Below are positions 1-64,000 of a DNA stretch of 64,000 bases, one piece after another (position 1 is the stretch's first letter; the number at the start of each line of letters is the position of its first letter). Below the pieces are notes generated by a model, which saw only the letters and a program-made list of their open reading frames with translations, had not been told where the DNA came from and did no database searches. Origin of the DNA: Aequorivita capsosiphonis DSM 23843 (lineage in GTDB: Bacteria; Bacteroidota; Bacteroidia; Flavobacteriales; Flavobacteriaceae); contig NZ_AUBG01000006.1 of the NCBI RefSeq assembly GCF_000429125.1, positions 62,001 to 126,000 on the forward strand, written 5' to 3'. The position numbers and the translations under genes were made by a program.

Positions 1-317
1 GGAAGTCCCAGTTTATAAATTTCTCCACCTCCAATTATAAAAGGTTGTGGATCATCTTTTGCGATCTTGAGAGCTTCTTCCATACTTTGAACTACAATGG
101 CAACTCCTTTTTTGTAATCTTTGTTATGGGTAATCACCAAGTGAGGTCGCCCCGGAAGTGGCTTGTCAAAGGAATCAAAAGTTTTTCGGCCCATAATTAT
201 GTAATGTCCTGTAGTGAGTTTTCTAAAGCGCTTAAAGTCATCTGGCAAATGCCAAATCATTCCATTGTCTTTTCCAAGTTCATTATTTTCGCCAGCGGCA
301 GCTATCATTGTTATCAT
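1..317 (-). CDS. folA: dihydrofolate reductase, 3' part cut by window edge
   Basis: This is the N-terminal 105 residues of dihydrofolate reductase, which reduces dihydrofolate to tetrahydrofolate with NADPH in the cytoplasm. The reading begins MITMIAAAGENNELGKDN, then shows IWHLPDDFKRF (substrate-binding Asp in the LPDD segment), IIMGRKTFDSF, and FIIGGGEIY of the cofactor site, which is the full DHFR motif order. The start ATG overlaps the stop of the upstream 2TM gene in an ATGA arrangement, so the two are probably translated together. The C-terminus lies beyond position 1. Its neighbourhood with thyA and folC fits thymidylate/folate metabolism. Confidence 0.93.
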   Translation of the reverse strand, partial: MITMIAAAGENNELGKDNGMIWHLPDDFKRFRKLTTGHYIIMGRKTFDSFDKPLPGRPHLVITHNKDYKKGVAIVVQSMEEALKIAKDDPQPFIIGGGEIYKLGL

Positions 318-751
318 TGTACGTCTGGAGGTAAAGGGTTTTTTAATTCGGGTTTTTTTGGAGAAACTTCCTCCATTTTTGGCAATTGTAATTCTGTGTC
401 AACTTTTTTCTGAAGTTCTGCCATGCGTTCCGCTTGGCGAGCTTTAAGTTTTTCCATTTGTCGATCTTCCCATTCTTTGCTCATAAATTTATTCATAACA
501 AAAACATTAAAAAGATGTACCAAGAATATAAATGTCCAAATTAAAATGGCCCAAATAAACCAATCTTTGAATAAAATATCGTTCCCATATCCCAAGACAG
601 GATTAATAATAATTAGTAATACCGAACCAACCAAATACAGAATAAAATGACGCATCAAGTTTTTCTTCTGCTTAATTCGGCGACGAGCATATTCATATTG
701 CTCCCGCTGTTCTGGGTCGATTCTTTCAGTTTTTTTAGTTTTTGAAAACAT
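314..751 (-). CDS. 2TM domain-containing protein
   Basis: A 145-residue protein with a charged N-terminus, two hydrophobic segments (about residues 35-57 and 66-88, including FILYLVGSVLLIIINPVLG and WFIWAILIWTFIFLVHLFNVF), and a charged, probably coiled-coil C-terminal tail rich in Lys and Glu. The pattern around the Trp-rich second segment resembles the 2TM domain family common in Flavobacteriaceae, whose biochemical role is unknown to me. It overlaps folA by 4 bp and shares a divergent intergenic region with the class V aminotransferase gene. Confidence 0.8.
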   Translation of the reverse strand: MFSKTKKTERIDPEQREQYEYARRRIKQKKNLMRHFILYLVGSVLLIIINPVLGYGNDILFKDWFIWAILIWTFIFLVHLFNVFVMNKFMSKEWEDRQMEKLKARQAERMAELQKKVDTELQLPKMEEVSPKKPELKNPLPPDVQ

Positions 752-775
752 AGTTGGTTATTTTCGTTACAGTAT

Positions 776-819
776 AACAGTGAAATGTCAGTCTTGTAAA
801 AATACCTAATTTCACTGTT
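776..819. promoter_or_regulatory. 11-bp perfect inverted repeat in a divergent promoter region
   Basis: The arms AACAGTGAAAT (776-786) and ATTTCACTGTT (809-819) are exact reverse complements separated by 22 bp. They lie in the 82-bp gap between the divergent 2TM-folA unit and the PLP enzyme gene, 15 bp before its ATG. The spacing suits a dimeric regulator or a symmetric pair of promoter parts. No regulator can be named from the sequence. Confidence 0.5.
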
Positions 820-833
820 TTTAACACTCACTT

Positions 834-1919
834 ATGGAAGATTTTATAAAACAGTTTCCCGCATTAGCTACCTCTACTTATCTCAATACTGCCGCTAACG
901 GAATTGTTCCAAAAGCGGTCATTGATTGGCGACGGCAACACGATTTAGATTTAATGAACCATGCCAGCGTTTTTCGTGACAAGCATAAAACACTAATTGA
1001 GCAAGTTCGCAATACCGTTTCTGGTTTTTTTGAGGCGTCTGCTGATGAAACTGCGCTTATTCCAAACCTTTCCTTCGGAATAAATACAGTTTTGGAAGGA
1101 TTACCTGAAGGACAAAAAGTGCTTCTTTTGAAAAATGACTATCCATCTATAAATTGGCCCGTGGAAACACGCGATTTTAATGTCTGTTACGCCAAGATTG
1201 ATGCGAATCTTGAAAGAAATATAGAAGCAGCAGTTGCGAAACATAAGCCAAATATTTTTATTTTCAGTCTCGTGCAATGGCTTAATGGAATAAAGATAGA
1301 CCTTAATTTTTTAAAGAAATTAAAAGAAGCTTATCCCAATTTATTGCTAATTGCAGATGGCACACAATATTTAGGAACTGAAAACTTCAGTTTTGCCAAT
1401 AGTGCGATTGATGTTTTAGGAGCCAGCGCTTATAAATGGCTGACAGCTGGATATGGAAATGGTTTTATAATGATAAAGGAAGCGGCTCGTGAACGGATTT
1501 TTCCGAAAACTATCGGGTTTAATTCTGCGGAACGTTTTGAGAGTTTGCCCACGGAAACGGCGTTTATGAAACATTTTGAACCTGGACATCAAGATACATT
1601 GAACTATGGAAGCTTGGAGCAAGCCCTTTTATTTCAGCAAAATCACGGAGTAGAAAGCTTATATGAGAGAATAAAATCTCTTTCTAACGAAGCAAAAGAT
1701 CGCTTTTCTGACATGGGATTGCTTCACCAGGATACTTTGCTCCGTCAAAACCACAGTTCCATTTTCAATTTGAAAGGCGACATAGCATTATTTAACACGT
1801 TAAAGGACCAAAAAATAATCTGTTCCCCACGCGACGGTGGAATTAGAGTGAGTTTTCATTATTACAATACTGAGGAAGATCTCGAAAAACTTGTTGAGGT
1901 TTTAAGATTAGAAGTTTAA
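834..1919 (+). CDS. class V aminotransferase-fold PLP enzyme, candidate EgtE lyase
   Basis: A 361-residue fold-type I PLP enzyme of the class V (cysteine desulfurase/isopenicillin epimerase-like) superfamily. Visible features are TYLNTAANG near the N-terminus, LIADGTQYLGT with the cofactor Asp175 and Gln178, and SAYKWLTAGYGNG with the Schiff-base Lys201. No Cys-containing desulfurase active loop is obvious, so cysteine desulfurase is not supported. Mycobacterial EgtE, the C-S lyase that completes ergothioneine synthesis, belongs to this superfamily, and egtD and egtB lie 0.4-2.5 kb away on the other strand. An EgtE role is therefore a reasonable inference, not proven. The gene converges on the DUF427 gene with only 4 bp between them. 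Confidence 0.85.
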   Translation: MEDFIKQFPALATSTYLNTAANGIVPKAVIDWRRQHDLDLMNHASVFRDKHKTLIEQVRNTVSGFFEASADETALIPNLSFGINTVLEGLPEGQKVLLLKNDYPSINWPVETRDFNVCYAKIDANLERNIEAAVAKHKPNIFIFSLVQWLNGIKIDLNFLKKLKEAYPNLLLIADGTQYLGTENFSFANSAIDVLGASAYKWLTAGYGNGFIMIKEAARERIFPKTIGFNSAERFESLPTETAFMKHFEPGHQDTLNYGSLEQALLFQQNHGVESLYERIKSLSNEAKDRFSDMGLLHQDTLLRQNHSSIFNLKGDIALFNTLKDQKIICSPRDGGIRVSFHYYNTEEDLEKLVEVLRLEV

Positions 1920-1923
1920 GTGT

Positions 1924-2205
1924 TTATTTTTTAATAATCACGCCTTTCCAAAAGGCCACATGATTTTTTATTGCATCGGCCGCGGGTTTTGGATCTGGGT
2001 AATACCAAGCCGCATCCTTGTTTGTTTTTCCATCAACTTCAATTGTGTAATAAGAGGCTTCTCCTTTCCAAGGACAGGAAGTGTGCGTAGCACTTCTTTT
2101 AAAGTATTTTTCATTAATGGCTTCAGGAGGAAAGTAGTGATTGTTTTCTATAATTACCGTTTCTTTTGTCTCGGCGATCATTTTATTGTTCCAAAGTGCT
2201 TTCAT
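1924..2205 (-). CDS. DUF427 domain-containing protein
   Basis: A 93-residue cytoplasmic protein matching the small DUF427 fold. It contains MKALWNNKMIAET, the segment YFPPEAINEKYF, TSCPWKGEASYYTIEVDGK, and DAAWYYPDPKPAADAIKNHVAFW, which are the conserved blocks of this family. Its molecular function is not established. It is read in the same direction as egtB and egtD and lies downstream of them, separated by a tandem heptamer tract. It may be co-transcribed with them, but the 107-bp gap leaves this open. Confidence 0.85.
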   Translation of the reverse strand: MKALWNNKMIAETKETVIIENNHYFPPEAINEKYFKRSATHTSCPWKGEASYYTIEVDGKTNKDAAWYYPDPKPAADAIKNHVAFWKGVIIKK

Positions 2206-2250
2206 TTTTTAAGTTTAGGCGTTTAAAAGTTTATCTACTTTTTTAAATTT

Positions 2251-2299
2251 CTGTCATCTGTCATCTGTCATCTGTCATCTGTCATCTGTCATCTGTCAT
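2251..2299. repeat. tandem heptamer (CTGTCAT) x7
   Basis: Seven exact head-to-tail copies of CTGTCAT sit between the 3' end of egtD and the 5' end of the DUF427 gene, about 45 bp upstream of its start. Perfect copies suggest recent slippage-prone expansion. Because the tract lies upstream of the DUF427 start, copy number could alter spacing of its promoter or leader. Confidence 0.95.
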
Positions 2300-2312
2300 C
2301 CGACACCCAACA

Positions 2313-3284
2313 TCAAGCCTTTGTAAAAGCATAATTCTTATAAAACTCTTTTTCATCGGTAAAAGATGTTTCAATCCTCAGCCCAGATTCTTCAGCTAAC
2401 CAACTGACGATTTTATCGTCATATTTTTGTGAAATTTCTGTGTGGATAGATTCCCATTGGTCAAAACTAACTGTGAGCTGGAGTTTTTCAATGCTTACTT
2501 TCATAGCTTCAGTAGCAACTAAAAAACTCTTAGCGGTACCCGTTTCGGGATTATAGGCTTCCCAATGCCTAAATTTTTCAACCTCAAAATCCGCTCTAAA
2601 TTCACGATTTATTCTGGTCAAAATATTTCTGTTGAACGCTTCAGTAATGCCCGTTTCATCATTATATGCGTTCAAAATGGTCTGTGGATCTTTCTTTTGG
2701 TCAAAGCCCATAAAAAGCATATCTTCTGGAAGCATTGCATCTTGCAGTTTTGTGAGAAATTCAATTGCCTTGGGATGTTTGAGATTGCCAATATTACTTC
2801 CCAAAACCATAATTACTTTCTTGCGTTTGTTGAAACCTTTTAGTCTTTCCAGCACTTCAAAATATTCGCCTATCTCTGCTTCAACATTTAGTGTTGGCAT
2901 TTCGTGGGCAAGGTTCTTTGAGAGCATTTCTACAGCGTTTTCGCTAATATCGATGGGTTTATACGTGAAATTAAAGTTATTTTCTGTCATATACTTCAGA
3001 AGAACCTTGGTTTTTTTACCATCGCCGGCGCCCAATTCAATTAAGTCAAGGCCTTTTTCCTTATCTCGAAAAAGCTCCCCGATTGCGACAGTGTTTTTTG
3101 AAATTATCTCGAACTCGCAGCCCGTGAGGTAGTACTCTGGCATCGCCATAATATCTTGAAAAAGCTTGTCGCCCTTTTTGTCGTAAAAATATTTTGAGGA
3201 AAGGTGTTTTGGGAAACTGGAAAGACCTTCAAAAATTTCATTTTTAAAGGTCGTGTTTCGTTGCGGTTGTGTTTTTGTATCCAT
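2313..3284 (-). CDS. egtD: L-histidine N-alpha-methyltransferase EgtD
   Basis: A 323-residue SAM-dependent methyltransferase that converts histidine to hercynine, the first step of ergothioneine synthesis. Family hallmarks are MPEYYLTGCE near residues 48-57 (substrate-binding Tyr/Glu region), the SAM motif LIELGAGDGKKT at 81-92, MVLGSNIGNL, and the EgtD-type C-terminus with FRADFEVEKFRHW. The length matches the family. It follows egtB on the same strand with a 16-bp gap, so the two form an operon. The fused ovothiol synthase architecture is absent: methyltransferase and sulfoxide synthase are separate genes here, which favours ergothioneine over ovothiol. Confidence 0.95.
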   Translation of the reverse strand: MDTKTQPQRNTTFKNEIFEGLSSFPKHLSSKYFYDKKGDKLFQDIMAMPEYYLTGCEFEIISKNTVAIGELFRDKEKGLDLIELGAGDGKKTKVLLKYMTENNFNFTYKPIDISENAVEMLSKNLAHEMPTLNVEAEIGEYFEVLERLKGFNKRKKVIMVLGSNIGNLKHPKAIEFLTKLQDAMLPEDMLFMGFDQKKDPQTILNAYNDETGITEAFNRNILTRINREFRADFEVEKFRHWEAYNPETGTAKSFLVATEAMKVSIEKLQLTVSFDQWESIHTEISQKYDDKIVSWLAEESGLRIETSFTDEKEFYKNYAFTKA

Positions 3285-3300
3285 ATCGTTTTTGTCGAAA

Positions 3301-4464
3301 TTATTTAGCCAGCCTTAATCCCGTGAATTGCCAGCGCAGGCCAGTTTGAAAGAAATTGCGATAGGTGTATCTAGTATGTTTTGGCGAGGTGGCAACAGAA
3401 CCACCCCTGAGCACTTTTTGATTTACCATAAATTTTCCGTTGTATTCGCCTATGGCACCTGGAGCTTTGGTGTAACCAGGGTAGGGAAGATATGCGCTTT
3501 CGGTCCATTCCCAGCGACTGCCCCATTTGAAGTGTTCTTGGGAAGCTTCCCATTCAAATTCTGTGGGTAGACGGCATTCTTTCCATTGGGCATAAGCAAA
3601 AGCTTCATAATAGGAAATATGTGAAAGAGGCGCCTCAAGATCCAATTTTTTTAGGCCTTGGAGTGTATATTGATGCCAATCACCATCAATATTATGCCAA
3701 TACATAGGGGCAGAAATATTATTTTGCTTCACCCAATCCAAACCTTCAGCATGCCACAGATTGAAATCTTTATAACCTCCTGCGTTTATAAATTCAAGAT
3801 ATTCGGAATTTGTAACGAGTTTGTTTGAAATCTTGTAATTCTGGAGAAATACCTTGTGATAACCTAATTCGTTGTCATAACAGAATTTTTCTGCATTATT
3901 GTGACCAATTTCATAAATGCCTTCATTCATTTCAATCCAATCTTGCTGAAAGTCTTGATGCGGATTTTCTGAGAAAGTATCATTGTATTTTGGCAACAAT
4001 GGATTATTCCCAAGAATATATTTTATATCCGTAGTTAGAAGTTCTTGGTGTTGTTTTTCGTGATGGATTCCTATCAAGAGTATTTCTTTTATTTCATCAG
4101 AGATGTTTTCCGATAGAAACTCCTTCATTTCATTAGTTACGTAATGGCGATAATCATAAACCTTGGCTACTCCAGGTCTGGAAAGATTTCCACGGTCATT
4201 GCGAATAACACGTTTACCTACGTTTTCATAATAACTATTAAACACGAAAGCGAAGTCTTCGTGAAAGAGTTTATAGTCTGGTTTATGAGGTTTTAAAATA
4301 AATTCCTCAAAAAACCACGATGTATGGCCTAGATGCCATTTTGGGGGAGAAACATCAACAATGGGTTGGACTACATAATCTTCTATTTCCAGCGGTTTAC
4401 AAATGTTTTCGGTATGTTGACGGGTTTCAGTAAAAAATGAAACCAAATTATTTGTTGCGATCAT
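3301..4464 (-). CDS. egtB: hercynine oxygenase / sulfoxide synthase EgtB
   Basis: A 387-residue non-haem iron enzyme that couples hercynine to a thiol substrate with O2. The N-terminal DinB-like domain carries WHLGHTSWFFEE (iron ligand His47) and HHEKQHQE (His135 and His139), giving the three-His site. The C-terminal FGE/sulfatase-modifying domain carries LPTEFEWEAS, WEWTESAYLPYPGY and VLRGGSVATSPKHTRYTYRNFF. No egtA or egtC gene is nearby, so cysteine itself rather than gamma-glutamylcysteine is the likely sulfur donor, an inference from context. The start ATG directly follows a terminator-like hairpin and T-run on the same strand. Confidence 0.94.
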   Translation of the reverse strand: MIATNNLVSFFTETRQHTENICKPLEIEDYVVQPIVDVSPPKWHLGHTSWFFEEFILKPHKPDYKLFHEDFAFVFNSYYENVGKRVIRNDRGNLSRPGVAKVYDYRHYVTNEMKEFLSENISDEIKEILLIGIHHEKQHQELLTTDIKYILGNNPLLPKYNDTFSENPHQDFQQDWIEMNEGIYEIGHNNAEKFCYDNELGYHKVFLQNYKISNKLVTNSEYLEFINAGGYKDFNLWHAEGLDWVKQNNISAPMYWHNIDGDWHQYTLQGLKKLDLEAPLSHISYYEAFAYAQWKECRLPTEFEWEASQEHFKWGSRWEWTESAYLPYPGYTKAPGAIGEYNGKFMVNQKVLRGGSVATSPKHTRYTYRNFFQTGLRWQFTGLRLAK

Positions 4465-4497
4465 AAAAAAAGTGTCGCAGTTTTTTCTGACGACACT
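4465..4497 (-). terminator. hairpin plus T-run abutting the egtB start codon
   Basis: On the minus strand AGTGTCG (4497-4491) pairs with CGACACT (4477-4471) and is followed by six more T residues, which run straight into the ATG of egtB at 4464. It has the form of an intrinsic terminator for the upstream TonB-like genes (end 4566). There is no room for a separate promoter between it and egtB, so either egtB depends on read-through or the hairpin acts in its leader. Confidence 0.75.
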
Positions 4498-4565
4498 CTA
4501 AATATAATTATTATTATTGTTGAAGGCTATTTAAGCAACGTTAAACAGTTGTTAAACCAGTCTTG

Positions 4566-5048
4566 TTAGCCTTTTCTTTTATTTTTATTTTTTCGTTTTA
4601 ATTCCTTTTTTGTTGGAGGTTCAATCTTGAAAATAATCGGAAGTGCATATAATACGCCTACTTCCTTTCCTTTTTGTTTTCCCGGTTTCATCTGGGGTAA
4701 ATTACTCACCACGCGAACGGCTTCCTTTTCAATTGCAGGATATTCTGCACGGGCCCTCACATCTACTACATTACCTTTATTGTCAATCTTAAACTGGACG
4801 GAGGTTCTGTAAGTCTTTGGAGGTAAATCCATCGCCGCTATTTTTTTCATATCGAAATGGATATTTACAAAAGCCGAGATCTTATCAGACATGCATTTCT
4901 TCAACTTCATGTTGCTTTCGTCCGTGCATCCGGGATAAACTGGAACGTTTTCTATTACAGCAAAAGCAACATTATCAGTTTCCGACTCTTGAGCGAAGGA
5001 AACGGAATAGCAGATTATGGAGGCTAAAAACAATATCTTTTTAAACAT
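4566..5048 (-). CDS. secreted TonB C-terminal-domain protein
   Basis: A 160-residue protein with an N-terminal signal peptide (MFKKILFLASIICYSVSFAQ) followed by VPVYPGCTDESNMKLKKC and a TonB_C-like domain (FKIDNKGNVVDVRARAEYPAIEKEAVRVVSNLPQMKPG). It ends in a very basic Lys/Arg tail. It lacks the membrane anchor and proline-rich linker of a true TonB, so it is probably a free periplasmic protein. It starts 1 bp after the stop of the related gene upstream and is 30-40% alike by eye, an apparent tandem duplication. Function unknown. Confidence 0.75.
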   Translation of the reverse strand: MFKKILFLASIICYSVSFAQESETDNVAFAVIENVPVYPGCTDESNMKLKKCMSDKISAFVNIHFDMKKIAAMDLPPKTYRTSVQFKIDNKGNVVDVRARAEYPAIEKEAVRVVSNLPQMKPGKQKGKEVGVLYALPIIFKIEPPTKKELKRKNKNKRKG

Positions 5049-5049
5049 T

Positions 5050-5481
5050 TTATTTTCCAGTTTTAAAAGTGAAAGGCACTTTCATTTTAATAGTGCGCGG
5101 TTTTCCTGCCATCATTCCTGGCTTAGACATTTTTGGTATGGCCATTATATTTCGCCTTGCTTCATCTTGTAAGGCTTTTGTTCCTCCAGTAACGCTATTC
5201 ACCTCTACTAGGCCTTTTTCGTTTATGATAAAACTTACAATCACTTTACCTTGATCGTTGTTTTTATAAGCTTCTGCGGGATATTTAAAGTTCTTTGATA
5301 TATGTGTTGCCAATTTTTGATTAAAGCAGTTGTCGCGTTCTGCTGCAGTACCATTTTCGCAACCAGGCCAAACAGGGCCGATTTCTTTAAGGGTTACCTC
5401 GTTTTTATTTACATCTCCCCATTCTTGGGCAAAAACAGAAGTTGAAACTAGTATGCAGAAGGCAATAAGTAGGTTTTTCAT
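5050..5481 (-). CDS. secreted TonB C-terminal-domain protein
   Basis: A 143-residue protein with a signal peptide ending in STSVFAQ, the GPVWPGCENG motif with a nearby second Cys (RDNCFNQKL), and a TonB_C-type domain (KNFKYPAEAYKNNDQGKVIVSFIINEKGLVEVNSV). No transmembrane anchor beyond the signal peptide is seen. It lies 14 bp downstream of thyA and is followed after 1 bp by its paralogue, so thyA and both genes look like one transcript. Proteins of this type are frequent in Flavobacteriaceae without an assigned role. Confidence 0.78.
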   Translation of the reverse strand: MKNLLIAFCILVSTSVFAQEWGDVNKNEVTLKEIGPVWPGCENGTAAERDNCFNQKLATHISKNFKYPAEAYKNNDQGKVIVSFIINEKGLVEVNSVTGGTKALQDEARRNIMAIPKMSKPGMMAGKPRTIKMKVPFTFKTGK

Positions 5482-5495
5482 AGAGGAAATTTAAT

Positions 5496-6347
5496 TTAGA
5501 TGGCAACAGCGCCTTTAATGTGTGGGTGCGGATTGTAGTCCGTAAGTGTAAAGTCATCAAAAGTGAAGCCAAAAATATCTTTTACGTCTGGATTGAGTTC
5601 CATTTTTGGTAAAGGTCGCGGTTCACGAGAGAGTTGAAGTTCAACTTGTTCAAAATGATTGCTGTAAATATGTGCATCGCCAAAGGTGTGAACAAAATCA
5701 CCGGCTTGATAGCCACAAACCTGCGCCACCATCATAGTTAACAAGGCATAAGAGGCAATATTGAATGGAACACCTAAAAAGATATCAGCACTTCTTTGAT
5801 AGAGTTGGCAGGATAGTTTTCGGGTACTGTCGTCTCCTTCCACCGTTGGAGGGCCAACATAGAATTGAAAGAAGGCATGGCAGGGCGGAAGTGCCGCCTT
5901 TCCATTGGCAACATTTTCTGAAAAAGGTTTTGATGTATTGGGCATCACACTCGGGTTCCAAGCGCTGACTAACATTCTTCTGCTATCGGGATTACTCTTT
6001 AGCGTACTTATTATTTCTGAAATTTGATCTATTTCCTCGCTATTCCAGTTTCGCCATTGATGGCCATAAACCGGACCGAGATCACCATTTTCATCGGCCC
6101 ATTCGTTCCAAATGCGAACCCCGTTTTCTTGTAGGTATTTAATATTTGTATCGCCATTTAAAAACCATAGAAGTTCATAAATAATCGATTTTAAATGAAG
6201 CTTTTTTGTGGTAACCATCGGGAAGCCTTCGCTTAGGTCAAAACGCATTTGATACCCAAAGACACTCTTTGTTCCTGTGCCTGTTCGGTCTTGCTTTTCG
6301 CTGCCGCTTTCCAGCACGTGTTTAAGTAAATCGTGATATTGTTTCAT
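5496..6347 (-). CDS. thyA: thymidylate synthase
   Basis: A 283-residue thymidylate synthase that methylates dUMP to dTMP using methylenetetrahydrofolate. It shows the N-terminal [19 protein letters not shown], the catalytic Cys in [39 protein letters not shown] for the dUMP site, and the C-terminal [10 protein letters not shown]. The length is normal for bacterial ThyA with a short insertion near residues 155-170. It works with DHFR encoded at the left edge, and lies downstream of the nucleoside transporter. Confidence 0.97.
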
Positions 6348-6482
6348 TATAAAGTAAAATTAATCAGAAAATAAATATAAATAATTAAACCAACTATTTA
6401 AACTGAAAATGGGAACATTTATTTCGAGTTGTATCGAATTGTTTTTTTTAATCTAAAATCTAGAAACCGCTAATCTTGAATT

Positions 6483-8194
6483 TTACCCAATTATCATTCC
6501 CGCAATTGTGGCCGAAATAAGCGAAGCAATGGTTCCGCCAATCAAAGCTTTCATTCCAAATTTTGAAAGCGTCTTCCGTTGCCCCGGCGCCAAAGATCCA
6601 ATGCCTCCAATTTGAATACCGATGGAAGCAAAATTTGCAAATCCGCAAAGCATATAGGTTGCCATTATAATACTTTTCTCGTAGTTGAGGTGGAGTTCAT
6701 TTGATACATTTTTAAGATCGGCTAACTGGATATAGCCAACAAATTCACTTGCTGCCAATTTAATACCTAGTAATTGGCCCATCATCATCATATCTTCTTT
6801 TGCAACCCCAATTAGCCACATCAGCGGCGCGAAAATTGTTCCGAGAATTGCTTCCAGCGAAAGACTGCCATAAGCAGAATTTGATGCAACCCAATGGTTA
6901 ATGGAGGTTACATCTCCAACCCATCCAAGAATTCCGTTTAACATAGCGATAAAAGCTACAAATACTAAGAGCATAGCACCACGTTTACTGCAAGTTTTAG
7001 TCCTTCGGTCGTTCCGTTTGCAATTGCGTCCAAGAAGTTGGAGCCAATTTTTTCGGAGGAAACGTGAACATCTTTATCAATAGGTTCGGTTTGTGGATAT
7101 AATATTTTTGAAATAACGATGGCTCCAGGTGCGGCCATCACTGAGGCTGCTAAAAGGTGTTTTGCAAAAGTAAGTCGCAAAGCGGGATCGTCTCCACCTA
7201 AAAAGCCGATGTAGGCCGCGAGTACTGCTCCTGCTACCGTGGCCATTCCGCCAATCATCACCAATAGTATTTCAGATTTATTCATTTTCTCCAGATAGGC
7301 CTTGATGAGGAGCGGCGCTTCTGTCTGTCCTAAAAAGATGTTTCCAGCCACGCTAAGACTTTCAGCGCCAGAAATGTGCAATACTTTCGTCAATAACCAA
7401 CCCATACCTTTTACTACAATCTGAATAATTCCGAAGTAAAAGAGAACTGAGGTTAAAGCAGAGAAAAAGATGATGGTTGGCAAAACCTGAAAGGCGAAAA
7501 TAAATCCGAAGGAATTGATATCCAGCATTCCCCCAAATAGAAATTCACTTCCTGCTTTGGTATACTCAAGTACGTTGACAAAAACCTGGCCTACAGCTTC
7601 GAATCCACTTTTAATAAAGCCTACTTTTAATACGCCAATTGCAATCAGCAGTTGAAAAGCAAGGCCAAGACCAACGGTTTTCCAATTGATGGCTCTTCTG
7701 TTTGAACTAAAAAGAACAGCGATTATAATCAAGGAAATCATCCCTAAAACACCGCGCCAGAGACTTTCCATGGAGAAACCTTGGCTGGGCGTTATTTCGG
7801 AAGAATTGACAACGGGCTGAAGTGCATGTGCAGCTTCAATATTGGGTGTTTTTAGTTGATATTGGAGGTTGTTTTCGGAAAGTGATAAGGTGCTGTCAGT
7901 GACTTTGGAAACGCGAAACCTGCGGATACTATCGTTTGGTTGGTTAAAGAAAAGAACCAGTAAATTATTCTGAAAAATATAATCGCCACTAGATTTTAAA
8001 CTGTCTTTTGCGGCCATTTGATATTCAAAAGTGCCATCTTCGAGTTTTAAATAATCACTTTCAGGATTAACGTTGAGAATGGCAAGTCCATCTTGATCTT
8101 TAACTTCTGAAAAATGCCAAGTTTTTTCAATGCTCTGTCCAAAACCACTTCCGAAGAAAAATAGCGCGATGGCTACGAGTATAATTTTCTGCAT
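6483..8194 (-). pseudogene. CNT-family nucleoside transporter with N-terminal periplasmic domain, frameshifted
   Basis: Two overlapping frames (8194-6965 and 6974-6483) together encode one concentrative nucleoside transporter of about 570 residues. The first frame reads to KLAVNVVLCS and stops; adding one G in the GTGGTG at about 6979-6984 restores KLAVNVGAMLLVFVAFIAMLNG, so a single base is missing, either real or a homopolymer sequencing error. The N-terminus is unusual: a signal peptide (ending SGFGQS) and about 120 residues of beta-rich lipocalin-like sequence precede the eight or more membrane helices. Conserved CNT blocks such as GNIFLGQTEAPLLIKAYL and GFANFASIGIQIGGIGSLAP are present. 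Proximity to thyA suits nucleoside salvage. Confidence 0.85.
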
Positions 8195-8210
8195 AAATTA
8201 TAAATCCCAA

Positions 8211-8227
8211 TCCCGATAGCTATCGGA
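8211..8227. repeat. dispersed palindrome TCCCGATAGCTATCGGA
   Basis: This palindrome recurs with small changes at 19883-19896 and 55414-55431, always between genes. It resembles a highly iterated palindrome rather than a gene-specific operator, because the neighbouring genes share no function. Confidence 0.8.
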
Positions 8228-8286
8228 ATAAATTTCAAATTTTAAATCTGTTTTTTGCCACTGCTCATTACTAATTATTATAAAAA

Positions 8287-8910
8287 CTACTGTCTTTTAG
8301 AGATTTCATCTCTTACGCTTGCAGCTTTTTCGTAATTTTCGTTTTTTACAGCTTCGTCTAACATTTTGTTTAAGTCACTCATACTAAATTTGCTGTAATC
8401 TTCTTTTGAAGGCTTAACAGATTCTTTGTCTTCCCCTAAAATTAGATTTTCTATTACTGACTCTTCCTGCTTAGTGAGTGATTTTTTTGAAGTGGAAGTT
8501 TTTAAATAGATTCCTGCTTTGTCCAGAATGTTTTTATAAGTAAAGATTGGCGCATTAAAGCGGAGTGCCAAAGCAATGGCATCACTGGTTCTTGCATCTA
8601 TAATCTCTTCAATTTTATCGCGTTCGCAGATTAGGCTGGAATAAAAAACGCCATCGACCAATTTGTGGATTATCACTTGCTTTACGACGATTTCAAATCG
8701 GTCAGCAAAATTTTTAAAAAGATCGTGGGTTAATGGCCGAGGGGGAGTTATTTCCTTTTCTAGCGCAATGGCAATGGACTGTGCTTCAAAGGCACCAATG
8801 ACAATGGGGAGTTTTCGCTCGCCATCCACTTCGCTTAAAATAAGGGCATAAGCCCCGTTTTGTGTTTGGCTATATGATATTCCCTTTATGGTAAGTTTTA
8901 CTAAACTCAT
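8287..8910 (-). CDS. bifunctional nuclease family protein (DUF151 + UvrB/C motif)
   Basis: A 207-residue protein with an N-terminal DUF151/BFN domain (LPIVIGAFEAQSIAIALE, TPPRPLTHDLFKNF, DARTSDAIALALRFNAPIFT) and a C-terminal UVR-like helical pair (LNKMLDEAVKNENYEKAASVRDEISKR). The plant founding member has RNase and DNase activity; activity here is inferred. It lies upstream of the nucleoside transporter on the same strand, and downstream of etfA beyond a terminator. Confidence 0.93.
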   Translation of the reverse strand: MSLVKLTIKGISYSQTQNGAYALILSEVDGERKLPIVIGAFEAQSIAIALEKEITPPRPLTHDLFKNFADRFEIVVKQVIIHKLVDGVFYSSLICERDKIEEIIDARTSDAIALALRFNAPIFTYKNILDKAGIYLKTSTSKKSLTKQEESVIENLILGEDKESVKPSKEDYSKFSMSDLNKMLDEAVKNENYEKAASVRDEISKRQ

Positions 8911-8924
8911 TTTCTGTATCGGCT

Positions 8925-8978
8925 TTACCCCCAGCCCCTAAAGGGGAGTGTTTCTGGCTCCCTTAAGGGCTGGGGTTC
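8925..8978. repeat. GC-rich nested hairpin element, copy A
   Basis: The segment contains CCCCAGCCCCTAAAGGGG and CCCTTAAGGGCTGGGG, which form small hairpins and pair with each other in a larger one. A related element lies at 39217-39272; on the opposite strand both show CTCCCCTTT(A/G)GGGG followed by GCTGG and a G-run. Both are intergenic and differ sharply in GC from their surroundings. Confidence 0.7.
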
Positions 8979-9026
8979 GTTTTTGGTTAAACAATAGATT
9001 ATAAAATTAACGAATCTATTACCAAT

Positions 9027-9069
9027 AAAAAAAGCTGTTTAAATTAGGGCGTTTCCTTATTTAAACAGC
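9027..9069 (-). terminator. intrinsic terminator of the etfBA operon
   Basis: On the minus strand GCTGTTTAAAT (9069-9059) pairs with ATTTAAACAGC (9044-9034), followed by a seven-T run. It lies 30 bp downstream of the etfA stop codon and fits an end of the etfB-etfA transcript. Confidence 0.9.
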
Positions 9070-9098
9070 CTTGTCTCGAGGCACAAATTAATAAAAAA

Positions 9099-10064
9099 TT
9101 ATGCGTTTTGCGCCTTAAATTCTTTTAATTTTTCTGTGAGTTTTGGCACAATTTCAAAAGCATCGCCTACAATGCCGTAGTCTGCGGCTTTAAAGAAAGG
9201 TGCTTCTGGATCATTATTGATAACCACTTTCACTTTGGAAGCATTAATTCCAGCCAAATGTTGGATTGCTCCGGAAATCCCAATAGCGATGTACAAGTTA
9301 GCGGCCACTGGTTTTCCAGTTTGGCCCACGTGTTCGCTATGTGGACGCCAGTCCATATCGCTCACAGGTTTAGAACAAGCGGTTGCTGCGCCTAAAGTAG
9401 CTGCTAGATCTTCAATCATTCCCCAGTTTTCAGGGCCTTTAAGTCCGCGACCACCAGATACCACTATTTCGGCATCGGCGATGGTTACTTTATCTGTAGC
9501 CTTGTCAACTGAAACAATTTCCATGTCGAAATCGTGTGCATCTAAGTTTGGCGAAAAAGCTTCACTTGTTGCAGCGGTTTCATTTTCTTTTAACCCATAC
9601 GTGTTTTTACCTAGACCTATTATTTTAATATCGGTTTTTATTTCCGTGGATGCGAAAGCCTTGTTTGTAAAAACGTTATGCTTCACCTTAAAAGGCGAAG
9701 TGCTTTCTGGAAGACTAAATACGTTGGGAACGAAGCCAGCTTCCAAATTTACTGCCAAGGTTGGCGATAAAAATTTGCTGTTTGCACTAGAAGATAAGAC
9801 GATAACTTTTGCATCTTCATTCTTGGCGGCTTGTCCGATTACATCGGCATAAGCTTCGCCATTAAATTTCTTTAATTTATCATCGGAAACTTCCAATACT
9901 TTAGAAGCGCCGTATTTGCCCAATTCCGCGGTGTCATCGGCATTGATACTCACAGCTGTAACAGTGGTCCCCATTTGGTCTGCAATTCCTTTTGCATACG
10001 AAACAGCTTCCAAAGCTATTTTTTTTATTTTTCCTTCTTCTGATTCGGTATATACTAAAATCAT
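9099..10064 (-). CDS. etfA: electron transfer flavoprotein subunit alpha
   Basis: A 321-residue ETF alpha subunit, the FAD-carrying partner that passes electrons from acyl-CoA dehydrogenases to the quinone pool. The FAD-binding domain is clear: VVSGGRGLKGPENWGMIEDLAATLGAA, then CSKPVSDMDWRPHSEHVGQTGKPV, IAIGISGAIQHLAG and INNDPEAPFFKAADYGIVGD. It is preceded by etfB on the same strand. An acyl-CoA dehydrogenase that could use it is encoded at 43834-44976. Confidence 0.97.
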   Translation of the reverse strand: MILVYTESEEGKIKKIALEAVSYAKGIADQMGTTVTAVSINADDTAELGKYGASKVLEVSDDKLKKFNGEAYADVIGQAAKNEDAKVIVLSSSANSKFLSPTLAVNLEAGFVPNVFSLPESTSPFKVKHNVFTNKAFASTEIKTDIKIIGLGKNTYGLKENETAATSEAFSPNLDAHDFDMEIVSVDKATDKVTIADAEIVVSGGRGLKGPENWGMIEDLAATLGAATACSKPVSDMDWRPHSEHVGQTGKPVAANLYIAIGISGAIQHLAGINASKVKVVINNDPEAPFFKAADYGIVGDAFEIVPKLTEKLKEFKAQNA

Positions 10065-10140
10065 AGTTGTATTATTTTGTGATTAATAAGTAAAATTTGG
10101 AGTTTCAAATTACATTTCGAAAAAATCCAAATTTCAAGTA

Positions 10141-10165
10141 CCAAATTCCAAAGTTTGGAATTTGG
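10141..10165. repeat. perfect 12-bp inverted repeat between etfB and etfA
   Basis: The arm CCAAATTCCAAA (10141-10152) is the exact reverse complement of TTTGGAATTTGG (10154-10165), with one base between them. It lies inside the etfB-etfA gap and would form a hairpin in the operon mRNA. Further TTTGGAATTT copies follow at 10166-10184. Similar tracts occur at 40086-40122, 40628-40760 and 45038-45190. Confidence 0.85.
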
Positions 10166-10182
10166 AATTTATGTTTTGGAAT

Positions 10183-10923
10183 TTATATCACCTTGGCTTC
10201 ATTATGAAGCAAGCTTATCAATTCGTCTACGTTGTCAACCAATTTTATGGAACCCTTTGGTGCGGGCTTTTCAAAGGAAACGGTGTTTGTTTCCGAATTT
10301 GCTTCAACAGGTTCTTTAACGTTAAGTGGTTTTTTTCTGGCTTGCATAATACCACGCATATTTGGAATACGCAAATCACTTTCCTCAACAATACCTTTTT
10401 GTCCACCAACAACAAGTGGCAATGAGGTTTTTAGTGTTTCTTTTCCACCGTCAATCTCACGGATTGCGGTAGCTTTATCGCCTTCTACTTCAAGACCGAT
10501 ACAGGTGTTTACAAAATTCGCTCCAATAAGTTTTGCGAGCATGCCAGGAACCATTCCCCCGTTATAATCGATGGATTCACGACCTCCGATAATCAAATCG
10601 TAAGCTCCTTCTTTTGCAACATTGGCAAGTTGTTTCGCTACTGAAAAACCATCAGTTGCTGGAGTGTTTATTCTTATAGCTTCATCGGCGCCTATTGCCA
10701 AAGCTTTTCTAAGTGTAGGTTCAGTTTCTGGGCCGCCAACGTTAATAACGTGAACAGTTGCACCTTGTTTTTCCTTAAACCACATGGCACGGGTAAGACC
10801 AAATTCATCATTTGGATTAATTACAAATTGCACACCGTTAGTATCAAACTTGGTGTCGCCATCGGTAAAATTAATCTTTGAAGTTGTATCTGGTACGTGA
10901 CTTATACAGACTAATATTTTCAT
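10183..10923 (-). CDS. etfB: electron transfer flavoprotein subunit beta
   Basis: A 246-residue ETF beta subunit that pairs with EtfA and binds AMP. It begins MKILVCISHVPDTTSKINF and contains FVINPNDEFGLTRAMWFKE, the adenine-site region YDLIIGGRESIDYNGGMVPGML, and LPLVVGGQKGIVEESDLRIPNMRGIMQARKKPL, which is the signature of this subunit. It is the first gene of the etfBA operon; a 280-bp upstream region with small inverted repeats probably holds the promoter. Confidence 0.97.
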   Translation of the reverse strand: MKILVCISHVPDTTSKINFTDGDTKFDTNGVQFVINPNDEFGLTRAMWFKEKQGATVHVINVGGPETEPTLRKALAIGADEAIRINTPATDGFSVAKQLANVAKEGAYDLIIGGRESIDYNGGMVPGMLAKLIGANFVNTCIGLEVEGDKATAIREIDGGKETLKTSLPLVVGGQKGIVEESDLRIPNMRGIMQARKKPLNVKEPVEANSETNTVSFEKPAPKGSIKLVDNVDELISLLHNEAKVI

Positions 10924-11141
10924 TTTGTACTATTTTTTGGATTGTAAATTAAATGCAAAGCATTAAGTTGTAAAACTCAAGTATTTGCTTGCGTTATCTT
11001 TCGCTTTTTAAGCTAGAGATTATTTAGATAATCCTTGGCTCTTCGAGCTTCGGACTACTCAGGTGCGAAGTTAAGAATAATTTAGGTTTTTTTTACTATG
11101 CGTGCATAATAAATTTCGGTTAAAAGTTGTGGTAAAATATA

Positions 11142-11187
11142 AAACCACACCGTTAAACATCTTCTTAGATTGTTCGGGGTGTGGTTT
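11142..11187 (-). terminator. terminator hairpin, repeat copy 1
   Basis: AAACCACACC (11142-11151) pairs with GGTGTGGTTT (11178-11187). It lies 19 bp downstream of the LRR gene. The same hairpin with a nearly identical loop occurs downstream of the neighbouring metalloprotease gene (12364-12409), so it was duplicated with the gene ends. Confidence 0.85.
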
Positions 11188-11205
11188 GGGTAAAACAGCT
11201 AACAA

Positions 11206-12237
11206 TTATTCTTTTATAAATTTTTTGGTCATTGTTCCTTTGTCGGTTTCTATTTGAAGGAAATAGAGGCCAGGACTAAGATTAGATATGTCAATAGTGC
11301 TACTTGAATTATCAACTTTTATTTTTTGGCCTGCTATGTTTATAATTGATAATTTGTCTATTGTCAACTCTGAATTTGTTTCGATATTCAAAAATTTGGA
11401 AGCTGGGTTTGGATATATGGAAAACGATGTTTCGTTAAATTCTGAAATGCTTAATGCGTCACATTCGGCTTGCGTTTCAACGAAAGTAGCATTGGAATCT
11501 ATATTCCAATTGGGGGGAATATTGTTTTTGTCATCGACAAAAACACAAGTGAGATTAATATTGTCAGTTGCTTCTATTGAACTTATATTAGCGTTGTTTC
11601 CATTTTTGATATTTAATGTAGAAATGTTGTTATGATCAAATAAAACCATGGCCAAGAGCGGATTATTGCTTAAATCAAGATCTCCCGTAAATTGGTTATA
11701 ATTCCCACTGAAATTGCCATCCCCAATAGAAAAATAAACCAAATTTGTCCAACTTGAAAAAACAGTTGAGATATCGCCAGAAAGTAAGTTTCCGTTCAAC
11801 CAAAAACTTGACATATTTGTTAGATTGGAAAATGAAGCGGGTATAGTACCGGTTAATGCATTATCCTCTAGTGAAAGGAGTTCTATTTTCGTGCAATTTC
11901 CAAGTTCATCGGGGATATTTCCAGTTAAGGTATTGTTCCAAAAAGCGAGGAATTCCAATTCTGTTAGATTTCCTATTTCATTAGGAATACTACCTACAAG
12001 ATTGTTATAACTGAGATCTAAACTTTTCACATGATCTGTTCCACCGATATTCTCAACGGTTATTCCGTGCCAAGTGGAAACAGATTCTCCACTTCCCCAG
12101 TTGGTGTTATTCACCCAATTTTGACCATTGGTGCTGTTATAGAGCGCCATAAGCGCGTCGCGCTCCAGTTGCGGTACCTGAGCGATTGTTACTGTGCCGC
12201 ACAGAACGACAAAGATGATGAGTAGTTGATTTTTCAT
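11206..12237 (-). CDS. leucine-rich-repeat protein with T9SS sorting domain
   Basis: A 343-residue secreted protein. A signal peptide (ending GTVTIAQ) is followed by a plant-type LRR N-cap (DALMALYNSTNGQNWVNNTNW) and about six LRRs of the IPNEIGNLTELEFLAFWNN type to residue 230. The C-terminal about 75 residues form a type A T9SS sorting domain (SIYPNPASKFLNIE to LYFLQIETDKGTMTKKFIKE). It should be exported across the outer membrane by the T9SS, parts of which are encoded at 57-64 kb. The last 75 residues and the terminator resemble those of the next gene. The ligand is unknown. Confidence 0.92.
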   Translation of the reverse strand: MKNQLLIIFVVLCGTVTIAQVPQLERDALMALYNSTNGQNWVNNTNWGSGESVSTWHGITVENIGGTDHVKSLDLSYNNLVGSIPNEIGNLTELEFLAFWNNTLTGNIPDELGNCTKIELLSLEDNALTGTIPASFSNLTNMSSFWLNGNLLSGDISTVFSSWTNLVYFSIGDGNFSGNYNQFTGDLDLSNNPLLAMVLFDHNNISTLNIKNGNNANISSIEATDNINLTCVFVDDKNNIPPNWNIDSNATFVETQAECDALSISEFNETSFSIYPNPASKFLNIETNSELTIDKLSIINIAGQKIKVDNSSSTIDISNLSPGLYFLQIETDKGTMTKKFIKE

Positions 12238-12363
12238 GATAATAATTTTTAGTGGTTAGTCAATTATTGTTTATCAAGAATTGTTACGTGCTAAACTATT
12301 TAAGGAAACTAAAGGAAACAATACCTTGTATTGGGTATTTTTTAGGCAGTTAGGAGAAAAGTA

Positions 12364-12409
12364 AAACCACACCGCTAAACATCTCCCCAGATTGTTCTAA
12401 GTGTGGTTT
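12364..12409 (-). terminator. terminator hairpin, repeat copy 2
   Basis: AAACCACACC (12364-12373) pairs with AGTGTGGTTT (12400-12409). It lies downstream of the large metalloprotease gene. The loop sequence matches copy 1 at most positions, which identifies the two as a duplicated module. Confidence 0.85.
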
Positions 12410-12430
12410 AAAAAAAAATAGAACTCCCCA

Positions 12431-15400
12431 CTATTTTTTTATGATTTTTTTGATAACGGTTCTTTGATCGGTTTTTATTTGAATAAAGTAAAGTCCCGCA
12501 CTGAGATTGGAAACGTCAATTTGGTTTGAGAATTTAGCCTTGGTAATCATTTGTCCAGCAACATTGCTGATATTTAAGTCTTTAACTTTTTCATTATCGT
12601 AAACCTTCACTGTGATAATCTGTGAAACTGGATTTGGAAATATTTCGATTGGGTTGTCCGTGGCATAATCCACAATTCCTAATGTACAGTCTTCAGAGTA
12701 GGTGGCGCTTGGATCTTTCAGCCAAGAGGCGTAAACTCCTGTGCCAGCATTTGCTGCAGTCTCATCATCTACTTGAATACAGGTTAAATTTGGATTGTCA
12801 CTGGCTAAGAAATTTGTAATGAGACCGTTATTTCCATTTTGAACATTCAAGGATTGTAGTTGTCCCATCTGACAATAAATCTCGGTTAGTTGCGTGTTTT
12901 CACTAAGATCTAAATCTGTTATTTGGTTCATTAAGCAGGAAATATATTTCAAATTAATATTTTGCGATACATCAAGGAAGCTTAAGTTGTTATCGTAACA
13001 ATTTAAATATTCAAGATTAATAAAGCTGCTTACGTCCAAGTGAGAAAGATCGTTTTGTGAACAAGACAGATAAACCAATCCAATGTTTGAACCAAGGTTT
13101 AACTGTGTTAATTGGTTCTGGTCGCAGGATAAATCCGTTAAGGAATAAAAATCTTGTATTCCTGACAAATCACTGATGTTTTTGTTTTGAACACTAAGTG
13201 TTGATATATTAATTATATCTGCTGTAAACACTTGACCATTTATAATAGCATCGGTATCTATACCTAAATCAATAAGGGCTTGCTCGAAGTTTGGATCTGG
13301 AATTTGGGTGATAGCTAAGAAATTACCGGTTAAAGTTCTGTTATCTGTTACTGTAAAACTAAAAGTTGAATTGGTAGAAACAATGCTTCCGTTTTCTGTC
13401 CAGTTTACAAAGTCATATCCTGAATTTGGAGTAGCGTTAAGATTACAAGTGCTGTTGTATTGATAATTTCCACCACCAGTTATATTTCCTCCATCTGTAG
13501 GATTTGCAACAGTTGAAACAGTATAGGTATTCAAATCAAAATTGGCAATTAAGGATTTATTTTCCGTAACCGTAAAACTATAGTTGGCATCTGTAGAAAT
13601 TACTGTTCCATTTTCTGTCCAGTTTATAAATGTATAGCCAGTATTTTCACTTGCCGATAAGGTGCAATTGTCTCCGTAAGAATAACTTCCTGCTCCAGTT
13701 ATTGTTCCAGCATTTGTTGGGTTCGCCTCCGCAGAGATTTGAAATGTTCCCAATTCAAAATTTGCGGTAAGTGTTCTATCATCAACAACTGTAAAGCTGT
13801 AATTTGCATTTGTGGAAACTACTGATCCGTTTTCTGTCCAATTTACAAATCCGTATCCTGAATTTGGAGAAGCGGTGAGGTTACATGCGCTGTTGTATTG
13901 ATAGTTTCCACCGCCAGTTATATTTCCACCATCTGTGGGATTTGAAATTGTTGAAACAGTATAGGTATTCAATTCAAAATTGGCAATTAAGGATTTATTT
14001 TCCGTAACCGTAAAACTATAACTGGCATCTGTAGAAACCACAGCTCCATTTTCGGTCCAATTAATAAACGTGTAGCCAGTATTTTCTGTTGCGGATAAGG
14101 TGCAACTGTCTCCGTAAGAATAACTTCCTGCTCCAGTTATTGTTCCAGCATTTGTTGGGTTCGCCTCCGCAGAGATTTGAAATGTTCCCAATTCAAAATT
14201 TGCGGTTAGTGTTCTATCATCAACAACTGTAAAGCTGTAATTTGCATTTGTGGAAACTACTGATCCGTTTTCTGTCCAATTTACAAAGCCGTATCCTGGA
14301 TTTGGAGAAGCGATAAGATTACAGGTGCTGTTATATTGATAATTTCCACCGCCAGTTATATTCCCTCCATCTGTGGGATTTGCAACAGTTGAAATATCAT
14401 AGGTATTCAAATCAAAATTGGCAATTAAGGATTTATTTTCCGTAACCGTAAAGCTATAGTTGGCATTAGTTGAAACCACTGTTCCATTTTCAGTCCAGTT
14501 ATTAAATGTATAACCAGTATTTTCTGTTGCTGATAATGTGCAATTGTCTCCGTATGTATAATTTCCTGCTCCAGTTATTGTTCCTGCGTTTGTGGGATTC
14601 GCTTGTGCATTGATTTGATAGGTTTCCAATTCGAAATTGGCAATTAGATTACGATCCGCTTGGGCAAGAAAAGTATAATTCGCATTTGTTGAAACAACCG
14701 TTCCGTTTTCGGTCCAGTTGATAAACTCGTAGCCAATACTGTTGGTTGCATTCACCGTAACACTTTGTTCAAAACCATAGGTTCCATCCCCAGAAGTGGT
14801 TCCGCCTGCTGTTGGATTGGCACTTGTGGTTATATCATAAAAAATGGTTGAGGGGTCAATTCCGTAGGCTAAAGTTAAAGTAACTCCATCTGCGTAAAAG
14901 CAATAGTTTTTTGTCGGTAATACTTGGACTTCACCTGTAAAATCGGCTTCCCAAATTATTTTAGCATCATCACCACAGGCATCTTCATTAAATGCCAAAA
15001 AACTTCCATCTAAGTTATTCCTTAAGGTTAATTGAGAATCAATGGAAGATTGCCCTCCATCATCTGTACACAAAGACCAAAAATATGTTGTGCCTTCGGT
15101 AACGTTATATATAGAATAGCATAATGCAATGGTAGCGTTTGTTTGTGTAGAAGTCGTAGGGGTAAATATTGTTGTAGTGTATTGACAAGGACTATCGCAG
15201 CCAATTAAATTGTCGCTATAGGCAGCAATTATATCTTTCATTTCTCGAATAGTACGCGCGTTGTTGCCATCCATTGCATCTCCAACGGGGGTACCAAAAT
15301 AGGTTATATTAGGATCGGAAAAATAATATATATGATAATGTGGTATCCCATCTGGAAAAGCTGCTCCACCCCCATAAGTTAATATCGATGCCCTTGGTAT

Positions 15401-16507
15401 ATCGTTATCTGAATTCCAACGCCAGCCAGCCGAATAATCAAAAAGTCCGGGACCAGGTTGAAAAAGCTGTTCTTTATGATGCCCTGCTCCGAATATATGT
15501 CCAGATTCGTGAATATTTAAATAATCTACGTTGTTTCCAGTAATGGTTAATGAACAGAAGGCAAAGGCTGGATCTCCATCCATGGTTTGTGGTATATAGG
15601 AAACACCTCCTCCAACAATTGTATGAAGTAGTACGACAAAATCTGCGTTCTCCTCAACCCTCAACGCATGAACTTCATCCAAATAACCATCATTTCTAAT
15701 TCGAAGTCGTGATAATTGTTCTGGAAAAGTCCCTGACTCCACATAATCAGTTTTATGAGAATACACTACGTTATAATTTAAGTCTATCATTGAGTTGTCA
15801 AAAGAAGTTTGTGCAATAGTTTCCATCATCGCTATTGTATTTGCTATTGAGCCATTATTGGCAATGGCCCAATTTTCTGCTGCTTGTGTATAAACTACCA
15901 TAACATCAATTTCTGTTGTGGCACTTGGCAATCTATTATTTGATTCTATACCTTCACTTGATTCATTGCTTTTAAGAGAATTTGGAAAATCTAATTGATC
16001 TATTGTTGCTAGAGGTTCATGGCATTCTGTTAAGCTCTGTTTGGCCAAGTCTGATTGTGCTAAATAAATCGTATCATTGTTAGGATCAATTTGAGTTGTA
16101 TAGCTTTCCGCAGTTTCTGGAACTTCAATTCGCATCATAACTGTTCCATTACTTGCCAATGTTATTATGCAAAACCCCATTTGAGAATCTGTTAAGGTGG
16201 CTCGAATAACTAATGTGCCATTTGCATCTTGTTTTATGTCATCTATAATTGCTAAGTAGTTTTGCGAAGGAAAAAGATCCAATAATAACTCAATTCCAAT
16301 ATCATTTGCACTCAGTCTTTTAATATTTTGATTCAACGAAAAAGGACGTGCTTTTTTGTAAGGATATAAGAAATTTGACTCTGGAAGTGAGGTGTTTCTT
16401 GTAATTTCACTTTGGTTATAGGTGCCATCATTGATATTCAATTGTCGGTTTTGTGCCGAGAGACTTAGGACGAAGAATGTGCAAAAGAGCAGTGTAATTG
16501 TTTTCAT
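12431..16507 (-). CDS. secreted metzincin protease with seven InlB-like repeats, LRRs and T9SS sorting domain
   Basis: A 1358-residue multidomain exoprotein. After a signal peptide (ending LSLSAQN) and a pro-region, a metallopeptidase domain carries the zinc motif HESGHIFGAGHH starting at His333 (metzincin HExxHxxGxxH). Seven tandem 73-residue repeats (about 557-1067) of the divergent InlB B-repeat type contain GYxFxNWTENG. An LRR block follows (IPDPNFEQALIDLG to about 1240), then a type A T9SS domain (IEIFPNPVSQIITV to IKKIIKK). It is predicted to be displayed or released at the cell surface; substrate unknown. A LytTR regulator lies directly upstream on the same strand. Confidence 0.92.
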   Translation of the reverse strand: MKTITLLFCTFFVLSLSAQNRQLNINDGTYNQSEITRNTSLPESNFLYPYKKARPFSLNQNIKRLSANDIGIELLLDLFPSQNYLAIIDDIKQDANGTLVIRATLTDSQMGFCIITLASNGTVMMRIEVPETAESYTTQIDPNNDTIYLAQSDLAKQSLTECHEPLATIDQLDFPNSLKSNESSEGIESNNRLPSATTEIDVMVVYTQAAENWAIANNGSIANTIAMMETIAQTSFDNSMIDLNYNVVYSHKTDYVESGTFPEQLSRLRIRNDGYLDEVHALRVEENADFVVLLHTIVGGGVSYIPQTMDGDPAFAFCSLTITGNNVDYLNIHESGHIFGAGHHKEQLFQPGPGLFDYSAGWRWNSDNDIPRASILTYGGGAAFPDGIPHYHIYYFSDPNITYFGTPVGDAMDGNNARTIREMKDIIAAYSDNLIGCDSPCQYTTTIFTPTTSTQTNATIALCYSIYNVTEGTTYFWSLCTDDGGQSSIDSQLTLRNNLDGSFLAFNEDACGDDAKIIWEADFTGEVQVLPTKNYCFYADGVTLTLAYGIDPSTIFYDITTSANPTAGGTTSGDGTYGFEQSVTVNATNSIGYEFINWTENGTVVSTNANYTFLAQADRNLIANFELETYQINAQANPTNAGTITGAGNYTYGDNCTLSATENTGYTFNNWTENGTVVSTNANYSFTVTENKSLIANFDLNTYDISTVANPTDGGNITGGGNYQYNSTCNLIASPNPGYGFVNWTENGSVVSTNANYSFTVVDDRTLTANFELGTFQISAEANPTNAGTITGAGSYSYGDSCTLSATENTGYTFINWTENGAVVSTDASYSFTVTENKSLIANFELNTYTVSTISNPTDGGNITGGGNYQYNSACNLTASPNSGYGFVNWTENGSVVSTNANYSFTVVDDRTLTANFELGTFQISAEANPTNAGTITGAGSYSYGDNCTLSASENTGYTFINWTENGTVISTDANYSFTVTENKSLIANFDLNTYTVSTVANPTDGGNITGGGNYQYNSTCNLNATPNSGYDFVNWTENGSIVSTNSTFSFTVTDNRTLTGNFLAITQIPDPNFEQALIDLGIDTDAIINGQVFTADIINISTLSVQNKNISDLSGIQDFYSLTDLSCDQNQLTQLNLGSNIGLVYLSCSQNDLSHLDVSSFINLEYLNCYDNNLSFLDVSQNINLKYISCLMNQITDLDLSENTQLTEIYCQMGQLQSLNVQNGNNGLITNFLASDNPNLTCIQVDDETAANAGTGVYASWLKDPSATYSEDCTLGIVDYATDNPIEIFPNPVSQIITVKVYDNEKVKDLNISNVAGQMITKAKFSNQIDVSNLSAGLYFIQIKTDQRTVIKKIIKK
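13307..14839 (-). repeat. seven in-frame 219-bp repeats with a 438-bp higher-order period
   Basis: The protease gene holds seven units of 73 codons. Units 2, 4 and 6 (NPTNAGTITGAG type) resemble each other, and units 3, 5 and 7 (NPTDGGNITGGG type) resemble each other, so the block grew by copying a two-unit segment. The phrase encoding SLIANF recurs at about 438-bp spacing. Close nucleotide identity makes the tract prone to copy-number change. Confidence 0.92.
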
Positions 16508-16571
16508 ATAGCTTGTCTGTTTGGTTGTTAGAGAAGCTAAGATGAAATTATATTACAATTATTAAAACTAA

Positions 16572-16606
16572 AAATGAAAATCTGCCCTAAACAAATGAAA
16601 ATCTGC
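16572..16606. promoter_or_regulatory. 21-bp-phased direct repeat, candidate LytTR binding site
   Basis: The 14-mer AAATGAAAATCTGC occurs at 16572-16585 and again at 16593-16606, exactly 21 bp apart, two helical turns. It lies between the LytTR regulator gene and the protease gene, 65-99 bp upstream of the protease start. LytTR regulators bind direct repeats with about this spacing, so the protease may be their target. This is inference from position and spacing. Confidence 0.55.
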
Positions 16607-17445
16607 TATTTGAATTTCTGATATAAGAGTTCAAAGCGTTTTTCTACTTCCGGCTTATAGGTTTTGGAGATGTGGCAGATATGGTCGCCTATTTTTAAAC
16701 GAATACCATTGATGCGACCATCCAGAATGTGCTCGCTGATATTAACGATTTCGCTTTCATTGATGCGGATAAAGTGATTGGGTAGCTTACCTAAAATTTC
16801 AGAGAGACTAACGGGAAGATAATAGGATTTTTCGTTAAATGTTGCAATGCGCACATAGTTGCTCTTTAGTTTTAGAAATTCAGGTTTCCCGGTGCGTTTG
16901 CTTTTTTCAAGATTGGGTTGGGTGGACTTCGTAGTGATCATGGCAATGTCCACAAACAATACAGGGAGTTCTGAAACTGTTTGGTTTCCGTGATTTTTCA
17001 CATTGGTTATATAGTTTGTAAAGCATAGAATAGCATCTTTGCAATGGGTAGGTGTTTGCTTTTTATTTCGAGAGAGAGCAGTCTGTATGGCACGTACCAC
17101 TTGCTTGGTATCGAGGTGTGGCTTAGTTTTTACTAGGAAATTTTCATGATGTGTTTGTAGTCCTTCAAAAAAGGTCTCATTGTCGTCATAATCGGTCACG
17201 TAGATAAAGGGAATGTTATAACTTGTGGATAGTATCTTTCCTAAGTCTATTCCAGAAAGCGCTCCTTCTAAATCAATATCTAAAAGAACTATGTCCGGCA
17301 ATTTGGTCTGGAATCGTTCCAAGGCTTTTTCAACACTGGGGGTAAATCCGTCTACGCTGTAGTTTTCTTCCGAAAGTGCCATGGAAAGACGCTTGTAAAG
17401 TATGGCTTTGTCTTCTACAATAAGGATGTGGGCTTTTGGCTTCAT
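16606..17445 (-). CDS. LytTR-family response regulator
   Basis: A 279-residue two-component regulator. The N-terminal receiver domain starts HILIVEDKAILYKRL and has the phospho-acceptor Asp in PDIVLLDIDLEGALSG, with a YVTDYD segment. After a linker, a LytTR DNA-binding domain spans about 190-275 (LKLKSNYVRIATFNEKSYYLPVSL then HFIRINESEIVNISEHI). It lies downstream of the TPR histidine kinase gene on the same strand (144-bp gap), so the two probably form a signalling pair. The stop codon overlaps the second copy of the direct repeat upstream of the protease gene. Confidence 0.93.
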   Translation of the reverse strand: MKPKAHILIVEDKAILYKRLSMALSEENYSVDGFTPSVEKALERFQTKLPDIVLLDIDLEGALSGIDLGKILSTSYNIPFIYVTDYDDNETFFEGLQTHHENFLVKTKPHLDTKQVVRAIQTALSRNKKQTPTHCKDAILCFTNYITNVKNHGNQTVSELPVLFVDIAMITTKSTQPNLEKSKRTGKPEFLKLKSNYVRIATFNEKSYYLPVSLSEILGKLPNHFIRINESEIVNISEHILDGRINGIRLKIGDHICHISKTYKPEVEKRFELLYQKFK

Positions 17446-17589
17446 AATAGATCTGAGATGTTAGACTTTAGAATTAGGGTATTGAATTTTTGTACTTAAT
17501 TAAGTGAGTCAGTTATAACGATGAAAGATGTTTATTTTTTATTAGGAATCAATCTTCCTGCAAACTGCCACAGCTAATGCCCACTCCTT

Positions 17590-19623
17590 TTACGCTGCGT
17601 TTTTTGGAAAGGTGATATCCATTTTGGTTCCATTGTTTCCGTCCAATGCAAATGTGCCTTTGTATTCTTGAGTTAACAATTTTATAGTCTCCATTCCGAA
17701 GGAATTTAAACTATCAATGTCAAAACCTTCTGGTAAGCCTTTTCCGTTATCGTGCAACTGCAAATGATATTTGTTGTTTTCCTCTTTAAAGTTTATGGAA
17801 ACAATTCCATTTTCATGATTTGGAAAAGCGTATTTATAGCTGTTGGTTACAAATTCGTTTACTATAAGTCCGATAGGGAAGGAGGTGTCCGCACGAAGGT
17901 TTGTGTCGGTCACGTTTTGTTTTAGGCTAATATTTTGTCTGTTGTAGGCTTTTTTTACATTTTCCACCAAAGCTGAAATATAGGTTTTGGCATTTACACT
18001 GGTAACATCCTCTTTTTTAAAGAGTTGTTTATGTACTTCGAACATGCTATTTATTCTATTTTGTAACTCGTCCAGTTTTGCGCGATAAGCGGGATCTGGG
18101 AACTTGCCTTTTGCCAAAGTGATAAAGAAATCTATAAACGAAAGATTGTTCTTTAGACGATGGTGCAGTTCACGCTGTAGTTGTTCTACCAGATCTTTTT
18201 GCTTTTCAATCTCGCGCTTTTGCTTTTGGTTTTTGCGGTAGGCAATAAAAAAGATGCCTAAGCCAGCCAGTGCAACTGTGAGTCCTCCTCCCAGGACCAG
18301 TTTTTGAGTCTTTTCCTTTTCGGTGTGCAGGGCCTGTTCTGCGTTTTGTTGTTTTAAGGCTAGATTTTCTTTTTCCTTTTTTTCGGTTTGGTATTTTGTA
18401 TTTAATTCAGCTACACTTTCTACTTGACTTTTTGACAAAATTTCATAGGCCAAGCTAAAATATTTTTTATGGTAGAATAACGACTTTTCAAGTTCATTTT
18501 TCCCCTCATAAATCATCGATAGTAGAATATATGCGCTTCTCTCTGAGGTTTCAGGTAATGCAATTTTATCAATCGTATCATTTAAAGTTTTCAATATTAT
18601 CCTTTCAGCTTCATTGAATTTTTTATCATAAACATTCAGTAGAGTGACGTTAATCGAGATTGTATTGATGCCGACTTTTGAATCCAATTCAGTTGCGATT
18701 TTTAATGCTTTGTCATAGTATTCGTATGCTTTTTCTCTATTATCCATTCTATTGTAAATACCTGCGGTAGTTATCAAAATGTCTAAATTGAGTAATTTAT
18801 CACCATATTGTTCTAGCATAGTCAAGGCTTTGGAATTATACTCCAGTGCTTTTTCAAATTCTTTTGTTCTGGAATATGTTGTAGACAAACCTCTATAATG
18901 ATTTAATGTAGTAAGAAATAAGTCGTTTTCTTCGGAAATTTTGATAGCTTTCTTGTATAATTCTTCTGCTTTTTTCTCATCGCTCAACCACATATAATTA
19001 CCAGCGATTATTCCAATAGCATCGGATTCTAGTTGTAGATTATTTGTTTTTTCAGCAGTTTCCCTTGCGTTTATTGCATATCCCGTTGATGCATTATAAT
19101 TCCTTTGGTTTTGTTTTACAATGCCGAGGTTTATATATGCTTTTCCAATATAGTCTAGATTATTATCCTTGCATATTTTTAATACTTTTAAATACTCATT
19201 CTCAGCTCTATTGTACAGTTGAAATTTGTTATATAAGCCACCTAAGGCTGTGTAATCTTTCGCAAGATTTAAGTAGTTGTTTGAATCAAGGTTGATTTTA
19301 TTCGATTTATGGAAATATTCTAAAGCTTTTATCGAATCGCGTTTTTTCTCATATTCCCTTATCAATAATTGAAATCCATAAACCAAGGACTCTTGATCAT
19401 TGGTTTCTTCTGCTACAGCTATTAATTCATCATAATACTGTTGTGATTTTTCAAGATCGTAAATCTCAGAAGATGCTTTACAGAGTTTCTTTAAAATATC
19501 TAACCGTGAGGTGTTATTTTTAGCGGTTTCCAAAACCGCCTTCAAACTATCAATCTTCCCCTGCTGCGAATAGGAAAAAGATATAATTAACATAAACACT
19601 GCGCATAATAAGATTGTTTTCAT
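17590..19623 (-). CDS. TPR-containing sensor histidine kinase (HisKA_2 type)
   Basis: A 677-residue sensor kinase. A signal peptide (ISFSYSQQGK) precedes a periplasmic region of about 400 residues made of tetratricopeptide repeats (for example AKDYTALGGLYNKFQLYNRAENEY and KAYEYYDKALKIATEL). One membrane helix follows (LVLGGGLTVALAGLGIFFI), then a coiled coil. The phosphorylation domain has ELHHRLKNNLSFIDFF, as in HisKA_2 kinases, and the ATPase domain has LIVNEFVTNSYKYAFP and LHDNGKGLPEG. It pairs with the LytTR regulator encoded next. The signal sensed is unknown. Confidence 0.93.
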   Translation of the reverse strand: MKTILLCAVFMLIISFSYSQQGKIDSLKAVLETAKNNTSRLDILKKLCKASSEIYDLEKSQQYYDELIAVAEETNDQESLVYGFQLLIREYEKKRDSIKALEYFHKSNKINLDSNNYLNLAKDYTALGGLYNKFQLYNRAENEYLKVLKICKDNNLDYIGKAYINLGIVKQNQRNYNASTGYAINARETAEKTNNLQLESDAIGIIAGNYMWLSDEKKAEELYKKAIKISEENDLFLTTLNHYRGLSTTYSRTKEFEKALEYNSKALTMLEQYGDKLLNLDILITTAGIYNRMDNREKAYEYYDKALKIATELDSKVGINTISINVTLLNVYDKKFNEAERIILKTLNDTIDKIALPETSERSAYILLSMIYEGKNELEKSLFYHKKYFSLAYEILSKSQVESVAELNTKYQTEKKEKENLALKQQNAEQALHTEKEKTQKLVLGGGLTVALAGLGIFFIAYRKNQKQKREIEKQKDLVEQLQRELHHRLKNNLSFIDFFITLAKGKFPDPAYRAKLDELQNRINSMFEVHKQLFKKEDVTSVNAKTYISALVENVKKAYNRQNISLKQNVTDTNLRADTSFPIGLIVNEFVTNSYKYAFPNHENGIVSINFKEENNKYHLQLHDNGKGLPEGFDIDSLNSFGMETIKLLTQEYKGTFALDGNNGTKMDITFPKNAA

Positions 19624-19925
19624 AAATAGGTTCTTGAATCTATAAAAATATATGTTAATGCTTTGTTAAACAAATATTTTTAAAGAAAACAATTTTACCG
19701 CTTTATCATCTTTTATAGTCTAGTTATCAGCTTAATGGATGTTATTTGAATTTTTACCGTAGGCATTTTGAATAATACGACGACTTGTATTAAGATAAGA
19801 ATGGCTTAAATAGGGATGCTAAAAGCATTTCTGGAAATGTGAGCCACAACTCAATAATTAGTTTTATTTTTGTTCTCCTATTCTGATAGCTATCGGAATT
19901 CAGTTATTTATTTCAATTTAGAAAG
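19624..19925. other. 302-bp divergent intergenic region
   Basis: This AT-rich stretch separates the divergent kinase and pdhB genes and should hold both promoters. I see one clear structure: a copy of the dispersed palindrome (CTGATAGCTATCGG, 19883-19896), 30 bp before pdhB. No small gene or RNA is evident. Confidence 0.6.
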
Positions 19926-20903
19926 ATGAAAACACTACAATTTAGAGAAGCGGTTTGTGAAGCGATGAGCGAAGAAATGCGCCGCGATGAAACTATATAT
20001 TTAATGGGCGAGGAAGTAGCCGAATACAACGGTGCTTACAAAGCCAGTAAGGGCATGCTCGATGAGTTTGGAGCTAAAAGAGTTATTGATACTCCTATTT
20101 CAGAAAATGGATTTTCAGGGATTGGGGTCGGTTCAGCAATGAATGGCAACAGGCCTATTATTGAGTATATGACCTTTAACTTCTCCTTGGTTGCAATTGA
20201 CCAAATTATTAACAATGCGGCCAAAATGCGTCAAATGAGCGGTGGACAGTTTAATATTCCTATCGTTTTCAGAGGTCCAACAGCTTCTGCGGGACAACTT
20301 GCAGCAACGCATAGTCAGGCTTTTGAAAGTTGGTATGCCAACTGCCCTGGTCTAAAAGTGATAGTTCCTAGCAATCCAGCCGATGCAAAAGGCTTGCTGA
20401 AAAGCGCTATTCGCGATAACGATCCAGTAATATTTATGGAGAGTGAGCAGATGTATGGCGATAAAGGCGAAGTGCCAGAAGGGGAATATTTAATCCCAAT
20501 TGGAGTTGCCGATATTAAGCGGAAAGGAACGGATGTAACCATTGTTTCCTTCGGGAAAATTATCAAGGAAGCTTATAAGGCCGCCGAAAAACTAGCCGAA
20601 GAAGGTATTGAGTGTGAAATCATCGATCTCCGCACCGTTAGACCATTGGATTATGAGGCTATTTATGAGTCTGTAAAGAAAACAAACCGATTGGTGATTT
20701 TAGAAGAAGCTTGGCCCTTTGGAAACGTAGCTACTGAAATTACGTATCAAGTGCAAAACAATGTTTTTGACTATTTGGATGCGCCAATCGTAAAAATAAA
20801 CACTGCAGACACTCCAGCGCCATATTCACCTAATCTATTAGCAGAATGGTTGCCCAATAGTGAAGATGTGATTAAGGCAGTGAAGAAAGTACTTTATAAA
20901 TAG
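19926..20903 (+). CDS. pdhB: pyruvate dehydrogenase complex E1 component, beta subunit
   Basis: A 325-residue transketolase-like subunit of pyruvate dehydrogenase E1, which decarboxylates pyruvate with thiamine diphosphate. It contains YLMGEEVAEYNGAYKASKGM, IDTPISENGFSGIGVGSAMNG (the Glu that activates thiamine lies in SEN), and the C-terminal domain VVFLEE-type segment LVILEEAWPFGNVATEI. The alpha subunit gene is not adjacent, so E1 subunits are encoded separately, as is common in Flavobacteriaceae. Start chosen at MKTLQFREAV, the usual N-terminus. Confidence 0.96.
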   Translation: MKTLQFREAVCEAMSEEMRRDETIYLMGEEVAEYNGAYKASKGMLDEFGAKRVIDTPISENGFSGIGVGSAMNGNRPIIEYMTFNFSLVAIDQIINNAAKMRQMSGGQFNIPIVFRGPTASAGQLAATHSQAFESWYANCPGLKVIVPSNPADAKGLLKSAIRDNDPVIFMESEQMYGDKGEVPEGEYLIPIGVADIKRKGTDVTIVSFGKIIKEAYKAAEKLAEEGIECEIIDLRTVRPLDYEAIYESVKKTNRLVILEEAWPFGNVATEITYQVQNNVFDYLDAPIVKINTADTPAPYSPNLLAEWLPNSEDVIKAVKKVLYK

Positions 20904-20996
20904 AAAACCCAAATAACAAACTCCAAATATCAAACAAATCACAAAAACCAATTTTTAAGAAGCAAACAAAAACTCTCAAACTTCAAAAAAATTAAA

Positions 20997-21359
20997 ATGT
21001 CTGAATCTTCAAATAATAAACCTTATGATTTGGAAGAACGAACCTTGTTATTGGCAAAAGATATTCGGATTTTCATTAAGACCTTAAAAATGACAGTTGC
21101 TAATGTTGAAGATTCAAAGCAATTGGTTAGGTCTTCTGGCTCAGTGGGTTCAAATTACATTGAAGCGAATGAAGCCTTAAGTAAAAAGGATTTCAAATTT
21201 AGAGTTAAGATAAGTAGAAAAGAAGCAAAAGAAAGTGTTTACTGGCTTAGATTGATCACTGAAACAAATGAATTGCTTAATGAAAATGAAGCTAAAGATT
21301 TAATTCAAGAAGCCACTGAGCTAAAAAAGATTCTTTCAGCTATCATAGAAAAGTCTTAA
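20997..21359 (+). CDS. four-helix-bundle protein (23S rRNA IVS/S23 family)
   Basis: A 120-residue, mostly helical protein with the family pattern: DLEERTLLLAKDIRIFIKTL, LVRSSGSVGSNYIEANEALSKKDFKFRVKISRKEAKESVYWLRLI, and a C-terminal helix with LIQEATELKKIL. Family members are encoded in rRNA intervening sequences of some bacteria and as scattered single genes in Bacteroidota; function unknown. Here it stands between pdhB and the DUF5686 gene and is flanked by short AAC(C)CAAAT/ATTTGGAATTTG tracts in opposite orientation, suggesting it came as a mobile cassette. Confidence 0.9.
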   Translation: MSESSNNKPYDLEERTLLLAKDIRIFIKTLKMTVANVEDSKQLVRSSGSVGSNYIEANEALSKKDFKFRVKISRKEAKESVYWLRLITETNELLNENEAKDLIQEATELKKILSAIIEKS

Positions 21360-21470
21360 ATACATTTTTGTTTTTTTATTTTTTAATATTGGGTTTTATT
21401 TGGAATTTGATTCTTGTTATTTGTTATTTTTTCTTCTAAAAAGTTTATTTTACCCCATAGCTAATCATAA

Positions 21471-23963
21471 ATGAAGAACCTTCTAATCCTATCTCTATTA
21501 ATAATTAGTGCTTCGGTTTTCGCTCAGACCAAAGTAAGCGGCGTTATAAAAGATGAAACCGGTTTTCCCGTTTCTTTTGCCAATGTGATTTTTAAGGATT
21601 CACAGGAAGGGACTATTTCAGATGAAAACGGTCGTTTTTATTTGGAAAGTGACAAGACCTACCAAACTGTAATTTTTTCATTTCTCGGTTTTACCACAAA
21701 GGAAATTGAACTTACTTCCCGTACCACCTATAATATGGAGGTCGTTATGGAAGAAAGTGCGGATGCCTTGGATGAAGTTGTTGTCTATTCTGGAAAGACT
21801 TCAAAAAAGAACAATCCTGCGCTGGATATGCTTCGGAAAATTTGGGAAAATAGAAGAGAAAATGGCGTTAAGAAATTTAAACAATATCAATACGATAAAT
21901 ACGAAAAACTGGAGTTCGACCTGAACACCATAGACAGTGCCCTAATCAAAAGTAAGGTTTTCAAAGGTATGGAGTTTGTTTTTGATCAGGTAGATACTTC
22001 AAACGTTACTGGAAACACCTATTTGCCCATTTTTATAAATGAAGCGGTATCAAAAGTATATGGTGATAATTCGCTAAATCAAGAGAAGGAGGTATTGCAA
22101 GGAAATAAAAACTCAGGTTTCGAAAACAATCAAACCCTTATCGCCTTTGTAAAAGATCTATACAGCGAATATGACGTCTATGATAATTACCTGAAATTTT
22201 TTGACAAAGCTTTTACGAGTCCGCTGTCACGAACTGGAATAGATGTTTATAATTACGTGTTGCAAGACAGTGCTTACCGCGACAATAAATGGTGCTATAA
22301 TATTGTGTATTATCCACGCAGAAAAAATGAACTGACATTTAAGGGAAATTTTTGGGTGAACGACACTACTTGGGCTATTAAAGAAATTAATTTAAAAGCT
22401 TCTAAGAGTGCTAATCTTAACTGGGTGCGCGATGTGTATATTGAACAAGACTTCGATGTGTTGAATGATTCCACTTTCTTGATAACACGAGATTATTTTA
22501 TGAGCGACTTCAGTTTTAGAAAGAAGGAAGAAGCGAGGGGGGTTTATGGAAAACGGACAACCTTATATAATAATTATGTTTTTGATATTCCCAAAGGAAA
22601 AAAATACTATACGCAACAAGTAGATCCATATAGCTTTGAAATTTATAATCGTCCAGATGATTTTTGGGATATAAACCGAATGGAAAAGTTGAGCAAAGAT
22701 GAAAAAGGCGTGTATAAAATGCTCGATACGCTTAAAACAGTGGGTAGGTTTAAAGCACTCTATAATATAGGTGCTACTTTGGCAAGCGGGTATTATGAGG
22801 TGAATAACTTAGATATTGGCCCTGTGTTTTCAATATTTGGTTTTAATGAGGCCGAAGGATTGCGAATCCGTTTGGGCGGAAGAACTTACTTTGGACAAAA
22901 TGACCCGTGGCGTTTGGAAGGCTTTGGGGCTTATGGGTTTAAGGATGACCGCTTTAAATACGGAATCTCTGGAAAATGGCTTTTAGACCGAAAGTCACGC
23001 TTAACCGTATTTGGCGGAAACCGGCGCGATGTGGAACAAACCGGTGCCAGTCTTACCAACAGCAATGACGTTTTGGGGCGCAGTCTTGCTTCATCATCGC
23101 TTTTCTCCGTGGGCTCTAACGATAGGCTTTCACGTATAAATCTCTCAACAATAGGTTTTGATATTGAGCCGTGGAAGAATTTTATTTTGCGGATAACGGG
23201 CTCTTATAGAACGCTAAAATCTGCAACAGATACTTTTAGTATTGACTATAAAGTACTGGAAGATGGCGTTTATACGGGCAAAATAAAAAGTGAATTGCAA
23301 CAAGCTGAAATACAATTTGGTTTTATGTACACGCCGGGACGTAAAACCTCTGGTTATGGCGTGGAGCGTACGGTGATCAACAGTGGTGATTTTCCTTCTT
23401 TTTACGCCGGTTATAGTTATGGCTTAAAAGATATCATGGGCGGTGATTTTGAATATAAAAAAATACAGGCGCTCTATACCCAACCGTGGAACATTGGAGG
23501 CATAGGCCGTTTGCTCTCTACCGTTGAGGTTGGAACTACCATGGGTGCGGTACCCATTAGTCTGTTGAATCCTATACCAGGTAACCAGACCTATTTCAGT
23601 GCTTATAATTCATTTACCCAATTGGATTATTACGAGTTCGTTAGTGACACCTATGCTTCACTTCATTTAGAGCACAACTTTGGTGGGCGCATCTTTTCGC
23701 GTATTCCATTGCTGCGGAAATTGGATCTGAGGGAAGTAGTTGGTTTTCGAGCTGTTTACGGAACAATATCCCAAGAAAATATTGATTTGAACGCTTCCAA
23801 TATTGTTTATAAAGCTCCCGAAGACGTCTATTGGGAATGGAGCGTGGGCGTAGGAAACATCTTCCGTGTTTTTAGATTGGACTTCAATTTTCGCGGAAAT
23901 TATTTGGACATGCCAGACGCTCGTAACTTCGGGGTTACCGGAGTTTTTGGGTTTAGTTTTTAA
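21471..23963 (+). CDS. DUF5686 outer-membrane protein with carboxypeptidase-like regulatory domain
   Basis: An 830-residue protein: signal peptide (ending SASVFAQ), an N-terminal CarboxypepD_reg-like domain (VSGVIKDETGFPVSFANVIF, then GFTTKEIEL), and a long region matching DUF5686, ending in beta-strand repeats with the outer-membrane-type C-terminus ARNFGVTGVFGFSF. The organisation suggests a beta-barrel related to TonB-dependent receptor architecture but without a plug motif that I can see. Substrate unknown. It is preceded by the four-helix-bundle gene and followed by a 195-bp gap before parD. Confidence 0.88.
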   Translation: MKNLLILSLLIISASVFAQTKVSGVIKDETGFPVSFANVIFKDSQEGTISDENGRFYLESDKTYQTVIFSFLGFTTKEIELTSRTTYNMEVVMEESADALDEVVVYSGKTSKKNNPALDMLRKIWENRRENGVKKFKQYQYDKYEKLEFDLNTIDSALIKSKVFKGMEFVFDQVDTSNVTGNTYLPIFINEAVSKVYGDNSLNQEKEVLQGNKNSGFENNQTLIAFVKDLYSEYDVYDNYLKFFDKAFTSPLSRTGIDVYNYVLQDSAYRDNKWCYNIVYYPRRKNELTFKGNFWVNDTTWAIKEINLKASKSANLNWVRDVYIEQDFDVLNDSTFLITRDYFMSDFSFRKKEEARGVYGKRTTLYNNYVFDIPKGKKYYTQQVDPYSFEIYNRPDDFWDINRMEKLSKDEKGVYKMLDTLKTVGRFKALYNIGATLASGYYEVNNLDIGPVFSIFGFNEAEGLRIRLGGRTYFGQNDPWRLEGFGAYGFKDDRFKYGISGKWLLDRKSRLTVFGGNRRDVEQTGASLTNSNDVLGRSLASSSLFSVGSNDRLSRINLSTIGFDIEPWKNFILRITGSYRTLKSATDTFSIDYKVLEDGVYTGKIKSELQQAEIQFGFMYTPGRKTSGYGVERTVINSGDFPSFYAGYSYGLKDIMGGDFEYKKIQALYTQPWNIGGIGRLLSTVEVGTTMGAVPISLLNPIPGNQTYFSAYNSFTQLDYYEFVSDTYASLHLEHNFGGRIFSRIPLLRKLDLREVVGFRAVYGTISQENIDLNASNIVYKAPEDVYWEWSVGVGNIFRVFRLDFNFRGNYLDMPDARNFGVTGVFGFSF

Positions 23964-24122
23964 ACCTTGATGCGATGTAAAAGCGCTTATTTTCTACACA
24001 AATTTAAAAGACTTCCTGCGAAACATGACACATTGAAATTTCTTTTTCCAGCTTGGAATAAGGAACTAATGTCTTTTACCAACAGTAAAAATTCGAAGGA
24101 TAGAAATAGGTTTTAAAATTAG

Positions 24123-24144
24123 TTTGGTGTAAATTTACACCAAA
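24123..24144. promoter_or_regulatory. 22-bp perfect palindrome, ParD operator
   Basis: TTTGGTGTAAA is directly followed by its reverse complement TTTACACCAAA, 14 bp upstream of the parD start. Position and symmetry match the autoregulatory operators of ParD-type antitoxins. Confidence 0.85.
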
Positions 24145-24158
24145 TTAATTTTTTTATT

Positions 24159-24404
24159 ATGACAAGACAAAGCATTTCCTTGACGAAAAAAAATGACGAA
24201 TGGTTAAAAAATCAATTGTTAGAAGAAGAATTTGCTAGCAAGAGTGAAGCTGTAAATTATCTTATAAAACAAGCTCGAAATCAGCAAGAATATTATGATT
24301 TTCTTAGAATGAAAATAGAAAGAGGAGAGAAAAGTGGTTTAGCGAAAAAGCAAACCAAAGAAGAAATGTTAGCTGGATTTAAGAAGAACCTTCCGAATGT
24401 ATAG
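24159..24404 (+). CDS. parD: ParD-family antitoxin
   Basis: An 81-residue antitoxin of the CopG/ribbon-helix-helix ParD group. The N-terminal strand RQSISLTKKNDEWLKNQL and helices ASKSEAVNYLIKQAR form the DNA-binding part; the C-terminal KSGLAKKQTKEEMLAGFKKN should wrap the toxin. It overlaps the toxin gene by 8 bp and is preceded by a palindromic operator, so it is likely autoregulated. Confidence 0.9.
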   Translation: MTRQSISLTKKNDEWLKNQLLEEEFASKSEAVNYLIKQARNQQEYYDFLRMKIERGEKSGLAKKQTKEEMLAGFKKNLPNV

Positions 24405-24684
24405 CTACTTTTTAACTAATGAAGCGAAGGAGGATTTAAGACGGATATATTATTATGGAATTACAAGATTTGGGATTGATCAAGCAGACAAATATTTCGG
24501 AATGATGCACGATTGTTTCGATAAAATTGAATCTAATCCTTTTTTATTTCCTGCAGTACAGTATCTAAACAAAGACTTTCGCTACTGTTTTTGCGGTGTT
24601 GATACTATTTATTATAAAATAATCGAAAATAAAAAAGTTGAAATTCTAACAATTATAGGAAGACAAGATTTATCCTTTAGATAG
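24397..24684 (+). CDS. parE: ParE/RelE-family toxin
   Basis: A 95-residue toxin of the ParE branch of the RelE superfamily: YFLTNEAKEDLRRIYYYGITRFG, then QADKYFGMMHDCFDKIESNPFLFP, FRYCFCGVDTIYYKI and ILTIIGRQDLSF at the C-terminus. ParE toxins usually poison DNA gyrase, but the target here is inferred. The start lies inside the end of parD. The reading frame is intact, so the pair may be active. Confidence 0.9.
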   Translation: MYSYFLTNEAKEDLRRIYYYGITRFGIDQADKYFGMMHDCFDKIESNPFLFPAVQYLNKDFRYCFCGVDTIYYKIIENKKVEILTIIGRQDLSFR

Positions 24685-24830
24685 TTCAGTTAGCAGAAGA
24701 TTATTTTACAAATATTGTATTCGTATTTATTGAGAACAAAAAACAACTTCGCGTGATTAGATGGTATTTTTTTTAGAAATACTTCAGTTATCGTTCTATT
24801 AAAAACCGCATCCTTAGTATAGCTAAACCC

Positions 24831-25547
24831 TTATATTGCAACTTCACTACGTTTCACTTCTGCTTCAAAAAGCACTAGAAAATGTTTCAGTAATTTTTCT
24901 TTTACTTCTTCCATAGGAACTATTGCTTTTCCCAATTCAACGTTTAAAGAAGTTCCGGCTTTGTCTTTTATTCCGCAGGGAATCATATGGTCAAAATAAC
25001 CTAAATCGGTATTTACGTTTAACGCAAACCCGTGCATAGTAACCCATCTGCTGGCGCGAACACCCATAGCGCATATTTTTCGAGCAAACGGCGTACCCAC
25101 ATCCAGCCAGACACCGGTCTCGCCTTTGCTTCTTTCAGCTTTAAGACCGTATTCGGCTAGGGTAAGAATGATCATTTCTTCTAACAACCGAAGGTATTTA
25201 TGAATGTCTGTAAAAAAGTTTTCCAGATCTAAAATAGGGTATCCCACAACTTGACCAGGTCCGTGGTAAGTGATATCGCCACCTCTGTTTATCTTATAAA
25301 ATGTAGCGTCAATGGCTTTTAGTTTTTCTTCAGAAATAAGAAGGTTTTCTAAATGACCACTTTTTCCCAAAGTGTAAACGTGCGGGTGTTCAACAAAAAG
25401 AAGATGATTGGGTGTGCTGCGACTTAGATTTTCTCTTTTGTTTAAGCTTTTAATGGAAAGGATCTCCTGAAAAAGTTTTTCTTGAAAATCCCAAGTTTCT
25501 TTATAATCCAAGAAGCCTAAATCCGATATTTCCAATATTCTGTTCAA
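24831..25547 (-). CDS. lipB: lipoyl(octanoyl) transferase
   Basis: An octanoyl-ACP:protein transferase that starts lipoate attachment to dehydrogenase E2 subunits, including that of pyruvate dehydrogenase. It has RGGDITYHGPGQVVGYPILDL, the Lys-containing ARKICAMGVRASRWVTMHGFALNV, and the catalytic Cys in IPCGIKDKAGTSLN. The open frame extends upstream to a TTG at 25613, giving 260 residues, but homologues start at the equivalent of NRILEISDLGF. I therefore chose the TTG at 25547 (238 residues); no ATG exists in this stretch. The start is uncertain, the function is not. Confidence 0.9.
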   Translation of the reverse strand: MNRILEISDLGFLDYKETWDFQEKLFQEILSIKSLNKRENLSRSTPNHLLFVEHPHVYTLGKSGHLENLLISEEKLKAIDATFYKINRGGDITYHGPGQVVGYPILDLENFFTDIHKYLRLLEEMIILTLAEYGLKAERSKGETGVWLDVGTPFARKICAMGVRASRWVTMHGFALNVNTDLGYFDHMIPCGIKDKAGTSLNVELGKAIVPMEEVKEKLLKHFLVLFEAEVKRSEVAI

Positions 25548-25726
25548 TGAGAGAAACTTTAAATTAAGATGTAAAATTATCACTAAATTCTTTTTTTGAA
25601 GGCGATTTCTCAAATTTTGTGATGTTTTTCGGTTTTAACTGAAAAGTTAACTTCTTAAAAATTCCTTAATTTACCTAAAGTCTATTATCTTTACGGCTCT
25701 AAACATTCAAAACAATCCAGAATACT

Positions 25727-27970
25727 ATGAAAAAAAGTACATTAAAACACATGCTGATTTTATCCTTAGCGCTATTTTGCTTTGGGGTAAATGCACAGAA
25801 CAATGCGTTGTGGACGAAAGCATCGGCCAGACAAACGCAAGACAAACAATTAGCCGAAAGAAATGCAATACCACAGGAATACGACCTGTTTGCTCTAAAT
25901 ACTTCTGCCTTAAAAAACATTTTGGCGTCAGCTCCGGATAGAAATTCGGTGACATCAAATGTTATTATATCGCTACCTACCAATGGTGGTGAGTTACAGA
26001 AATTTCGTGTGTACGAAGCTTCTGTTATGGAGCCTGCATTTCAAGCACAACATCCAAACCTAAGGTCTTATACTGCACAAGGTATCGATGATCCCTCTGC
26101 AATAGCGCGTTTTAGCGTTACGGATCTTGGAGTGAATGTAATGATCTCTTCTGCCAACTATTCAACAATTTATATTGATCCGTACACTCAGGATAAAAAT
26201 TATTACATTTCTTATAACGTAGATCAAATTACTTCTTCAGTTGATTTTGTATGTCATTTTGAGAATGACGAAGCAATGGCAAGACCAGATGGTACAGAAA
26301 ATGCAAAAGATGGCACTTTAAGAACCTACAGATTGGCATTGGCCTCTACGGCGGAATACTCTTATTACCACTGGAACCGTGCAGGAATTCCTGCCTCTGC
26401 TTCTGATGCAGAAAAAAAAGCAGCCGTGCTTGCGGCAATGGTTATTGCGGTAACCCGTGTAGATGGTATTTATGAAAGAGATGTTGCCCTAACCATGGTT
26501 ATGGTTGACAATACGGATATTATTTTCCTTAATGCGGGAACTGATGGTTATGATAATTTTGATGGTTTTGCCATGCTAGCTCAAAACCAAAGTATTGTTG
26601 ATACTCAAATTGGATCTGCAAATTATGATATCGGTCATGTGTTCAGTACTGGTGGTGGTGGAATTGCCGGTCTTCGTGTTCCCTGCATGAGCGGTCAAAA
26701 AGCGAGAGGAGTAACAGGTTTACCTTCTCCAATTGGTGATAACTTTTATATTGATTTTGTAGCTCACGAAATGGGACACCAATTTGGTGCAAACCATACT
26801 TTTAATAACCCTTGTGGTGGTAATAGAAATGACTCAACCGCTTTTGAGGTTGGTAGTGGTTCTACTATTATGGGCTATGCTGGTGTTTGTTCTCCAAACG
26901 TACAGGCGCATAGTGATCCATATTTTCAAGCGATAAGCATTCAAGAAATCTGGATCAACATTAAAAATGGAAATTCTTCTTCATGTCCAGAAGAAATCCC
27001 AACAAACAATTTGCCTCCAACGGCAGATGCAGGGCCAGACCGTACCATTCCAAAAGGAACTCCATTTATTTTAATGGGAACTGCTACTGACCCAGATGGA
27101 GATGCATTATCGCATTGCTGGGAGCAAATGGACAGTCAATCTGCTCAAATGCCTCCAAGAGAAAATTCAACTGTAGGGCCAGCTTTTAGATCTATTAATC
27201 CAATGGCAGAACCAGAAAGATATATGCCAGCTTTGGTAACTGTATTAGCAAACCAAACTAAAAGTAATTGGGAGGTTGTTCCGCAAGTAGGTAGAAATAT
27301 GAGATTTAGATATACCGTTCGTGACAACGCTGCGGTAGGTGGTTCTAGTGCCAGTGACAATATGTTTGTTATTGTTGATGATGCTGCCGGACCATTTATG
27401 GTTACTTCTCAAGCAACCGCTACTACTTGGACTATAGGTAACACAGAAACGGTTACCTGGGATGTTGCAGGTTCTGATGTGGCGCCAGTTGATAGCCCCA
27501 ATGTTGATATTCTGTTTTCTACGGATGGCGGACAAACATACCCGGTAACTATTGCCCTGAACGTACCGAACACCGGTAGTGCAAATGTTGAAGTACCAAA
27601 CCTAAACACTACCACTGGTAGAATGATGGTAAGATCTTCAAACAATATTTTCTATGACCTTAACGATGCTGTTATTACTGTAAATGGAACTATAGGTGTA
27701 GAAGAATTTGCATTTGACAACTTTGCGGTTTATCCAAACCCTTCAAATGGAACCTTCAACCTTACATTTATGCCAGCTTCCAATGATAACATTGAAGTTT
27801 CACTTTATGACTTAAGAGGAAGAGCCATCAATCAATATAGTTTTGATGATGTATCTGCATCAAACACTTTCACCAAACAATTGGATTACAATTATGTGGA
27901 AAGTGGAATGTATTTCCTAGTTGTGAAAAACGGAGATAAAGTAACTACTAAGAAGGTTATTAAGAACTAA
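25727..27970 (+). CDS. secreted reprolysin-like metallopeptidase with T9SS sorting domain
   Basis: A 747-residue exoprotease. Signal peptide to GVNAQNN; a pro-domain to about residue 200 with an FRVYEAS...FQAQHPNLRSYTAQG segment; a metzincin domain with HEMGHQFGANHTFN beginning at His347; an Ig/PKD-like region (PTADAGPDRTIPKGTP, about 430-560); and a type A T9SS sorting domain (FAVYPNPSNGTFNLTF to TTKKVIKN). It should be secreted by the T9SS. A promoter -7-like element TATCTTTA lies at 25687-25694. It differs in architecture from the InlB-repeat protease at 12.4-16.5 kb, so the two are not recent duplicates. Confidence 0.93.
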   Translation: MKKSTLKHMLILSLALFCFGVNAQNNALWTKASARQTQDKQLAERNAIPQEYDLFALNTSALKNILASAPDRNSVTSNVIISLPTNGGELQKFRVYEASVMEPAFQAQHPNLRSYTAQGIDDPSAIARFSVTDLGVNVMISSANYSTIYIDPYTQDKNYYISYNVDQITSSVDFVCHFENDEAMARPDGTENAKDGTLRTYRLALASTAEYSYYHWNRAGIPASASDAEKKAAVLAAMVIAVTRVDGIYERDVALTMVMVDNTDIIFLNAGTDGYDNFDGFAMLAQNQSIVDTQIGSANYDIGHVFSTGGGGIAGLRVPCMSGQKARGVTGLPSPIGDNFYIDFVAHEMGHQFGANHTFNNPCGGNRNDSTAFEVGSGSTIMGYAGVCSPNVQAHSDPYFQAISIQEIWINIKNGNSSSCPEEIPTNNLPPTADAGPDRTIPKGTPFILMGTATDPDGDALSHCWEQMDSQSAQMPPRENSTVGPAFRSINPMAEPERYMPALVTVLANQTKSNWEVVPQVGRNMRFRYTVRDNAAVGGSSASDNMFVIVDDAAGPFMVTSQATATTWTIGNTETVTWDVAGSDVAPVDSPNVDILFSTDGGQTYPVTIALNVPNTGSANVEVPNLNTTTGRMMVRSSNNIFYDLNDAVITVNGTIGVEEFAFDNFAVYPNPSNGTFNLTFMPASNDNIEVSLYDLRGRAINQYSFDDVSASNTFTKQLDYNYVESGMYFLVVKNGDKVTTKKVIKN

Positions 27971-27992
27971 GCTTCACTAATACTCACGCATA

Positions 27993-28028
27993 AAAAAAGA
28001 GACGTTCAAAATTTGAACGTCTTTTTTA
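27993..28028. terminator. bidirectional terminator after the metallopeptidase gene
   Basis: AGACGTTCAAA (28001-28011) pairs with ATTTGAACGTCT (28012-28022), flanked by an A-run on the left and a T-run on the right. It lies 30 bp after the protease stop codon. Confidence 0.92.
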
Positions 28029-28312
28029 TTTTATAGAATTTGGAAATAGTAGTAATTAAACTAAGACTCTTTTTCTCTGTGCAACTTTGCGTTTCTTTTT
28101 GATCCTCTGTGGAATAGCTGTAACCCGCTGGTTCTAGCGTCCTGCTCGTGTTTTCTAGGAAAACAAAAACCATACTGTAACTAACTATAAAATGAGGATG
28201 CCCTAAAAGAACAATTTATCATAACATAAGACAATGTCTTGCGCATGCGTAACCAATCTAAAATTAGCCCTATACAGCAATGGTAGCCGTTCCATAACAT
28301 AGTTTATTATGA

Positions 28313-28395
28313 CGCCCTTTCAGGGCTTTGGATGTTTAAGGTTTTCCCGTCATCGAGCGTTGCTCGATGTTAAGTTATTACGCTCTTTCAGGGCG
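28313..28395. repeat. REP-like cluster of three hairpins
   Basis: GCCCTTTCAGGGC (28313-28325), CATCGAGC...GCTCGATG with a GTT loop (28351-28369), and CGCTCTTTCAGGGCG (28381-28395) stand in a row. The outer two share the CTTTCAGGG core. This layout resembles the REP elements moved by RAYT (IS200-like) transposases in other bacteria. No such transposase gene lies in the window. Confidence 0.65.
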
Positions 28396-28571
28396 AATTT
28401 ATTATTTGCTTTTCAGATGTAGATTCTATTGACTTTGTAACATAGGTTATTAGTAGCATAATAATAAAATCAGGAACTTGCCAACAGAACTCGGCTGAAC
28501 TTTCCGGGAGCAATGACTGCTTTGTATTCTTGACTCTATTCATTGAAGTTTTTAATCTGAGATTTTTACTT

Positions 28572-28592
28572 CGACTACCGACTACCGACTAC
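28572..28592. repeat. tandem heptamer (CGACTAC) x3
   Basis: Three exact copies of CGACTAC, plus a partial fourth, lie 13 bp from the 3' end of the lipoprotein gene at 28605. The unit length of seven equals that of the CTGTCAT tract at 2251-2299, although the sequence differs. Confidence 0.85.
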
Positions 28593-28604
28593 CGATTAAA
28601 AACT

Positions 28605-29138
28605 TTACAGTTTCGTCGTCTCCCTAATATGCGAAATCACCTGAGTAGATTTTCCGGTATTGAATTTAAGGTCGAACATAATTCCTTGAGCGGTTTTTTC
28701 AACCAAAAGTTTTCCATTGATAACAGGAAAATAACCTGCATCCCTGCAGAAACAATGTTTTCCATAAAGTAAGCCCACATCACTCAAAGCGGCATTTTCC
28801 TTACTTAAATTTTTTACGCCTTCTGGGATTTCAAAATGGATGGTTTCGGTATAATCTGCATCGGCAACTCCTTCGGGTGCTGGTTTGTGATACGTGTACT
28901 CGATTACGGTGTTGTTTCCATCTACTAGATCGGGATAAAACGCACCAGTGCCATCATCTTTTACGGTCAGATTTTTATTCTGATGCACAACAACGCTACA
29001 GTTACCATCGTCTGGACAGCCGGATGATTTATTATCAATTTGTTCCATACTTGTGTTTTCTGAAGAAATTACTGTGTCCGTCTGTGTTTTACAGGCGTTG
29101 ATCATTAAAAGAGGGATTAAAAAAAACAATGCTTTCAT
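28605..29138 (-). CDS. hypothetical lipoprotein
   Basis: A 177-residue lipoprotein of unknown function. The chosen start gives the signal peptide MKALFFLIPLLMINAC, with the lipid-modified Cys at residue 16; the frame runs 33 codons further upstream but that part reads through a repeat and is not credible. The mature protein has paired Cys residues (KSSGCPDDGNCSVVVHQN and YGKHCFCRDAGYFPV), a Tyr/His-rich middle, and a beta-rich C-terminus. The upstream region holds two inverted copies of a dispersed repeat. Confidence 0.8.
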   Translation of the reverse strand: MKALFFLIPLLMINACKTQTDTVISSENTSMEQIDNKSSGCPDDGNCSVVVHQNKNLTVKDDGTGAFYPDLVDGNNTVIEYTYHKPAPEGVADADYTETIHFEIPEGVKNLSKENAALSDVGLLYGKHCFCRDAGYFPVINGKLLVEKTAQGIMFDLKFNTGKSTQVISHIRETTKL

Positions 29139-29161
29139 ATATTTTATTTTTTGTGATTTGG

Positions 29162-29237
29162 GCTTCGATACTAACTTCTGTTTGCGTAGCAAACAGAAAT
29201 TCACCTTCCAGAAAAAAAGGCAGGCAGGCTCAGCCAC
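29162..29237 (+). repeat. modular hairpin element, copy 1 (long form)
   Basis: It has the conserved left end GCTTCGATAC, an inner hairpin TTCTGTTTGCGTAGCAAACAG, a CCAG...AGGCAGG segment, and the right end CTCAGCCAC. Copies at 39912-39989 and 40023-40086 share this long form. It lies just upstream of the lipoprotein gene at 28605-29138. Confidence 0.8.
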
Positions 29238-29283
29238 ATCAATATTGGTTAATTAATTTATTTTAAACTATACAGGCCCTAGC

Positions 29284-29324
29284 AAAGGTGGCTGAGTGTC
29301 CGCCTCGGCGGATGTATCGAAGCC
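29284..29324 (-). repeat. modular hairpin element, copy 2 (short form)
   Basis: On the minus strand it reads GGCTTCGATACA, then the hairpin TCCGCCGAGGCGGA, then CACTCAGCCACCTTT. The ends match copy 1, while the core is unrelated. It begins 16 bp downstream of the stop codon of the lipoprotein gene at 29340-30083 and is in sense with it. Confidence 0.8.
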
Positions 29325-29339
29325 AACATCGAGCAATTA

Positions 29340-30083
29340 TTAATGTTCTAACTCCACCTCCAAATCCAATACATCAGGATCTTTGAAATACTCAATAAAA
29401 GGTTTTTTCAAGGTTAAAGTTTTTTTGTCTGCGGAAAAAGTGGCGTCCGGATTGGATGTTGTTTTAATTTTCTTCGGAAACGTATATTTCAAAGTATAAT
29501 ACGATCCGCCCATAAATGCTGCGGCTTGTTGCATGCTATCCACTTGTTGCTGGTGCTGCTTTTCATCTTTAATATAAGCATCTCTTTTGAAAATACCTTT
29601 CTCGAAGGAATAATTTACGCCAATGATTTCTGGAGTATCTTTGTCTTTGCTAATGCCTTCTGGCTCGGCATCTTTGTTTGGGGCCATTTTGCTAGCTTGT
29701 TCCAGCCCATTCATAATATCGTTTGCCTCATTAACGGATTTAAAATTGGTAGAGATATCATAAAGCATTTCAGAGTTTTCCGTATTCATTTTTACGTGAA
29801 TATTGAAGTTTTCCAGCTTCTTTAATTTCTCTTGTTCGGTTTTGGAAAGTTTGGAGATACTGTCTTTTTTCTCTTCCAAAAATTGTTTGATGTAAATCAT
29901 GGTATCCACTTTTACCTGAGCTGTGTCCATCATCGCTGCACCACCAAATGCCATCATTTCGCTCAAGTTGACTTCAACGGACATAGAGCCACTGCCATCT
30001 TCGTTTAAAACCATGGTTTCATTAAATTGGCAACTAACTACGGAAAGAGCGACTGCGAATAAAAAAAGTAATTTCAGTTTCAT
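29340..30083 (-). CDS. hypothetical lipoprotein
   Basis: A 247-residue lipoprotein. The start at MKLKLLFLFAVALSVVSC puts the lipid-bound Cys at residue 18; a longer frame adds 14 residues and is less likely. The mature part reads QFNETMVLNEDGSGSMSVEVNLSEMM, and has a lysine-rich helical middle (KKDSISKLSKTEQEKLKKLENF) and a beta-rich end (YYTLKYTFPKKIKTT). The MVLNEDGSG start resembles other beta-rich flavobacterial lipoproteins of unknown function. A short hairpin element follows the stop codon. Confidence 0.8.
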   Translation of the reverse strand: MKLKLLFLFAVALSVVSCQFNETMVLNEDGSGSMSVEVNLSEMMAFGGAAMMDTAQVKVDTMIYIKQFLEEKKDSISKLSKTEQEKLKKLENFNIHVKMNTENSEMLYDISTNFKSVNEANDIMNGLEQASKMAPNKDAEPEGISKDKDTPEIIGVNYSFEKGIFKRDAYIKDEKQHQQQVDSMQQAAAFMGGSYYTLKYTFPKKIKTTSNPDATFSADKKTLTLKKPFIEYFKDPDVLDLEVELEH

Positions 30084-30173
30084 CTGTATAAAATATTTGA
30101 GAAATAGGAAGATGGAATGCCCCAATATTCATCTTCAGTTGGTTTACAATTTGTTAACGGGCATTTCATACAA

Positions 30174-30332
30174 TTAACTTTTAGGGTTGTTTAAAATGAT
30201 TAGTGCAGCAATCACGCCAGGAATCCAACCACAGACGGTAAGTATTAAAACGATTAATACAGATCCACAGCCTTTGCCAATAACAGCAAGCGGTGGAAAT
30301 AAAATTGCAAGCAGGACTCTCCAAAAACTCAT
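30174..30332 (-). CDS. YqaE/Pmp3-family membrane protein
   Basis: A 52-residue protein made almost entirely of two membrane helices, starting MSFWRVLLAILFPPLAVIGKG and continuing GSVLIVLILTVCGWIPGVIAAL to LNNPKS. The FPPLAV and CGWIPGVIAA blocks are the Pmp3/YqaE signature. Related small proteins in plants and yeast affect membrane potential and salt tolerance; the role here is inferred only from family. It is too short to stand out, and a longer frame on the opposite strand is its shadow. Confidence 0.93.
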   Translation of the reverse strand: MSFWRVLLAILFPPLAVIGKGCGSVLIVLILTVCGWIPGVIAALIILNNPKS

Positions 30333-30580
30333 ATGCAACAAATCTACAATTAATATTTTTTATTTGAGGTTTTGTTATTTGGATTGCTTTGCTAATTGAT
30401 TCATAAACGGAAATCCAAACACAAAAATTAAAAATAAATTCTCCGAGAACTTTGTGCCTCCAGTGTGTCTTTTGTGTTTAAGCCTTTAGTTGCGCTGATA
30501 TTTATTTATAAATAAAATAGTATCTCGGATCCGGTTTTCAATATCTCTTATCTTTCTTCTCTAATTTCCAGATTCCCCAG

Positions 30581-30633
30581 TTATGATTTAGCACACCATT
30601 TGCCTATCTTTGCACCCGCCAGCCAGAGGCTGG
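30581..30633 (+). promoter_or_regulatory. lysS promoter and leader hairpin
   Basis: TATCTTTG at 30605-30612 matches the flavobacterial -7 consensus TAnnTTTG, with TTATG 19 bp upstream in the -33 position. Just after the expected start of transcription, CCAGCC AGA GGCTGG (30619-30633) forms a strong hairpin, 24 bp before the lysS start. Confidence 0.65.
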
Positions 30634-30656
30634 AATTTATTTTTTATACATACTAT

Positions 30657-32348
30657 ATGCAACTTACTGAACTGGAAATCATCCGAAGAGAAAAACTCAA
30701 TCAACTGCGTGAACGCGGTATCAATCCATATCCTGCAGATTTTTATCCTGTAAATATCACTTCAAAAAAGATAAAGGAGAATTTTAAGGAAGGGGAGAAA
30801 GTAGTGGTTGCAGGAAGATTAATGTCACGACGTATTCAAGGTTCAGCTTCTTTTGCGGAGCTTCAGGATGCTGATGGTCGGATTCAGGTATATTTTAACC
30901 GGGATGAAATATGTCCTGGCGAAGACAAAAGCCATTACAACGATGTTTACAAAAAATTACTCGACATCGGTGATTTTATCGGTATTGAAGGGGAACTTTT
31001 CAATACTCAAGTAGGTGAAAAAACCATTATGGTGAAGAGTTTTACTCTCTTAAGTAAAGCCTTAAAACCATTGCCACAACCGCGCGTTGATGCCGAAGGG
31101 AAAGTTCACGACGCCTTTACAGATCCGGAACAACGCTACCGTCAACGCTATGCAGATTTGGTAGTGAATCCGCACGTCAAGGAAATATTTATAAAGCGCA
31201 CCAAGCTTTACAATGCCATGCGCACTTTCTTTAACGAACGTGGGTATTTTGAAGTAGAAACTCCAGTTTTACAACCGATTCCCGGAGGTGCTGCGGCGCG
31301 ACCATTTATAACACATCACAATTCGCTTGACATCCCTTTGTATATGCGAATAGCCAATGAATTATACCTAAAAAGGTTGATCGTTGGTGGATTTGACGGT
31401 GTTTATGAATTTTCTAAAAACTTCCGAAACGAAGGAATGGACCGCACCCACAATCCTGAGTTTACGGCTATGGAAATTTATGTTTCCTACAAAGACTACA
31501 ACTGGATGATGGATTTCTGTGAGCAATTGCTGGAATTCTGTGCTATTGAAGTAAATGGAACCTCAAAATCTACTTTTGGAAAACACGAAATAGATTTCAA
31601 GGCGCCTTATCCTAGAGTGACCATGGCGGAATCTATCCAACACTTCACAGGTTTTGACATTACTGGAAAAACAGAAGACGAAATTCGTAAAGCTGCTTTG
31701 GATATGAAAATCCCTGTAGATGAAACTATGGGGAAAGGAAAATTGATTGATGAAATTTTCGGCGAAAAGTGTGAGGGCAATTACATTCAGCCTACTTTCA
31801 TTACAGATTATCCGAAGGAAATGAGTCCGTTGTGCAAGGAACACCGCGATAATCCTGAACTTACCGAACGTTTCGAATTGATGGTTTGTGGGAAGGAAAT
31901 AGCAAATGCCTACAGCGAATTGAATGACCCCATTGACCAACGGGAACGTTTTGAAGCCCAATTGAAACTGGCGGATAGGGGAGACGATGAAGCAACTGCA
32001 TTTATTGATTACGATTTTTTACGTGCATTGGAGTACGGTATGCCGCCAACAAGCGGAATGGGTATAGGGATGGACAGATTAATAATGTACCTAACCAACA
32101 ATCCTTCTATTCAGGAAGTGCTTTTCTTCCCACAGATGCGCCCTGAAAAGAAAAAAGTGGAAATGACGGAAGATGAAAAAACAGTCTATCAACTTTTAAA
32201 AGTTAAATCTCCTGTTGCATTGGTAGAGCTAAAAACCGATAGTGGTTTAAGCAATAAAAAATGGGATAGGGCAATAAAGGGATTGACTAAAAACAAAATA
32301 GCTAAAGTTGAAAAAACGGATACTGATTTGATGGTTTCGATAATTTAA
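30657..32348 (+). CDS. lysS: lysyl-tRNA synthetase, class II
   Basis: A 563-residue class II lysyl-tRNA synthetase. It has an N-terminal OB-fold anticodon-binding domain (VVAGRLMSRRIQGSASFAELQDADGRIQVYF), motif 1 around RTKLYNAMRTFFNERGYFEVETPVL, motif 2 FRNEGMDRTHNPEFTAME, and motif 3 GIGMDRLIMYLTNN. A C-terminal helical extension of about 60 residues beyond motif 3 (KVEMTEDEKTVYQLLKVK) is longer than in E. coli LysS. The frame extends 19 codons upstream, but that region holds the promoter, so the ATG at 30657 is the start. Confidence 0.97.
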   Translation: MQLTELEIIRREKLNQLRERGINPYPADFYPVNITSKKIKENFKEGEKVVVAGRLMSRRIQGSASFAELQDADGRIQVYFNRDEICPGEDKSHYNDVYKKLLDIGDFIGIEGELFNTQVGEKTIMVKSFTLLSKALKPLPQPRVDAEGKVHDAFTDPEQRYRQRYADLVVNPHVKEIFIKRTKLYNAMRTFFNERGYFEVETPVLQPIPGGAAARPFITHHNSLDIPLYMRIANELYLKRLIVGGFDGVYEFSKNFRNEGMDRTHNPEFTAMEIYVSYKDYNWMMDFCEQLLEFCAIEVNGTSKSTFGKHEIDFKAPYPRVTMAESIQHFTGFDITGKTEDEIRKAALDMKIPVDETMGKGKLIDEIFGEKCEGNYIQPTFITDYPKEMSPLCKEHRDNPELTERFELMVCGKEIANAYSELNDPIDQRERFEAQLKLADRGDDEATAFIDYDFLRALEYGMPPTSGMGIGMDRLIMYLTNNPSIQEVLFFPQMRPEKKKVEMTEDEKTVYQLLKVKSPVALVELKTDSGLSNKKWDRAIKGLTKNKIAKVEKTDTDLMVSII

Positions 32349-32374
32349 AAACTAGTATATTTTAACTATATATA

Positions 32375-32405
32375 GGAGGTTTCAGCAATGGAATCTCCTT
32401 TTTTT
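32375..32405 (+). terminator. terminator after lysS
   Basis: AGGAGGTTTC (32375-32384) pairs with GGAATCTCCT (32391-32400) around a short AGCAAT loop, followed by a T-run. It lies 27 bp beyond the lysS stop codon. Confidence 0.85.
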
Positions 32406-32515
32406 ATGCTGAATAATTCCTTAACTCTGAGAGCATATTTTTTTTATAATCAGTTTCTTTAAACTATATGGAGATTTGTTGGTCATACCTATGTCGAACA
32501 TTTAAAAAACATATA

Positions 32516-32965
32516 ATGAAAAACCTAATAATAATTTTTATGGCACTTGCCACTTTTGCCGTAAACGCTCAAGACAAGAATTTAGAGAAAAAAGCGCATC
32601 GCAAGGAAATGAAATCGAACCTCACACCGGAGCAACGCGTTGATTTAAAGGTGAAAAAAATGACGTCTAGCCTAGATCTTACTACAGATCAACAAGCAAA
32701 AATGAAACAACTTTTTCTTGAAAAAAGAAATGAACGATCTGGAATGTACAAGAACAGAAAAGAAATGACAGATGCGCAAAAAGATGAAGCCAAAAAAGCG
32801 ATGCTTGACCGAAGAATTACATTTAAAAACCAAATGAAGGATATCTTAACCGAAGAGCAAATAACAAAATGGAAAGATATGAAAAGTGAAAGACACAGCG
32901 TAAAACGCAATAAAGATCATAGAGGAAAGGCTAGAATGAGCCATAAAAATAGGCTTCAAGATTAA
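32516..32965 (+). CDS. Spy-like LTxxQ secreted protein
   Basis: A 149-residue protein with a signal peptide (to LATFAVNAQDK) and a highly charged, helical mature part. The phrases MTSSLDLTTDQQAKMKQLF and DILTEEQITKWKDMKSERH carry the LTxxQ motif of the Spy/CpxP chaperone group. It is likely a periplasmic stress or folding factor, but this rests on motif resemblance. The start was set at MKNLIIIFM; a longer frame upstream lacks signal-peptide character. Confidence 0.8.
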   Translation: MKNLIIIFMALATFAVNAQDKNLEKKAHRKEMKSNLTPEQRVDLKVKKMTSSLDLTTDQQAKMKQLFLEKRNERSGMYKNRKEMTDAQKDEAKKAMLDRRITFKNQMKDILTEEQITKWKDMKSERHSVKRNKDHRGKARMSHKNRLQD

Positions 32966-33057
32966 AAATGTCATAAATTCTAAGTTTCTGGCTTAGTTAT
33001 TGTCTCTATTATGATAGAATTAGTTACATTAGTAACTTTAAATCAAAACCTAAAACA

Positions 33058-33402
33058 ATGAAAAAAATAGTAACAGTTTTTGTCTTCGCGATAACAATGA
33101 TTCTAGGCGTGCAAACAAGTTCAGCCCAACAATTATCGCAAGATAATAGTAGACCAGAAGTAATTGCAAAAGCCGAAACCGCTAAACTTACCGAAACTCT
33201 TGACCTAAATGGCGATCAGAGCCGTACAATTTTTAGAGCTCTTGTAGCAAAAGAAGTTGGTTATCAAAAAAGTGTGCAAGGTAAAGACGCAAAAAGTGCT
33301 GCTGTTTCTTCCGAAAAGAAAAAATTGGATGATCAGTTAAGCGCTACTATGAAAAAAACCTTAACAGCTGATCAATACGCTGAATGGCTTAAAAACGAAT
33401 AA
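33058..33402 (+). CDS. secreted small helical protein
   Basis: A 114-residue protein with a signal peptide (to VQTSSAQQLS) and a helical mature domain (AKAETAKLTETLDLNGDQSRTIFRALVAKEVGYQKSVQGKDAKSA and ATMKKTLTADQYAEWLKNE). The LTETLDLNGDQ and LTADQYAEWL phrases are reminiscent of the LTxxQ motif in the gene 92 bp upstream, so both may belong to one periplasmic family. The two genes are codirectional. Function unknown. Confidence 0.75.
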   Translation: MKKIVTVFVFAITMILGVQTSSAQQLSQDNSRPEVIAKAETAKLTETLDLNGDQSRTIFRALVAKEVGYQKSVQGKDAKSAAVSSEKKKLDDQLSATMKKTLTADQYAEWLKNE

Positions 33403-33425
33403 TTAGTGATTAATTATAATTAAAT

Positions 33426-33457
33426 AAAGCCCTTTCCATATTTTTGGAAAGGGCTTT
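33426..33457. terminator. bidirectional terminator between convergent genes
   Basis: AAAGCCCTTTCCA (33426-33438) pairs with TGGAAAGGGCTTT (33445-33457), with A- and T-runs either side. It separates the secreted-protein gene from hemL, which run toward each other. Confidence 0.92.
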
Positions 33458-33491
33458 ATTTTAGTTTATGCTTATAAGATCTATCCTTACT

Positions 33492-34784
33492 TTAATCCAA
33501 AGTCTTTGCTACTTTTTTACAAGCTGCAATAGTAGCGTCTAAATCCTCGTAGCTAAGTGCTTCACAGATAAACCAAGTTTCATAAGCACTAGGTGCAATA
33601 TAGATTCCCTCGTTAAGCAAACCGTGAAAGAACTTCTTAAAATAATTATTGCTAGCCGCTTCTGCAGCAGAGGTGAAGTCGATAACTGGTTTTTCGGAAA
33701 AATGCACTGAAATCATTGAACCAATACGATTGATTGTAAACTTGACATTTTCTGAAGTCAAGGCTTCGTGCAGTCCTTTATGTAAATATTCTGTTTTCTT
33801 GTTTATTGAATTGAAAATCTCATGGTTTTCATTTAATTCCTTCAGCATTGCCAATCCAGCGGCCATCGCCAAAGGATTTCCGCTTAGGGTTCCAGCTTGA
33901 TAAACTGGACCAATGGGCGCCAAATAATCCATGATCTCGGTGCGTGCTGCAAAAGCGCCAACGGGTAATCCACCGCCAATTACCTTTCCAAAGGTTACAA
34001 TATCCGCTTTCACACCAGATAGTTCTTGAACGCCTCCCGCAGCGAGTCTAAACCCTGTCATTACTTCGTCAAAAATTAGAAGGATATCATTTTCATCACA
34101 AAGTTTTCGAAGACCTTCCAAAAATCCATTTGCAGGGGGAATACATCCCATATTTCCGGCTACAGGTTCTAGAATGACGCAGGCTATTTCGCCTTTATTA
34201 GCAGTGATAACTTGTTCTACGTTCTCCAAATCATTGAAAACCGCCATTAGGGTGTCTTTTGCTGTACCTTCAGTAACGCCAGGACTGTTGGGAGTTCCAA
34301 AAGTTACGGCGCCACTTCCCGCTTGAATTAGAAAGGAATCGCTATGGCCGTGATAGCAGCCAGCAAATTTTATAATTTTATCTTTTCCTGTAAACCCACG
34401 TGCAAGTCGCACGGCACTCATACAAGCTTCGGTGCCACTATTCACAAAACGGATTTTATCAATATTGGGAACCATAGAAACTGCTAAGTCTGCAATTTCG
34501 GTTTCAATTTCCGTGGGCATTCCAAAGGAAGTTCCTTTTTGGGCTTTTTCTACAACTGCATTTACCACGGGCTGATGGGCATGGCCTAAAATCATGGGCC
34601 CCCAAGAATTTATATAATCTATAAATTTATTGCCATCAACATCATACAAATAGGCTCCTTTTGCTTTTTCAACAAAAATTGGGGTGCCGCCAACCGCTTT
34701 AAAAGCGCGAACAGGTGAATTAACCCCCCCCGGAATAACTTTTTGTGCTTCTGTAAATAGGGCGCTGCTTCTTTGGTACTTCAT
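33492..34784 (-). CDS. hemL: glutamate-1-semialdehyde 2,1-aminomutase
   Basis: A 430-residue class III PLP aminotransferase that makes 5-aminolevulinate for haem. It shows [78 protein letters not shown], and the PLP-binding Lys in [18 protein letters not shown]. The length is normal for this enzyme. It is the last gene of a minus-strand run that also includes the LysM protein, the PLP desulfhydrase-like enzyme, the 814-residue lipoprotein and rnhB. Confidence 0.97.
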
Positions 34785-34856
34785 GATATTATTTCAAAAA
34801 TTAAACTATTTGTTTCTATGCTACGAAATATTGATTCGGAGATTACTCTCTATCCG

Positions 34857-35693
34857 TTACCGATTTTTCACTGGATGGAGGTATAAAACTTGTCCGATGG
34901 ATATTTCATTTCCTCTAAGTCCGTTGTACTTTTTAAGTGTCTCCACGGTAAGGTTGAACCTGCGAGAAATATTGTAAAGGGTATCGCCAGCTCGAACCGA
35001 ATAGGTTCCTATTTTGGAATCATCAGGAGCTGTTCTGCCCAACTTTGTGCCTAAAACCTCATGGTCGTATTCATGCAGATTGTATCGTTCTATAATGCTA
35101 ATTAGTTTTTCGGGATATCTGGGGTCGGTTGCATAACCTGCCTTCCGCAAGCCTTTTGCCCAACCTTTATAATCGTCTTTCCGAAGTTTAAATAGAGATG
35201 CATAACGACTTCGTTGCGATAAAAATAAAGAGTGATCTCTATAAGAATACTTTGGGTCGTTGTATTTTCTAAAACATTCTCCCTTTTCATCGTCGTCGTG
35301 ATAGGCTCTGTCTCCTTCCCAACCGGTATGACATTTTATGCCAAAATGATTGTTGGCTTTTCGAGTAAGTTCTCCAGCGCCAGCTCCACTTTCCAAGATC
35401 CCTTGGGCCAGGGTAATACTGGCAGGAATTCCATACTGAAGCATTTCTTCCTTGGAAATGGTAGCGTATTCATTGATGTAATTTGCCACGCGTTGGTTGT
35501 AGGAAATATTTACGGGAACATCAACAACAGATGGTTCTTCGGCCTTGGTATTCTTTTCATTAACGGTTTTTTTCACTCTAACAACACGTTCGGTTTTATG
35601 TTTTTTTCGGTGTTTGGAAGCGGTTTTTTTAGATTTACAACTACTGAAACAAATAGTGCAAACAAGAAGAAGCGTTAGTATTCTGGTAATCAT
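34857..35693 (-). CDS. glucosaminidase/LysM peptidoglycan-cleaving lipoprotein
   Basis: A 278-residue lipoprotein (LLVCTICFSSCKSKK; Cys at about residue 19). A basic linker is followed by a glucosaminidase domain (GIPASITLAQGILESGAGAGELTRKANNHFGIKCHTGWEGD, then ECFRKYNDPKYSYRDHSLFL) that cleaves peptidoglycan glycan strands, and a C-terminal LysM domain (YSVRAGDTLYNISRRFNLTVETLKKYNGL). The Glu in ILESGAG is the likely catalytic acid. It starts 1 bp after the stop of the ACC-deaminase-like gene, so they share a transcript. Confidence 0.93.
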   Translation of the reverse strand: MITRILTLLLVCTICFSSCKSKKTASKHRKKHKTERVVRVKKTVNEKNTKAEEPSVVDVPVNISYNQRVANYINEYATISKEEMLQYGIPASITLAQGILESGAGAGELTRKANNHFGIKCHTGWEGDRAYHDDDEKGECFRKYNDPKYSYRDHSLFLSQRSRYASLFKLRKDDYKGWAKGLRKAGYATDPRYPEKLISIIERYNLHEYDHEVLGTKLGRTAPDDSKIGTYSVRAGDTLYNISRRFNLTVETLKKYNGLRGNEISIGQVLYLHPVKNR

Positions 35694-35694
35694 T

Positions 35695-36633
35695 CTATTT
35701 AATTATAGGTAGGTTTTTCTTTTTCAATTTTTGGTTCATTCCATCAACTCCTTGCAAGCCTCCAGTATGAATCGCGAAAATACGGCTATTTTCTTTGAAA
35801 TGCCCCTTTTTTAGGAGATCCATGATGCCGTATAACATCTTTCCAGTATAGACTGGATCTAATGGAATATTGGTTTTTTCCTTAAATTCATTTATAAAAC
35901 GAACTAAATCCATATCTATTTTACCATAACCTCCAAAACAATAAGAATCGGTGATTTCAAAGTTCGTTTTTGAAGTGTATTTCTGTATTTCTGAAGTCTG
36001 AAAACTGCCTTTTAATGCGGAAAATCCCAATACTTTTTGACTTTCATTTGAAGCTTTTACCAAGCCCGCCATCGTACCTCCAGTGCCCACAGGAACACAG
36101 ATATAGTCGAAGGAATTTCCTTTTGGTAAAATTTCCTCGCACCCTTTTACGGCTAGTGCGTTAGTTCCACCTTCGCGAATTAGATAGAAATCATCAAATT
36201 GTTCTTTTAAATGATTTTTATATTTGGAAGTGTCTTTTAGTCTGTAGACTTCGCGCGTAACAAATTGCAAGTGCATTCCACATTTCCTTGCAAAAGAAAG
36301 GGTTGCGTTTTCGGAGATTTTCGAAATCAGTTCTTCCCCACGAATAATTCCTATAGTTTTCAAATTCAACTCCTTTCCCGCGGCGGCAACCGCGGCAATA
36401 TGGTTTGAAAATGCACCCCCAAAAGTGAGCAGTGTGTTGTATTTTTGCTCTTTTGCTTCAATTAGATTGTATTTCAGTTTCCTAAATTTATTTCCAGAAA
36501 CAAAAGGGTGAATAAGATCTTCGCGGCGTATAAAGAGCGAGTATCCCGTTATACCGAATTTATTTAAATTTATTTCTTCCGTAATTATTTTGGAGCTGGG
36601 GAGAAGGTATTCCATACTTGAAAAATTATTCAA
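35695..36633 (-). CDS. ACC deaminase / D-cysteine desulfhydrase family PLP enzyme
   Basis: A 312-residue fold-type II PLP enzyme. The cofactor Lys is in FVSGNKFRKLKYNLIEA; LLTFGGAFSNHIAAVAAAGKEL and the phosphate loop CVPVGTGGTMAGLV are typical of the ACC deaminase/D-cysteine desulfhydrase group. Substrate cannot be fixed by motif alone; D-cysteine desulfhydrase is more usual for Bacteroidota. An internal ATG at codon 7 (36615) is an alternative start. It is transcribed with the LysM gene 1 bp downstream. Confidence 0.88.
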   Translation of the reverse strand: MNNFSSMEYLLPSSKIITEEINLNKFGITGYSLFIRREDLIHPFVSGNKFRKLKYNLIEAKEQKYNTLLTFGGAFSNHIAAVAAAGKELNLKTIGIIRGEELISKISENATLSFARKCGMHLQFVTREVYRLKDTSKYKNHLKEQFDDFYLIREGGTNALAVKGCEEILPKGNSFDYICVPVGTGGTMAGLVKASNESQKVLGFSALKGSFQTSEIQKYTSKTNFEITDSYCFGGYGKIDMDLVRFINEFKEKTNIPLDPVYTGKMLYGIMDLLKKGHFKENSRIFAIHTGGLQGVDGMNQKLKKKNLPIIK

Positions 36634-36696
36634 TAAAATCTTCTTCTGGTTAAATTTTAAGGAAGGTATGTATCTCTTGCGAATTATGGTTTGTTT

Positions 36697-39141
36697 TTAA
36701 AAAGAATACATTAAAACGCTATCGTTTTCGCCTCTCACAATAAGATTTATTGTTTTTCCACCTTCTAAAAATGCTTCGGAAGTCCCATAAACGGGAAACC
36801 CATTTAGAAGAGCTCCATTTTCATCAAAAACATAAACCTTTTTCTCCTGTGTCTCTGTTATTGTCACGTACACATTTCTGTTCATGCTGAACAACTGTGG
36901 TTTTGTGTACATCCCTAACGGAAGCTCAGCTAATTTACCGTCAATTCGCAATAAATTATTGTCTAGAGTCGCTTTTGTATTTCCTTCCATTGCAAACCAG
37001 TAATTACCGCCAACGTTCAATTTTATCGAAGACACTTGTCCACTTTGTGAAATCTGTTCCTTGGTATTTTCTTTGGTGATCACTACAAAATTATTACCTT
37101 CTTCGGTAATGGGAATATCAGAAAAATGGAAGCTTGTTGAAACAGAAATCCTAGGTTTTCCAACCCTGCTTAGGATATTGAGTTTTCCGCTTTTCTCTGC
37201 AATTACAATATAGTCCTTATTGCCCATTCTAATATGTACAGGCGATTGTACAATGGTGCTTTTAGCCTTGTTAAAGCCGAAACCTTTTACGACTTTCGCA
37301 TGCTTATCATACATTAAAACCTCTTTGTTCTGAACCACAATAAAACGATAGTTTCTGTTGCCGTCATAGTCGAAAACTGAAAGTGGCTGCGTTACTTCGT
37401 CTTTAAATTTTATAGGGAAAGAACTTGCATCCTTTCCATTGCGGTCTAATAGGTAAAAAGCGTCTTTCGTTGTAAATGCAATATGTTTGCTTCCTGAGAT
37501 TTCTACATCTTCAACTTTACCCAAAATGGCGGCACCCAGGTTTTTTGTCCATAGAATTTTTCCACCTGCGGAAATAAAATAGAGCTTATTGCTTATGTCC
37601 TGAACTACCACATTTGTGCTGCCATTATTAGTTTCAATAATTTGTGGATGGCCTAGAATGGTGTTTTCTAGTTTCAAATTGAATTTTTCCGAAACCTTCC
37701 CTGAAATACTTTTTACACTGGCACCAGACTCTTTAATGCTGAGTGTTATATGTGCAAAATTTCTATCATAACTTAGCTGTAGCGCTGCCAAAGGAAATTT
37801 TTCAAGAGAAATATTCTTAAAGTCTTTTTGGCTTGTCGCATCAAAAATCCCTGAGATGGTTTCTGAAAAATCGCCGTGCATCTTAAAAATCAATAGGGAA
37901 GAATCCGTGCTTAAATCACTTGCGGCATTTTGAAAATAAGGAGTATTTTTTAAGGTGTTGTTATTTTGAAAGTCACTGATGATTTGTTTTGCGGTGATTT
38001 CATTTTCAGTAAAAACGAAAAAGTTTTCAAGTTGAACTAAAAAGTTTGCTTTTTTCGAGCTTATAAAGGGAGAAAAAGTTTTTTCAAATAATTCTGGCTC
38101 ACTAAAACTGCTGATTTTAATTTCACGGAAAGAATCTACTGCCGAAAGATATCGTGCCAAAGCATCTCCAGTCATCAGTGGATCGATACTTTTGATAAAA
38201 ACGGCACTTTCGTTTTTAAGCTGAATGGATCCAACTTCGCTTATGGAACCAAAAATTCCAGTGGTTTCAATATTTTCTTTTTCGCCTCTAAATTTTCTTA
38301 GATTTCGTTGAAATTTTTCGGCATCATTAAAAGTAAAACTTATCGCACCCACAGCATCTGTTGGCACTAATTCGGAAAAATTATTTTGTTGTGGAACTTG
38401 ATCTTTAAAAACATTGAGTAATTGCGGAATGGTATCGGTTGCCAAGGTAATTCCAGTTGCGGTCAAGGCTTCAGGAGCAATGTTGAAATCCAAAGCACTC
38501 CATGAAGTGAAATTTATTTTTGTAGAATCGTTTTTTGCAACTTTATTTCCACGAACCAATACGATAAATTCACTAGTAGTAGGTAAATTAAAGACTTTGG
38601 AAAAAGTGGCTTCTCTTTCGGTTTTTCTATTTAAAATATCAAGTAGCAATTCTTGGGAAGAGGAGGCAATAAAAACACTGTCAATTAATGCAGAGTAGGT
38701 TGTTTCATCGTTAATGGTAAGCCTTTGGAAGCTTTGTTCGTCGATTTTTAAGGTTTCAATAGTTTTATTTTTAATTGAATCTACCTGAAAAAGATTTTTG
38801 GTGTGTTTTGAAATGAAGGTATAGGCCGAAACTGAATCGTTGATCTTATTGATACACAGAAGGCTTTCAGATTCAGGGTGGAAGTTTTTTAGCAAGCCCG
38901 CCTTTTCGGTAAAAAAGGAATAGGGAGCGGTTTTTTTAAATTTTGACAAGAGTGAATTATTGGCAATATCTGCCTGTAAATTTTCAAAATTAGAAATCTT
39001 AAAAACCACTTCTGGGTTTTGAGGAATATAATCCATCAAAGTTCCCGTTTTTGGAGGTGTTTGATCACAACTCGTCAAAATTCCGAAGCACAGCGGTACG
39101 AAAAGTAAAACCGTGAATAACTTCCTGCTAAAATTTCCCAT
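36697..39141 (-). CDS. large lipoprotein with C-terminal propeller-like repeats, function unknown
   Basis: An 814-residue lipoprotein (VPLCFGILTSCDQ; Cys at about 25). The N-terminal 450 residues contain repeated phrases of a DUF3352-like kind (YIPQNPEVVFKISNFENL, LDILNRKTEREATFSKVF, AVGAISFTFNDAEKFQRNLRKF). The C-terminal half has strand repeats ending in Asp/Gly turns (KLYFISAGGKILWTKNLG, AFYLLDRNGKDASSFPI, EVLMYDKHAKVVKGFG), like a beta-propeller. It lies upstream of the PLP enzyme gene and downstream of rnhB. No catalytic motif is seen and I do not recognise its role. Confidence 0.85.
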   Translation of the reverse strand: MGNFSRKLFTVLLFVPLCFGILTSCDQTPPKTGTLMDYIPQNPEVVFKISNFENLQADIANNSLLSKFKKTAPYSFFTEKAGLLKNFHPESESLLCINKINDSVSAYTFISKHTKNLFQVDSIKNKTIETLKIDEQSFQRLTINDETTYSALIDSVFIASSSQELLLDILNRKTEREATFSKVFNLPTTSEFIVLVRGNKVAKNDSTKINFTSWSALDFNIAPEALTATGITLATDTIPQLLNVFKDQVPQQNNFSELVPTDAVGAISFTFNDAEKFQRNLRKFRGEKENIETTGIFGSISEVGSIQLKNESAVFIKSIDPLMTGDALARYLSAVDSFREIKISSFSEPELFEKTFSPFISSKKANFLVQLENFFVFTENEITAKQIISDFQNNNTLKNTPYFQNAASDLSTDSSLLIFKMHGDFSETISGIFDATSQKDFKNISLEKFPLAALQLSYDRNFAHITLSIKESGASVKSISGKVSEKFNLKLENTILGHPQIIETNNGSTNVVVQDISNKLYFISAGGKILWTKNLGAAILGKVEDVEISGSKHIAFTTKDAFYLLDRNGKDASSFPIKFKDEVTQPLSVFDYDGNRNYRFIVVQNKEVLMYDKHAKVVKGFGFNKAKSTIVQSPVHIRMGNKDYIVIAEKSGKLNILSRVGKPRISVSTSFHFSDIPITEEGNNFVVITKENTKEQISQSGQVSSIKLNVGGNYWFAMEGNTKATLDNNLLRIDGKLAELPLGMYTKPQLFSMNRNVYVTITETQEKKVYVFDENGALLNGFPVYGTSEAFLEGGKTINLIVRGENDSVLMYSF

Positions 39142-39216
39142 AGCGCAAAAATAACAAGTAAAAGTAATGATATGGTGAAATCTATAAATAGTTTATTGAC
39201 GGGTTGTCAACAGTAA

Positions 39217-39272
39217 TCCCCTGCCAGCCTCCCCAAAGGGGAGGAGCTTGTTCCCTACTGAAATTAGGGGGA
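39217..39272. repeat. GC-rich nested hairpin element, copy B
   Basis: CCTCCCC AAA GGGGAGG (39228-39244) sits inside a larger pairing of AATCCCCT with AGGGGGAT. It is related to copy A at 8925-8978 and lies between rnhB and the large lipoprotein gene, where a promoter or terminator would be expected. Confidence 0.7.
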
Positions 39273-39845
39273 TAATAACTTAAAACTTTTCCTGTGAAAA
39301 ATGCTTGCGCCGTGAATTCGGATGGCCTCGCGATGTTCTTTGGTGGGATAGCCTTTGTTTTGCTTCCAATTATAGTGAGGAAATTTTTCGTGAAGTTTGG
39401 TCATATATTCATCCCGATAGGTTTTCGCCAAAATGGATGCGGCAGCAATATGAAGGTACTTCCCATCGCCTTTTACCACACATTCAAACGGTGTTTTTTT
39501 AAATGGCTTAAAGCGATTGCCATCAACGGCGATAAATTCTGGAGCGCTTGAAAGCCCTTTTATGGAACGGTGCATTCCCAAAATGGAAGCGTTGAGGATA
39601 TTGATTTTGTCAATTTCGCCCATCATAACGTGCACAACTTTAAAGCAGACCGCTTCACGCTCTATGATATCTTTTAATTCGAGTCGTTTTTTCTCTGAAA
39701 GTTGTTTGCTATCAGTTAAAAATGGATGTTGAAAATTGTCAGGAAGAATTACTGCCGCAGCAGTAACTGGTCCAGCCAAACATCCACGCCCCGCTTCATC
39801 AGTGCCGCATTCTAGGAGACTTTGATTTATTTTTAGTTGAAGCAT
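39264..39845 (-). CDS. rnhB: ribonuclease HII
   Basis: A 193-residue RNase HII that removes ribonucleotides from DNA and RNA-DNA hybrids. The catalytic region is [21 protein letters not shown], with further acidic residues in [24 protein letters not shown] and [25 protein letters not shown]. The start [14 protein letters not shown] at 39845 is preferred to a frame extension of 11 codons. The gene is followed by a GC-rich repeat element and then the large lipoprotein gene. Confidence 0.95.
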
Positions 39846-39911
39846 CTTAAGGTTGCAAATTATAAAAATGAAGAACAATTGGAGTTAAAGTGGCAAATGT
39901 AAAAATTTCTA

Positions 39912-39989
39912 GACTTCGATACAAATTTCAGTTTTGCTGCGCGCACTGAAATTCACCTGCCAGAGAAAAAGGCAGGCAGGCTCAGCCAA
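39912..39989 (+). repeat. modular hairpin element, copy 3 (long form)
   Basis: Left end ACTTCGATAC, inner hairpin made by TTTCAGT and ACTGAAA, a CCAGAGAAAAAGGCAGG segment, and right end CTCAGCCAA. It matches copy 1 at 29162-29237 in layout and in most bases outside the hairpin. Confidence 0.8.
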
Positions 39990-40022
39990 CTTGAAGTCGT
40001 CCTTGTTTTTTTATTTTAGTTT

Positions 40023-40086
40023 AGATACAAATTTCAGTTTCGCTGCGCAAACTGAATTATATCTGCCAGAGAAAAAGGCAAGCAGT
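40023..40086 (+). repeat. modular hairpin element, copy 4 (truncated)
   Basis: This follows copy 3 after 33 bp. It keeps TAGATACAAATTTCAG, the GCTGCGC loop and CCAGAGAAAAAGGCAAG, but its right end is lost and replaced by a TTTGGAATTTGG tract. Tandem placement suggests a local duplication. Confidence 0.75.
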
Positions 40087-40125
40087 TTTGGAATTTGGAG
40101 TTTGGAGTTTGTTGTTTGATTTAAG

Positions 40126-40386
40126 TTATAAATGAAAAAGAGTTTTGGGCAAAACATGGAATCCCTCTTCGTGAACTGCTGCCTCCACTTCAGTTACATT
40201 AACAAAAGCCGAAGTAAGTACGGTGATTTCTCGAGGAAAGATTTCATTGTTCAGTAATACATCACTGACTCCCTCTATTCTTAAGACAGCCTTTTTAATT
40301 TGTTCCAGTTCACTTTGATCTTTAGCATTTGTCTCGAAGATTTTTCCGTGATCTCCAGGAATAACATTTTCTGATATTATATTCAA
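40126..40386 (-). CDS. heavy-metal-associated-fold protein without CxxC
   Basis: An 86-residue cytoplasmic protein with the strand-helix order of an HMA domain: FETNAKDQSELEQIKKAVLRIEGVSDVLLNNEIFPREITVLTSAFVNVTEVEAAVHEEGF. The metal-binding CxxC motif is absent, so copper binding is doubtful. It stands alone, flanked by TTTGGAATTTGG tracts on both sides. Role unknown. Confidence 0.65.
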   Translation of the reverse strand: MNIISENVIPGDHGKIFETNAKDQSELEQIKKAVLRIEGVSDVLLNNEIFPREITVLTSAFVNVTEVEAAVHEEGFHVLPKTLFHL

Positions 40387-40813
40387 AATTATATGTTTTT
40401 AGTTTTTATTGGTATGATAGGAATAAGTTGAAAGATACTGAATAATTTCTACAGAAATAAATCGAAATAACTGTTTTAACTTTTTATTTAACTTTGCTTT
40501 ATCCACTTTATGTACACTCAAAGAGAACTATGGCAGGAGAATCCCTTGTCATTCATAATGATGATTACTGAGAAAATACGATAGCTCGGATCAGTAGGTT
40601 GAATGTTTACAATAAAAGTACATTGGTTTGTGATTTGGAATTTCATTGCCATTCTGAATTCCTTAAATTTTAGAACTAGTCATTTGAATTTTATTTGTTT
40701 TTTGGAGCTTGTAGTTTGGAATTTATTTAAAGTTGATATCTTATGATTTGGAATTTTACAGCCGATGGATTAAACCAAAAAAAATATACCTTTGCTGCAA
40801 AGTTTTCCTAAGA
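40387..40813. other. 427-bp region with TTTGGAATTTGG tracts and a promoter element
   Basis: Several TTTGGAATTT phrases occur at 40628-40760. One, TTTGGAGCTTGTAGTTTGGA and what follows (40701-40731), matches a tract upstream of anmK (45130-45160) with one mismatch in 31. TACCTTTG at 40787-40794 matches the -7 consensus for the porin gene. No gene is seen. Confidence 0.7.
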
Positions 40814-42718
40814 ATGAAAAAAACACTTTTGCTATTCCTTTTTATCTGTGCCTCGGCAACTGTGTTTTCACAAACTCCTTCCACTAGAACAGAAGGGGAG
40901 ACCACAAAAAAGGAGAAACCGCCAATTGATTTATACAAGATTATTTCGGCAGCACGTGATACTACCTTTGTGGACACGACACTTTCCATTCAGAAAAAGT
41001 ATAAATTCAATTACCTGAGAAAGGATAACTTTGAATTGCTCCAATTTTCCAATGTTGGACAGACCTATAATTCATTGGCTTATTCGTTTGATAAATTGAA
41101 CTTAAAGCCGCTTTTTGCTGCACAATCACATCATTTCAATTATAAGGAAATAGAAGATATAAATTATTATAACGTTCCCACGCCGCTAACGGAATTGTAT
41201 TTTAAGACCGCTTATAACCAAGGGCAACAGCTTGATGCTTTTTTTACGGTGAATACTTCGCCTCAATTCAATTTCTCTCTTGGGTATAAAGGAGTGCGTT
41301 CCTTGGGAAAATATCAACATATTTTAACCAGTACTGGGAATTTCCTTTTCACCTCCAACTACCACACAAAAAATAAACGCTATACTGCCCGTGTACACGT
41401 TGCAGCCCAAGATAATTATAATCAAGAAAACGGTGGATTGACAGAAAATTCATTAAAGCTTTTTATAAATGATGATCCTGAATTTAGCGACCGTGGAAGA
41501 CTGGATGTAAATTTTGAAGATGCTGAAAACAAATTGGAAGGTCTTCGTTTTTATGGGGATCATTATTATGAATTGCTCAGCAACCGCGATAGCACTGGAT
41601 ATTCTGTATTGACCATTGGTAACGTATTGAGTTATGAAGACAAGTTTTTTCGATATAATCAAAAAACCCCTTTTGAAGATTATGGGCCTTCTTACGAATC
41701 GTCAAATTTGGCCACAAAAACTAAATTGGAAGATTTCAACGTCAAGGCTTATGCAGATTTTGATAATTCGCTAATTGGAAAAATAACCGCTTGGGCCGGT
41801 TACACCGATTTTAACTATGGTTATAATTCGGTTTTAGAATTGGATGAAGAAAGAATTCCGAATAGAATAAAAGGAAACATCATTGAGGCCGGAGCCGCTT
41901 ATGAAAAGGAATATCGCGGTTTTAAACTCTTCGGAAAAGGAGCAATAAATGTTGCTGGAGATTTTGATGGAAATTATATTCAAGGTGCCGCTTCCTATGA
42001 TTTGAATGATGATTACAGTGCAAAAGCTTCCATAACTGTTCATTCTGTGGCGCCAAACTTCAACTTTCTTTTATACCAGAGCGATTATCAAAATTACAAC
42101 TGGAAAACCGAATTGACCAATGAAAAAACACAGGAACTGAAGTTTGAGATCAACACCAAAAAATTTGGAAATGCTTCTGTAAGTTATACCGGAATTGATG
42201 ACTATGTCTATTTTGGAATAAAGGCTGACGAAAGTACGCCTTCCCCAATGCAAGCTTCGGAACGGGTTAATTATCTGAAAGTAAAAGCTGAAAAGGAATT
42301 TACTTTTGGACCTTTTGCTTTAGATAATACGCTAATGTACCAACAGGTTTTAGGTGGTGAATCGGTTTTTAATGTACCACAATTAATAACCCGAAATTCG
42401 CTTTACTTTCAGGATCATTTATTTAAGCGCGCTTTGTTTTTGCAGACCGGAGTAACTTTTAAGTACTTTACTGAATATAATATGAATGCTTATGATCCAG
42501 TGCTTGCAGAATTCTATGTGCAAAACGATCAGAAATTAGGCGGTTTTCCGTTAGTTGATGTTTTCTTAAATGCAAAGATACGGCAGACACGGATTTTCTT
42601 TGTCTATGAAAATATCACGACCCTATTTGGTGGAAAAAACGAGCATTTTGCTGCTCCCGGATATCCGTACCGAGATGCTGTTTTGCGGTTTGGTTTGGTG
42701 TGGAATTTCTTTTTATAG
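40814..42718 (+). CDS. putative outer-membrane porin
   Basis: A 634-residue protein with a signal peptide (MKKTLLLFLFICASATVFSQ) and a mature part rich in alternating polar/aromatic strands, such as ITAWAGYTDFNYGYNSVLELDEE and GFKLFGKGAINVAGDFDGNYIQG, ending VLRFGLVWNFFL as in outer-membrane barrels. I recognise it as the large Bacteroidota putative porin family. The ORF extends 27 codons upstream, but a -7 element lies there, so the start at 40814 is right. Substrate unknown. A modular hairpin element starts at its stop codon. Confidence 0.88.
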   Translation: MKKTLLLFLFICASATVFSQTPSTRTEGETTKKEKPPIDLYKIISAARDTTFVDTTLSIQKKYKFNYLRKDNFELLQFSNVGQTYNSLAYSFDKLNLKPLFAAQSHHFNYKEIEDINYYNVPTPLTELYFKTAYNQGQQLDAFFTVNTSPQFNFSLGYKGVRSLGKYQHILTSTGNFLFTSNYHTKNKRYTARVHVAAQDNYNQENGGLTENSLKLFINDDPEFSDRGRLDVNFEDAENKLEGLRFYGDHYYELLSNRDSTGYSVLTIGNVLSYEDKFFRYNQKTPFEDYGPSYESSNLATKTKLEDFNVKAYADFDNSLIGKITAWAGYTDFNYGYNSVLELDEERIPNRIKGNIIEAGAAYEKEYRGFKLFGKGAINVAGDFDGNYIQGAASYDLNDDYSAKASITVHSVAPNFNFLLYQSDYQNYNWKTELTNEKTQELKFEINTKKFGNASVSYTGIDDYVYFGIKADESTPSPMQASERVNYLKVKAEKEFTFGPFALDNTLMYQQVLGGESVFNVPQLITRNSLYFQDHLFKRALFLQTGVTFKYFTEYNMNAYDPVLAEFYVQNDQKLGGFPLVDVFLNAKIRQTRIFFVYENITTLFGGKNEHFAAPGYPYRDAVLRFGLVWNFFL

Positions 42719-42782
42719 CTTCGATACAATTTTTTATTTTTTTGTTTTACAAAAAAAATAAGAAATCACTCAGCTACCTTAA
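42718..42782 (+). repeat. modular hairpin element, copy 5
   Basis: It starts in the last base of the porin stop codon with GCTTCGATACAA, has an A/T hairpin core (TTATTTTTTTG / AAAAAAAATAA), and ends CACTCAGCTACCTT. It reads in the same sense as the gene. Confidence 0.8.
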
Positions 42783-42814
42783 ACTCTCCTTTGGATGATT
42801 GTTGATTTTAAAAC

Positions 42815-42846
42815 AAAAAAAGTCCCGCACTTTCGTGCAGGACTTT
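42815..42846 (-). terminator. terminator after the surface lipoprotein gene
   Basis: AAAGTCCCGCAC pairs with GTGCAGGACTTT around a TTTC loop, followed on the minus strand by a T-run. It ends 20 bp downstream of the lipoprotein gene stop at 42866. Confidence 0.88.
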
Positions 42847-42865
42847 GAGTTAATTCTAATTTGAT

Positions 42866-43417
42866 TTATAACGATGGATCTAGTTTAGCATCAAACTTCA
42901 TTTTCAATTTAATGTTTAAATTGACCGCGTCTTGAGTACTTTTAAATTTAATCACCAATTTTAAAGTTTCAGATTTAGCATATTCATCTATATATAAATC
43001 ATCAATCGTGTTTAAGTCTAGGTTCGTAACTTCCGTAGGTACGTTATCTATAGTAGCAACTTCTTTATAAGGTAAATCGTCAGTTTTAATTCCTAGAGTA
43101 ACTGAGTCGAGAAAATCAAAATTATCTTGATCGTCTGCGCTTACTAAGTCTATTACCATATCGTCCAATTCAATCTCTTTTACTTGATTTAAAACTTCAT
43201 CAGTTCCCAGCTCATCTTCAATTAATTGGCGCAAGTCTAAGCTTTTTTCTACAGGAATTTCAAATATGTTGATAGGTAAATAATCAATGCTCAAATCTGC
43301 ATTAGCTGGAATGTCATTAAGCGTTCTTAAACGATCAATTACATCATCATCGCTGCTACAAGAGCTAAATAAAATTGTAATTAAAACTACGGGTAAAAAT
43401 AAAAATTTCTTTTTCAT
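42866..43417 (-). CDS. predicted surface-exported lipoprotein
   Basis: A 183-residue lipoprotein. The signal peptide ends LITILFSSC and the mature start is SSDDDVIDRL. A run of Ser and Asp right after the lipid-bound Cys resembles the lipoprotein export signal described for Flavobacterium, so surface display is inferred. The mature part is acidic, with beta-strand segments such as SLDLRQLIEDELG and NLDLNTIDDLYIDEYAKSETLKLVIKF. The protein has no recognised domain. The start at 43417 is preferred to an extension of 13 codons. Confidence 0.82.
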   Translation of the reverse strand: MKKKFLFLPVVLITILFSSCSSDDDVIDRLRTLNDIPANADLSIDYLPINIFEIPVEKSLDLRQLIEDELGTDEVLNQVKEIELDDMVIDLVSADDQDNFDFLDSVTLGIKTDDLPYKEVATIDNVPTEVTNLDLNTIDDLYIDEYAKSETLKLVIKFKSTQDAVNLNIKLKMKFDAKLDPSL

Positions 43418-43566
43418 ATTGAGGTTTTTTGTTTGTCCAAAGAAACTAAGAACCAAAGGAACCTAATCTCAAATAAGCGTTAATACTTAGACTAAACTTG
43501 CTAAAATTTGCTTAAAAGCAAGCGTTGACTCTATGCTTCAGAACTTTTATTTGGTTAATAATTCGC

Positions 43567-43597
43567 ATAAAAAAACCCTCGAAAGATTCAAGGGTTT
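43567..43597 (-). terminator. terminator of the acyl-CoA dehydrogenase transcript
   Basis: AAACCCT (43573-43579) pairs with AGGGTTT (43591-43597), with a T-run on the minus strand. It lies 240 bp downstream of the acyl-CoA dehydrogenase gene, beyond two hairpin elements. The 43418-43833 gap holds these and nothing else evident. Confidence 0.8.
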
Positions 43598-43698
43598 GTT
43601 GGGATTTATGATAGTTTAAATTGAAAAGATCAATCCAGCAATTTTATAGAGTGATTCGAATTCTACAAAGACAAGATTAAAAATTTTTAGCCTAATCT

Positions 43699-43754
43699 AA
43701 GGTAGTTGAGTGATTTTCATTCGCTAAAAAGCGAATGAAAATTGTACCGAAACC
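43699..43754 (-). repeat. modular hairpin element, copy 6
   Basis: On the plus strand it reads AAGGTAGTTGAGTG, hairpin TTTTCATTCGC / GCGAATGAAAA, TTGTACCGAAACC. Reversed, the ends match the CTTCGATAC/CACTCAGCTACC ends of the other copies. Confidence 0.85.
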
Positions 43755-43778
43755 AAATTTTAAATAAAAATATGAATT

Positions 43779-43835
43779 AAAGGTAGTTGAGTGATTTTCA
43801 TTTGCCCAAAGGCAAATGAAAATTGTACCGAAACT
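43779..43835 (-). repeat. modular hairpin element, copy 7
   Basis: A near copy of element 6, with TTTTCATTTGCC / GGCAAATGAAAA as hairpin. Its TTTCGGTAC end touches the TAG stop of the acyl-CoA dehydrogenase gene and lies in sense with it, as copy 5 does with the porin gene. The hairpin bases co-vary with copy 6. Confidence 0.85.
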
Positions 43836-44976
43836 AGTCTCTCAAAAGTCCTCTAGAAATTACGATTTTCTGTATTTCTGAAGTTCCTTCGTAAATCTGG
43901 GTAATTTTTGCATCGCGCATCAGACGCTCTACGTGATATTCTTTTACGTAGCCATTTCCGCCGTGAACCTGCACTGCTTCAATCGACACATCCATTGCAG
44001 TTTGCGAGGCAAATAATTTCGCCATCGCACCACTCATATCATAGTCGTTGCCGTTGTCTTTGTCCCAAGCTGCTTTCATAACCAAATGACGCGCAGCGGT
44101 AATTGAAGTGTGCATGTCGGCCAATTTGAAAGCAATAGCTTGATGGTTGCAAATTTCTGTTCCGAAAGCTTTTCGCACTTTAGAATATTCGCGAGCTAAG
44201 TCATAAGCGCCAGCGGCAATTCCCAATGCTTGTGCAGCGATACCAATACGACCGCCAGAAAGAGTTTTCATAGCAAATTTAAATCCAAAACCATCTTCGC
44301 CAATTCTGTTTTCCTTTGGAACTCTTACGTCATTAAATATCAAGGAATGTGTGTCGCTTCCGCGGATTCCTAATTTATCTTCTTTTGGACCAATTTCAAA
44401 ACCTTTCCAGCCTTTTTCAACAATAAAAGCGTTGATGCCTTTGTGTTTCTTTTCTTTATGTGTTTGCGCGATTACCAAATAATAATCTGCAGAGCCTCCG
44501 TTGGTAATCCAGTTTTTCGTACCGTTTAAAATGTAGTGATCGCCGTCTTCAGTTGCAGTAGTTTTTTGTGAAGTTGCATCACTACCAGCTTCGGGTTCGC
44601 TCAAACAAAATGCACCCAATTTTTCGCCAGTGGCTAGTTTTGTTAGATACTTCTGTTTTTGATCTTCATTTCCATATTTTTCAAGGCCATAACACACCAA
44701 AGAGTTGTTAACTGAAACAATCACAGAGCACGAAGCATCAACCTTACTCAATTCCTCCATCACTAAAACGTAGCTCATCGTGTCCATTCCACCACCACCG
44801 TATTTTGGGTCAACCATCATTCCCAAGAAACCGAGCTCGCCCATTTTCTTGACTTGTTCGGTAGGGAATTTTTGAAGATTATCACGTTCTATAACGCCCG
44901 GAAGTAATTCGGTACGTGCAAAATCGCGAGCGGCGTCGCGAATCATTAACTGTTCTTCGGATAGACTGAAATCCAT
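43834..44976 (-). CDS. acyl-CoA dehydrogenase
   Basis: A 380-residue short/medium-chain acyl-CoA dehydrogenase that oxidises acyl-CoA and passes electrons to ETF. The start MDFSLSEEQLMIRDAARDFA at 44976 is standard; the frame extends 37 codons further but reads through AT-rich repeat DNA. It has GAFCLSEPEAGSDATSQKT, YILNGTKNWITNGG and the catalytic Glu in QIYEGTSEIQKIVISR. EtfA/EtfB at 9-11 kb are its likely electron acceptors. The substrate chain length cannot be read from sequence. Confidence 0.95.
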   Translation of the reverse strand: MDFSLSEEQLMIRDAARDFARTELLPGVIERDNLQKFPTEQVKKMGELGFLGMMVDPKYGGGGMDTMSYVLVMEELSKVDASCSVIVSVNNSLVCYGLEKYGNEDQKQKYLTKLATGEKLGAFCLSEPEAGSDATSQKTTATEDGDHYILNGTKNWITNGGSADYYLVIAQTHKEKKHKGINAFIVEKGWKGFEIGPKEDKLGIRGSDTHSLIFNDVRVPKENRIGEDGFGFKFAMKTLSGGRIGIAAQALGIAAGAYDLAREYSKVRKAFGTEICNHQAIAFKLADMHTSITAARHLVMKAAWDKDNGNDYDMSGAMAKLFASQTAMDVSIEAVQVHGGNGYVKEYHVERLMRDAKITQIYEGTSEIQKIVISRGLLRD

Positions 44977-45037
44977 AGGCTTTTTATAAGTAAAAATTGT
45001 GTTTTTATAGGAAAAGGCAAAGATACTGATAAAAAGC

Positions 45038-45190
45038 AAATTCCAAAAAACAAAGAAGTGCCAAATTCCAAAACCCAAAAAGGACAAATTTTTTGTTTGA
45101 GGTTTACTTGCCTACCGGCAGGTTTGGAATTTGGAGCTTGTAATTTGGAATTTATTTAAAATTTGGGTCTTGTAATTTGGAGTTTTTAAC
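45038..45190. repeat. TTTGGAATTTGG tract with inverted arms
   Basis: The left part has CCAAATTCCAAAACCCAAA and the right part TTTGGAATTTGGAGCTTG, TAATTTGGAATTTATTT and TAATTTGGAG, in opposite orientation around a CCTACCGGCAGG palindrome. The 31-mer at 45130-45160 is repeated at 40701-40731 with one mismatch. No gene lies between the arms. Confidence 0.75.
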
Positions 45191-45209
45191 TTCATCCTTG
45201 GTATCTTTA
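45176..45209 (+). promoter_or_regulatory. anmK promoter
   Basis: TTTG at 45176-45179, a 22-bp spacer, and TATCTTTA at 45202-45209 fit the flavobacterial -33/-7 pattern. The -33 element belongs to the repeat tract, so the repeat supplies part of the promoter. Confidence 0.6.
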
Positions 45210-45231
45210 AATTTCAAACAGAATTGAAAAT

Positions 45232-46293
45232 TTGAAAAAAGAAACATATCATATTATTGGCGTAATGAGTGGCACTTCGTTGGACGGAATCGATTTGGCG
45301 GAAATAGTTTTTAATTATACTGATGAGAAATGGAGTTTTGAAATTCAGGCAGCTGAAACTGTTCCGTATTCTTCCTATTGGAAAGATAAATTACGAGATG
45401 GTATAAATTATTCCGAGGGAAAATTGGAACGGCTCGATTTTAAATACACCGAAAAGCTTTCGGAAGAAATTTTGAAATTTATAAGAGAACATAATATTCA
45501 GGAGATTGATGCTATCTGTAGTCATGGCCATACTATTCTGCATCAACCCGAAAAAGGCTTTACCTATCAAATAGGGAATTTGCCACGCATCTCGAAAATT
45601 CTTGGCCGAACTGTTATTTGCGATTTTCGAACGCAAGATGTAGCGCTTGGCGGACAGGGTGCGCCTTTGGTCCCCATTGGTGATAAGCTACTTTTTCCGG
45701 AATACGACTATTGTTTAAACTTAGGTGGTTTTGCAAATTGTTCCTTTGAAAAAAATGGCGAACGAATCGCTTTCGATATCTGTCCCGCAAATATCGTTTT
45801 AAACGAATATTCAGAAAGACTGGGGAAAGATTTTGATGAAGGTGGGAAATTGGCAGCTTCCGGAAACATCAATACACCACTACTAAATCAATTAAATGCA
45901 CTTTCTTTTTATGCAGAAAAACCTCCCAAATCTCTAGGGCTGGAATGGGTTAAGCGGGCTGTTTATCCACTATTGGATGGTTTCGATATTTCTTCCGAAG
46001 ATGTTTTAAGAACCTTTACAGAGCATATTGCAGTACAACTTTCCAAGCAGTTTTCGGCAAATTCTTTGGTTTTGATAACAGGTGGAGGTGTGTATAATTC
46101 TTATTTGATTGAAAGGTTGAAAAACCTGACATCGATTGAGGTGGTTATTCCTACTTCAAATATTGTAGAATACAAGGAAGCTTTAATTTTTGGACTCCTA
46201 GGGGTTTTAAAACTACGTGATGAGGTGAATTGCTTGGCTAGTGTAACTGGCGCTTCAGCAGATCATTCTTCTGGGAAAATATTTTCACTTTGA
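45232..46293 (+). CDS. anmK: anhydro-N-acetylmuramic acid kinase
   Basis: A 353-residue sugar kinase that recycles peptidoglycan by phosphorylating anhydro-MurNAc. It has YHIIGVMSGTSLDGIDLAE, SHGHTILHQPEKGFTYQIG, GGQGAPLVPIGD, NLGGFANCSF and the C-terminal ITGGGVYNSYLIERL. The start is a TTG; the next ATG lies inside the conserved GVMSGTS motif and would delete part of the fold, so TTG is required. A promoter lies 23 bp upstream. It is followed by a TlpA-like gene after 10 bp. Confidence 0.94.
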   Translation: MKKETYHIIGVMSGTSLDGIDLAEIVFNYTDEKWSFEIQAAETVPYSSYWKDKLRDGINYSEGKLERLDFKYTEKLSEEILKFIREHNIQEIDAICSHGHTILHQPEKGFTYQIGNLPRISKILGRTVICDFRTQDVALGGQGAPLVPIGDKLLFPEYDYCLNLGGFANCSFEKNGERIAFDICPANIVLNEYSERLGKDFDEGGKLAASGNINTPLLNQLNALSFYAEKPPKSLGLEWVKRAVYPLLDGFDISSEDVLRTFTEHIAVQLSKQFSANSLVLITGGGVYNSYLIERLKNLTSIEVVIPTSNIVEYKEALIFGLLGVLKLRDEVNCLASVTGASADHSSGKIFSL

Positions 46294-46303
46294 GATATAG
46301 TAA

Positions 46304-47338
46304 ATGAAAAACATAATATTTTATAGTTTCTATTTAATCATTTCTTTACTAAGTTGTCAGGTAAAAGACAAGAGCTTCCTATTGAATGGGGAAATTAAAG
46401 GGAATTATTCTGGATATTTATTTTTGGAATATGACAAAATCATAGACAGCTGCTTGATTAAGGATAAGAAATTTCATTTTCAGGGGAAAGTCAATCGGCC
46501 AACTTCCGCATTTCTTTATGCTGAAGGATTCTCCGCAAACGACCGAAATTTTTATATTGAAAATACCGAGATGATTGTAAATGTATCATTCGAAAAAAGA
46601 AAGATTCAAAAATATGAATTAAATCATGTTTCAATTGATACGGTTATTGGGACAAAAACCTCGAAACTTTTTTATGATTTTGAAAAGTTCAAAGATCAAA
46701 ATTCTATGAAGTCGAATTGGAATGAAATGTTCTATTCCAAGCTATCAGATATTTTTACAAAGAATCCTAATAGTGATTATGCAGAGAGTATATTGAAGGA
46801 ATCTACTTTTGATACGATTTTAAAACCACAACAATTAAAAGATTTATATGAAAAACTCGACATTAAAAATAGGGACGCGCGAGATAATAGAAGACTGGAA
46901 CGTATTATCTTTCCTGAAAGATTCCTAAATGTGGGTGATGCTATTAAAGATTTTGAGTTGCCAAATCAATTGGATTCTATTGTAAATACCAAAGATTTTA
47001 GGGGAACATATTTATTAATAGACTTTTGGGCTTCTTGGTGTAAACCTTGCCGAGAGCTGTTTCCAGAATTAAAACAAATTGCAACTAAATATAAAGAAGA
47101 AGGTTTTAGAGTTTTAGGCGTTTCAATAGATGATGATAAAGAAAAATGGATAAATGCTATTAAAACTGATAGTTTAATCTGGGTAAATGTAATTGATGGA
47201 GGTGCTTTAAATGATGATGTAGAAAATGAATATGGAATATTTTCAGTACCGAGTAATTTATTAATTGATCCCAAGGGTAAAATTGTAAAGAAGAATATTT
47301 CTCTTGATAAATTGGAAACAAAACTTCGTGAAATATAG
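46304..47338 (+). CDS. TlpA-like thioredoxin-fold lipoprotein
   Basis: A 344-residue lipoprotein (LIISLLSCQVKDK; Cys at about 18). The N-terminal half matches the DUF4369 type (LLNGEIKGNYSGYLFLEYD); the C-terminal half is a TlpA/AhpC-TSA domain with DFWASWCKPCRELFPELKQIA (Cys-Lys-Pro-Cys redox pair) and GIFSVPSNLLIDPKGKIV. It should be a periplasm-facing disulfide reductase or exchange protein. It follows anmK by 10 bp and may be co-transcribed. Its partner is unknown. Confidence 0.88.
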   Translation: MKNIIFYSFYLIISLLSCQVKDKSFLLNGEIKGNYSGYLFLEYDKIIDSCLIKDKKFHFQGKVNRPTSAFLYAEGFSANDRNFYIENTEMIVNVSFEKRKIQKYELNHVSIDTVIGTKTSKLFYDFEKFKDQNSMKSNWNEMFYSKLSDIFTKNPNSDYAESILKESTFDTILKPQQLKDLYEKLDIKNRDARDNRRLERIIFPERFLNVGDAIKDFELPNQLDSIVNTKDFRGTYLLIDFWASWCKPCRELFPELKQIATKYKEEGFRVLGVSIDDDKEKWINAIKTDSLIWVNVIDGGALNDDVENEYGIFSVPSNLLIDPKGKIVKKNISLDKLETKLREI

Positions 47339-47387
47339 CTCCCATAATTTTTTATTCAAAATAAATATAAACCCTAAACAAGTTTTC

Positions 47388-47395
47388 TATATTTG
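47388..47395 (+). promoter_or_regulatory. -7 promoter element upstream of the dehydrogenase gene
   Basis: TATATTTG is an exact match to TAnnTTTG, leaving a leader of about 100 bp before the start at 47511. No clear -33 element was found at the usual distance, so the call is moderate. Confidence 0.45.
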
Positions 47396-47510
47396 CCTTA
47401 GTTTTTTAGAGCTTTAGCGAAAAAAGATGATTATTATCCGAAGCTTTGACAAAGGACAGTATAAAACACCTCGGCATTAGCCAAAGAAAATTTTAATTCT
47501 CCAGATATTA

Positions 47511-48737
47511 ATGAAAGAACTGCTTAAAAAGTACGAAGAAAAAGAGCCTGAAATAGTTTTCCATTGGAATGATCCTGAAACAGATGCCGAAGGTTGGACC
47601 GTAATCAACTCCCTTCGTGGTGGTGCAGCTGGTGGTGGTACTAGAATGCGAAAAGGACTTGATATGAATGAAGTGCTTTCTTTGGCAAAGACCATGGAGG
47701 TGAAATTTTCAGTTTCCGGACCTGCCATTGGCGGTGCTAAATCTGGAATTAATTTTGATCCATCCGATCCTCGTAAAAATGGGGTTTTGGAAAGATGGTT
47801 TAAAGCGGTTGCCCCTTTGCTTAAAGGTTATTATGGTACAGGTGGCGATATGAATGTGGACGAAATTCACGAAGTGATTCCTTTCACCGAGCAGGTTGGT
47901 ATCTGGCATCCGCAAGAAGGTGTTTTTAATGGACACTTTATCCCAACGGAAGCAGATAAAATTAACAGAATTGGTCAGTTGCGCCATGGAGTTATAAAGA
48001 TTTTGGAAAGCCCTCAATATTGTCCAGATATAACTAGAAGTTATAGAGTGGCAGACATGGTTACTGGTTTTGGAGTTGCAGAGGCTGTGAAACACTATTA
48101 CGATATTTACGGTGGAAGTGTTAAAGGAAAACGCGCGGTAGTCCAAGGATTTGGAAACGTAGGTTCTGCAGCAGCTTATTATCTTTCGCAGATGGGCGCT
48201 AAGATCGTGGGGATTATTGACCGCGATGGCGGTATCATCAATAAGGATGGTTTTTCCTTTGAGGAAATTAAACAACTCTTTCTAAATAAAGATGGGAATA
48301 CATTGGTGGCTGATAATATGATTTCTTTTGAAGAGATCAATAAAGAAATCTGGAAATTGGATATGGAGATCTTCGCTCCCTGTGCCGCATCAAGATTGGT
48401 TACGCAAGACCAGATTTCCGAAATGATAGATCACGGACTTGAAGTGATAAGTTGTGGCGCAAATGTGCCTTTTGCCGATAAAGAAATTTTCTTTGGGTCT
48501 ATTATGGAATATACCGATGAACGCATTAGTTTAATTCCAGACTTTATAAGTAATTGTGGTATGGCGAGAGTTTTTGCTTATTTCATGGAACGCAAAGTGC
48601 AAATGACCGATGAAGCGATTTTTAATGATGTTTCAATGACCATCAAAAACGCTATTCAAAATACATATAATAATAATAGTTCTAAAATAAATATAAGTAA
48701 GACCGCTTTCGAAATTGCCCTGAAGCAATTGTTATAA
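47511..48737 (+). CDS. Glu/Leu/Phe/Val dehydrogenase
   Basis: A 408-residue amino-acid dehydrogenase of the GDH superfamily. It has LRGGAAGGGTRMRKGLDMNEVLSLAKTMEVKFSVSGPAIGGAKSGI with the catalytic Lys region, GTGGDMNVDEIHEVIP, and the nucleotide-binding VVQGFGNVGSAAAYYLSQMGAKIVGIID. The amino-acid specificity (glutamate, leucine or valine) cannot be fixed. It oxidatively deaminates its substrate with NAD(P)+. It is followed at 22 bp by nhaD, so they may share a transcript. Confidence 0.93.
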   Translation: MKELLKKYEEKEPEIVFHWNDPETDAEGWTVINSLRGGAAGGGTRMRKGLDMNEVLSLAKTMEVKFSVSGPAIGGAKSGINFDPSDPRKNGVLERWFKAVAPLLKGYYGTGGDMNVDEIHEVIPFTEQVGIWHPQEGVFNGHFIPTEADKINRIGQLRHGVIKILESPQYCPDITRSYRVADMVTGFGVAEAVKHYYDIYGGSVKGKRAVVQGFGNVGSAAAYYLSQMGAKIVGIIDRDGGIINKDGFSFEEIKQLFLNKDGNTLVADNMISFEEINKEIWKLDMEIFAPCAASRLVTQDQISEMIDHGLEVISCGANVPFADKEIFFGSIMEYTDERISLIPDFISNCGMARVFAYFMERKVQMTDEAIFNDVSMTIKNAIQNTYNNNSSKINISKTAFEIALKQLL

Positions 48738-48759
48738 ACCATAATAACCAACCTCGAGT

Positions 48760-50139
48760 ATGGCATCAATAGTTATTTTAATTTTCGTAATTGGATATTT
48801 ATCCATCACCCTGGAACATCCTCTAAAATTGGATAAAACTGTGCCAGCGCTTATCATGGCTTCTTTAATTTGGGCTGTTCTGGCCATTGGTTTTACAAGT
48901 GGATGGTTTGATATAATCAATACTGAAGAACATGCTTTTAACTTTCTTTCTGGAGGAGAGGCTGCCATGGAAGGTTTTGAAGGAACCCTCCTGCATCATT
49001 TAGGGAAAACCTCCGAAATATTGATATTCCTGATAGGAGCGATGACCATTGTTGAGATAATTGACCTTCATCGAGGTTTTGAAGTATTGAAAAGTGCCGT
49101 TAAAACCAAGAGTAAACGAAAACTTTTATGGATAATTGGGATACTTGCCTTTTGTCTTTCTGCAATTATAGATAACCTTACCGCAACTATAGTATTGATT
49201 ACTCTTTTGAGAAAACTCATCTATAAAAGAGAAGATCGAATTTGGTATGCAGCCATGGTTGTGATTGCCGCAAACGCGGGTGGTGCTTGGTCTCCTATTG
49301 GAGATGTAACGACCACAATGCTTTGGATTGCTAAGAAATTAAGTGCAGCAGGATTGATTGAATTCGTTGTTCTGCCTTCTATTGTATGTTTTGTAGTTCC
49401 ATTTTTAATTGCTAGTTATTTACCTCCGTTTAAAGGCAAAATTGAAGTAGATACTAATGAGGAGAATACTGAAGGCGCTCTTTTAAGCAGTAAAACGATG
49501 CTCTTTTTGGGTCTGGGAATGATAGTTTCTGTGCCAATTTTTAAAACCTTGACCCATTTGCCACCCTATATGGGAATGATGCTGGCCTTGGGTGTGGTTT
49601 GGTTAGTTTCTGAATATATACATCCAGAGGAAGATTTTAGCAAAGAAAGAAGGCATTTATATTCTGCACATAAAGCATTATCACGTATTGAGATTTCCAG
49701 TATTCTCTTTTTCCTCGGAATTTTGATGGCCGTTGCAGGGCTTGAGTCCTTGGTTTACGGAGTTATTGACGGAGAACAAGTGGGAACGCTTCGTTATGTT
49801 GCGGAACTACTTCAAAATGCAATTCCCAACCAAGATGTTGTAATTCTATTACTGGGGGTGTTATCTGCAATTATAGATAACGTGCCTTTGGTTGCGGCTT
49901 CCATGGGGATGTATGATCTGCCAATGGATTCCGTGCTTTGGCACTTTATAGCTTACTCTGCTGGAACGGGTGGAAGTATGCTTATTATTGGTTCTGCTGC
50001 TGGCGTTGCTGCTATGGGAATGGAGCGAATTGACTTTATCTGGTATCTTAAAAAAATCACCTGGCTCGCCTTTATTGGCTTTATTGCAGGGGCTGGAGTG
50101 TTTCTTTTATTTGAGAGGGTACTATTTCACCATGCCTAA
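48760..50139 (+). CDS. nhaD: sodium:proton antiporter NhaD
   Basis: A 459-residue NhaD/ArsB-superfamily transporter with about 12 membrane segments. Conserved blocks are LIGAMTIVEIIDLHRGFEVL, LSAIIDNLTATIVLITLLRKLI, NAGGAWSPIGDVTTTMLWI, and the second half repeat LSAIIDNVPLVAASMGMYDLP with YSAGTGGSMLIIGSAAGVAAMG. The paired IIDN motifs carry the Asp and Asn important for Na+ binding. It exports Na+ in exchange for protons, suited to a marine habitat. It lies between the dehydrogenase gene and exbB. Confidence 0.95.
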   Translation: MASIVILIFVIGYLSITLEHPLKLDKTVPALIMASLIWAVLAIGFTSGWFDIINTEEHAFNFLSGGEAAMEGFEGTLLHHLGKTSEILIFLIGAMTIVEIIDLHRGFEVLKSAVKTKSKRKLLWIIGILAFCLSAIIDNLTATIVLITLLRKLIYKREDRIWYAAMVVIAANAGGAWSPIGDVTTTMLWIAKKLSAAGLIEFVVLPSIVCFVVPFLIASYLPPFKGKIEVDTNEENTEGALLSSKTMLFLGLGMIVSVPIFKTLTHLPPYMGMMLALGVVWLVSEYIHPEEDFSKERRHLYSAHKALSRIEISSILFFLGILMAVAGLESLVYGVIDGEQVGTLRYVAELLQNAIPNQDVVILLLGVLSAIIDNVPLVAASMGMYDLPMDSVLWHFIAYSAGTGGSMLIIGSAAGVAAMGMERIDFIWYLKKITWLAFIGFIAGAGVFLLFERVLFHHA

Positions 50140-50187
50140 CAATTTCTGAAACCTATTCACGTTATCCACTAAAACAAAACAATTTTT

Positions 50188-50886
50188 ATGCTAAACTTCT
50201 TTATTCAAGAAGGTGCTGAAGTAGCACAAGATCTTGAACCTATTGCCGAAGAAAAAACCCTGTCTATTATGGACCTTCTTTTAAATGGAGGCGTGGCAGG
50301 CCAAATTATTATCGGAGTGCTTTTTGTGCTTTTATTTGTTGCAGTTTATATCTATTTTGAGCGGCTTTTTGCTATAAAGGCAGCTTCCCATCTGGACGGC
50401 AATTTTATGAAACAGATTAAGGATAATGTAGCTTCAGGTAATATTCAAGCAGCAAAAGTATTATGCGCGCAGAGTAATACGCCCGTTTCGCATTTAACTG
50501 AAAAGGGAATTTCAAGAATTGGAAGCCCGCTGGAAGATATAAATACTGCAATTGAAAATGCAGGCAAGCTTGAAGTTTACAAATTGGAAAAAAATGTTAG
50601 TGTTTTGGCAACAATCGCCGGGGCAGCACCTATGATTGGTTTCTTGGGAACCGTAATTGGGATGGTCTTGGCATTTCACCAACTCGCTACCAGCAGCGGT
50701 CAAGCTGAAATGGGAACCCTTGCCGAAGGTATCTATACCGCAATGACCACTACGGTTGCGGGATTAATAGTAGGTATTATTGCCTATATGGGCTATAATC
50801 ACCTCGTGGTAAGAACCGATAAAGTGGTGCATCAAATGGAAGCCACGGCTGTAGATTTCCTTGACATGTTAAACGAGCCTACTTAA
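50188..50886 (+). CDS. exbB: ExbB/TolQ/MotA-family proton-channel protein
   Basis: A 232-residue inner-membrane protein with three membrane segments (IIIGVLFVLLFVAVYIYFERLF, VSVLATIAGAAPMIGFLGTVIGMVLAF and GIYTAMTTTVAGLIVGIIAYMGYNHLV). The segment GTVIGMVLAF and TTTVAGLIVG are the signature of ExbB/TolQ. With ExbD it uses the proton gradient to drive TonB. Its stop codon overlaps the exbD start region, so the two are co-translated. Tol-type use cannot be excluded, but the tonB gene follows. Confidence 0.94.
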   Translation: MLNFFIQEGAEVAQDLEPIAEEKTLSIMDLLLNGGVAGQIIIGVLFVLLFVAVYIYFERLFAIKAASHLDGNFMKQIKDNVASGNIQAAKVLCAQSNTPVSHLTEKGISRIGSPLEDINTAIENAGKLEVYKLEKNVSVLATIAGAAPMIGFLGTVIGMVLAFHQLATSSGQAEMGTLAEGIYTAMTTTVAGLIVGIIAYMGYNHLVVRTDKVVHQMEATAVDFLDMLNEPT

Positions 50887-51278
50887 TGAATTTACGAGGA
50901 AGAAATAAAGTTAGCGCTGAATTCAGCATGAGCTCTATGACGGATATTGTGTTTCTGTTATTGGTGTTTTTTCTGCTTACTTCACCTGCTATTACACCAG
51001 ACGCATTAGATTTGATACTTCCGAAGGCAAAAGGAAAAACTTCTAACGTACAGAAAGCCTCTGTTAGTATAACAAAAGATGGGGCATATTATGTAGATAA
51101 GGAAAGAGTTAGTGAATACAGCATTGAAAAAGAACTTAAAAAGGTGCTCGTTGGGCAAGAAGAGCCTACGATAATATTACGTGCCGAAGAAGGAGTTCCA
51201 ATTGAAGACGCTGTTTTTGTTATGGATATCGCAAATAGGAATAAATATAAAGTAGTTCTTGCCGTTAGACCAAATTAA
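50886..51278 (+). CDS. exbD: ExbD/TolR-family protein
   Basis: A 130-residue protein with one N-terminal membrane helix: SSMTDIVFLLLVFFLLTSPAI contains the essential Asp in MTDIVFLLLVFF, as in ExbD/TolR. A short periplasmic domain follows (VSITKDGAYYVDKERVSEYSIEKELKKVL). It overlaps exbB by 1 bp. The partner TonB-like gene begins 148 bp later. Confidence 0.94.
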   Translation: MNLRGRNKVSAEFSMSSMTDIVFLLLVFFLLTSPAITPDALDLILPKAKGKTSNVQKASVSITKDGAYYVDKERVSEYSIEKELKKVLVGQEEPTIILRAEEGVPIEDAVFVMDIANRNKYKVVLAVRPN

Positions 51279-51426
51279 GTAGCAGTTACCAGTTGCGGTA
51301 GGCAGTTTGCTTTCTTAATGAAATCTTTTAATTTTTTTCTAAAATCAATTGGGAAAATAATTTCCATTGAGAATCAACTATCCAGAATTTTGAATTTAAA
51401 TCTCGTTTACGGAGCGAAGTCGAAGT

Positions 51427-52245
51427 ATGAAATTTTTAAACACAGAACATGAGCGCAAGAGTATGATCATCACGGTAATCGTGCATTTGGTCATTCTAAT
51501 TCTCTTGTTTTATGTGGGTATGAAGTATCTCGATCCACCAATTGAGCAAGGAATTGCAGTCAATTTTGGCACTACGGAGACTGGTAGTGGTACTATTCAG
51601 CCTACAGAAAAAATACAATCTGCACCAAAAGAAGCAACTCCTGAACCCGTTTCACAGCCCAAAGCTGAGATTAAGGAAGAGGTGGTAACTCAAGATAATG
51701 AAGAAGCACCTGTAATAAAAAAGGAGAAGCCTAAAAAGGAGCAAAAGGAAACACCTGTAAAAAAAGAACCTAAAAAAGAAGTAAAAAAGCCAGATCCTAA
51801 GCCCGATAAAACAACAACAGATGCACTTTCGAGTATTCTGAATGGCCCAAAAAGCGATGGTACTGCAAAAGGGGGTGAAGGCGACGATAAAAAACCTGGA
51901 GATAAAGGAAGTCCTGATGGTGATCCAAATGCCAGCAGCTATTATGGCACAGGTCAAGGTTTAGATGGCGATGGTAATTATTTGCTCGGTGGTAGAAAAG
52001 CACTAAATAAAGAAAAGTTTGTGCAAGAATGCAACGAAGCGGGAATTGTTGTGGTGAGTATTGAAGTAGACCGAAATGGTAAAGTGATTAATGCGACACC
52101 AGGAGTGCGTGGTACCACAAATAACGCCAGATGTCTTACTGACCCTGCAAGACGTGCCGCCATGGCAACAAAATTTAATGCGGACGATAAAGCTCCTGCA
52201 AAACAGATTGGCAAAATTATATACAAATTCAGTCTTTCTGAGTAA
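51427..52245 (+). CDS. tonB: TonB-family energy transducer
   Basis: A 272-residue protein with one N-terminal membrane helix (MIITVIVHLVILILLFYVGM), a Lys/Glu/Pro-rich rigid linker (PKKEQKETPVKKEPKKEVKKPDP), a Gly/Asp-rich stretch, and a C-terminal domain (VVVSIEVDRNGKVINATPGVRGTTNNARCL) of the TonB_C type. It should connect ExbB/ExbD to outer-membrane receptors. Placement after exbBD supports this. It is not a clear paralogue of the TonB_C-only proteins at 4.5-5.5 kb, which lack the anchor and linker. Confidence 0.9.
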   Translation: MKFLNTEHERKSMIITVIVHLVILILLFYVGMKYLDPPIEQGIAVNFGTTETGSGTIQPTEKIQSAPKEATPEPVSQPKAEIKEEVVTQDNEEAPVIKKEKPKKEQKETPVKKEPKKEVKKPDPKPDKTTTDALSSILNGPKSDGTAKGGEGDDKKPGDKGSPDGDPNASSYYGTGQGLDGDGNYLLGGRKALNKEKFVQECNEAGIVVVSIEVDRNGKVINATPGVRGTTNNARCLTDPARRAAMATKFNADDKAPAKQIGKIIYKFSLSE

Positions 52246-52317
52246 TTTTGCAATTCATTAAACTTCACTTCTATCAATTATCCAGAAACCATAGCGTGGC
52301 TTTTTGCACAGTTACCC

Positions 52318-53490
52318 ATGTACCAAAGAGTGGGACAATCCGCCTATAAAGCAGATCTTTCTGCCACAACAAATCTTGCCAACTATTTAAAAAACCCTGA
52401 AAATAACTTTAAAAGTGTTCACGTTGCTGGCACCAATGGAAAAGGCAGTACCAGCCATATGTTAGCTTCCGTGTTTCAGGAAGCGGGTTATAAAACTGGA
52501 CTTTATACTTCTCCGCATTTAAAGGATTTTCGTGAACGAATAAAGATTAATGGCGAAATGATTCCAGAAAAAGCTGTTTCTGAATTCGTAGCAATGCACA
52601 AACCATTTTTTGAAAGCAATCAGGTTTCATTTTTCGAAATGACCGTAGGATTGGCATTCGATTTTTTCAGAAAAGAAAAAGTGGATATTGCGATTATTGA
52701 AGTTGGAATGGGAGGAAGGTTGGACAGCACCAATATTATAACTCCAGAAGTATCTGTAATCACAAATATTGGCTTGGACCACACGCAATTTTTAGGAGAT
52801 ACTTTAGAAAAGGTTGCCGCAGAAAAAGCTGGTATTATAAAAGAAAAGGTTCCCGTTGTTATCGGTGAATCATTACCGGAAACCAAAATTGTTTTTGAAC
52901 GGATTGCTTCGGAAAGCAATGCGCCTATAACTTTTGCTGAAAATTTCGATGCAAGTTGTTATACTACAGATTTAAAGGGAATTTATCAGCAAAGGAACTT
53001 AAAAACCGTTTTGGCGACGCTGAATATCCTTCAAAAGAAAGATTGGAACATTTCCGAAGAAAACATGAATAAAGGCTTGCTGAATACCGTAAGAAATACT
53101 GGTTTAATGGGGCGTTGGCAGGTTTTAAGAACAAAGCCTAAAGTAGTTTGCGATACAGGTCATAACAAAGAGGGATTGCGCTTGGTTATGGAGCAAATAA
53201 GCAAAGAAGCGTATAAGACGCTGCATATTGTTTTAGGCGTTGTAAGCGATAAGGATTTAGCTTCCATTCTACCTTTGTTTCCAACAGACGCGATCTATTA
53301 TTTCTGTAAGCCAAATATTCCACGTGGTTTGGACGCGTCACTTTTATTTTCCCAGGCCAGAGGATTTGGCTTGGTAGGTGATGACTATATTTCGGTGCTA
53401 AGCGCTTATAATGCGGCTGTAGATGCAGCCTCTGTAGATGATCTTGTGTTTGTTGGAGGAAGTACTTTTGTAGTAGCAGAAGTGCTTTAA
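52318..53490 (+). CDS. folC: folylpolyglutamate/dihydrofolate synthase, start codon uncertain
   Basis: A Mur-ligase-fold enzyme that adds glutamate to folates. It has HVAGTNGKGSTSHMLASVF (P-loop), YTSPHLKDFRERIKING, IIEVGMGGRLDSTNI, GLDHTQFLGDT and VCDTGHNKEGL. The ATG at 52318 gives 390 residues, but the in-frame sequence upstream (52273-52317) reads NYPETIAWLFAQLP after an ATC codon, matching the N-terminus expected for FolC. No ATG, GTG or TTG occurs between that and the tonB stop. The true start may be a non-standard ATC, or a start lost by mutation. It is the downstream partner of folA and thyA in folate metabolism. Confidence 0.92.
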   Translation: MYQRVGQSAYKADLSATTNLANYLKNPENNFKSVHVAGTNGKGSTSHMLASVFQEAGYKTGLYTSPHLKDFRERIKINGEMIPEKAVSEFVAMHKPFFESNQVSFFEMTVGLAFDFFRKEKVDIAIIEVGMGGRLDSTNIITPEVSVITNIGLDHTQFLGDTLEKVAAEKAGIIKEKVPVVIGESLPETKIVFERIASESNAPITFAENFDASCYTTDLKGIYQQRNLKTVLATLNILQKKDWNISEENMNKGLLNTVRNTGLMGRWQVLRTKPKVVCDTGHNKEGLRLVMEQISKEAYKTLHIVLGVVSDKDLASILPLFPTDAIYYFCKPNIPRGLDASLLFSQARGFGLVGDDYISVLSAYNAAVDAASVDDLVFVGGSTFVVAEVL

Positions 53491-53507
53491 ACAAGATTTT
53501 ATAAAAT

Positions 53508-53557
53508 AAAAAAACCGAAGTTTTCACTTCGGTTTTTAAAAACTGGTGGGCGATGAG
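53508..53557 (-). repeat. direct repeat, left copy: terminator plus tRNA 3' end
   Basis: About 50 bp matches 53893-53943 with one single-base length difference. It holds the hairpin AAAACCGAAG / CTTCGGTTTT with flanking A/T runs (a bidirectional terminator, also serving folC on the plus strand) and the acceptor end of tRNA-Val including CCA. Confidence 0.9.
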
Positions 53558-53643
53558 AGCCTGTTCCGAATTAACTTCGGAAGGTTCGAACCCCCGACCC
53601 TCCCGAAGTTAATTCGGGATGCTCTGTACCAAGTTAGCTATAA
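53543..53643 (-). pseudogene. broken tRNA-Val copy fused to the GIY-YIG gene
   Basis: On the minus strand the segment reads TAGCTAACTTGGTACAGAGC (D arm), then an arm with TCCCGA ATTAACT TCGGGA in place of the anticodon arm, then the T-arm GGGTCGGGGGTTCGAACC identical to the real tRNA. A 25-bp insertion (TTCCGAAGTTAATTCGG and following bases) breaks the T stem before CTCATCGCCCACCA. The 5' acceptor half is missing, replaced by the end of the GIY-YIG frame. It cannot fold as a working tRNA. Confidence 0.8.
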
Positions 53644-53889
53644 CTGTGAATGTATCAATTTCTCAAGCATTATCCGACTCTTCCATTTTTTCATTTGCGT
53701 TTCGCGCTTTCTAGCCTCCATTTTTGTTTCAAATATTTCGGAATATTTGAGTTCCCAATCCTTGGCTTTGGCAGTAAACCCCTTATGTTTCCACAAATGC
53801 TCCTTGAGCCGTGTTGAAACATTTTCGGTTGACCCAATATAGTATCTATTGAGTTTGGCGGAATATAGGATGTAAGTGTAATAATTCAT
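53638..53889 (-). CDS. small GIY-YIG nuclease-domain protein
   Basis: An 83-residue single-domain protein: YTYILYS and RYYIGSTENVSTRLKEH carry the GIY-YIG signature with the catalytic Arg, followed by KGFTAKAKDWELKYSEIFETKMEARKRETQMKKWKSR. Such UvrC-N-like proteins may nick or cleave DNA. It lies immediately downstream of tRNA-Val on the same strand. Its ATG follows the tRNA terminator T-run by three bases, and its TAG stop is formed by positions 8-10 of a broken tRNA copy. Expression would need read-through of that terminator or an internal promoter. This arrangement suggests a mobile or homing element. Confidence 0.93.
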   Translation of the reverse strand: MNYYTYILYSAKLNRYYIGSTENVSTRLKEHLWKHKGFTAKAKDWELKYSEIFETKMEARKRETQMKKWKSRIMLEKLIHSQL

Positions 53890-53892
53890 AAT

Positions 53893-53943
53893 AAAAAAAC
53901 CGAAGTTTTCACTTCGGTTTTTTAAAAACTGGTGGGCGATGAG
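53893..53943 (-). repeat. direct repeat, right copy: terminator plus tRNA-Val 3' end
   Basis: It matches 53508-53557. The hairpin AAAACCGAAG / CTTCGGTTTT with a T-run terminates tRNA-Val. The A/T run ends three bases before the GIY-YIG start codon. The 385-bp period between copies brackets the GIY-YIG gene and the tRNA remnant. Confidence 0.9.
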
Positions 53944-54007
53944 GGGTTCGAACCCCCGACCCCCTCGGTGTAAACGAGGTGCTCTGAACCAGCTGAGCTA
54001 ATCGCCC
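53933..54007 (-). tRNA. tRNA-Val (anticodon TAC)
   Basis: A complete cloverleaf on the minus strand: acceptor GGGCGAT/ATCGCCC, D stem GCTC/GAGC, anticodon stem CCTCG/CGAGG with loop TTTACAC (anticodon TAC, reads GTA and GTG), T stem GGGGG/CCCTC and loop TTCGAAC. CCA is encoded at 53932-53930. A strong promoter lies just upstream. Confidence 0.97.
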
Positions 54008-54407
54008 TTCTTGTTAGCGGTTGCAAAGATAGGTTACTTTTTAATTTCACCAAACATTTATTTGAAATATTTAATTAAAAATTACTGTTGTATAGTTGAA
54101 GTTTTCGCGACTTCCTAAAAATCAGGCCAATAAAGACTTTGATGCATTTGGCTTATTAACAACTCTACTTTTCATTTTATTTAAATACAAAGCAAAATTA
54201 TCGGAAGGGAGGCTCAATTTGAATTTTAATAGCTGAATGTTCAGTGTTTTACACTTTATTCCTATAGATTTAGCAGACTCTTGGTTCTTTTACGAAGCGG
54301 TCTTTTATCTTTTCTCGGATAATACTGATTAAAAATAGATTTGCCTAGTTTATAAAAGTGTCAAATGCATTAACTTTGAATCTTCATAAACTCTAAACAT
54401 AAAGCCT
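54008..54407. other. 400-bp region between tRNA-Val and yitT
   Basis: It carries the tRNA promoter at the left end and, at 54371-54378, TAACTTTG, a -7 match for the yitT gene with a poor -33 element. The rest is AT-rich and shows no gene, RNA or repeat. Confidence 0.6.
54024..54054 (-). promoter_or_regulatory. tRNA-Val promoter
   Basis: On the minus strand TTTG (54054-54051), a 19-bp spacer and TATCTTTG (54031-54024) match the flavobacterial consensus exactly. The tRNA starts 16 bp downstream. It would also be the only evident promoter for the GIY-YIG gene. Confidence 0.88.
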
Positions 54408-55388
54408 TTGGTCCCATTCTTTAAGAGAATTATAATTGAAGTAGTAAGTCTTCGTAATAAAAATAGGAAGCAACCTGCTTCTTCAGAATCCTTTAATAAA
54501 AGTGTCACCAATCTTGAGGTTGAAGTAACACATGAAATTTCGGAGTTATTTATTTTGATTCTCGGGGTGTTATCAGCATCTTTCGGGCTAAAGGGTTTCT
54601 TGATGCCGAGTGGTTTTCTTGATGGCGGTGTCACGGGGATTTCGCTAATGATAAACAGCTTGTTTGGAGTCTCGCTCTCGTTGCTCCTTGTGTGTTTTAA
54701 CCTGCCGTTTTTGATTCTCGCATATTTCTCTATTGGGAAAAGATTCGCAATAAAGAGTGTCCTGGGTATTGTTTTACTGGCAGTAGCCGTAGCATTGATT
54801 CCTTTTCCGCAAATAACTGATGATAAAATATTGATAGCGGCCTTTGGAGGACTCTTTTTAGGTTTGGGAATAGGTCTTGCCATTAGAGGGGGAGCAATTA
54901 TTGACGGTACCGAAGTTCTGGCTATATACATTAGCAGAAAAACAAGTCTTACTGTAGGGAATGTCATCATGCTATTTAATGTGATTATCTTTATGACGGC
55001 CGCATACATTCTCTCCACCGAAACTGCCTTATATGCAATTCTCACCTATTTTTCAGCTTCCAAAACAGTCGATTTTGTAATTGACGGTATTGAAGAGTTT
55101 ATGGGAATCACCATCATTTCTGAGAAAAGTGAGGAAGTACGCTTAGCTATAATCGAAAAAATGGGACGAGGTTGCACTATTTTTAAGGCTGAAAACGGCT
55201 TTACTAAGGAAGGCGATCCCCGTAGACCCGTTGATGTGGTTTATACCGTAATTACCCGTTTAGAGATGAGTAAACTGAAAACGGAAATAGAGAAAATAGA
55301 TAGTCAGGCTTTTATAATTATGACCTCGGTAAAAGATGCCAAAGGAGGAATGATAAAAAAGAAACCCATTAAAAAGTTTGATAAATAA
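54408..55388 (+). CDS. YitT-family membrane protein (DUF161 + DUF2179)
   Basis: A 326-residue protein with five or six membrane helices: LFILILGVLSASFGLKGFLMPSGFLDGGVTGISLMI, then helices around LLLVCFNLPFLILAYF, ILIAAFGGLFLGLGIGLAIRGGAIIDGTEVLA and LTVGNVIMLFNVIIFMTAAYI. A C-terminal soluble DUF2179 domain follows (AIIEKMGRGCTIFKAENGFT to IIMTSVKDAKGG). Function is unknown. The start is a TTG at 54408; no ATG precedes the first helix, and the charged N-terminus (about 40 residues) fits homologues I recall. Confidence 0.88.
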   Translation: MVPFFKRIIIEVVSLRNKNRKQPASSESFNKSVTNLEVEVTHEISELFILILGVLSASFGLKGFLMPSGFLDGGVTGISLMINSLFGVSLSLLLVCFNLPFLILAYFSIGKRFAIKSVLGIVLLAVAVALIPFPQITDDKILIAAFGGLFLGLGIGLAIRGGAIIDGTEVLAIYISRKTSLTVGNVIMLFNVIIFMTAAYILSTETALYAILTYFSASKTVDFVIDGIEEFMGITIISEKSEEVRLAIIEKMGRGCTIFKAENGFTKEGDPRRPVDVVYTVITRLEMSKLKTEIEKIDSQAFIIMTSVKDAKGGMIKKKPIKKFDK

Positions 55389-55413
55389 CTTTTCAACTTG
55401 TTTTTTGTTTTGG

Positions 55414-55431
55414 TCCCGATAGCTATCGAGA
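55414..55431. repeat. dispersed palindrome TCCCGATAGCTATCGAGA
   Basis: Third copy of the palindrome seen at 8211-8227 and 19883-19896. It lies 25 bp downstream of yitT and 34 bp upstream of tRNA-Val(GAC), so it may help end the yitT transcript, but no T-run follows directly. Confidence 0.75.
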
Positions 55432-55464
55432 TTATTATTTGTATTTTTCCGCTTTAATAGAATA

Positions 55465-55539
55465 GGGCCATTAACTCAGTTGGTTTAGAGTGTCACGTCG
55501 ACAACGTGGAAGTCGTTGGTTCGAATCCAACATGGCCCA
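55465..55539 (+). tRNA. tRNA-Val (anticodon GAC), C at position 33
   Basis: The cloverleaf is complete: acceptor GGGCCAT/ATGGCCC, D stem ACTC/GAGT, anticodon stem TCACG/CGTGG, loop TCGACAA, T stem GTTGG/CCAAC. The anticodon in register is GAC (reads GTC and GTT). Position 33 is C, where U is almost universal. CCA is not encoded. Another reading with a U at 33 would break the stem, so GAC is the best call. Confidence 0.9.
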
Positions 55540-55571
55540 CAATAACCTAGATTTTTCAGTAGATTTTTATT

Positions 55572-56852
55572 TTATAATAGATCCAGAATTCGTTCCAAAG
55601 CCATTCCCCGTGAACCTTTTATCAAGATCCTTGTATTTGTTGGGGGCTTATTCTTAATGTTTGTTTTTAATTCGTCGAAATCTTCAAATTGTTTGATATA
55701 GGAAGTTTTGTTTTTTGCTTTAAAAAAATGGCTTCCCACCAAAAATACTTTTCCGAATTCATCTTCGCTTAAAAAATCTACAATGTTCTGGTGTTCTGCT
55801 TCAGATTCTTGCCCAAGTTCAAACATATCACCTAAAAACATTATTTTATTATCGCATTTTACTTTTTTAAAGTTTTCCAAAGCGGCCATCATGCTTGTTG
55901 GATTTGCGTTATATGCGTCCATTAAGATCGTGTTGGTGTCTTTTTTTATTAATTGGGAGCGATTGTTTGAAGGGACATAGCTTTCAATTCCCGCTTTTAT
56001 CTTTTCTAAAGAAACTTTGAAATAAGCCCCAATTGCGATTGCAGCCGAAAGATTGGCAAAATTATAAGCTCCTACTAGATTGCTTTGTATTACAGTGCTT
56101 TTGAATTTAATAGCAAGAAGATCTGTGCCATCTACCAACTGAATGTCGAAATCTTCACCGGTGGACCCAAAAGTGATTCGGTCTATACCTTCGGAATTAT
56201 CCATTTGTATGGGATCGTCTGCATTTACAAATATCTTCCGATCGTGTTTTTTCAGAAATTGATAAAGTTCGGTCTTGCCTTGCACAACTCCTTCCAAACT
56301 TCCAAAACCTTCCAAATGTGCTTTGCCAAAATTGGTAATATACCCGTAGTTGGGTTCTGCGATTTCAGAGAGCATTTTAATTTCGCCTAAGTGGTTTGCA
56401 CCCATTTCTACTATTCCCATTTCAGTATGCTTGTCCATTTTAAGCAGGGTCAAAGGGACGCCAATATGATTATTGAGGTTTCCGCGGGTTGCAACAGTTT
56501 TAAATTTTTGGGAAAGCACCGCATTAATGAGCTCTTTGGAAGTTGTTTTTCCATTACTTCCTGTAAGAGAAATGATAGGTAGGTCTAGAAATTCTCTGTG
56601 GAATCTGGCTAATTGTTGCAGACATACCAATACATTTTCTACAAGAATTGTTTTCCCATCATTTTTATGAAATTCCTCTTCGTCAATAATAACGGCTAAT
56701 GCGCCTTTATCTATAGCTTCCTCGGCAAACATATTTCCGTTGAAGTTATCGCCTTTAAGCGAAAAAAAAAGACAGTTTTGATAAATGTTGCGAGTGTCTG
56801 TACTACCCCCGCTACTTTTTAAAAACAATTGATGTATAACTTCTATATTCAT
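55572..56852 (-). CDS. murF: UDP-N-acetylmuramoyl-tripeptide--D-Ala-D-Ala ligase
   Basis: A 426-residue Mur ligase that adds D-Ala-D-Ala to the peptidoglycan precursor. It has the N-terminal KSSGGSTDTRNIYQNCLFFSLKGDNFNGNMFAEEAI, the P-loop SLTGSNGKTTSKELINAVL, GNLNNHIGVPLTLLKM, EMGANHLGEIKMLSEI, and DAYNANPTSMMAALENF in the C-terminal domain. All are MurF hallmarks. It lies downstream of gldJ on the same strand beyond a terminator. Confidence 0.96.
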   Translation of the reverse strand: MNIEVIHQLFLKSSGGSTDTRNIYQNCLFFSLKGDNFNGNMFAEEAIDKGALAVIIDEEEFHKNDGKTILVENVLVCLQQLARFHREFLDLPIISLTGSNGKTTSKELINAVLSQKFKTVATRGNLNNHIGVPLTLLKMDKHTEMGIVEMGANHLGEIKMLSEIAEPNYGYITNFGKAHLEGFGSLEGVVQGKTELYQFLKKHDRKIFVNADDPIQMDNSEGIDRITFGSTGEDFDIQLVDGTDLLAIKFKSTVIQSNLVGAYNFANLSAAIAIGAYFKVSLEKIKAGIESYVPSNNRSQLIKKDTNTILMDAYNANPTSMMAALENFKKVKCDNKIMFLGDMFELGQESEAEHQNIVDFLSEDEFGKVFLVGSHFFKAKNKTSYIKQFEDFDELKTNIKNKPPTNTRILIKGSRGMALERILDLL

Positions 56853-56866
56853 AAAATAAATATACT

Positions 56867-56899
56867 AAAAAACCCTCCGAAGCTAGATGCTAAGGAGGG
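56867..56899 (-). terminator. terminator after gldJ
   Basis: CCCTCC (56873-56878) pairs with GGAGGG (56894-56899); on the minus strand a six-T run follows. It separates gldJ from murF. Confidence 0.88.
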
Positions 56900-56921
56900 C
56901 TGTTTTTTAAAAATATTTTAC

Positions 56922-58592
56922 TTAATTTCTTGCACGTTTTTTCTTCTTGGATTTTGAACCAACGCGACTCATAGCACATCTAAACCCGATGTTGTCTGAT
57001 GCCATATCTTGTGGAAAATAGCGACGTTGTGCAGGGTCTAACCAGTATGCTCTGTCTCTCCAAGAACCGCCTTTGTAAACGCGTACTTCGTTATTTACCA
57101 AGGTTGTTCTGCTTGTTGATTTATCATACTGACGATCCAGAGTTCCAGTGCTATCGGCATAAACGTGCTGTACAGGAGAATTATACATTCGGTTCGAGCC
57201 TTTTTCATCATCATCTTCTGAGAACGATTGGTAATATCTAGAGGAGCTTTTGTCACCATCTCTAAAATCACGGTTATCGCTTTTTGAGAAATTGGTACGC
57301 AAATAAGCGTCGTCTTCGGTGATAGGAACTCGAACAAGGTCGCCTGGTAAATTACGCGCGACAATTTTACCATTACTTAGGGTGTCAAAGATTATTGAAT
57401 CCTTAGTTACTATTTTAACTTTTCCGTCCTCTCCAATGGCGTTTTTTGAGTAAACATTACCACGATAATAATTAAAGTCATTAAAGTCATCATCTACAAT
57501 GGGGCGATAAACATCTGCCACCCATTCGGCAACGTTTCCGGCCATATCGTAAAGACCATAATCGTTTGGTTCGTAAGATTTAACTTGTGCGGTAATGTCA
57601 GCACCGTCATCACTCCATCCGGCTATTCCTCCGTAGTCACCATCTCCTTGTTTAAAATTGGCTAATTGGTCACCACGAGATTTTCTTTTTCCTGAGCGGG
57701 TGTATTGACCCTCCCAAGGATATTTTTTCTTTCCGCGATATGCATTATAATTACGGATTCCAACCAAACCTAAAGCAGCATATTCCCATTCCGCTTCGGT
57801 AGGAAGTCGGTATGATGGCATTAGCAATCCATCTTTACGTTGAATATAAAGGTTTGTACTGTCTTTGCTTCTTTTAGCCATAGACTCAGATTTTTTACCA
57901 CCACGGGTAATAGAATCGTTACCTCCATAAGCTTGTGTTGGAGCATTTAAATATGTTTCTGTGCTAAAGGTTTGCCCAGGTTCTGCATCATAACGTGCAT
58001 TACGAGAAGTGATTCCTGCACCTTCCAAAGCCGCTTCGTTTACACGATCAGTTCGCCAGTTGCTGAATTCAACAGCTTGAACCCAACTAACTCCTACTAC
58101 TGGATATTCAGCATAGGCAGGATGACGAAGATAGTTATTGGTCATAACTTCATTAAACCCTAAACGGTTTCTCCATACAAGTGTGTCAGGCAAAGCACCT
58201 TCGTAAATTGTTCTGTAAACTTCATCCGTAGGTGGAAAAACTTTCTTTAACCAATCCAAATATTCAAGATACATAAGGTTGGTTACTTCAGTTTCATCCA
58301 TATAGAAGGATTGCACGTGCTGTTGGTTTGGAGAGTTGTTCCAGTCGTGCATGGGATCGTCTTGTACTTTTCCCATGGTAAAAGTTCCTCCTTCAACAAA
58401 AATAAGGCCTGGGCCTGTTTCCTGTTCTTTGGCCTTGGGGTCATATTGGAAGCCACCTTCTTTGGCGTTCATCTTCCAGCCCGTAGCACGGGAGCTGTTC
58501 TTATAATCTCTGGTTTTGTTACAACCTACAAAAAGTGAGGCCACTACTACTGTAATAAATAGCTTAAATGCTAGGTTTTTTCTTAACATCAT
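56922..58592 (-). CDS. gldJ: gliding motility lipoprotein GldJ
   Basis: A 556-residue lipoprotein (VVVASLFVGCNKTRD; Cys at about 24) of the FGE/sulfatase-modifying fold. It has GLIFVEGGTFTMG, SFYMDETEVTNLMYLEYLDWL, PVVGVSWVQAVEFSNWRTDRVNE, YRLPTEAEWEYAALG, NDYGLYDMAGNVAEWVADVY and VYKGGSWRDRAYWLDP. GldJ is a periplasmic part of the gliding/T9SS machinery in Flavobacterium; it lacks evident enzymatic Cys in the FGE site. It diverges from porU, whose product belongs to the same system. Confidence 0.95.
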   Translation of the reverse strand: MMLRKNLAFKLFITVVVASLFVGCNKTRDYKNSSRATGWKMNAKEGGFQYDPKAKEQETGPGLIFVEGGTFTMGKVQDDPMHDWNNSPNQQHVQSFYMDETEVTNLMYLEYLDWLKKVFPPTDEVYRTIYEGALPDTLVWRNRLGFNEVMTNNYLRHPAYAEYPVVGVSWVQAVEFSNWRTDRVNEAALEGAGITSRNARYDAEPGQTFSTETYLNAPTQAYGGNDSITRGGKKSESMAKRSKDSTNLYIQRKDGLLMPSYRLPTEAEWEYAALGLVGIRNYNAYRGKKKYPWEGQYTRSGKRKSRGDQLANFKQGDGDYGGIAGWSDDGADITAQVKSYEPNDYGLYDMAGNVAEWVADVYRPIVDDDFNDFNYYRGNVYSKNAIGEDGKVKIVTKDSIIFDTLSNGKIVARNLPGDLVRVPITEDDAYLRTNFSKSDNRDFRDGDKSSSRYYQSFSEDDDEKGSNRMYNSPVQHVYADSTGTLDRQYDKSTSRTTLVNNEVRVYKGGSWRDRAYWLDPAQRRYFPQDMASDNIGFRCAMSRVGSKSKKKKRARN

Positions 58593-58766
58593 AGATTCAA
58601 ATATGATAAAATTGGGTTCGCAATATAGTAATTAACGGTAAAAACACAATAATATTTCATTATAATTGCGTTGTGGATTCTTCTAAAGGTTTTAAGACCA
58701 ACCAGTATGCAAACGTATTAGTTTTAAAATTATTATCCTAATATCATATTATAGAAAAAGTTTAAA

Positions 58767-58794
58767 TTGTTGCCCTATACTAAGTGTATATTTG
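58767..58794 (+). promoter_or_regulatory. porU promoter
   Basis: ATTG at 58766-58769 (TTGTTG at 58767-58772), a 17-bp spacer and TATATTTG at 58787-58794 match the flavobacterial pattern. The first TTG would be a false start codon for porU; the promoter shows translation starts further down. Confidence 0.78.
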
Positions 58795-58811
58795 CTGCGT
58801 TAATGTTATTA

Positions 58812-61800
58812 ATGAGAAAAGCTATACTTCTTTTTGTTTTGATTGCGATGCCCTTTTTAGGAAGAGCACAGTCAAAAAGCATTATTATAGATTGGGGTGA
58901 GGCCAGCACCTCTAGTAGTTTTAATGCTAATAAACCTAGTGTTTCAACCACGGATAGGGCGCTTGAATCACTGAAGATCCAAATGGATAAAGAGACGGTC
59001 CGTTATACCACACAGTGGGAAGACGGTGCTTTTGCAGATCCTAATTCTGTTAGGGTAACCAATGTTCGTTATGGATCGGTTTCTTCTGAAGAATTAAGCA
59101 GAATGTCTCCTGAATTATTACCAAATACCTTGGAATACGCTATTGGTAGCTCTATGGCAAGGGATGAGCTCTTGACTATCTTTAATATTTCACCCATCAT
59201 AAAAAACAACGGTAGCTACCAAAAAGTGCTTTCTTTTGATGTAAATTATAGATACGGGCCACAAAATCGAAATCCGCCTCCAGCTATTGTCAATTCAGTA
59301 CTGGCAACAGGACAATGGTTTAAGTTTAAAGTGGAAAAGACAGGTGTTTATAAAATTGATAAGTCTTTTCTAAATAGTTTGGGAATGAATACCGATGGTA
59401 TCAACCCGAGAAATCTTAAAATTTATGGCCACGGCGGAAAATCACTACCGCTCCTTAATAGAAAAACACGTTTTTTTGATATTCCTGAAAATTCAATTCA
59501 AGTTGTAGGCGAAGAAGATGGTAGTTTTGACGGCGGTGATTATATTGTGTTTTACGGCACCAATACGGAAGGCTATGTTAGGGAAAACGACTCTAACTTA
59601 AACCCGTATAGTGATGATTCCTATTATTATGTAACCGCTGATGGTGCTGCAGGAAAACGGATAAGCACTATGGTGGAGCCCACGGGTGCGGCTACCTTGA
59701 ATATTAGTGAATTTGATGAATATCAGTTTCATGAAAAAGATGAGTTTAGCCCAACCAAATTGGGAAGGAAATGGTACGGAAACCGATTCGATATTGAAAG
59801 TGAACAGAGTTATAGTTTTGAATTTCCAAACATTGTCGCGGGAAAACCAATACAATTGGTTTTAAAGGCTGCCGCTGCTTCAGAAAGTATTACTTCTTTG
59901 GCGGTTTCAGTAAACAGCACAAGCTTAAATCCAATAAACTTTTCTGCTTTGGGGGACCAAGGCTTATTAAAATTGGGGTTTTTAAAAACTTCGGTGCCGA
60001 TTAATAACGAAACTGTTACAGTGGATCTGGCCTATAATAATGCTGGAAATCCATCTAGTGTAGCCTATCTTGATTATATTGGTATCTGGGCAAAACGAAA
60101 GTTGAGTGGTACCGATGGACAATTAGCGTTTCGCTTTAACGATGCCGCTACTGTTTCAGGCATTGGCGAATATCAAATTAGCAATGCTTCCCAGTTTTCG
60201 CAAATTTGGGATGTTACCAATCTTGATTTTATAACCTCCAAGCAAAACGGGGAAGGTGCTTCTTCCATCAGCTTTAAGCAGACATTGGGTCAAGTTCGTA
60301 ACTATGTGGCGATTAATCCCAATGATTATTATACGCCTACAAAAATTTCAAAATCGGTAGTTCAGAACCAAAATTTAAAGGGAACTATATTTAATGATGA
60401 ATCTGGCAATTTTAAAGATGTAGATTACATTATTATTACCGCGCCCTTTTTGATTCAACCAGCCTTACGCTTGGCCACCCATAATAAAAACTTGCAAGGC
60501 CTTAATGTGAAAGTAGTAACTACGGATAGAATTTATGAGGAATTCAGTTCGGGCAGACAGGAAATAAGTGCCATCCGCAACTTTATAAGATACGTTTATT
60601 ACAATGCCTCAACACCATCAAAGCGGATCAAGTATGTTGGAATCATGGGCGATACTTCCATAGATTATAAGAATAGGCTTTTTAACAATAACAATATTGT
60701 TCCTACTTATCATATACAAGAAGGAACTAGTATTAGCAATTCCTTTATGTCTGATGATTTCTTCGGAAATATGGATGAAAATGAAGGTACTATTGGCGGA
60801 AATACTTATGAAAATGATGACGACCGATTTGCTTTAAGCGATATTGACCGGCTAGACATAGCCATGGGGAGAATAGTGGTTGATGATGTTTCCTTGGCCA
60901 ATGCTATGGTGGATAAGATTGTTAGGTATAATGAGAAAAATTCCTATGGCAACTGGCGAAATAATTTCGTGCTAATTTCAGACGATGTTGACAAACCGAC
61001 TGAAGCTATCCTACAATCAAAATTAGATGCGCTAGGCAATACTATTTCAGAACAAAAACCCTTTATAAATGTAAAAAAAATTCATTCAGATGCTTTTCAA
61101 CAACAGGCTTCTGCTGGTGGTAATAGATATCCTGAAGTCAATGAAGCTATTAAAACAGCCATCGAGGCTGGCGCGATAATCATCGATTATTTTGGTCATG
61201 GCGGGGAAGACGGACTAGCCCATGAGGCTATCTATACCAAAGAAGCTGCCCAGGAATTAAAAAATAAAGATAAGCTTCCTTGTTTTATAACCGTTACTTG
61301 CGAATTTACAAAATTTGACAATCCATTGCGTATTACGGCGGGTGAATTGACCTATCAGAACAAGGAAGGCGGTGCTATTTCATTGGTTACAACAACAAGG
61401 GCCGTATTCATAAATGATGGCGTTGACCTTAATGATCTTTTGGGGGATCAACTTTTTGGTTATGATAGAGATGTGCCCGTGCCGCCTGCGGAAGGGCTCA
61501 GAAGAGCAAAAAATTTAACGGGAACAGCATTGAGACGGGTAGTTTTTTATATAGGTGATCCTGCAATGCCTCTTGCGTTTCCGAAGAAAAATATTCGCCT
61601 TACCACTTTAAATGAAGTGCCTATTGATCAGGCCACGGATACGCTTAAGGCTTTAAGCAAAATAAAACTCCAGGGTGAGGTGGTTAGTGCCTCGGGAGCT
61701 TTGTTGACAGATTATAATGGTATACTAGAAGCTAAGATTTTTGATAAAAATGTGATGCGTCAAACCTTGGATAATGATAATCAAGGAGTTGTTATGGATT

Positions 61801-62672
61801 TCACGACTTTAGGAGAAAGCCTCTTTAACGGACAGGCGAGTATAGCCAATGGACGCTTTGAGTTTGAATTTGTCGTGCCTCGGGATATTCAAATTCCAGT
61901 AGGAAATGGTAGAGTGAGCCTCTATGCAAAAAGAAATGATGCCTTGGAAGATCAGACTGGTGTAAACCTGGACCTAAAAGTGGGTGGTCTCAATGAGGAT
62001 GCTCCTGAAGATAATGAAGGCCCATTGATACAGCTTTTTATGAACGATGAAAGCTTTGTTTCAGGAGGAATAACTGATGCCAGCCCTATACTTCTGGCCA
62101 AATTGGAGGATTCGAATGGAATAAACACCGCAAGTGGTATTGGCCATGATATTGTCGCCGTTTTGGATGGCGATGAATCCAATCCATTTTTACTCAATGA
62201 ATTTTACCAAGCAGAAGTTGACGATTACACAAAAGGGAAAACCCATTTTAAGTTTCGCGATTTAGAAGACGGCTTGCATACGCTTAAACTGAAAGCTTGG
62301 GATGTTTACAATAATTCATCAACTGCCGAAATACAGTTTATTGTTGCCGGTAGCGGTAAGCTCGAAATTTCCAAAGTACTCAATTACCCAAATCCATTTG
62401 TAAATTATACCGAATTCTGGTTCAATCACAATAGACCCGATGAAACCTTAGACGTACAAGTACAGGTTTTTACCATTACTGGAAAAGTTGTATGGACCAA
62501 AAACGCTTCTTTACCGCCGTCGGGCAGCTATTTGTCAAGAGAAATAACATGGGATGGACGTGACGATTTTGGCGATCGTATAGGAAAAGGTGTCTATGTA
62601 TATAAGATTACCGTTAAATCTGCGTTAACAAACCAGCGAGTTGAAAAATTTGAGAAACTCGTCATCCTTTAA
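58812..62672 (+). CDS. porU: T9SS C-terminal signal peptidase PorU
   Basis: A 1286-residue gingipain-like (C25) cysteine protease that removes T9SS sorting domains and attaches cargo to the surface. Signal peptide MRKAILLFVLIAMPFLGRAQ; a long N-terminal beta region; the peptidase domain with VKVVTTDRIYEEFSSGRQEISAIRNFIRY, the catalytic His796 in YFGHGGEDGLAHE and Cys830 in TVTCEFTKFDNPLR; and a C-terminal FlgD-like domain (YPNPFVNYTEFWF to KITVKSAL). A frame extension to 58767 reads through the promoter, so ATG 58812 (or 58803) is the start. porV follows after 34 bp. Confidence 0.95.
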   Translation: MRKAILLFVLIAMPFLGRAQSKSIIIDWGEASTSSSFNANKPSVSTTDRALESLKIQMDKETVRYTTQWEDGAFADPNSVRVTNVRYGSVSSEELSRMSPELLPNTLEYAIGSSMARDELLTIFNISPIIKNNGSYQKVLSFDVNYRYGPQNRNPPPAIVNSVLATGQWFKFKVEKTGVYKIDKSFLNSLGMNTDGINPRNLKIYGHGGKSLPLLNRKTRFFDIPENSIQVVGEEDGSFDGGDYIVFYGTNTEGYVRENDSNLNPYSDDSYYYVTADGAAGKRISTMVEPTGAATLNISEFDEYQFHEKDEFSPTKLGRKWYGNRFDIESEQSYSFEFPNIVAGKPIQLVLKAAAASESITSLAVSVNSTSLNPINFSALGDQGLLKLGFLKTSVPINNETVTVDLAYNNAGNPSSVAYLDYIGIWAKRKLSGTDGQLAFRFNDAATVSGIGEYQISNASQFSQIWDVTNLDFITSKQNGEGASSISFKQTLGQVRNYVAINPNDYYTPTKISKSVVQNQNLKGTIFNDESGNFKDVDYIIITAPFLIQPALRLATHNKNLQGLNVKVVTTDRIYEEFSSGRQEISAIRNFIRYVYYNASTPSKRIKYVGIMGDTSIDYKNRLFNNNNIVPTYHIQEGTSISNSFMSDDFFGNMDENEGTIGGNTYENDDDRFALSDIDRLDIAMGRIVVDDVSLANAMVDKIVRYNEKNSYGNWRNNFVLISDDVDKPTEAILQSKLDALGNTISEQKPFINVKKIHSDAFQQQASAGGNRYPEVNEAIKTAIEAGAIIIDYFGHGGEDGLAHEAIYTKEAAQELKNKDKLPCFITVTCEFTKFDNPLRITAGELTYQNKEGGAISLVTTTRAVFINDGVDLNDLLGDQLFGYDRDVPVPPAEGLRRAKNLTGTALRRVVFYIGDPAMPLAFPKKNIRLTTLNEVPIDQATDTLKALSKIKLQGEVVSASGALLTDYNGILEAKIFDKNVMRQTLDNDNQGVVMDFTTLGESLFNGQASIANGRFEFEFVVPRDIQIPVGNGRVSLYAKRNDALEDQTGVNLDLKVGGLNEDAPEDNEGPLIQLFMNDESFVSGGITDASPILLAKLEDSNGINTASGIGHDIVAVLDGDESNPFLLNEFYQAEVDDYTKGKTHFKFRDLEDGLHTLKLKAWDVYNNSSTAEIQFIVAGSGKLEISKVLNYPNPFVNYTEFWFNHNRPDETLDVQVQVFTITGKVVWTKNASLPPSGSYLSREITWDGRDDFGDRIGKGVYVYKITVKSALTNQRVEKFEKLVIL

Positions 62673-62706
62673 AAATTAAAATTATATTTGTCCAAAATTA
62701 ATTAAT

Positions 62707-63876
62707 ATGAAGAAATTATTTATTCCAATTTTGTTGGGCCTCGTGGCTTTTAAATCTGTTGCTCAAGAAGATAATGCAGGTAACACCGGAATTGAAAACC
62801 GTGTGATCACAACAGGTGTTCCGTTTATTTTGATTGGTGCAGATCCGCGTGCTGCTGGTATGGGTGATATAGGGGTCACTACCTCTGCAGATGCATTTTC
62901 ACAACAATGGAACCCTGCGAAATTTGCATTCTCAACTTCAAAGCAAGGGATAGGAATAACCTATACCCCTTATTTAAGTAAATTGGTTAACGATATATTC
63001 TTAGGTAACCTTACCTATTATAACAGAATAAATGAAAGAAGTGCTGTTGCAGCAAGTTTTCGTTATTTCAGCCAAGGTGAAATAGAACTTCGCCAAACGC
63101 CAGATGACGTTGGTCTAATCGTGAAGCCAAATGAACTTCTTTTTGATGTGTCATATTCCCTTCGTCTTAGCGACCGCTTTTCTATGGGTGTTGCCGGTAG
63201 ATATATACGTTCCGATCTAAAATTGCAAACATCTATTGAAGATGCTAATGCGGCAAGTTCTTTTGCAGTGGATATCTCTGGTTATTACCAGAGTGAGGAA
63301 ATTCCTTACAATGATTTTGACGGACGTTGGAGAATGGGATTCAATATTTCAAACATTGGTCCCAAATTAAAGTATGATGAAGTTGGTTCAGAAAGTAGCC
63401 TGCCAACAAATCTTGCTCTTGGGGGTGGATTTGACTTCATTCTAGACGAATACAACAAAATTGGTGTTTCTGCAGAAATTAATAAGCTATTAGTGCCCAC
63501 GCCAAGCGATTCTAATAATGATGGTAAAATAGATAGAAATGATGATTACTATAATGAAAGTTTCGTTAGTGGAATGTTTTCATCTTTTGGAGATGCACCT
63601 GATGGCTTTAGTGAGGAGTTAAAGGAAGTAACTTGGGCTTTAGGGGCTGAATATTGGTATCAAGACGTATTTGCTTTCAGAGGGGGGTACTTTAATGAAA
63701 GTGATGTAAAAGGATCACGAAAGTTTGCTACTATTGGAGCTGGCTTCCGTTATACTGCTATCAATATTGATATTTCGTATCTGTTTTCTACTTCCAAATT
63801 GGCAAACAGTCCATTGGACGGAACGCTTCGTTTTGGTCTAACATTTAACTTTGGTGATACTTACGACGAGTATTAA
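62707..63876 (+). CDS. porV: T9SS outer-membrane protein PorV (LptO)
   Basis: A 389-residue outer-membrane barrel that binds T9SS cargo and presents it to PorU. It has a signal peptide (to FKSVAQED), GVPFILIGADPRAAGMGDIGVTTSADAFSQQWNPAKFAF, which is typical of PorV, and a barrel-like end IDISYLFSTSKLANSPLDGTLRFGLTFNFGD. The gene is separated from porU by 34 bp holding TATATTTG (62683-62690), so it may also have its own promoter. Confidence 0.95.
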   Translation: MKKLFIPILLGLVAFKSVAQEDNAGNTGIENRVITTGVPFILIGADPRAAGMGDIGVTTSADAFSQQWNPAKFAFSTSKQGIGITYTPYLSKLVNDIFLGNLTYYNRINERSAVAASFRYFSQGEIELRQTPDDVGLIVKPNELLFDVSYSLRLSDRFSMGVAGRYIRSDLKLQTSIEDANAASSFAVDISGYYQSEEIPYNDFDGRWRMGFNISNIGPKLKYDEVGSESSLPTNLALGGGFDFILDEYNKIGVSAEINKLLVPTPSDSNNDGKIDRNDDYYNESFVSGMFSSFGDAPDGFSEELKEVTWALGAEYWYQDVFAFRGGYFNESDVKGSRKFATIGAGFRYTAINIDISYLFSTSKLANSPLDGTLRFGLTFNFGDTYDEY

Positions 63877-64000
63877 GGAAAAAGGTTTATGAGTTTAAAC
63901 GTTGAGGAGTTGAGAAAAACTCAGAACATACTTTAAATTGTCTTGTCATATAAACACAAAACTCATCAACTCAAATTTAACCATCTGCAAGGCGTCATTG
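63877..64000. other. end of window, no gene seen
   Basis: The last 124 bp hold short AT-rich direct phrases (GAGTTGAG and ACTCAT) and no open frame of note. A gene may begin beyond 64000. Confidence 0.5.

What the first reader, a model, noticed from the sequence alone, without database searches (positions are those of the whole stretch)
53508..54007. GIY-YIG nuclease gene inserted in a duplicated tRNA-Val locus, with its stop codon built from tRNA sequence
On the minus strand the order is intact tRNA-Val(TAC), terminator, an 83-codon GIY-YIG gene, a broken tRNA-Val copy, and the same terminator. The terminator plus tRNA 3' end forms two 50-bp direct repeats 385 bp apart. The GIY-YIG frame ends in a TAG that is positions 8-10 of the tRNA copy (TAGC of the D arm), so the gene has replaced only the first seven bases of that tRNA. 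The copy is further broken by two palindromes. This is what a tRNA-targeted mobile or homing unit would leave, in a form without an integrase.
Basis: partly seen in the sequence, partly recalled or inferred. Interest (0 to 1): 0.8.

Follow-up and report, generated by a model that had tools for sequence, protein, structure and literature searches.

The report
Tiny nuclease genes lodged in tRNAs
A very small gene for a probable DNA-cutting enzyme sits between a working tRNA gene and a broken copy of that same tRNA; the same arrangement, usually with a hairpin where the copy is broken, recurs at many kinds of tRNA gene across the bacterial phylum Bacteroidota and points to an unrecognised family of tRNA-gene-seeking elements.

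Summary
In the window an intact tRNA-Val(TAC), a terminator, an 83-codon GIY-YIG gene, a tRNA-Val copy from position 8 on and a second terminator follow each other; the stop TAG is tRNA positions 8-10. In Bacteroidota the layout occurs at more than 20 anticodons. Of 119 testable units with an intact tRNA just upstream, 109 have a copy of that tRNA downstream, 105 of them running to its 3' end. In a mirror form the gene leads into the intact tRNA and the copy lies upstream, usually from tRNA position 1. A foreign perfect hairpin is in 93 of 109 copies. tRNAs with no such gene near seldom have a copy (6 of 64), and a sister species has a clean empty site. Enzyme lineages follow tRNA identity and show purifying selection. 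Plain tRNA duplication is unlikely; insertion into tRNA genes with repair of the tRNA is well supported. Homing is not shown: in the genus the Val-type gene diverges in step with FolC. Best reading: a homing-type, tRNA-targeted GIY-YIG unit, anatomically unlike phage SegB.

The parts
53930..54007 (-). intact tRNA-Val(TAC), the target and presumed promoter source
   Evidence: ARAGORN, Rfam tRNA 66.6 bits
53895..53923 (-). terminator-like hairpin 1 between tRNA and GIY start codon
   Evidence: repeat arms; sequence
53638..53889 (-). GIY-YIG nuclease gene, 83 codons, TAG stop made of tRNA positions 8-10
   Evidence: ORF, PF01541 E 5e-16, AlphaFold2 pLDDT 88.3, residues Y6 Y17 G19 R27 H31 E63 kept in 147-154 of 154 aligned proteins
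53544..53640 (-). broken tRNA-Val copy, tRNA position 8 to CCA
53601..53619 (-). hairpin TCCCGA-n-TCGGGA in the place of the anticodon arm; a hairpin stands there in the 37 Val-type copies listed
53564..53582 (-). second hairpin inside the T loop of the copy
53509..53537 (-). terminator-like hairpin 2 after the broken copy
53508..53557 (.). direct repeat, right copy (tRNA 3' end plus terminator)
53894..53943 (.). direct repeat, left copy

Best explanation
The unit is a minimal tRNA-gene element of the homing type. Shown: its parts are an intact tRNA, a GIY-YIG gene and a copy of the same tRNA, usually broken at a hairpin; in one form the copy keeps the tRNA's 3' end, in the mirror form mostly its 5' end, as expected if an insert landed inside a tRNA gene and brought the missing part with it so that one working tRNA remains. 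Shown: nuclease lineages keep largely to one or a few related tRNAs, the reading frame is under purifying selection, genes occur in tandem arrays, and a clean empty site exists in a sister species. Inferred: the nuclease cuts the DNA of its own kind of tRNA gene at or near the loop where the hairpin now sits; the break is mended from a unit-bearing homologue through the tRNA arms, copying the unit in; unequal recombination between the tRNA copies makes the arrays and precise losses; expression comes by read-through from the tRNA promoter, because the start codon follows the terminator closely.
For: 109 of 119 testable units have a downstream copy of the neighbouring tRNA, 105 of 109 reaching its 3' end. 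Mirror form: 23 tested, 18 with an upstream copy, 15 of these from tRNA position 1; three of the 18 (L082, L199, L204) are arrays in which ARAGORN read a broken copy as a tRNA, and leaving these out gives 15 of 20 and 14 of 15. Control tRNAs without GIY within 700 nt: 6 of 64 have a copy. G012 filled against G041 empty, paired on the FolC tree at 88/81: the terminator like G041's lies beyond the unit, the first terminator is of another type (also expected after a precise loss in G041). Nearest relatives share the anticodon in 97 of 153; shuffles give mean 20.7, maximum 35. Median dN/dS 0.152 over 76 pairs (non-independent, intact frames only, the 76 of 615 pairs with dS under 2). Y17 and R27 in 154 of 154, G19 153, H31 152, E63 151, Y6 147. 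Tandem GIY genes in 47 of 245 locus-strand groups. Phage T6 SegB, a GIY-YIG enzyme, cuts tRNA genes and drives tandem amplification (PMC13096335: outline and abstract, sections 9, 10 and 12, and search passages seen).
Against: No cleavage or homing was measured. Val-type gene and FolC identities run in parallel in four genomes; only two others of 249 family genomes gave DNA matches, both partial; order-level grouping in the Val tree. The intact tRNA beside the gene should itself be a target, so self-cutting must be limited somehow. Nearest solved relatives are UPF0213 proteins and SLX1; I-TevI ranks far lower. Ten of 119 units show no significant copy. In the phylum sample 40 of 118 genes have no intact tRNA close by (17 of the 40 have a T-arm-like motif near). 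Five of 23 mirror-form cases have no copy, and L174 has a second whole tRNA there, not a broken one.
Confidence: 0.55

Rival explanations
1. A host-adopted nuclease: an old resident next to tRNA genes, kept for a cell function (for instance tRNA gene copy number, recombination or defence), no longer mobile.
For: Purifying selection; Val-type gene diverges like FolC; no close DNA copies found elsewhere in the family sample; spread over Flavobacteriales, Bacteroidales, Marinilabiliales, Sphingobacteriales, Cytophagales and Chitinophagales records.
Against: Patchy: 51 of 118 phylum genomes have a match at E<=1e-16, 19 of 24 genus tRNA-Val loci have neither copy nor GIY match, and G012 and G041 differ; the genes sit at more than 20 anticodons; weak PADLOC matches only.
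Confidence: 0.2
2. A hairpin-driven insertion element: the GIY-YIG protein, related in fold to structure-specific SLX1, acts on hairpins extruded from tRNA-gene DNA and from the TCCCGA-type palindromes, which are the ends of the element and are dispersed in the genome as REP-like repeats.
For: Foreign perfect hairpin in 93 of 109 copies; equal lengths of ORF give a hairpin of that size in 6 of 109. Val-type copies keep TCCCGA-n-TCGGGA or a variant while native anticodon arms come in six versions. Hairpins also in copies that hold only T arm and acceptor strand (Phe units, Leu L094). SLX1 among the nearest folds. More such palindromes in genomes with the genes: median 14 against 3 in 118 genomes, within-family AUC 0.76, permutation p 0.0005.
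Against: Native tRNAs also reach six perfect pairs in 28 of 109, by their own stems. Palindrome counts include those inside the units; the genome also has five Y1 transposase matches that could explain REP-like repeats; hairpin position and sequence differ between lineages.
Confidence: 0.15
3. A tRNA-cleaving toxin with the broken tRNA as decoy or antidote.
For: Pairing of enzyme lineage and tRNA; several Val-type copies could still fold as a cloverleaf with another loop (ARAGORN calls such as SeC, Stop, Gln, Lys, Cys).
Against: An RNA target would not need to be the neighbouring gene; the empty site and the two mirror arrangements are DNA signatures; some copies hold only a T arm and acceptor strand.
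Confidence: 0.06
4. Plain tandem duplication of the tRNA gene, or an old integrase island (attL/attR) that lost its integrase.
For: Direct repeats of the tRNA 3' end; 6 of 64 control tRNAs do have a copy, two of them strong (L170, L184); islands appear to have entered two other loci: the GIY array at L008 begins with a tRNA-Arg 3' half about 7 kb from the tRNA (inference).
Against: Copies far commoner beside the gene (109 of 119); L170 and L184 carry GIY units in the same stretch; mirror form that keeps the 5' end; same gene family at the sites examined; no integrase in the window's unit.
Confidence: 0.04

Closest known systems
Phage T4/T6 SegB, free-standing GIY-YIG homing endonuclease in the phage tRNA region
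   Same: GIY-YIG enzyme near tRNA genes of many isotypes, cuts tRNA genes, tandem amplification of tRNA and nuclease gene (PMC13096335, sections 9, 10 and 12)
   Different: Here chromosomal, about 80 residues, no match of the window protein in the phage or plasmid collections, lineages tied to tRNA types, bracketed by an intact tRNA and a copy of it; the passages seen describe phage genomes only
UPF0213 family (names YazA/YhbQ recalled)
   Same: Closest solved sequences: 1zg2 E 1.4e-10, 1ywl 2e-7; 1zg2 top in Foldseek
   Different: No tRNA link of that family is known to me (recalled); its function was not examined here
tRNA-integrating islands and prophages with tyrosine integrases (features recalled)
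   Same: tRNA as landing site, one tRNA made whole again, leftover piece of the native tRNA
   Different: No integrase in the window's unit; a few hundred bases long; copy often reaches into the D arm; mirror form; hairpin at the break
SLX1 structure-specific nuclease
   Same: GIY-YIG fold match, 6seh TM 0.64, E 0.011
   Different: About 80 residues only; SLX1's further domain and SLX4 partner (recalled) are absent
REP sequences with RAYT transposases (recalled)
   Same: Dispersed short palindromes linked to one enzyme
   Different: GIY-YIG in place of a Y1 transposase; the link is only statistical here

Membership tests
GIY-YIG nuclease superfamily (PF01541) | Pfam profile match over cut-off | tested here: met
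   59.2 bits, cut-off 22.6
GIY-YIG nuclease superfamily (PF01541) | catalytic-type residues Y, Y-x-G, R, E kept (roles recalled) | tested here: met
   Y6 147/154, Y17 154/154, G19 153/154, R27 154/154, E63 151/154
free-standing homing endonuclease | cuts the allele that lacks the gene | not testable with these tools
   no biochemical data
free-standing homing endonuclease | unit present or absent at the same site in close relatives | tested here: met
   G012 filled, G041 empty; 19 of 24 genus tRNA-Val loci with neither copy nor GIY match
free-standing homing endonuclease | gene history independent of host history | tested here: inconclusive
   GIY and FolC identities run in parallel in four genomes; Val tree poorly resolved, loosely by order
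free-standing homing endonuclease | target specificity of each lineage | tested here: met
   97 of 153 nearest relatives share the anticodon, shuffled mean 20.7; indirect, from gene neighbourhood only
SegB family | sequence relationship to phage SegB-type enzymes | tested here: inconclusive
   no phage record matched at E<=0.01; PHROGs homing endonucleases weak, best 0.0012; no direct comparison with SegB made
integrase-borne tRNA island | integrase gene within the element | tested here: not met
   between the repeats of the window no ORF large enough for one; the GIY ORF fills the space
group I intron with GIY-YIG enzyme | intron RNA around the gene | tested here: not met
   no intron family among Rfam matches at 53300-54300 up to E 1; NCBIfam grpIintron_endo 20.3 bits, cut-off 56.05

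The most novel reading that the evidence does not exclude
Bacteroidota carry a phylum-wide class of two-ended tRNA-gene insertion elements made of little more than a GIY-YIG gene of about 80-100 codons and a hairpin. They open a tRNA gene at a loop, make the tRNA whole again from either side (3'-repairing and mirror 5'-repairing forms), and leave the native remainder capped by a hairpin; the dispersed TCCCGA-type palindromes of these genomes are loose ends of the same system. That would be neither a known transposon, an integrase island nor a classical homing gene.
Probability: 0.3. Interest if true: 0.9.

Novelty: new variant of a known kind. Interest (0 to 1): 0.78.

Why it matters
tRNA genes are classic landing sites for integrases (recalled); here a nuclease of about 80 residues with no integrase appears to do something comparable at more than 20 kinds of tRNA gene across a phylum, while one tRNA stays intact. 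If true it gives a simple, testable system for how a nuclease changes target (lineages tied to tRNA types), explains many small 'GIY-YIG nuclease' genes and tRNA pseudogenes, and may explain part of the palindromic repeats of these genomes.

Tried and rejected
Plain tandem tRNA duplication: set aside because of the controls. Integrase island remnant: set aside for the unit itself; apparent islands overlie two other loci (inference). Group I intron: no Rfam match. Phage or plasmid carriage: no match in either collection; two IMG/VR contigs matched, in one of which (L230) the gene lies at the edge before an Arg-type broken copy (my reading). Anti-phage defence family: PADLOC best 1.3e-4 over a short stretch. 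Recent horizontal spread of the Val type: looked for and not found. The idea that hairpins serve only to kill the spare tRNA: set aside because copies too short to make a tRNA also carry one.

Limits of the counts. The phylum sample comes from 89 loci (L232-L320): 29 given and 60 stretches that I fetched from its match list; the lowest-scoring listed matches were not fetched. Distinct genes were counted by protein plus the 60 bases upstream, within each of three sets; the sets overlap. The unit counts remove repeats by protein plus tRNA over all sets. The genus set also holds a few loci of other families (L072-L079). A few tree labels are ARAGORN readings of broken copies. One search accepts only three stem starts; one search lists Val copies without that filter but only those scoring 60 or more and reaching the tRNA 3' end. 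Control tRNAs are those in stretches fetched for other reasons, many from the window's genome and genus. In one search some loci have little sequence beyond the tRNA (L069, L071).

Full report
What is in the window. On the minus strand the order is tRNA-Val(TAC) 53930-54007, a terminator-like hairpin, an 83-codon ORF 53638-53889 with a clear GIY-YIG domain (E 5e-16), a tRNA-Val copy from position 8 to CCA (53544-53640) and a second terminator. The repeat of tRNA 3' end plus terminator is 98% identical over 54 nt with one gap. The stop TAG is the tRNA's positions 8-10. A hairpin TCCCGA-n-TCGGGA stands where the anticodon arm was, and another lies inside the T loop. No intron family matches. The three best contig records for an alignment led by the window protein bear the name Aequorivita, so the genus is inferred to be that.

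The same thing elsewhere in this genome. Of 19 GIY matches, four have an intact tRNA 39-44 nt upstream on the same strand: Val, Arg(TCG), Met(CAT), Asn(GTT). Two more form a tandem pair with broken Arg copies, and one stands after a tRNA 3' fragment; in both places an inserted island seems to have parted the unit from its tRNA (inference).

The same thing across the phylum. A profile of ten such proteins (A1) matched 51 of 118 Bacteroidota genomes at E<=1e-16. In 89 loci from that list I found 118 distinct genes: 52 with an intact tRNA at most 130 nt upstream, 9 further on in arrays behind one, 13 with a tRNA at most 150 nt downstream, 4 at contig edges, 40 with none (17 of the 40 have a T-arm-like motif near). 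Among 111 genes in the 80 contig loci the numbers are 58, 15, 9, 4, 25 in that order; among 87 in the genus and near-genus loci 27, 1, 6, 4, 49, the last group holding many longer genes with no tRNA near. More than twenty anticodons are involved, a few being readings of broken copies.

The tRNA copy is the rule. Of 128 units with an intact upstream tRNA, 9 were cut short by contig ends; in 109 of the other 119 the region after the ORF holds a copy of that same tRNA that beats all 60 shuffles, and 105 of the 109 copies run to the tRNA 3' end. The stop codon falls on an aligned tRNA position in 64, in an insertion within the copy in 24 and before the copy in 21; in 19 it is TAG at tRNA positions 8-10, as in the window. 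In the mirror arrangement, where the ORF leads into the intact tRNA, 18 of 23 have a copy upstream, 15 of those from tRNA position 1, and 11 of the 18 with a foreign hairpin; three of the 18 (L082, L199, L204) are arrays in which a broken copy was read as a tRNA, and in L174 the upstream copy is a second whole tRNA. Control tRNAs with no GIY gene within 700 nt: 6 of 64 have a copy; L025, L039 and L323 are barely above the null, L072 is moderate, L170 and L184 are strong and lie in stretches that carry GIY units. In the genus 24 tRNA-Val loci from 24 genomes were checked: 5 have a copy, of which 4 have a GIY match and the fifth (L064) shows only the start of the gene before its contig ends; 19 have no copy and no GIY match, one of them (L070) keeping a piece of the gene's start.

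The hairpin. In 93 of 109 copies there is a perfect hairpin of six or more pairs whose stem is absent from the native tRNA; equal lengths of ORF reach six pairs in 6 of 109, native tRNAs in 28 of 109 by their own stems, and on average 10% of shuffles of a copy reach its observed stem. By eye it sits where a loop or arm of the tRNA was: anticodon arm in Val, Arg(TCT), Lys, Ala and Gln units, T arm in Phe, Asp, three of four Gly(GCC) and the Leu units, D loop or anticodon loop in Arg(TCG) units. Native Val anticodon arms come in six versions, while the 37 Val-type copies all have a hairpin there (by eye; three imperfect), mostly TCCCGA-n-TCGGGA. Copies made only of the T arm and acceptor strand (Phe, Leu L094) carry one too, so silencing a spare tRNA does not explain it. 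The same palindrome occurs 61 times in the window's genome against 1 for the reversed control, and genomes with the genes have more of them (median 14 against 3 in 118 genomes; within families AUC 0.76, p 0.0005). Part of that may be the units themselves.

Function and history. Active-site type residues are almost invariant in 154 proteins; median dN/dS is 0.152 over 76 non-independent pairs of intact frames; the model is a bare GIY-YIG fold (pLDDT 88.3) nearest to UPF0213 and SLX1. Nearest relatives in the tree share the anticodon in 97 of 153 (shuffled mean 20.7, maximum 35). On a weakly resolved FolC tree (6 of 23 inner branches starred) the genomes with filled tRNA-Val sites are scattered, and G012 (filled) pairs with G041 (empty) at 88/81; there the terminator like that of the empty site lies beyond the unit and the first terminator is of another type. 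A precise loss in G041 would look the same. Against recent spread: nuclease and FolC identities run in parallel in four genomes; of 249 genomes drawn from the family only two others gave DNA matches, partial and 70-80% identical; the Val tree is loosely grouped by order. Tandem genes occur in 47 of 245 locus-strand groups, up to eight.

Reading. An insert that lands inside a tRNA gene and supplies the missing side explains both arrangements, the tRNA end kept by the broken copy, the foreign terminator and the empty sites; tandem tRNA duplication does not. Why the nuclease is kept under selection, and how it spares the intact tRNA, are open. The closest worked example is T6 SegB, which cuts tRNA genes, prefers a motif that I read as the reverse complement of T-loop sequence (my reading), and drives tandem amplification (PMC13096335; outline and abstract, sections 9, 10, 12 and search passages). 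I therefore favour a homing-type mechanism at 0.55, with a domesticated and a hairpin-driven alternative as main rivals.

Noticed in passing
window 53490-54408; L050-L071, L321-L346: In the genus the tRNA-Val gene between folC and the YitT-like gene points either way: in some genomes with folC, in others against it. Units occur in both orientations.
   Followed up: partly
L016 about 1271-1330: A 5' half of tRNA-Met (positions 1-35, 100%) followed by a TCCCGA-type hairpin lies just upstream of the intact tRNA-Met that has a GIY gene behind it, as if an older mirror-type unit had lost its gene.
   Followed up: partly
L066 about 2960-3078: A tRNA-Val copy in the G002 array runs into a tandem series of a 24-base hairpin unit TCCCGAAGCAAGTTCGGGACAGGT.
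   Followed up: no
L008, L010: Apparent integrative islands have entered the tRNA of two units and parted the tRNA from its GIY gene by about 7 and 18 kb (inference).
   Followed up: partly
G000 genome-wide: 61 TCCCGA-n-TCGGGA palindromes and five Y1-type transposase matches (two with a stop inside); a REP-like system whose driver is unknown.
   Followed up: partly
L070 (G015): Only the start of a GIY frame directly behind tRNA-Val, a decaying unit.
   Followed up: no
L286 (G094): Eight GIY genes in tandem with T-arm motifs around them and no intact tRNA in the fetched stretch.
   Followed up: no
L125-L149: A second set of small GIY genes in the genus, mostly about 95-123 codons, with no tRNA near except at L147.
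   Followed up: no
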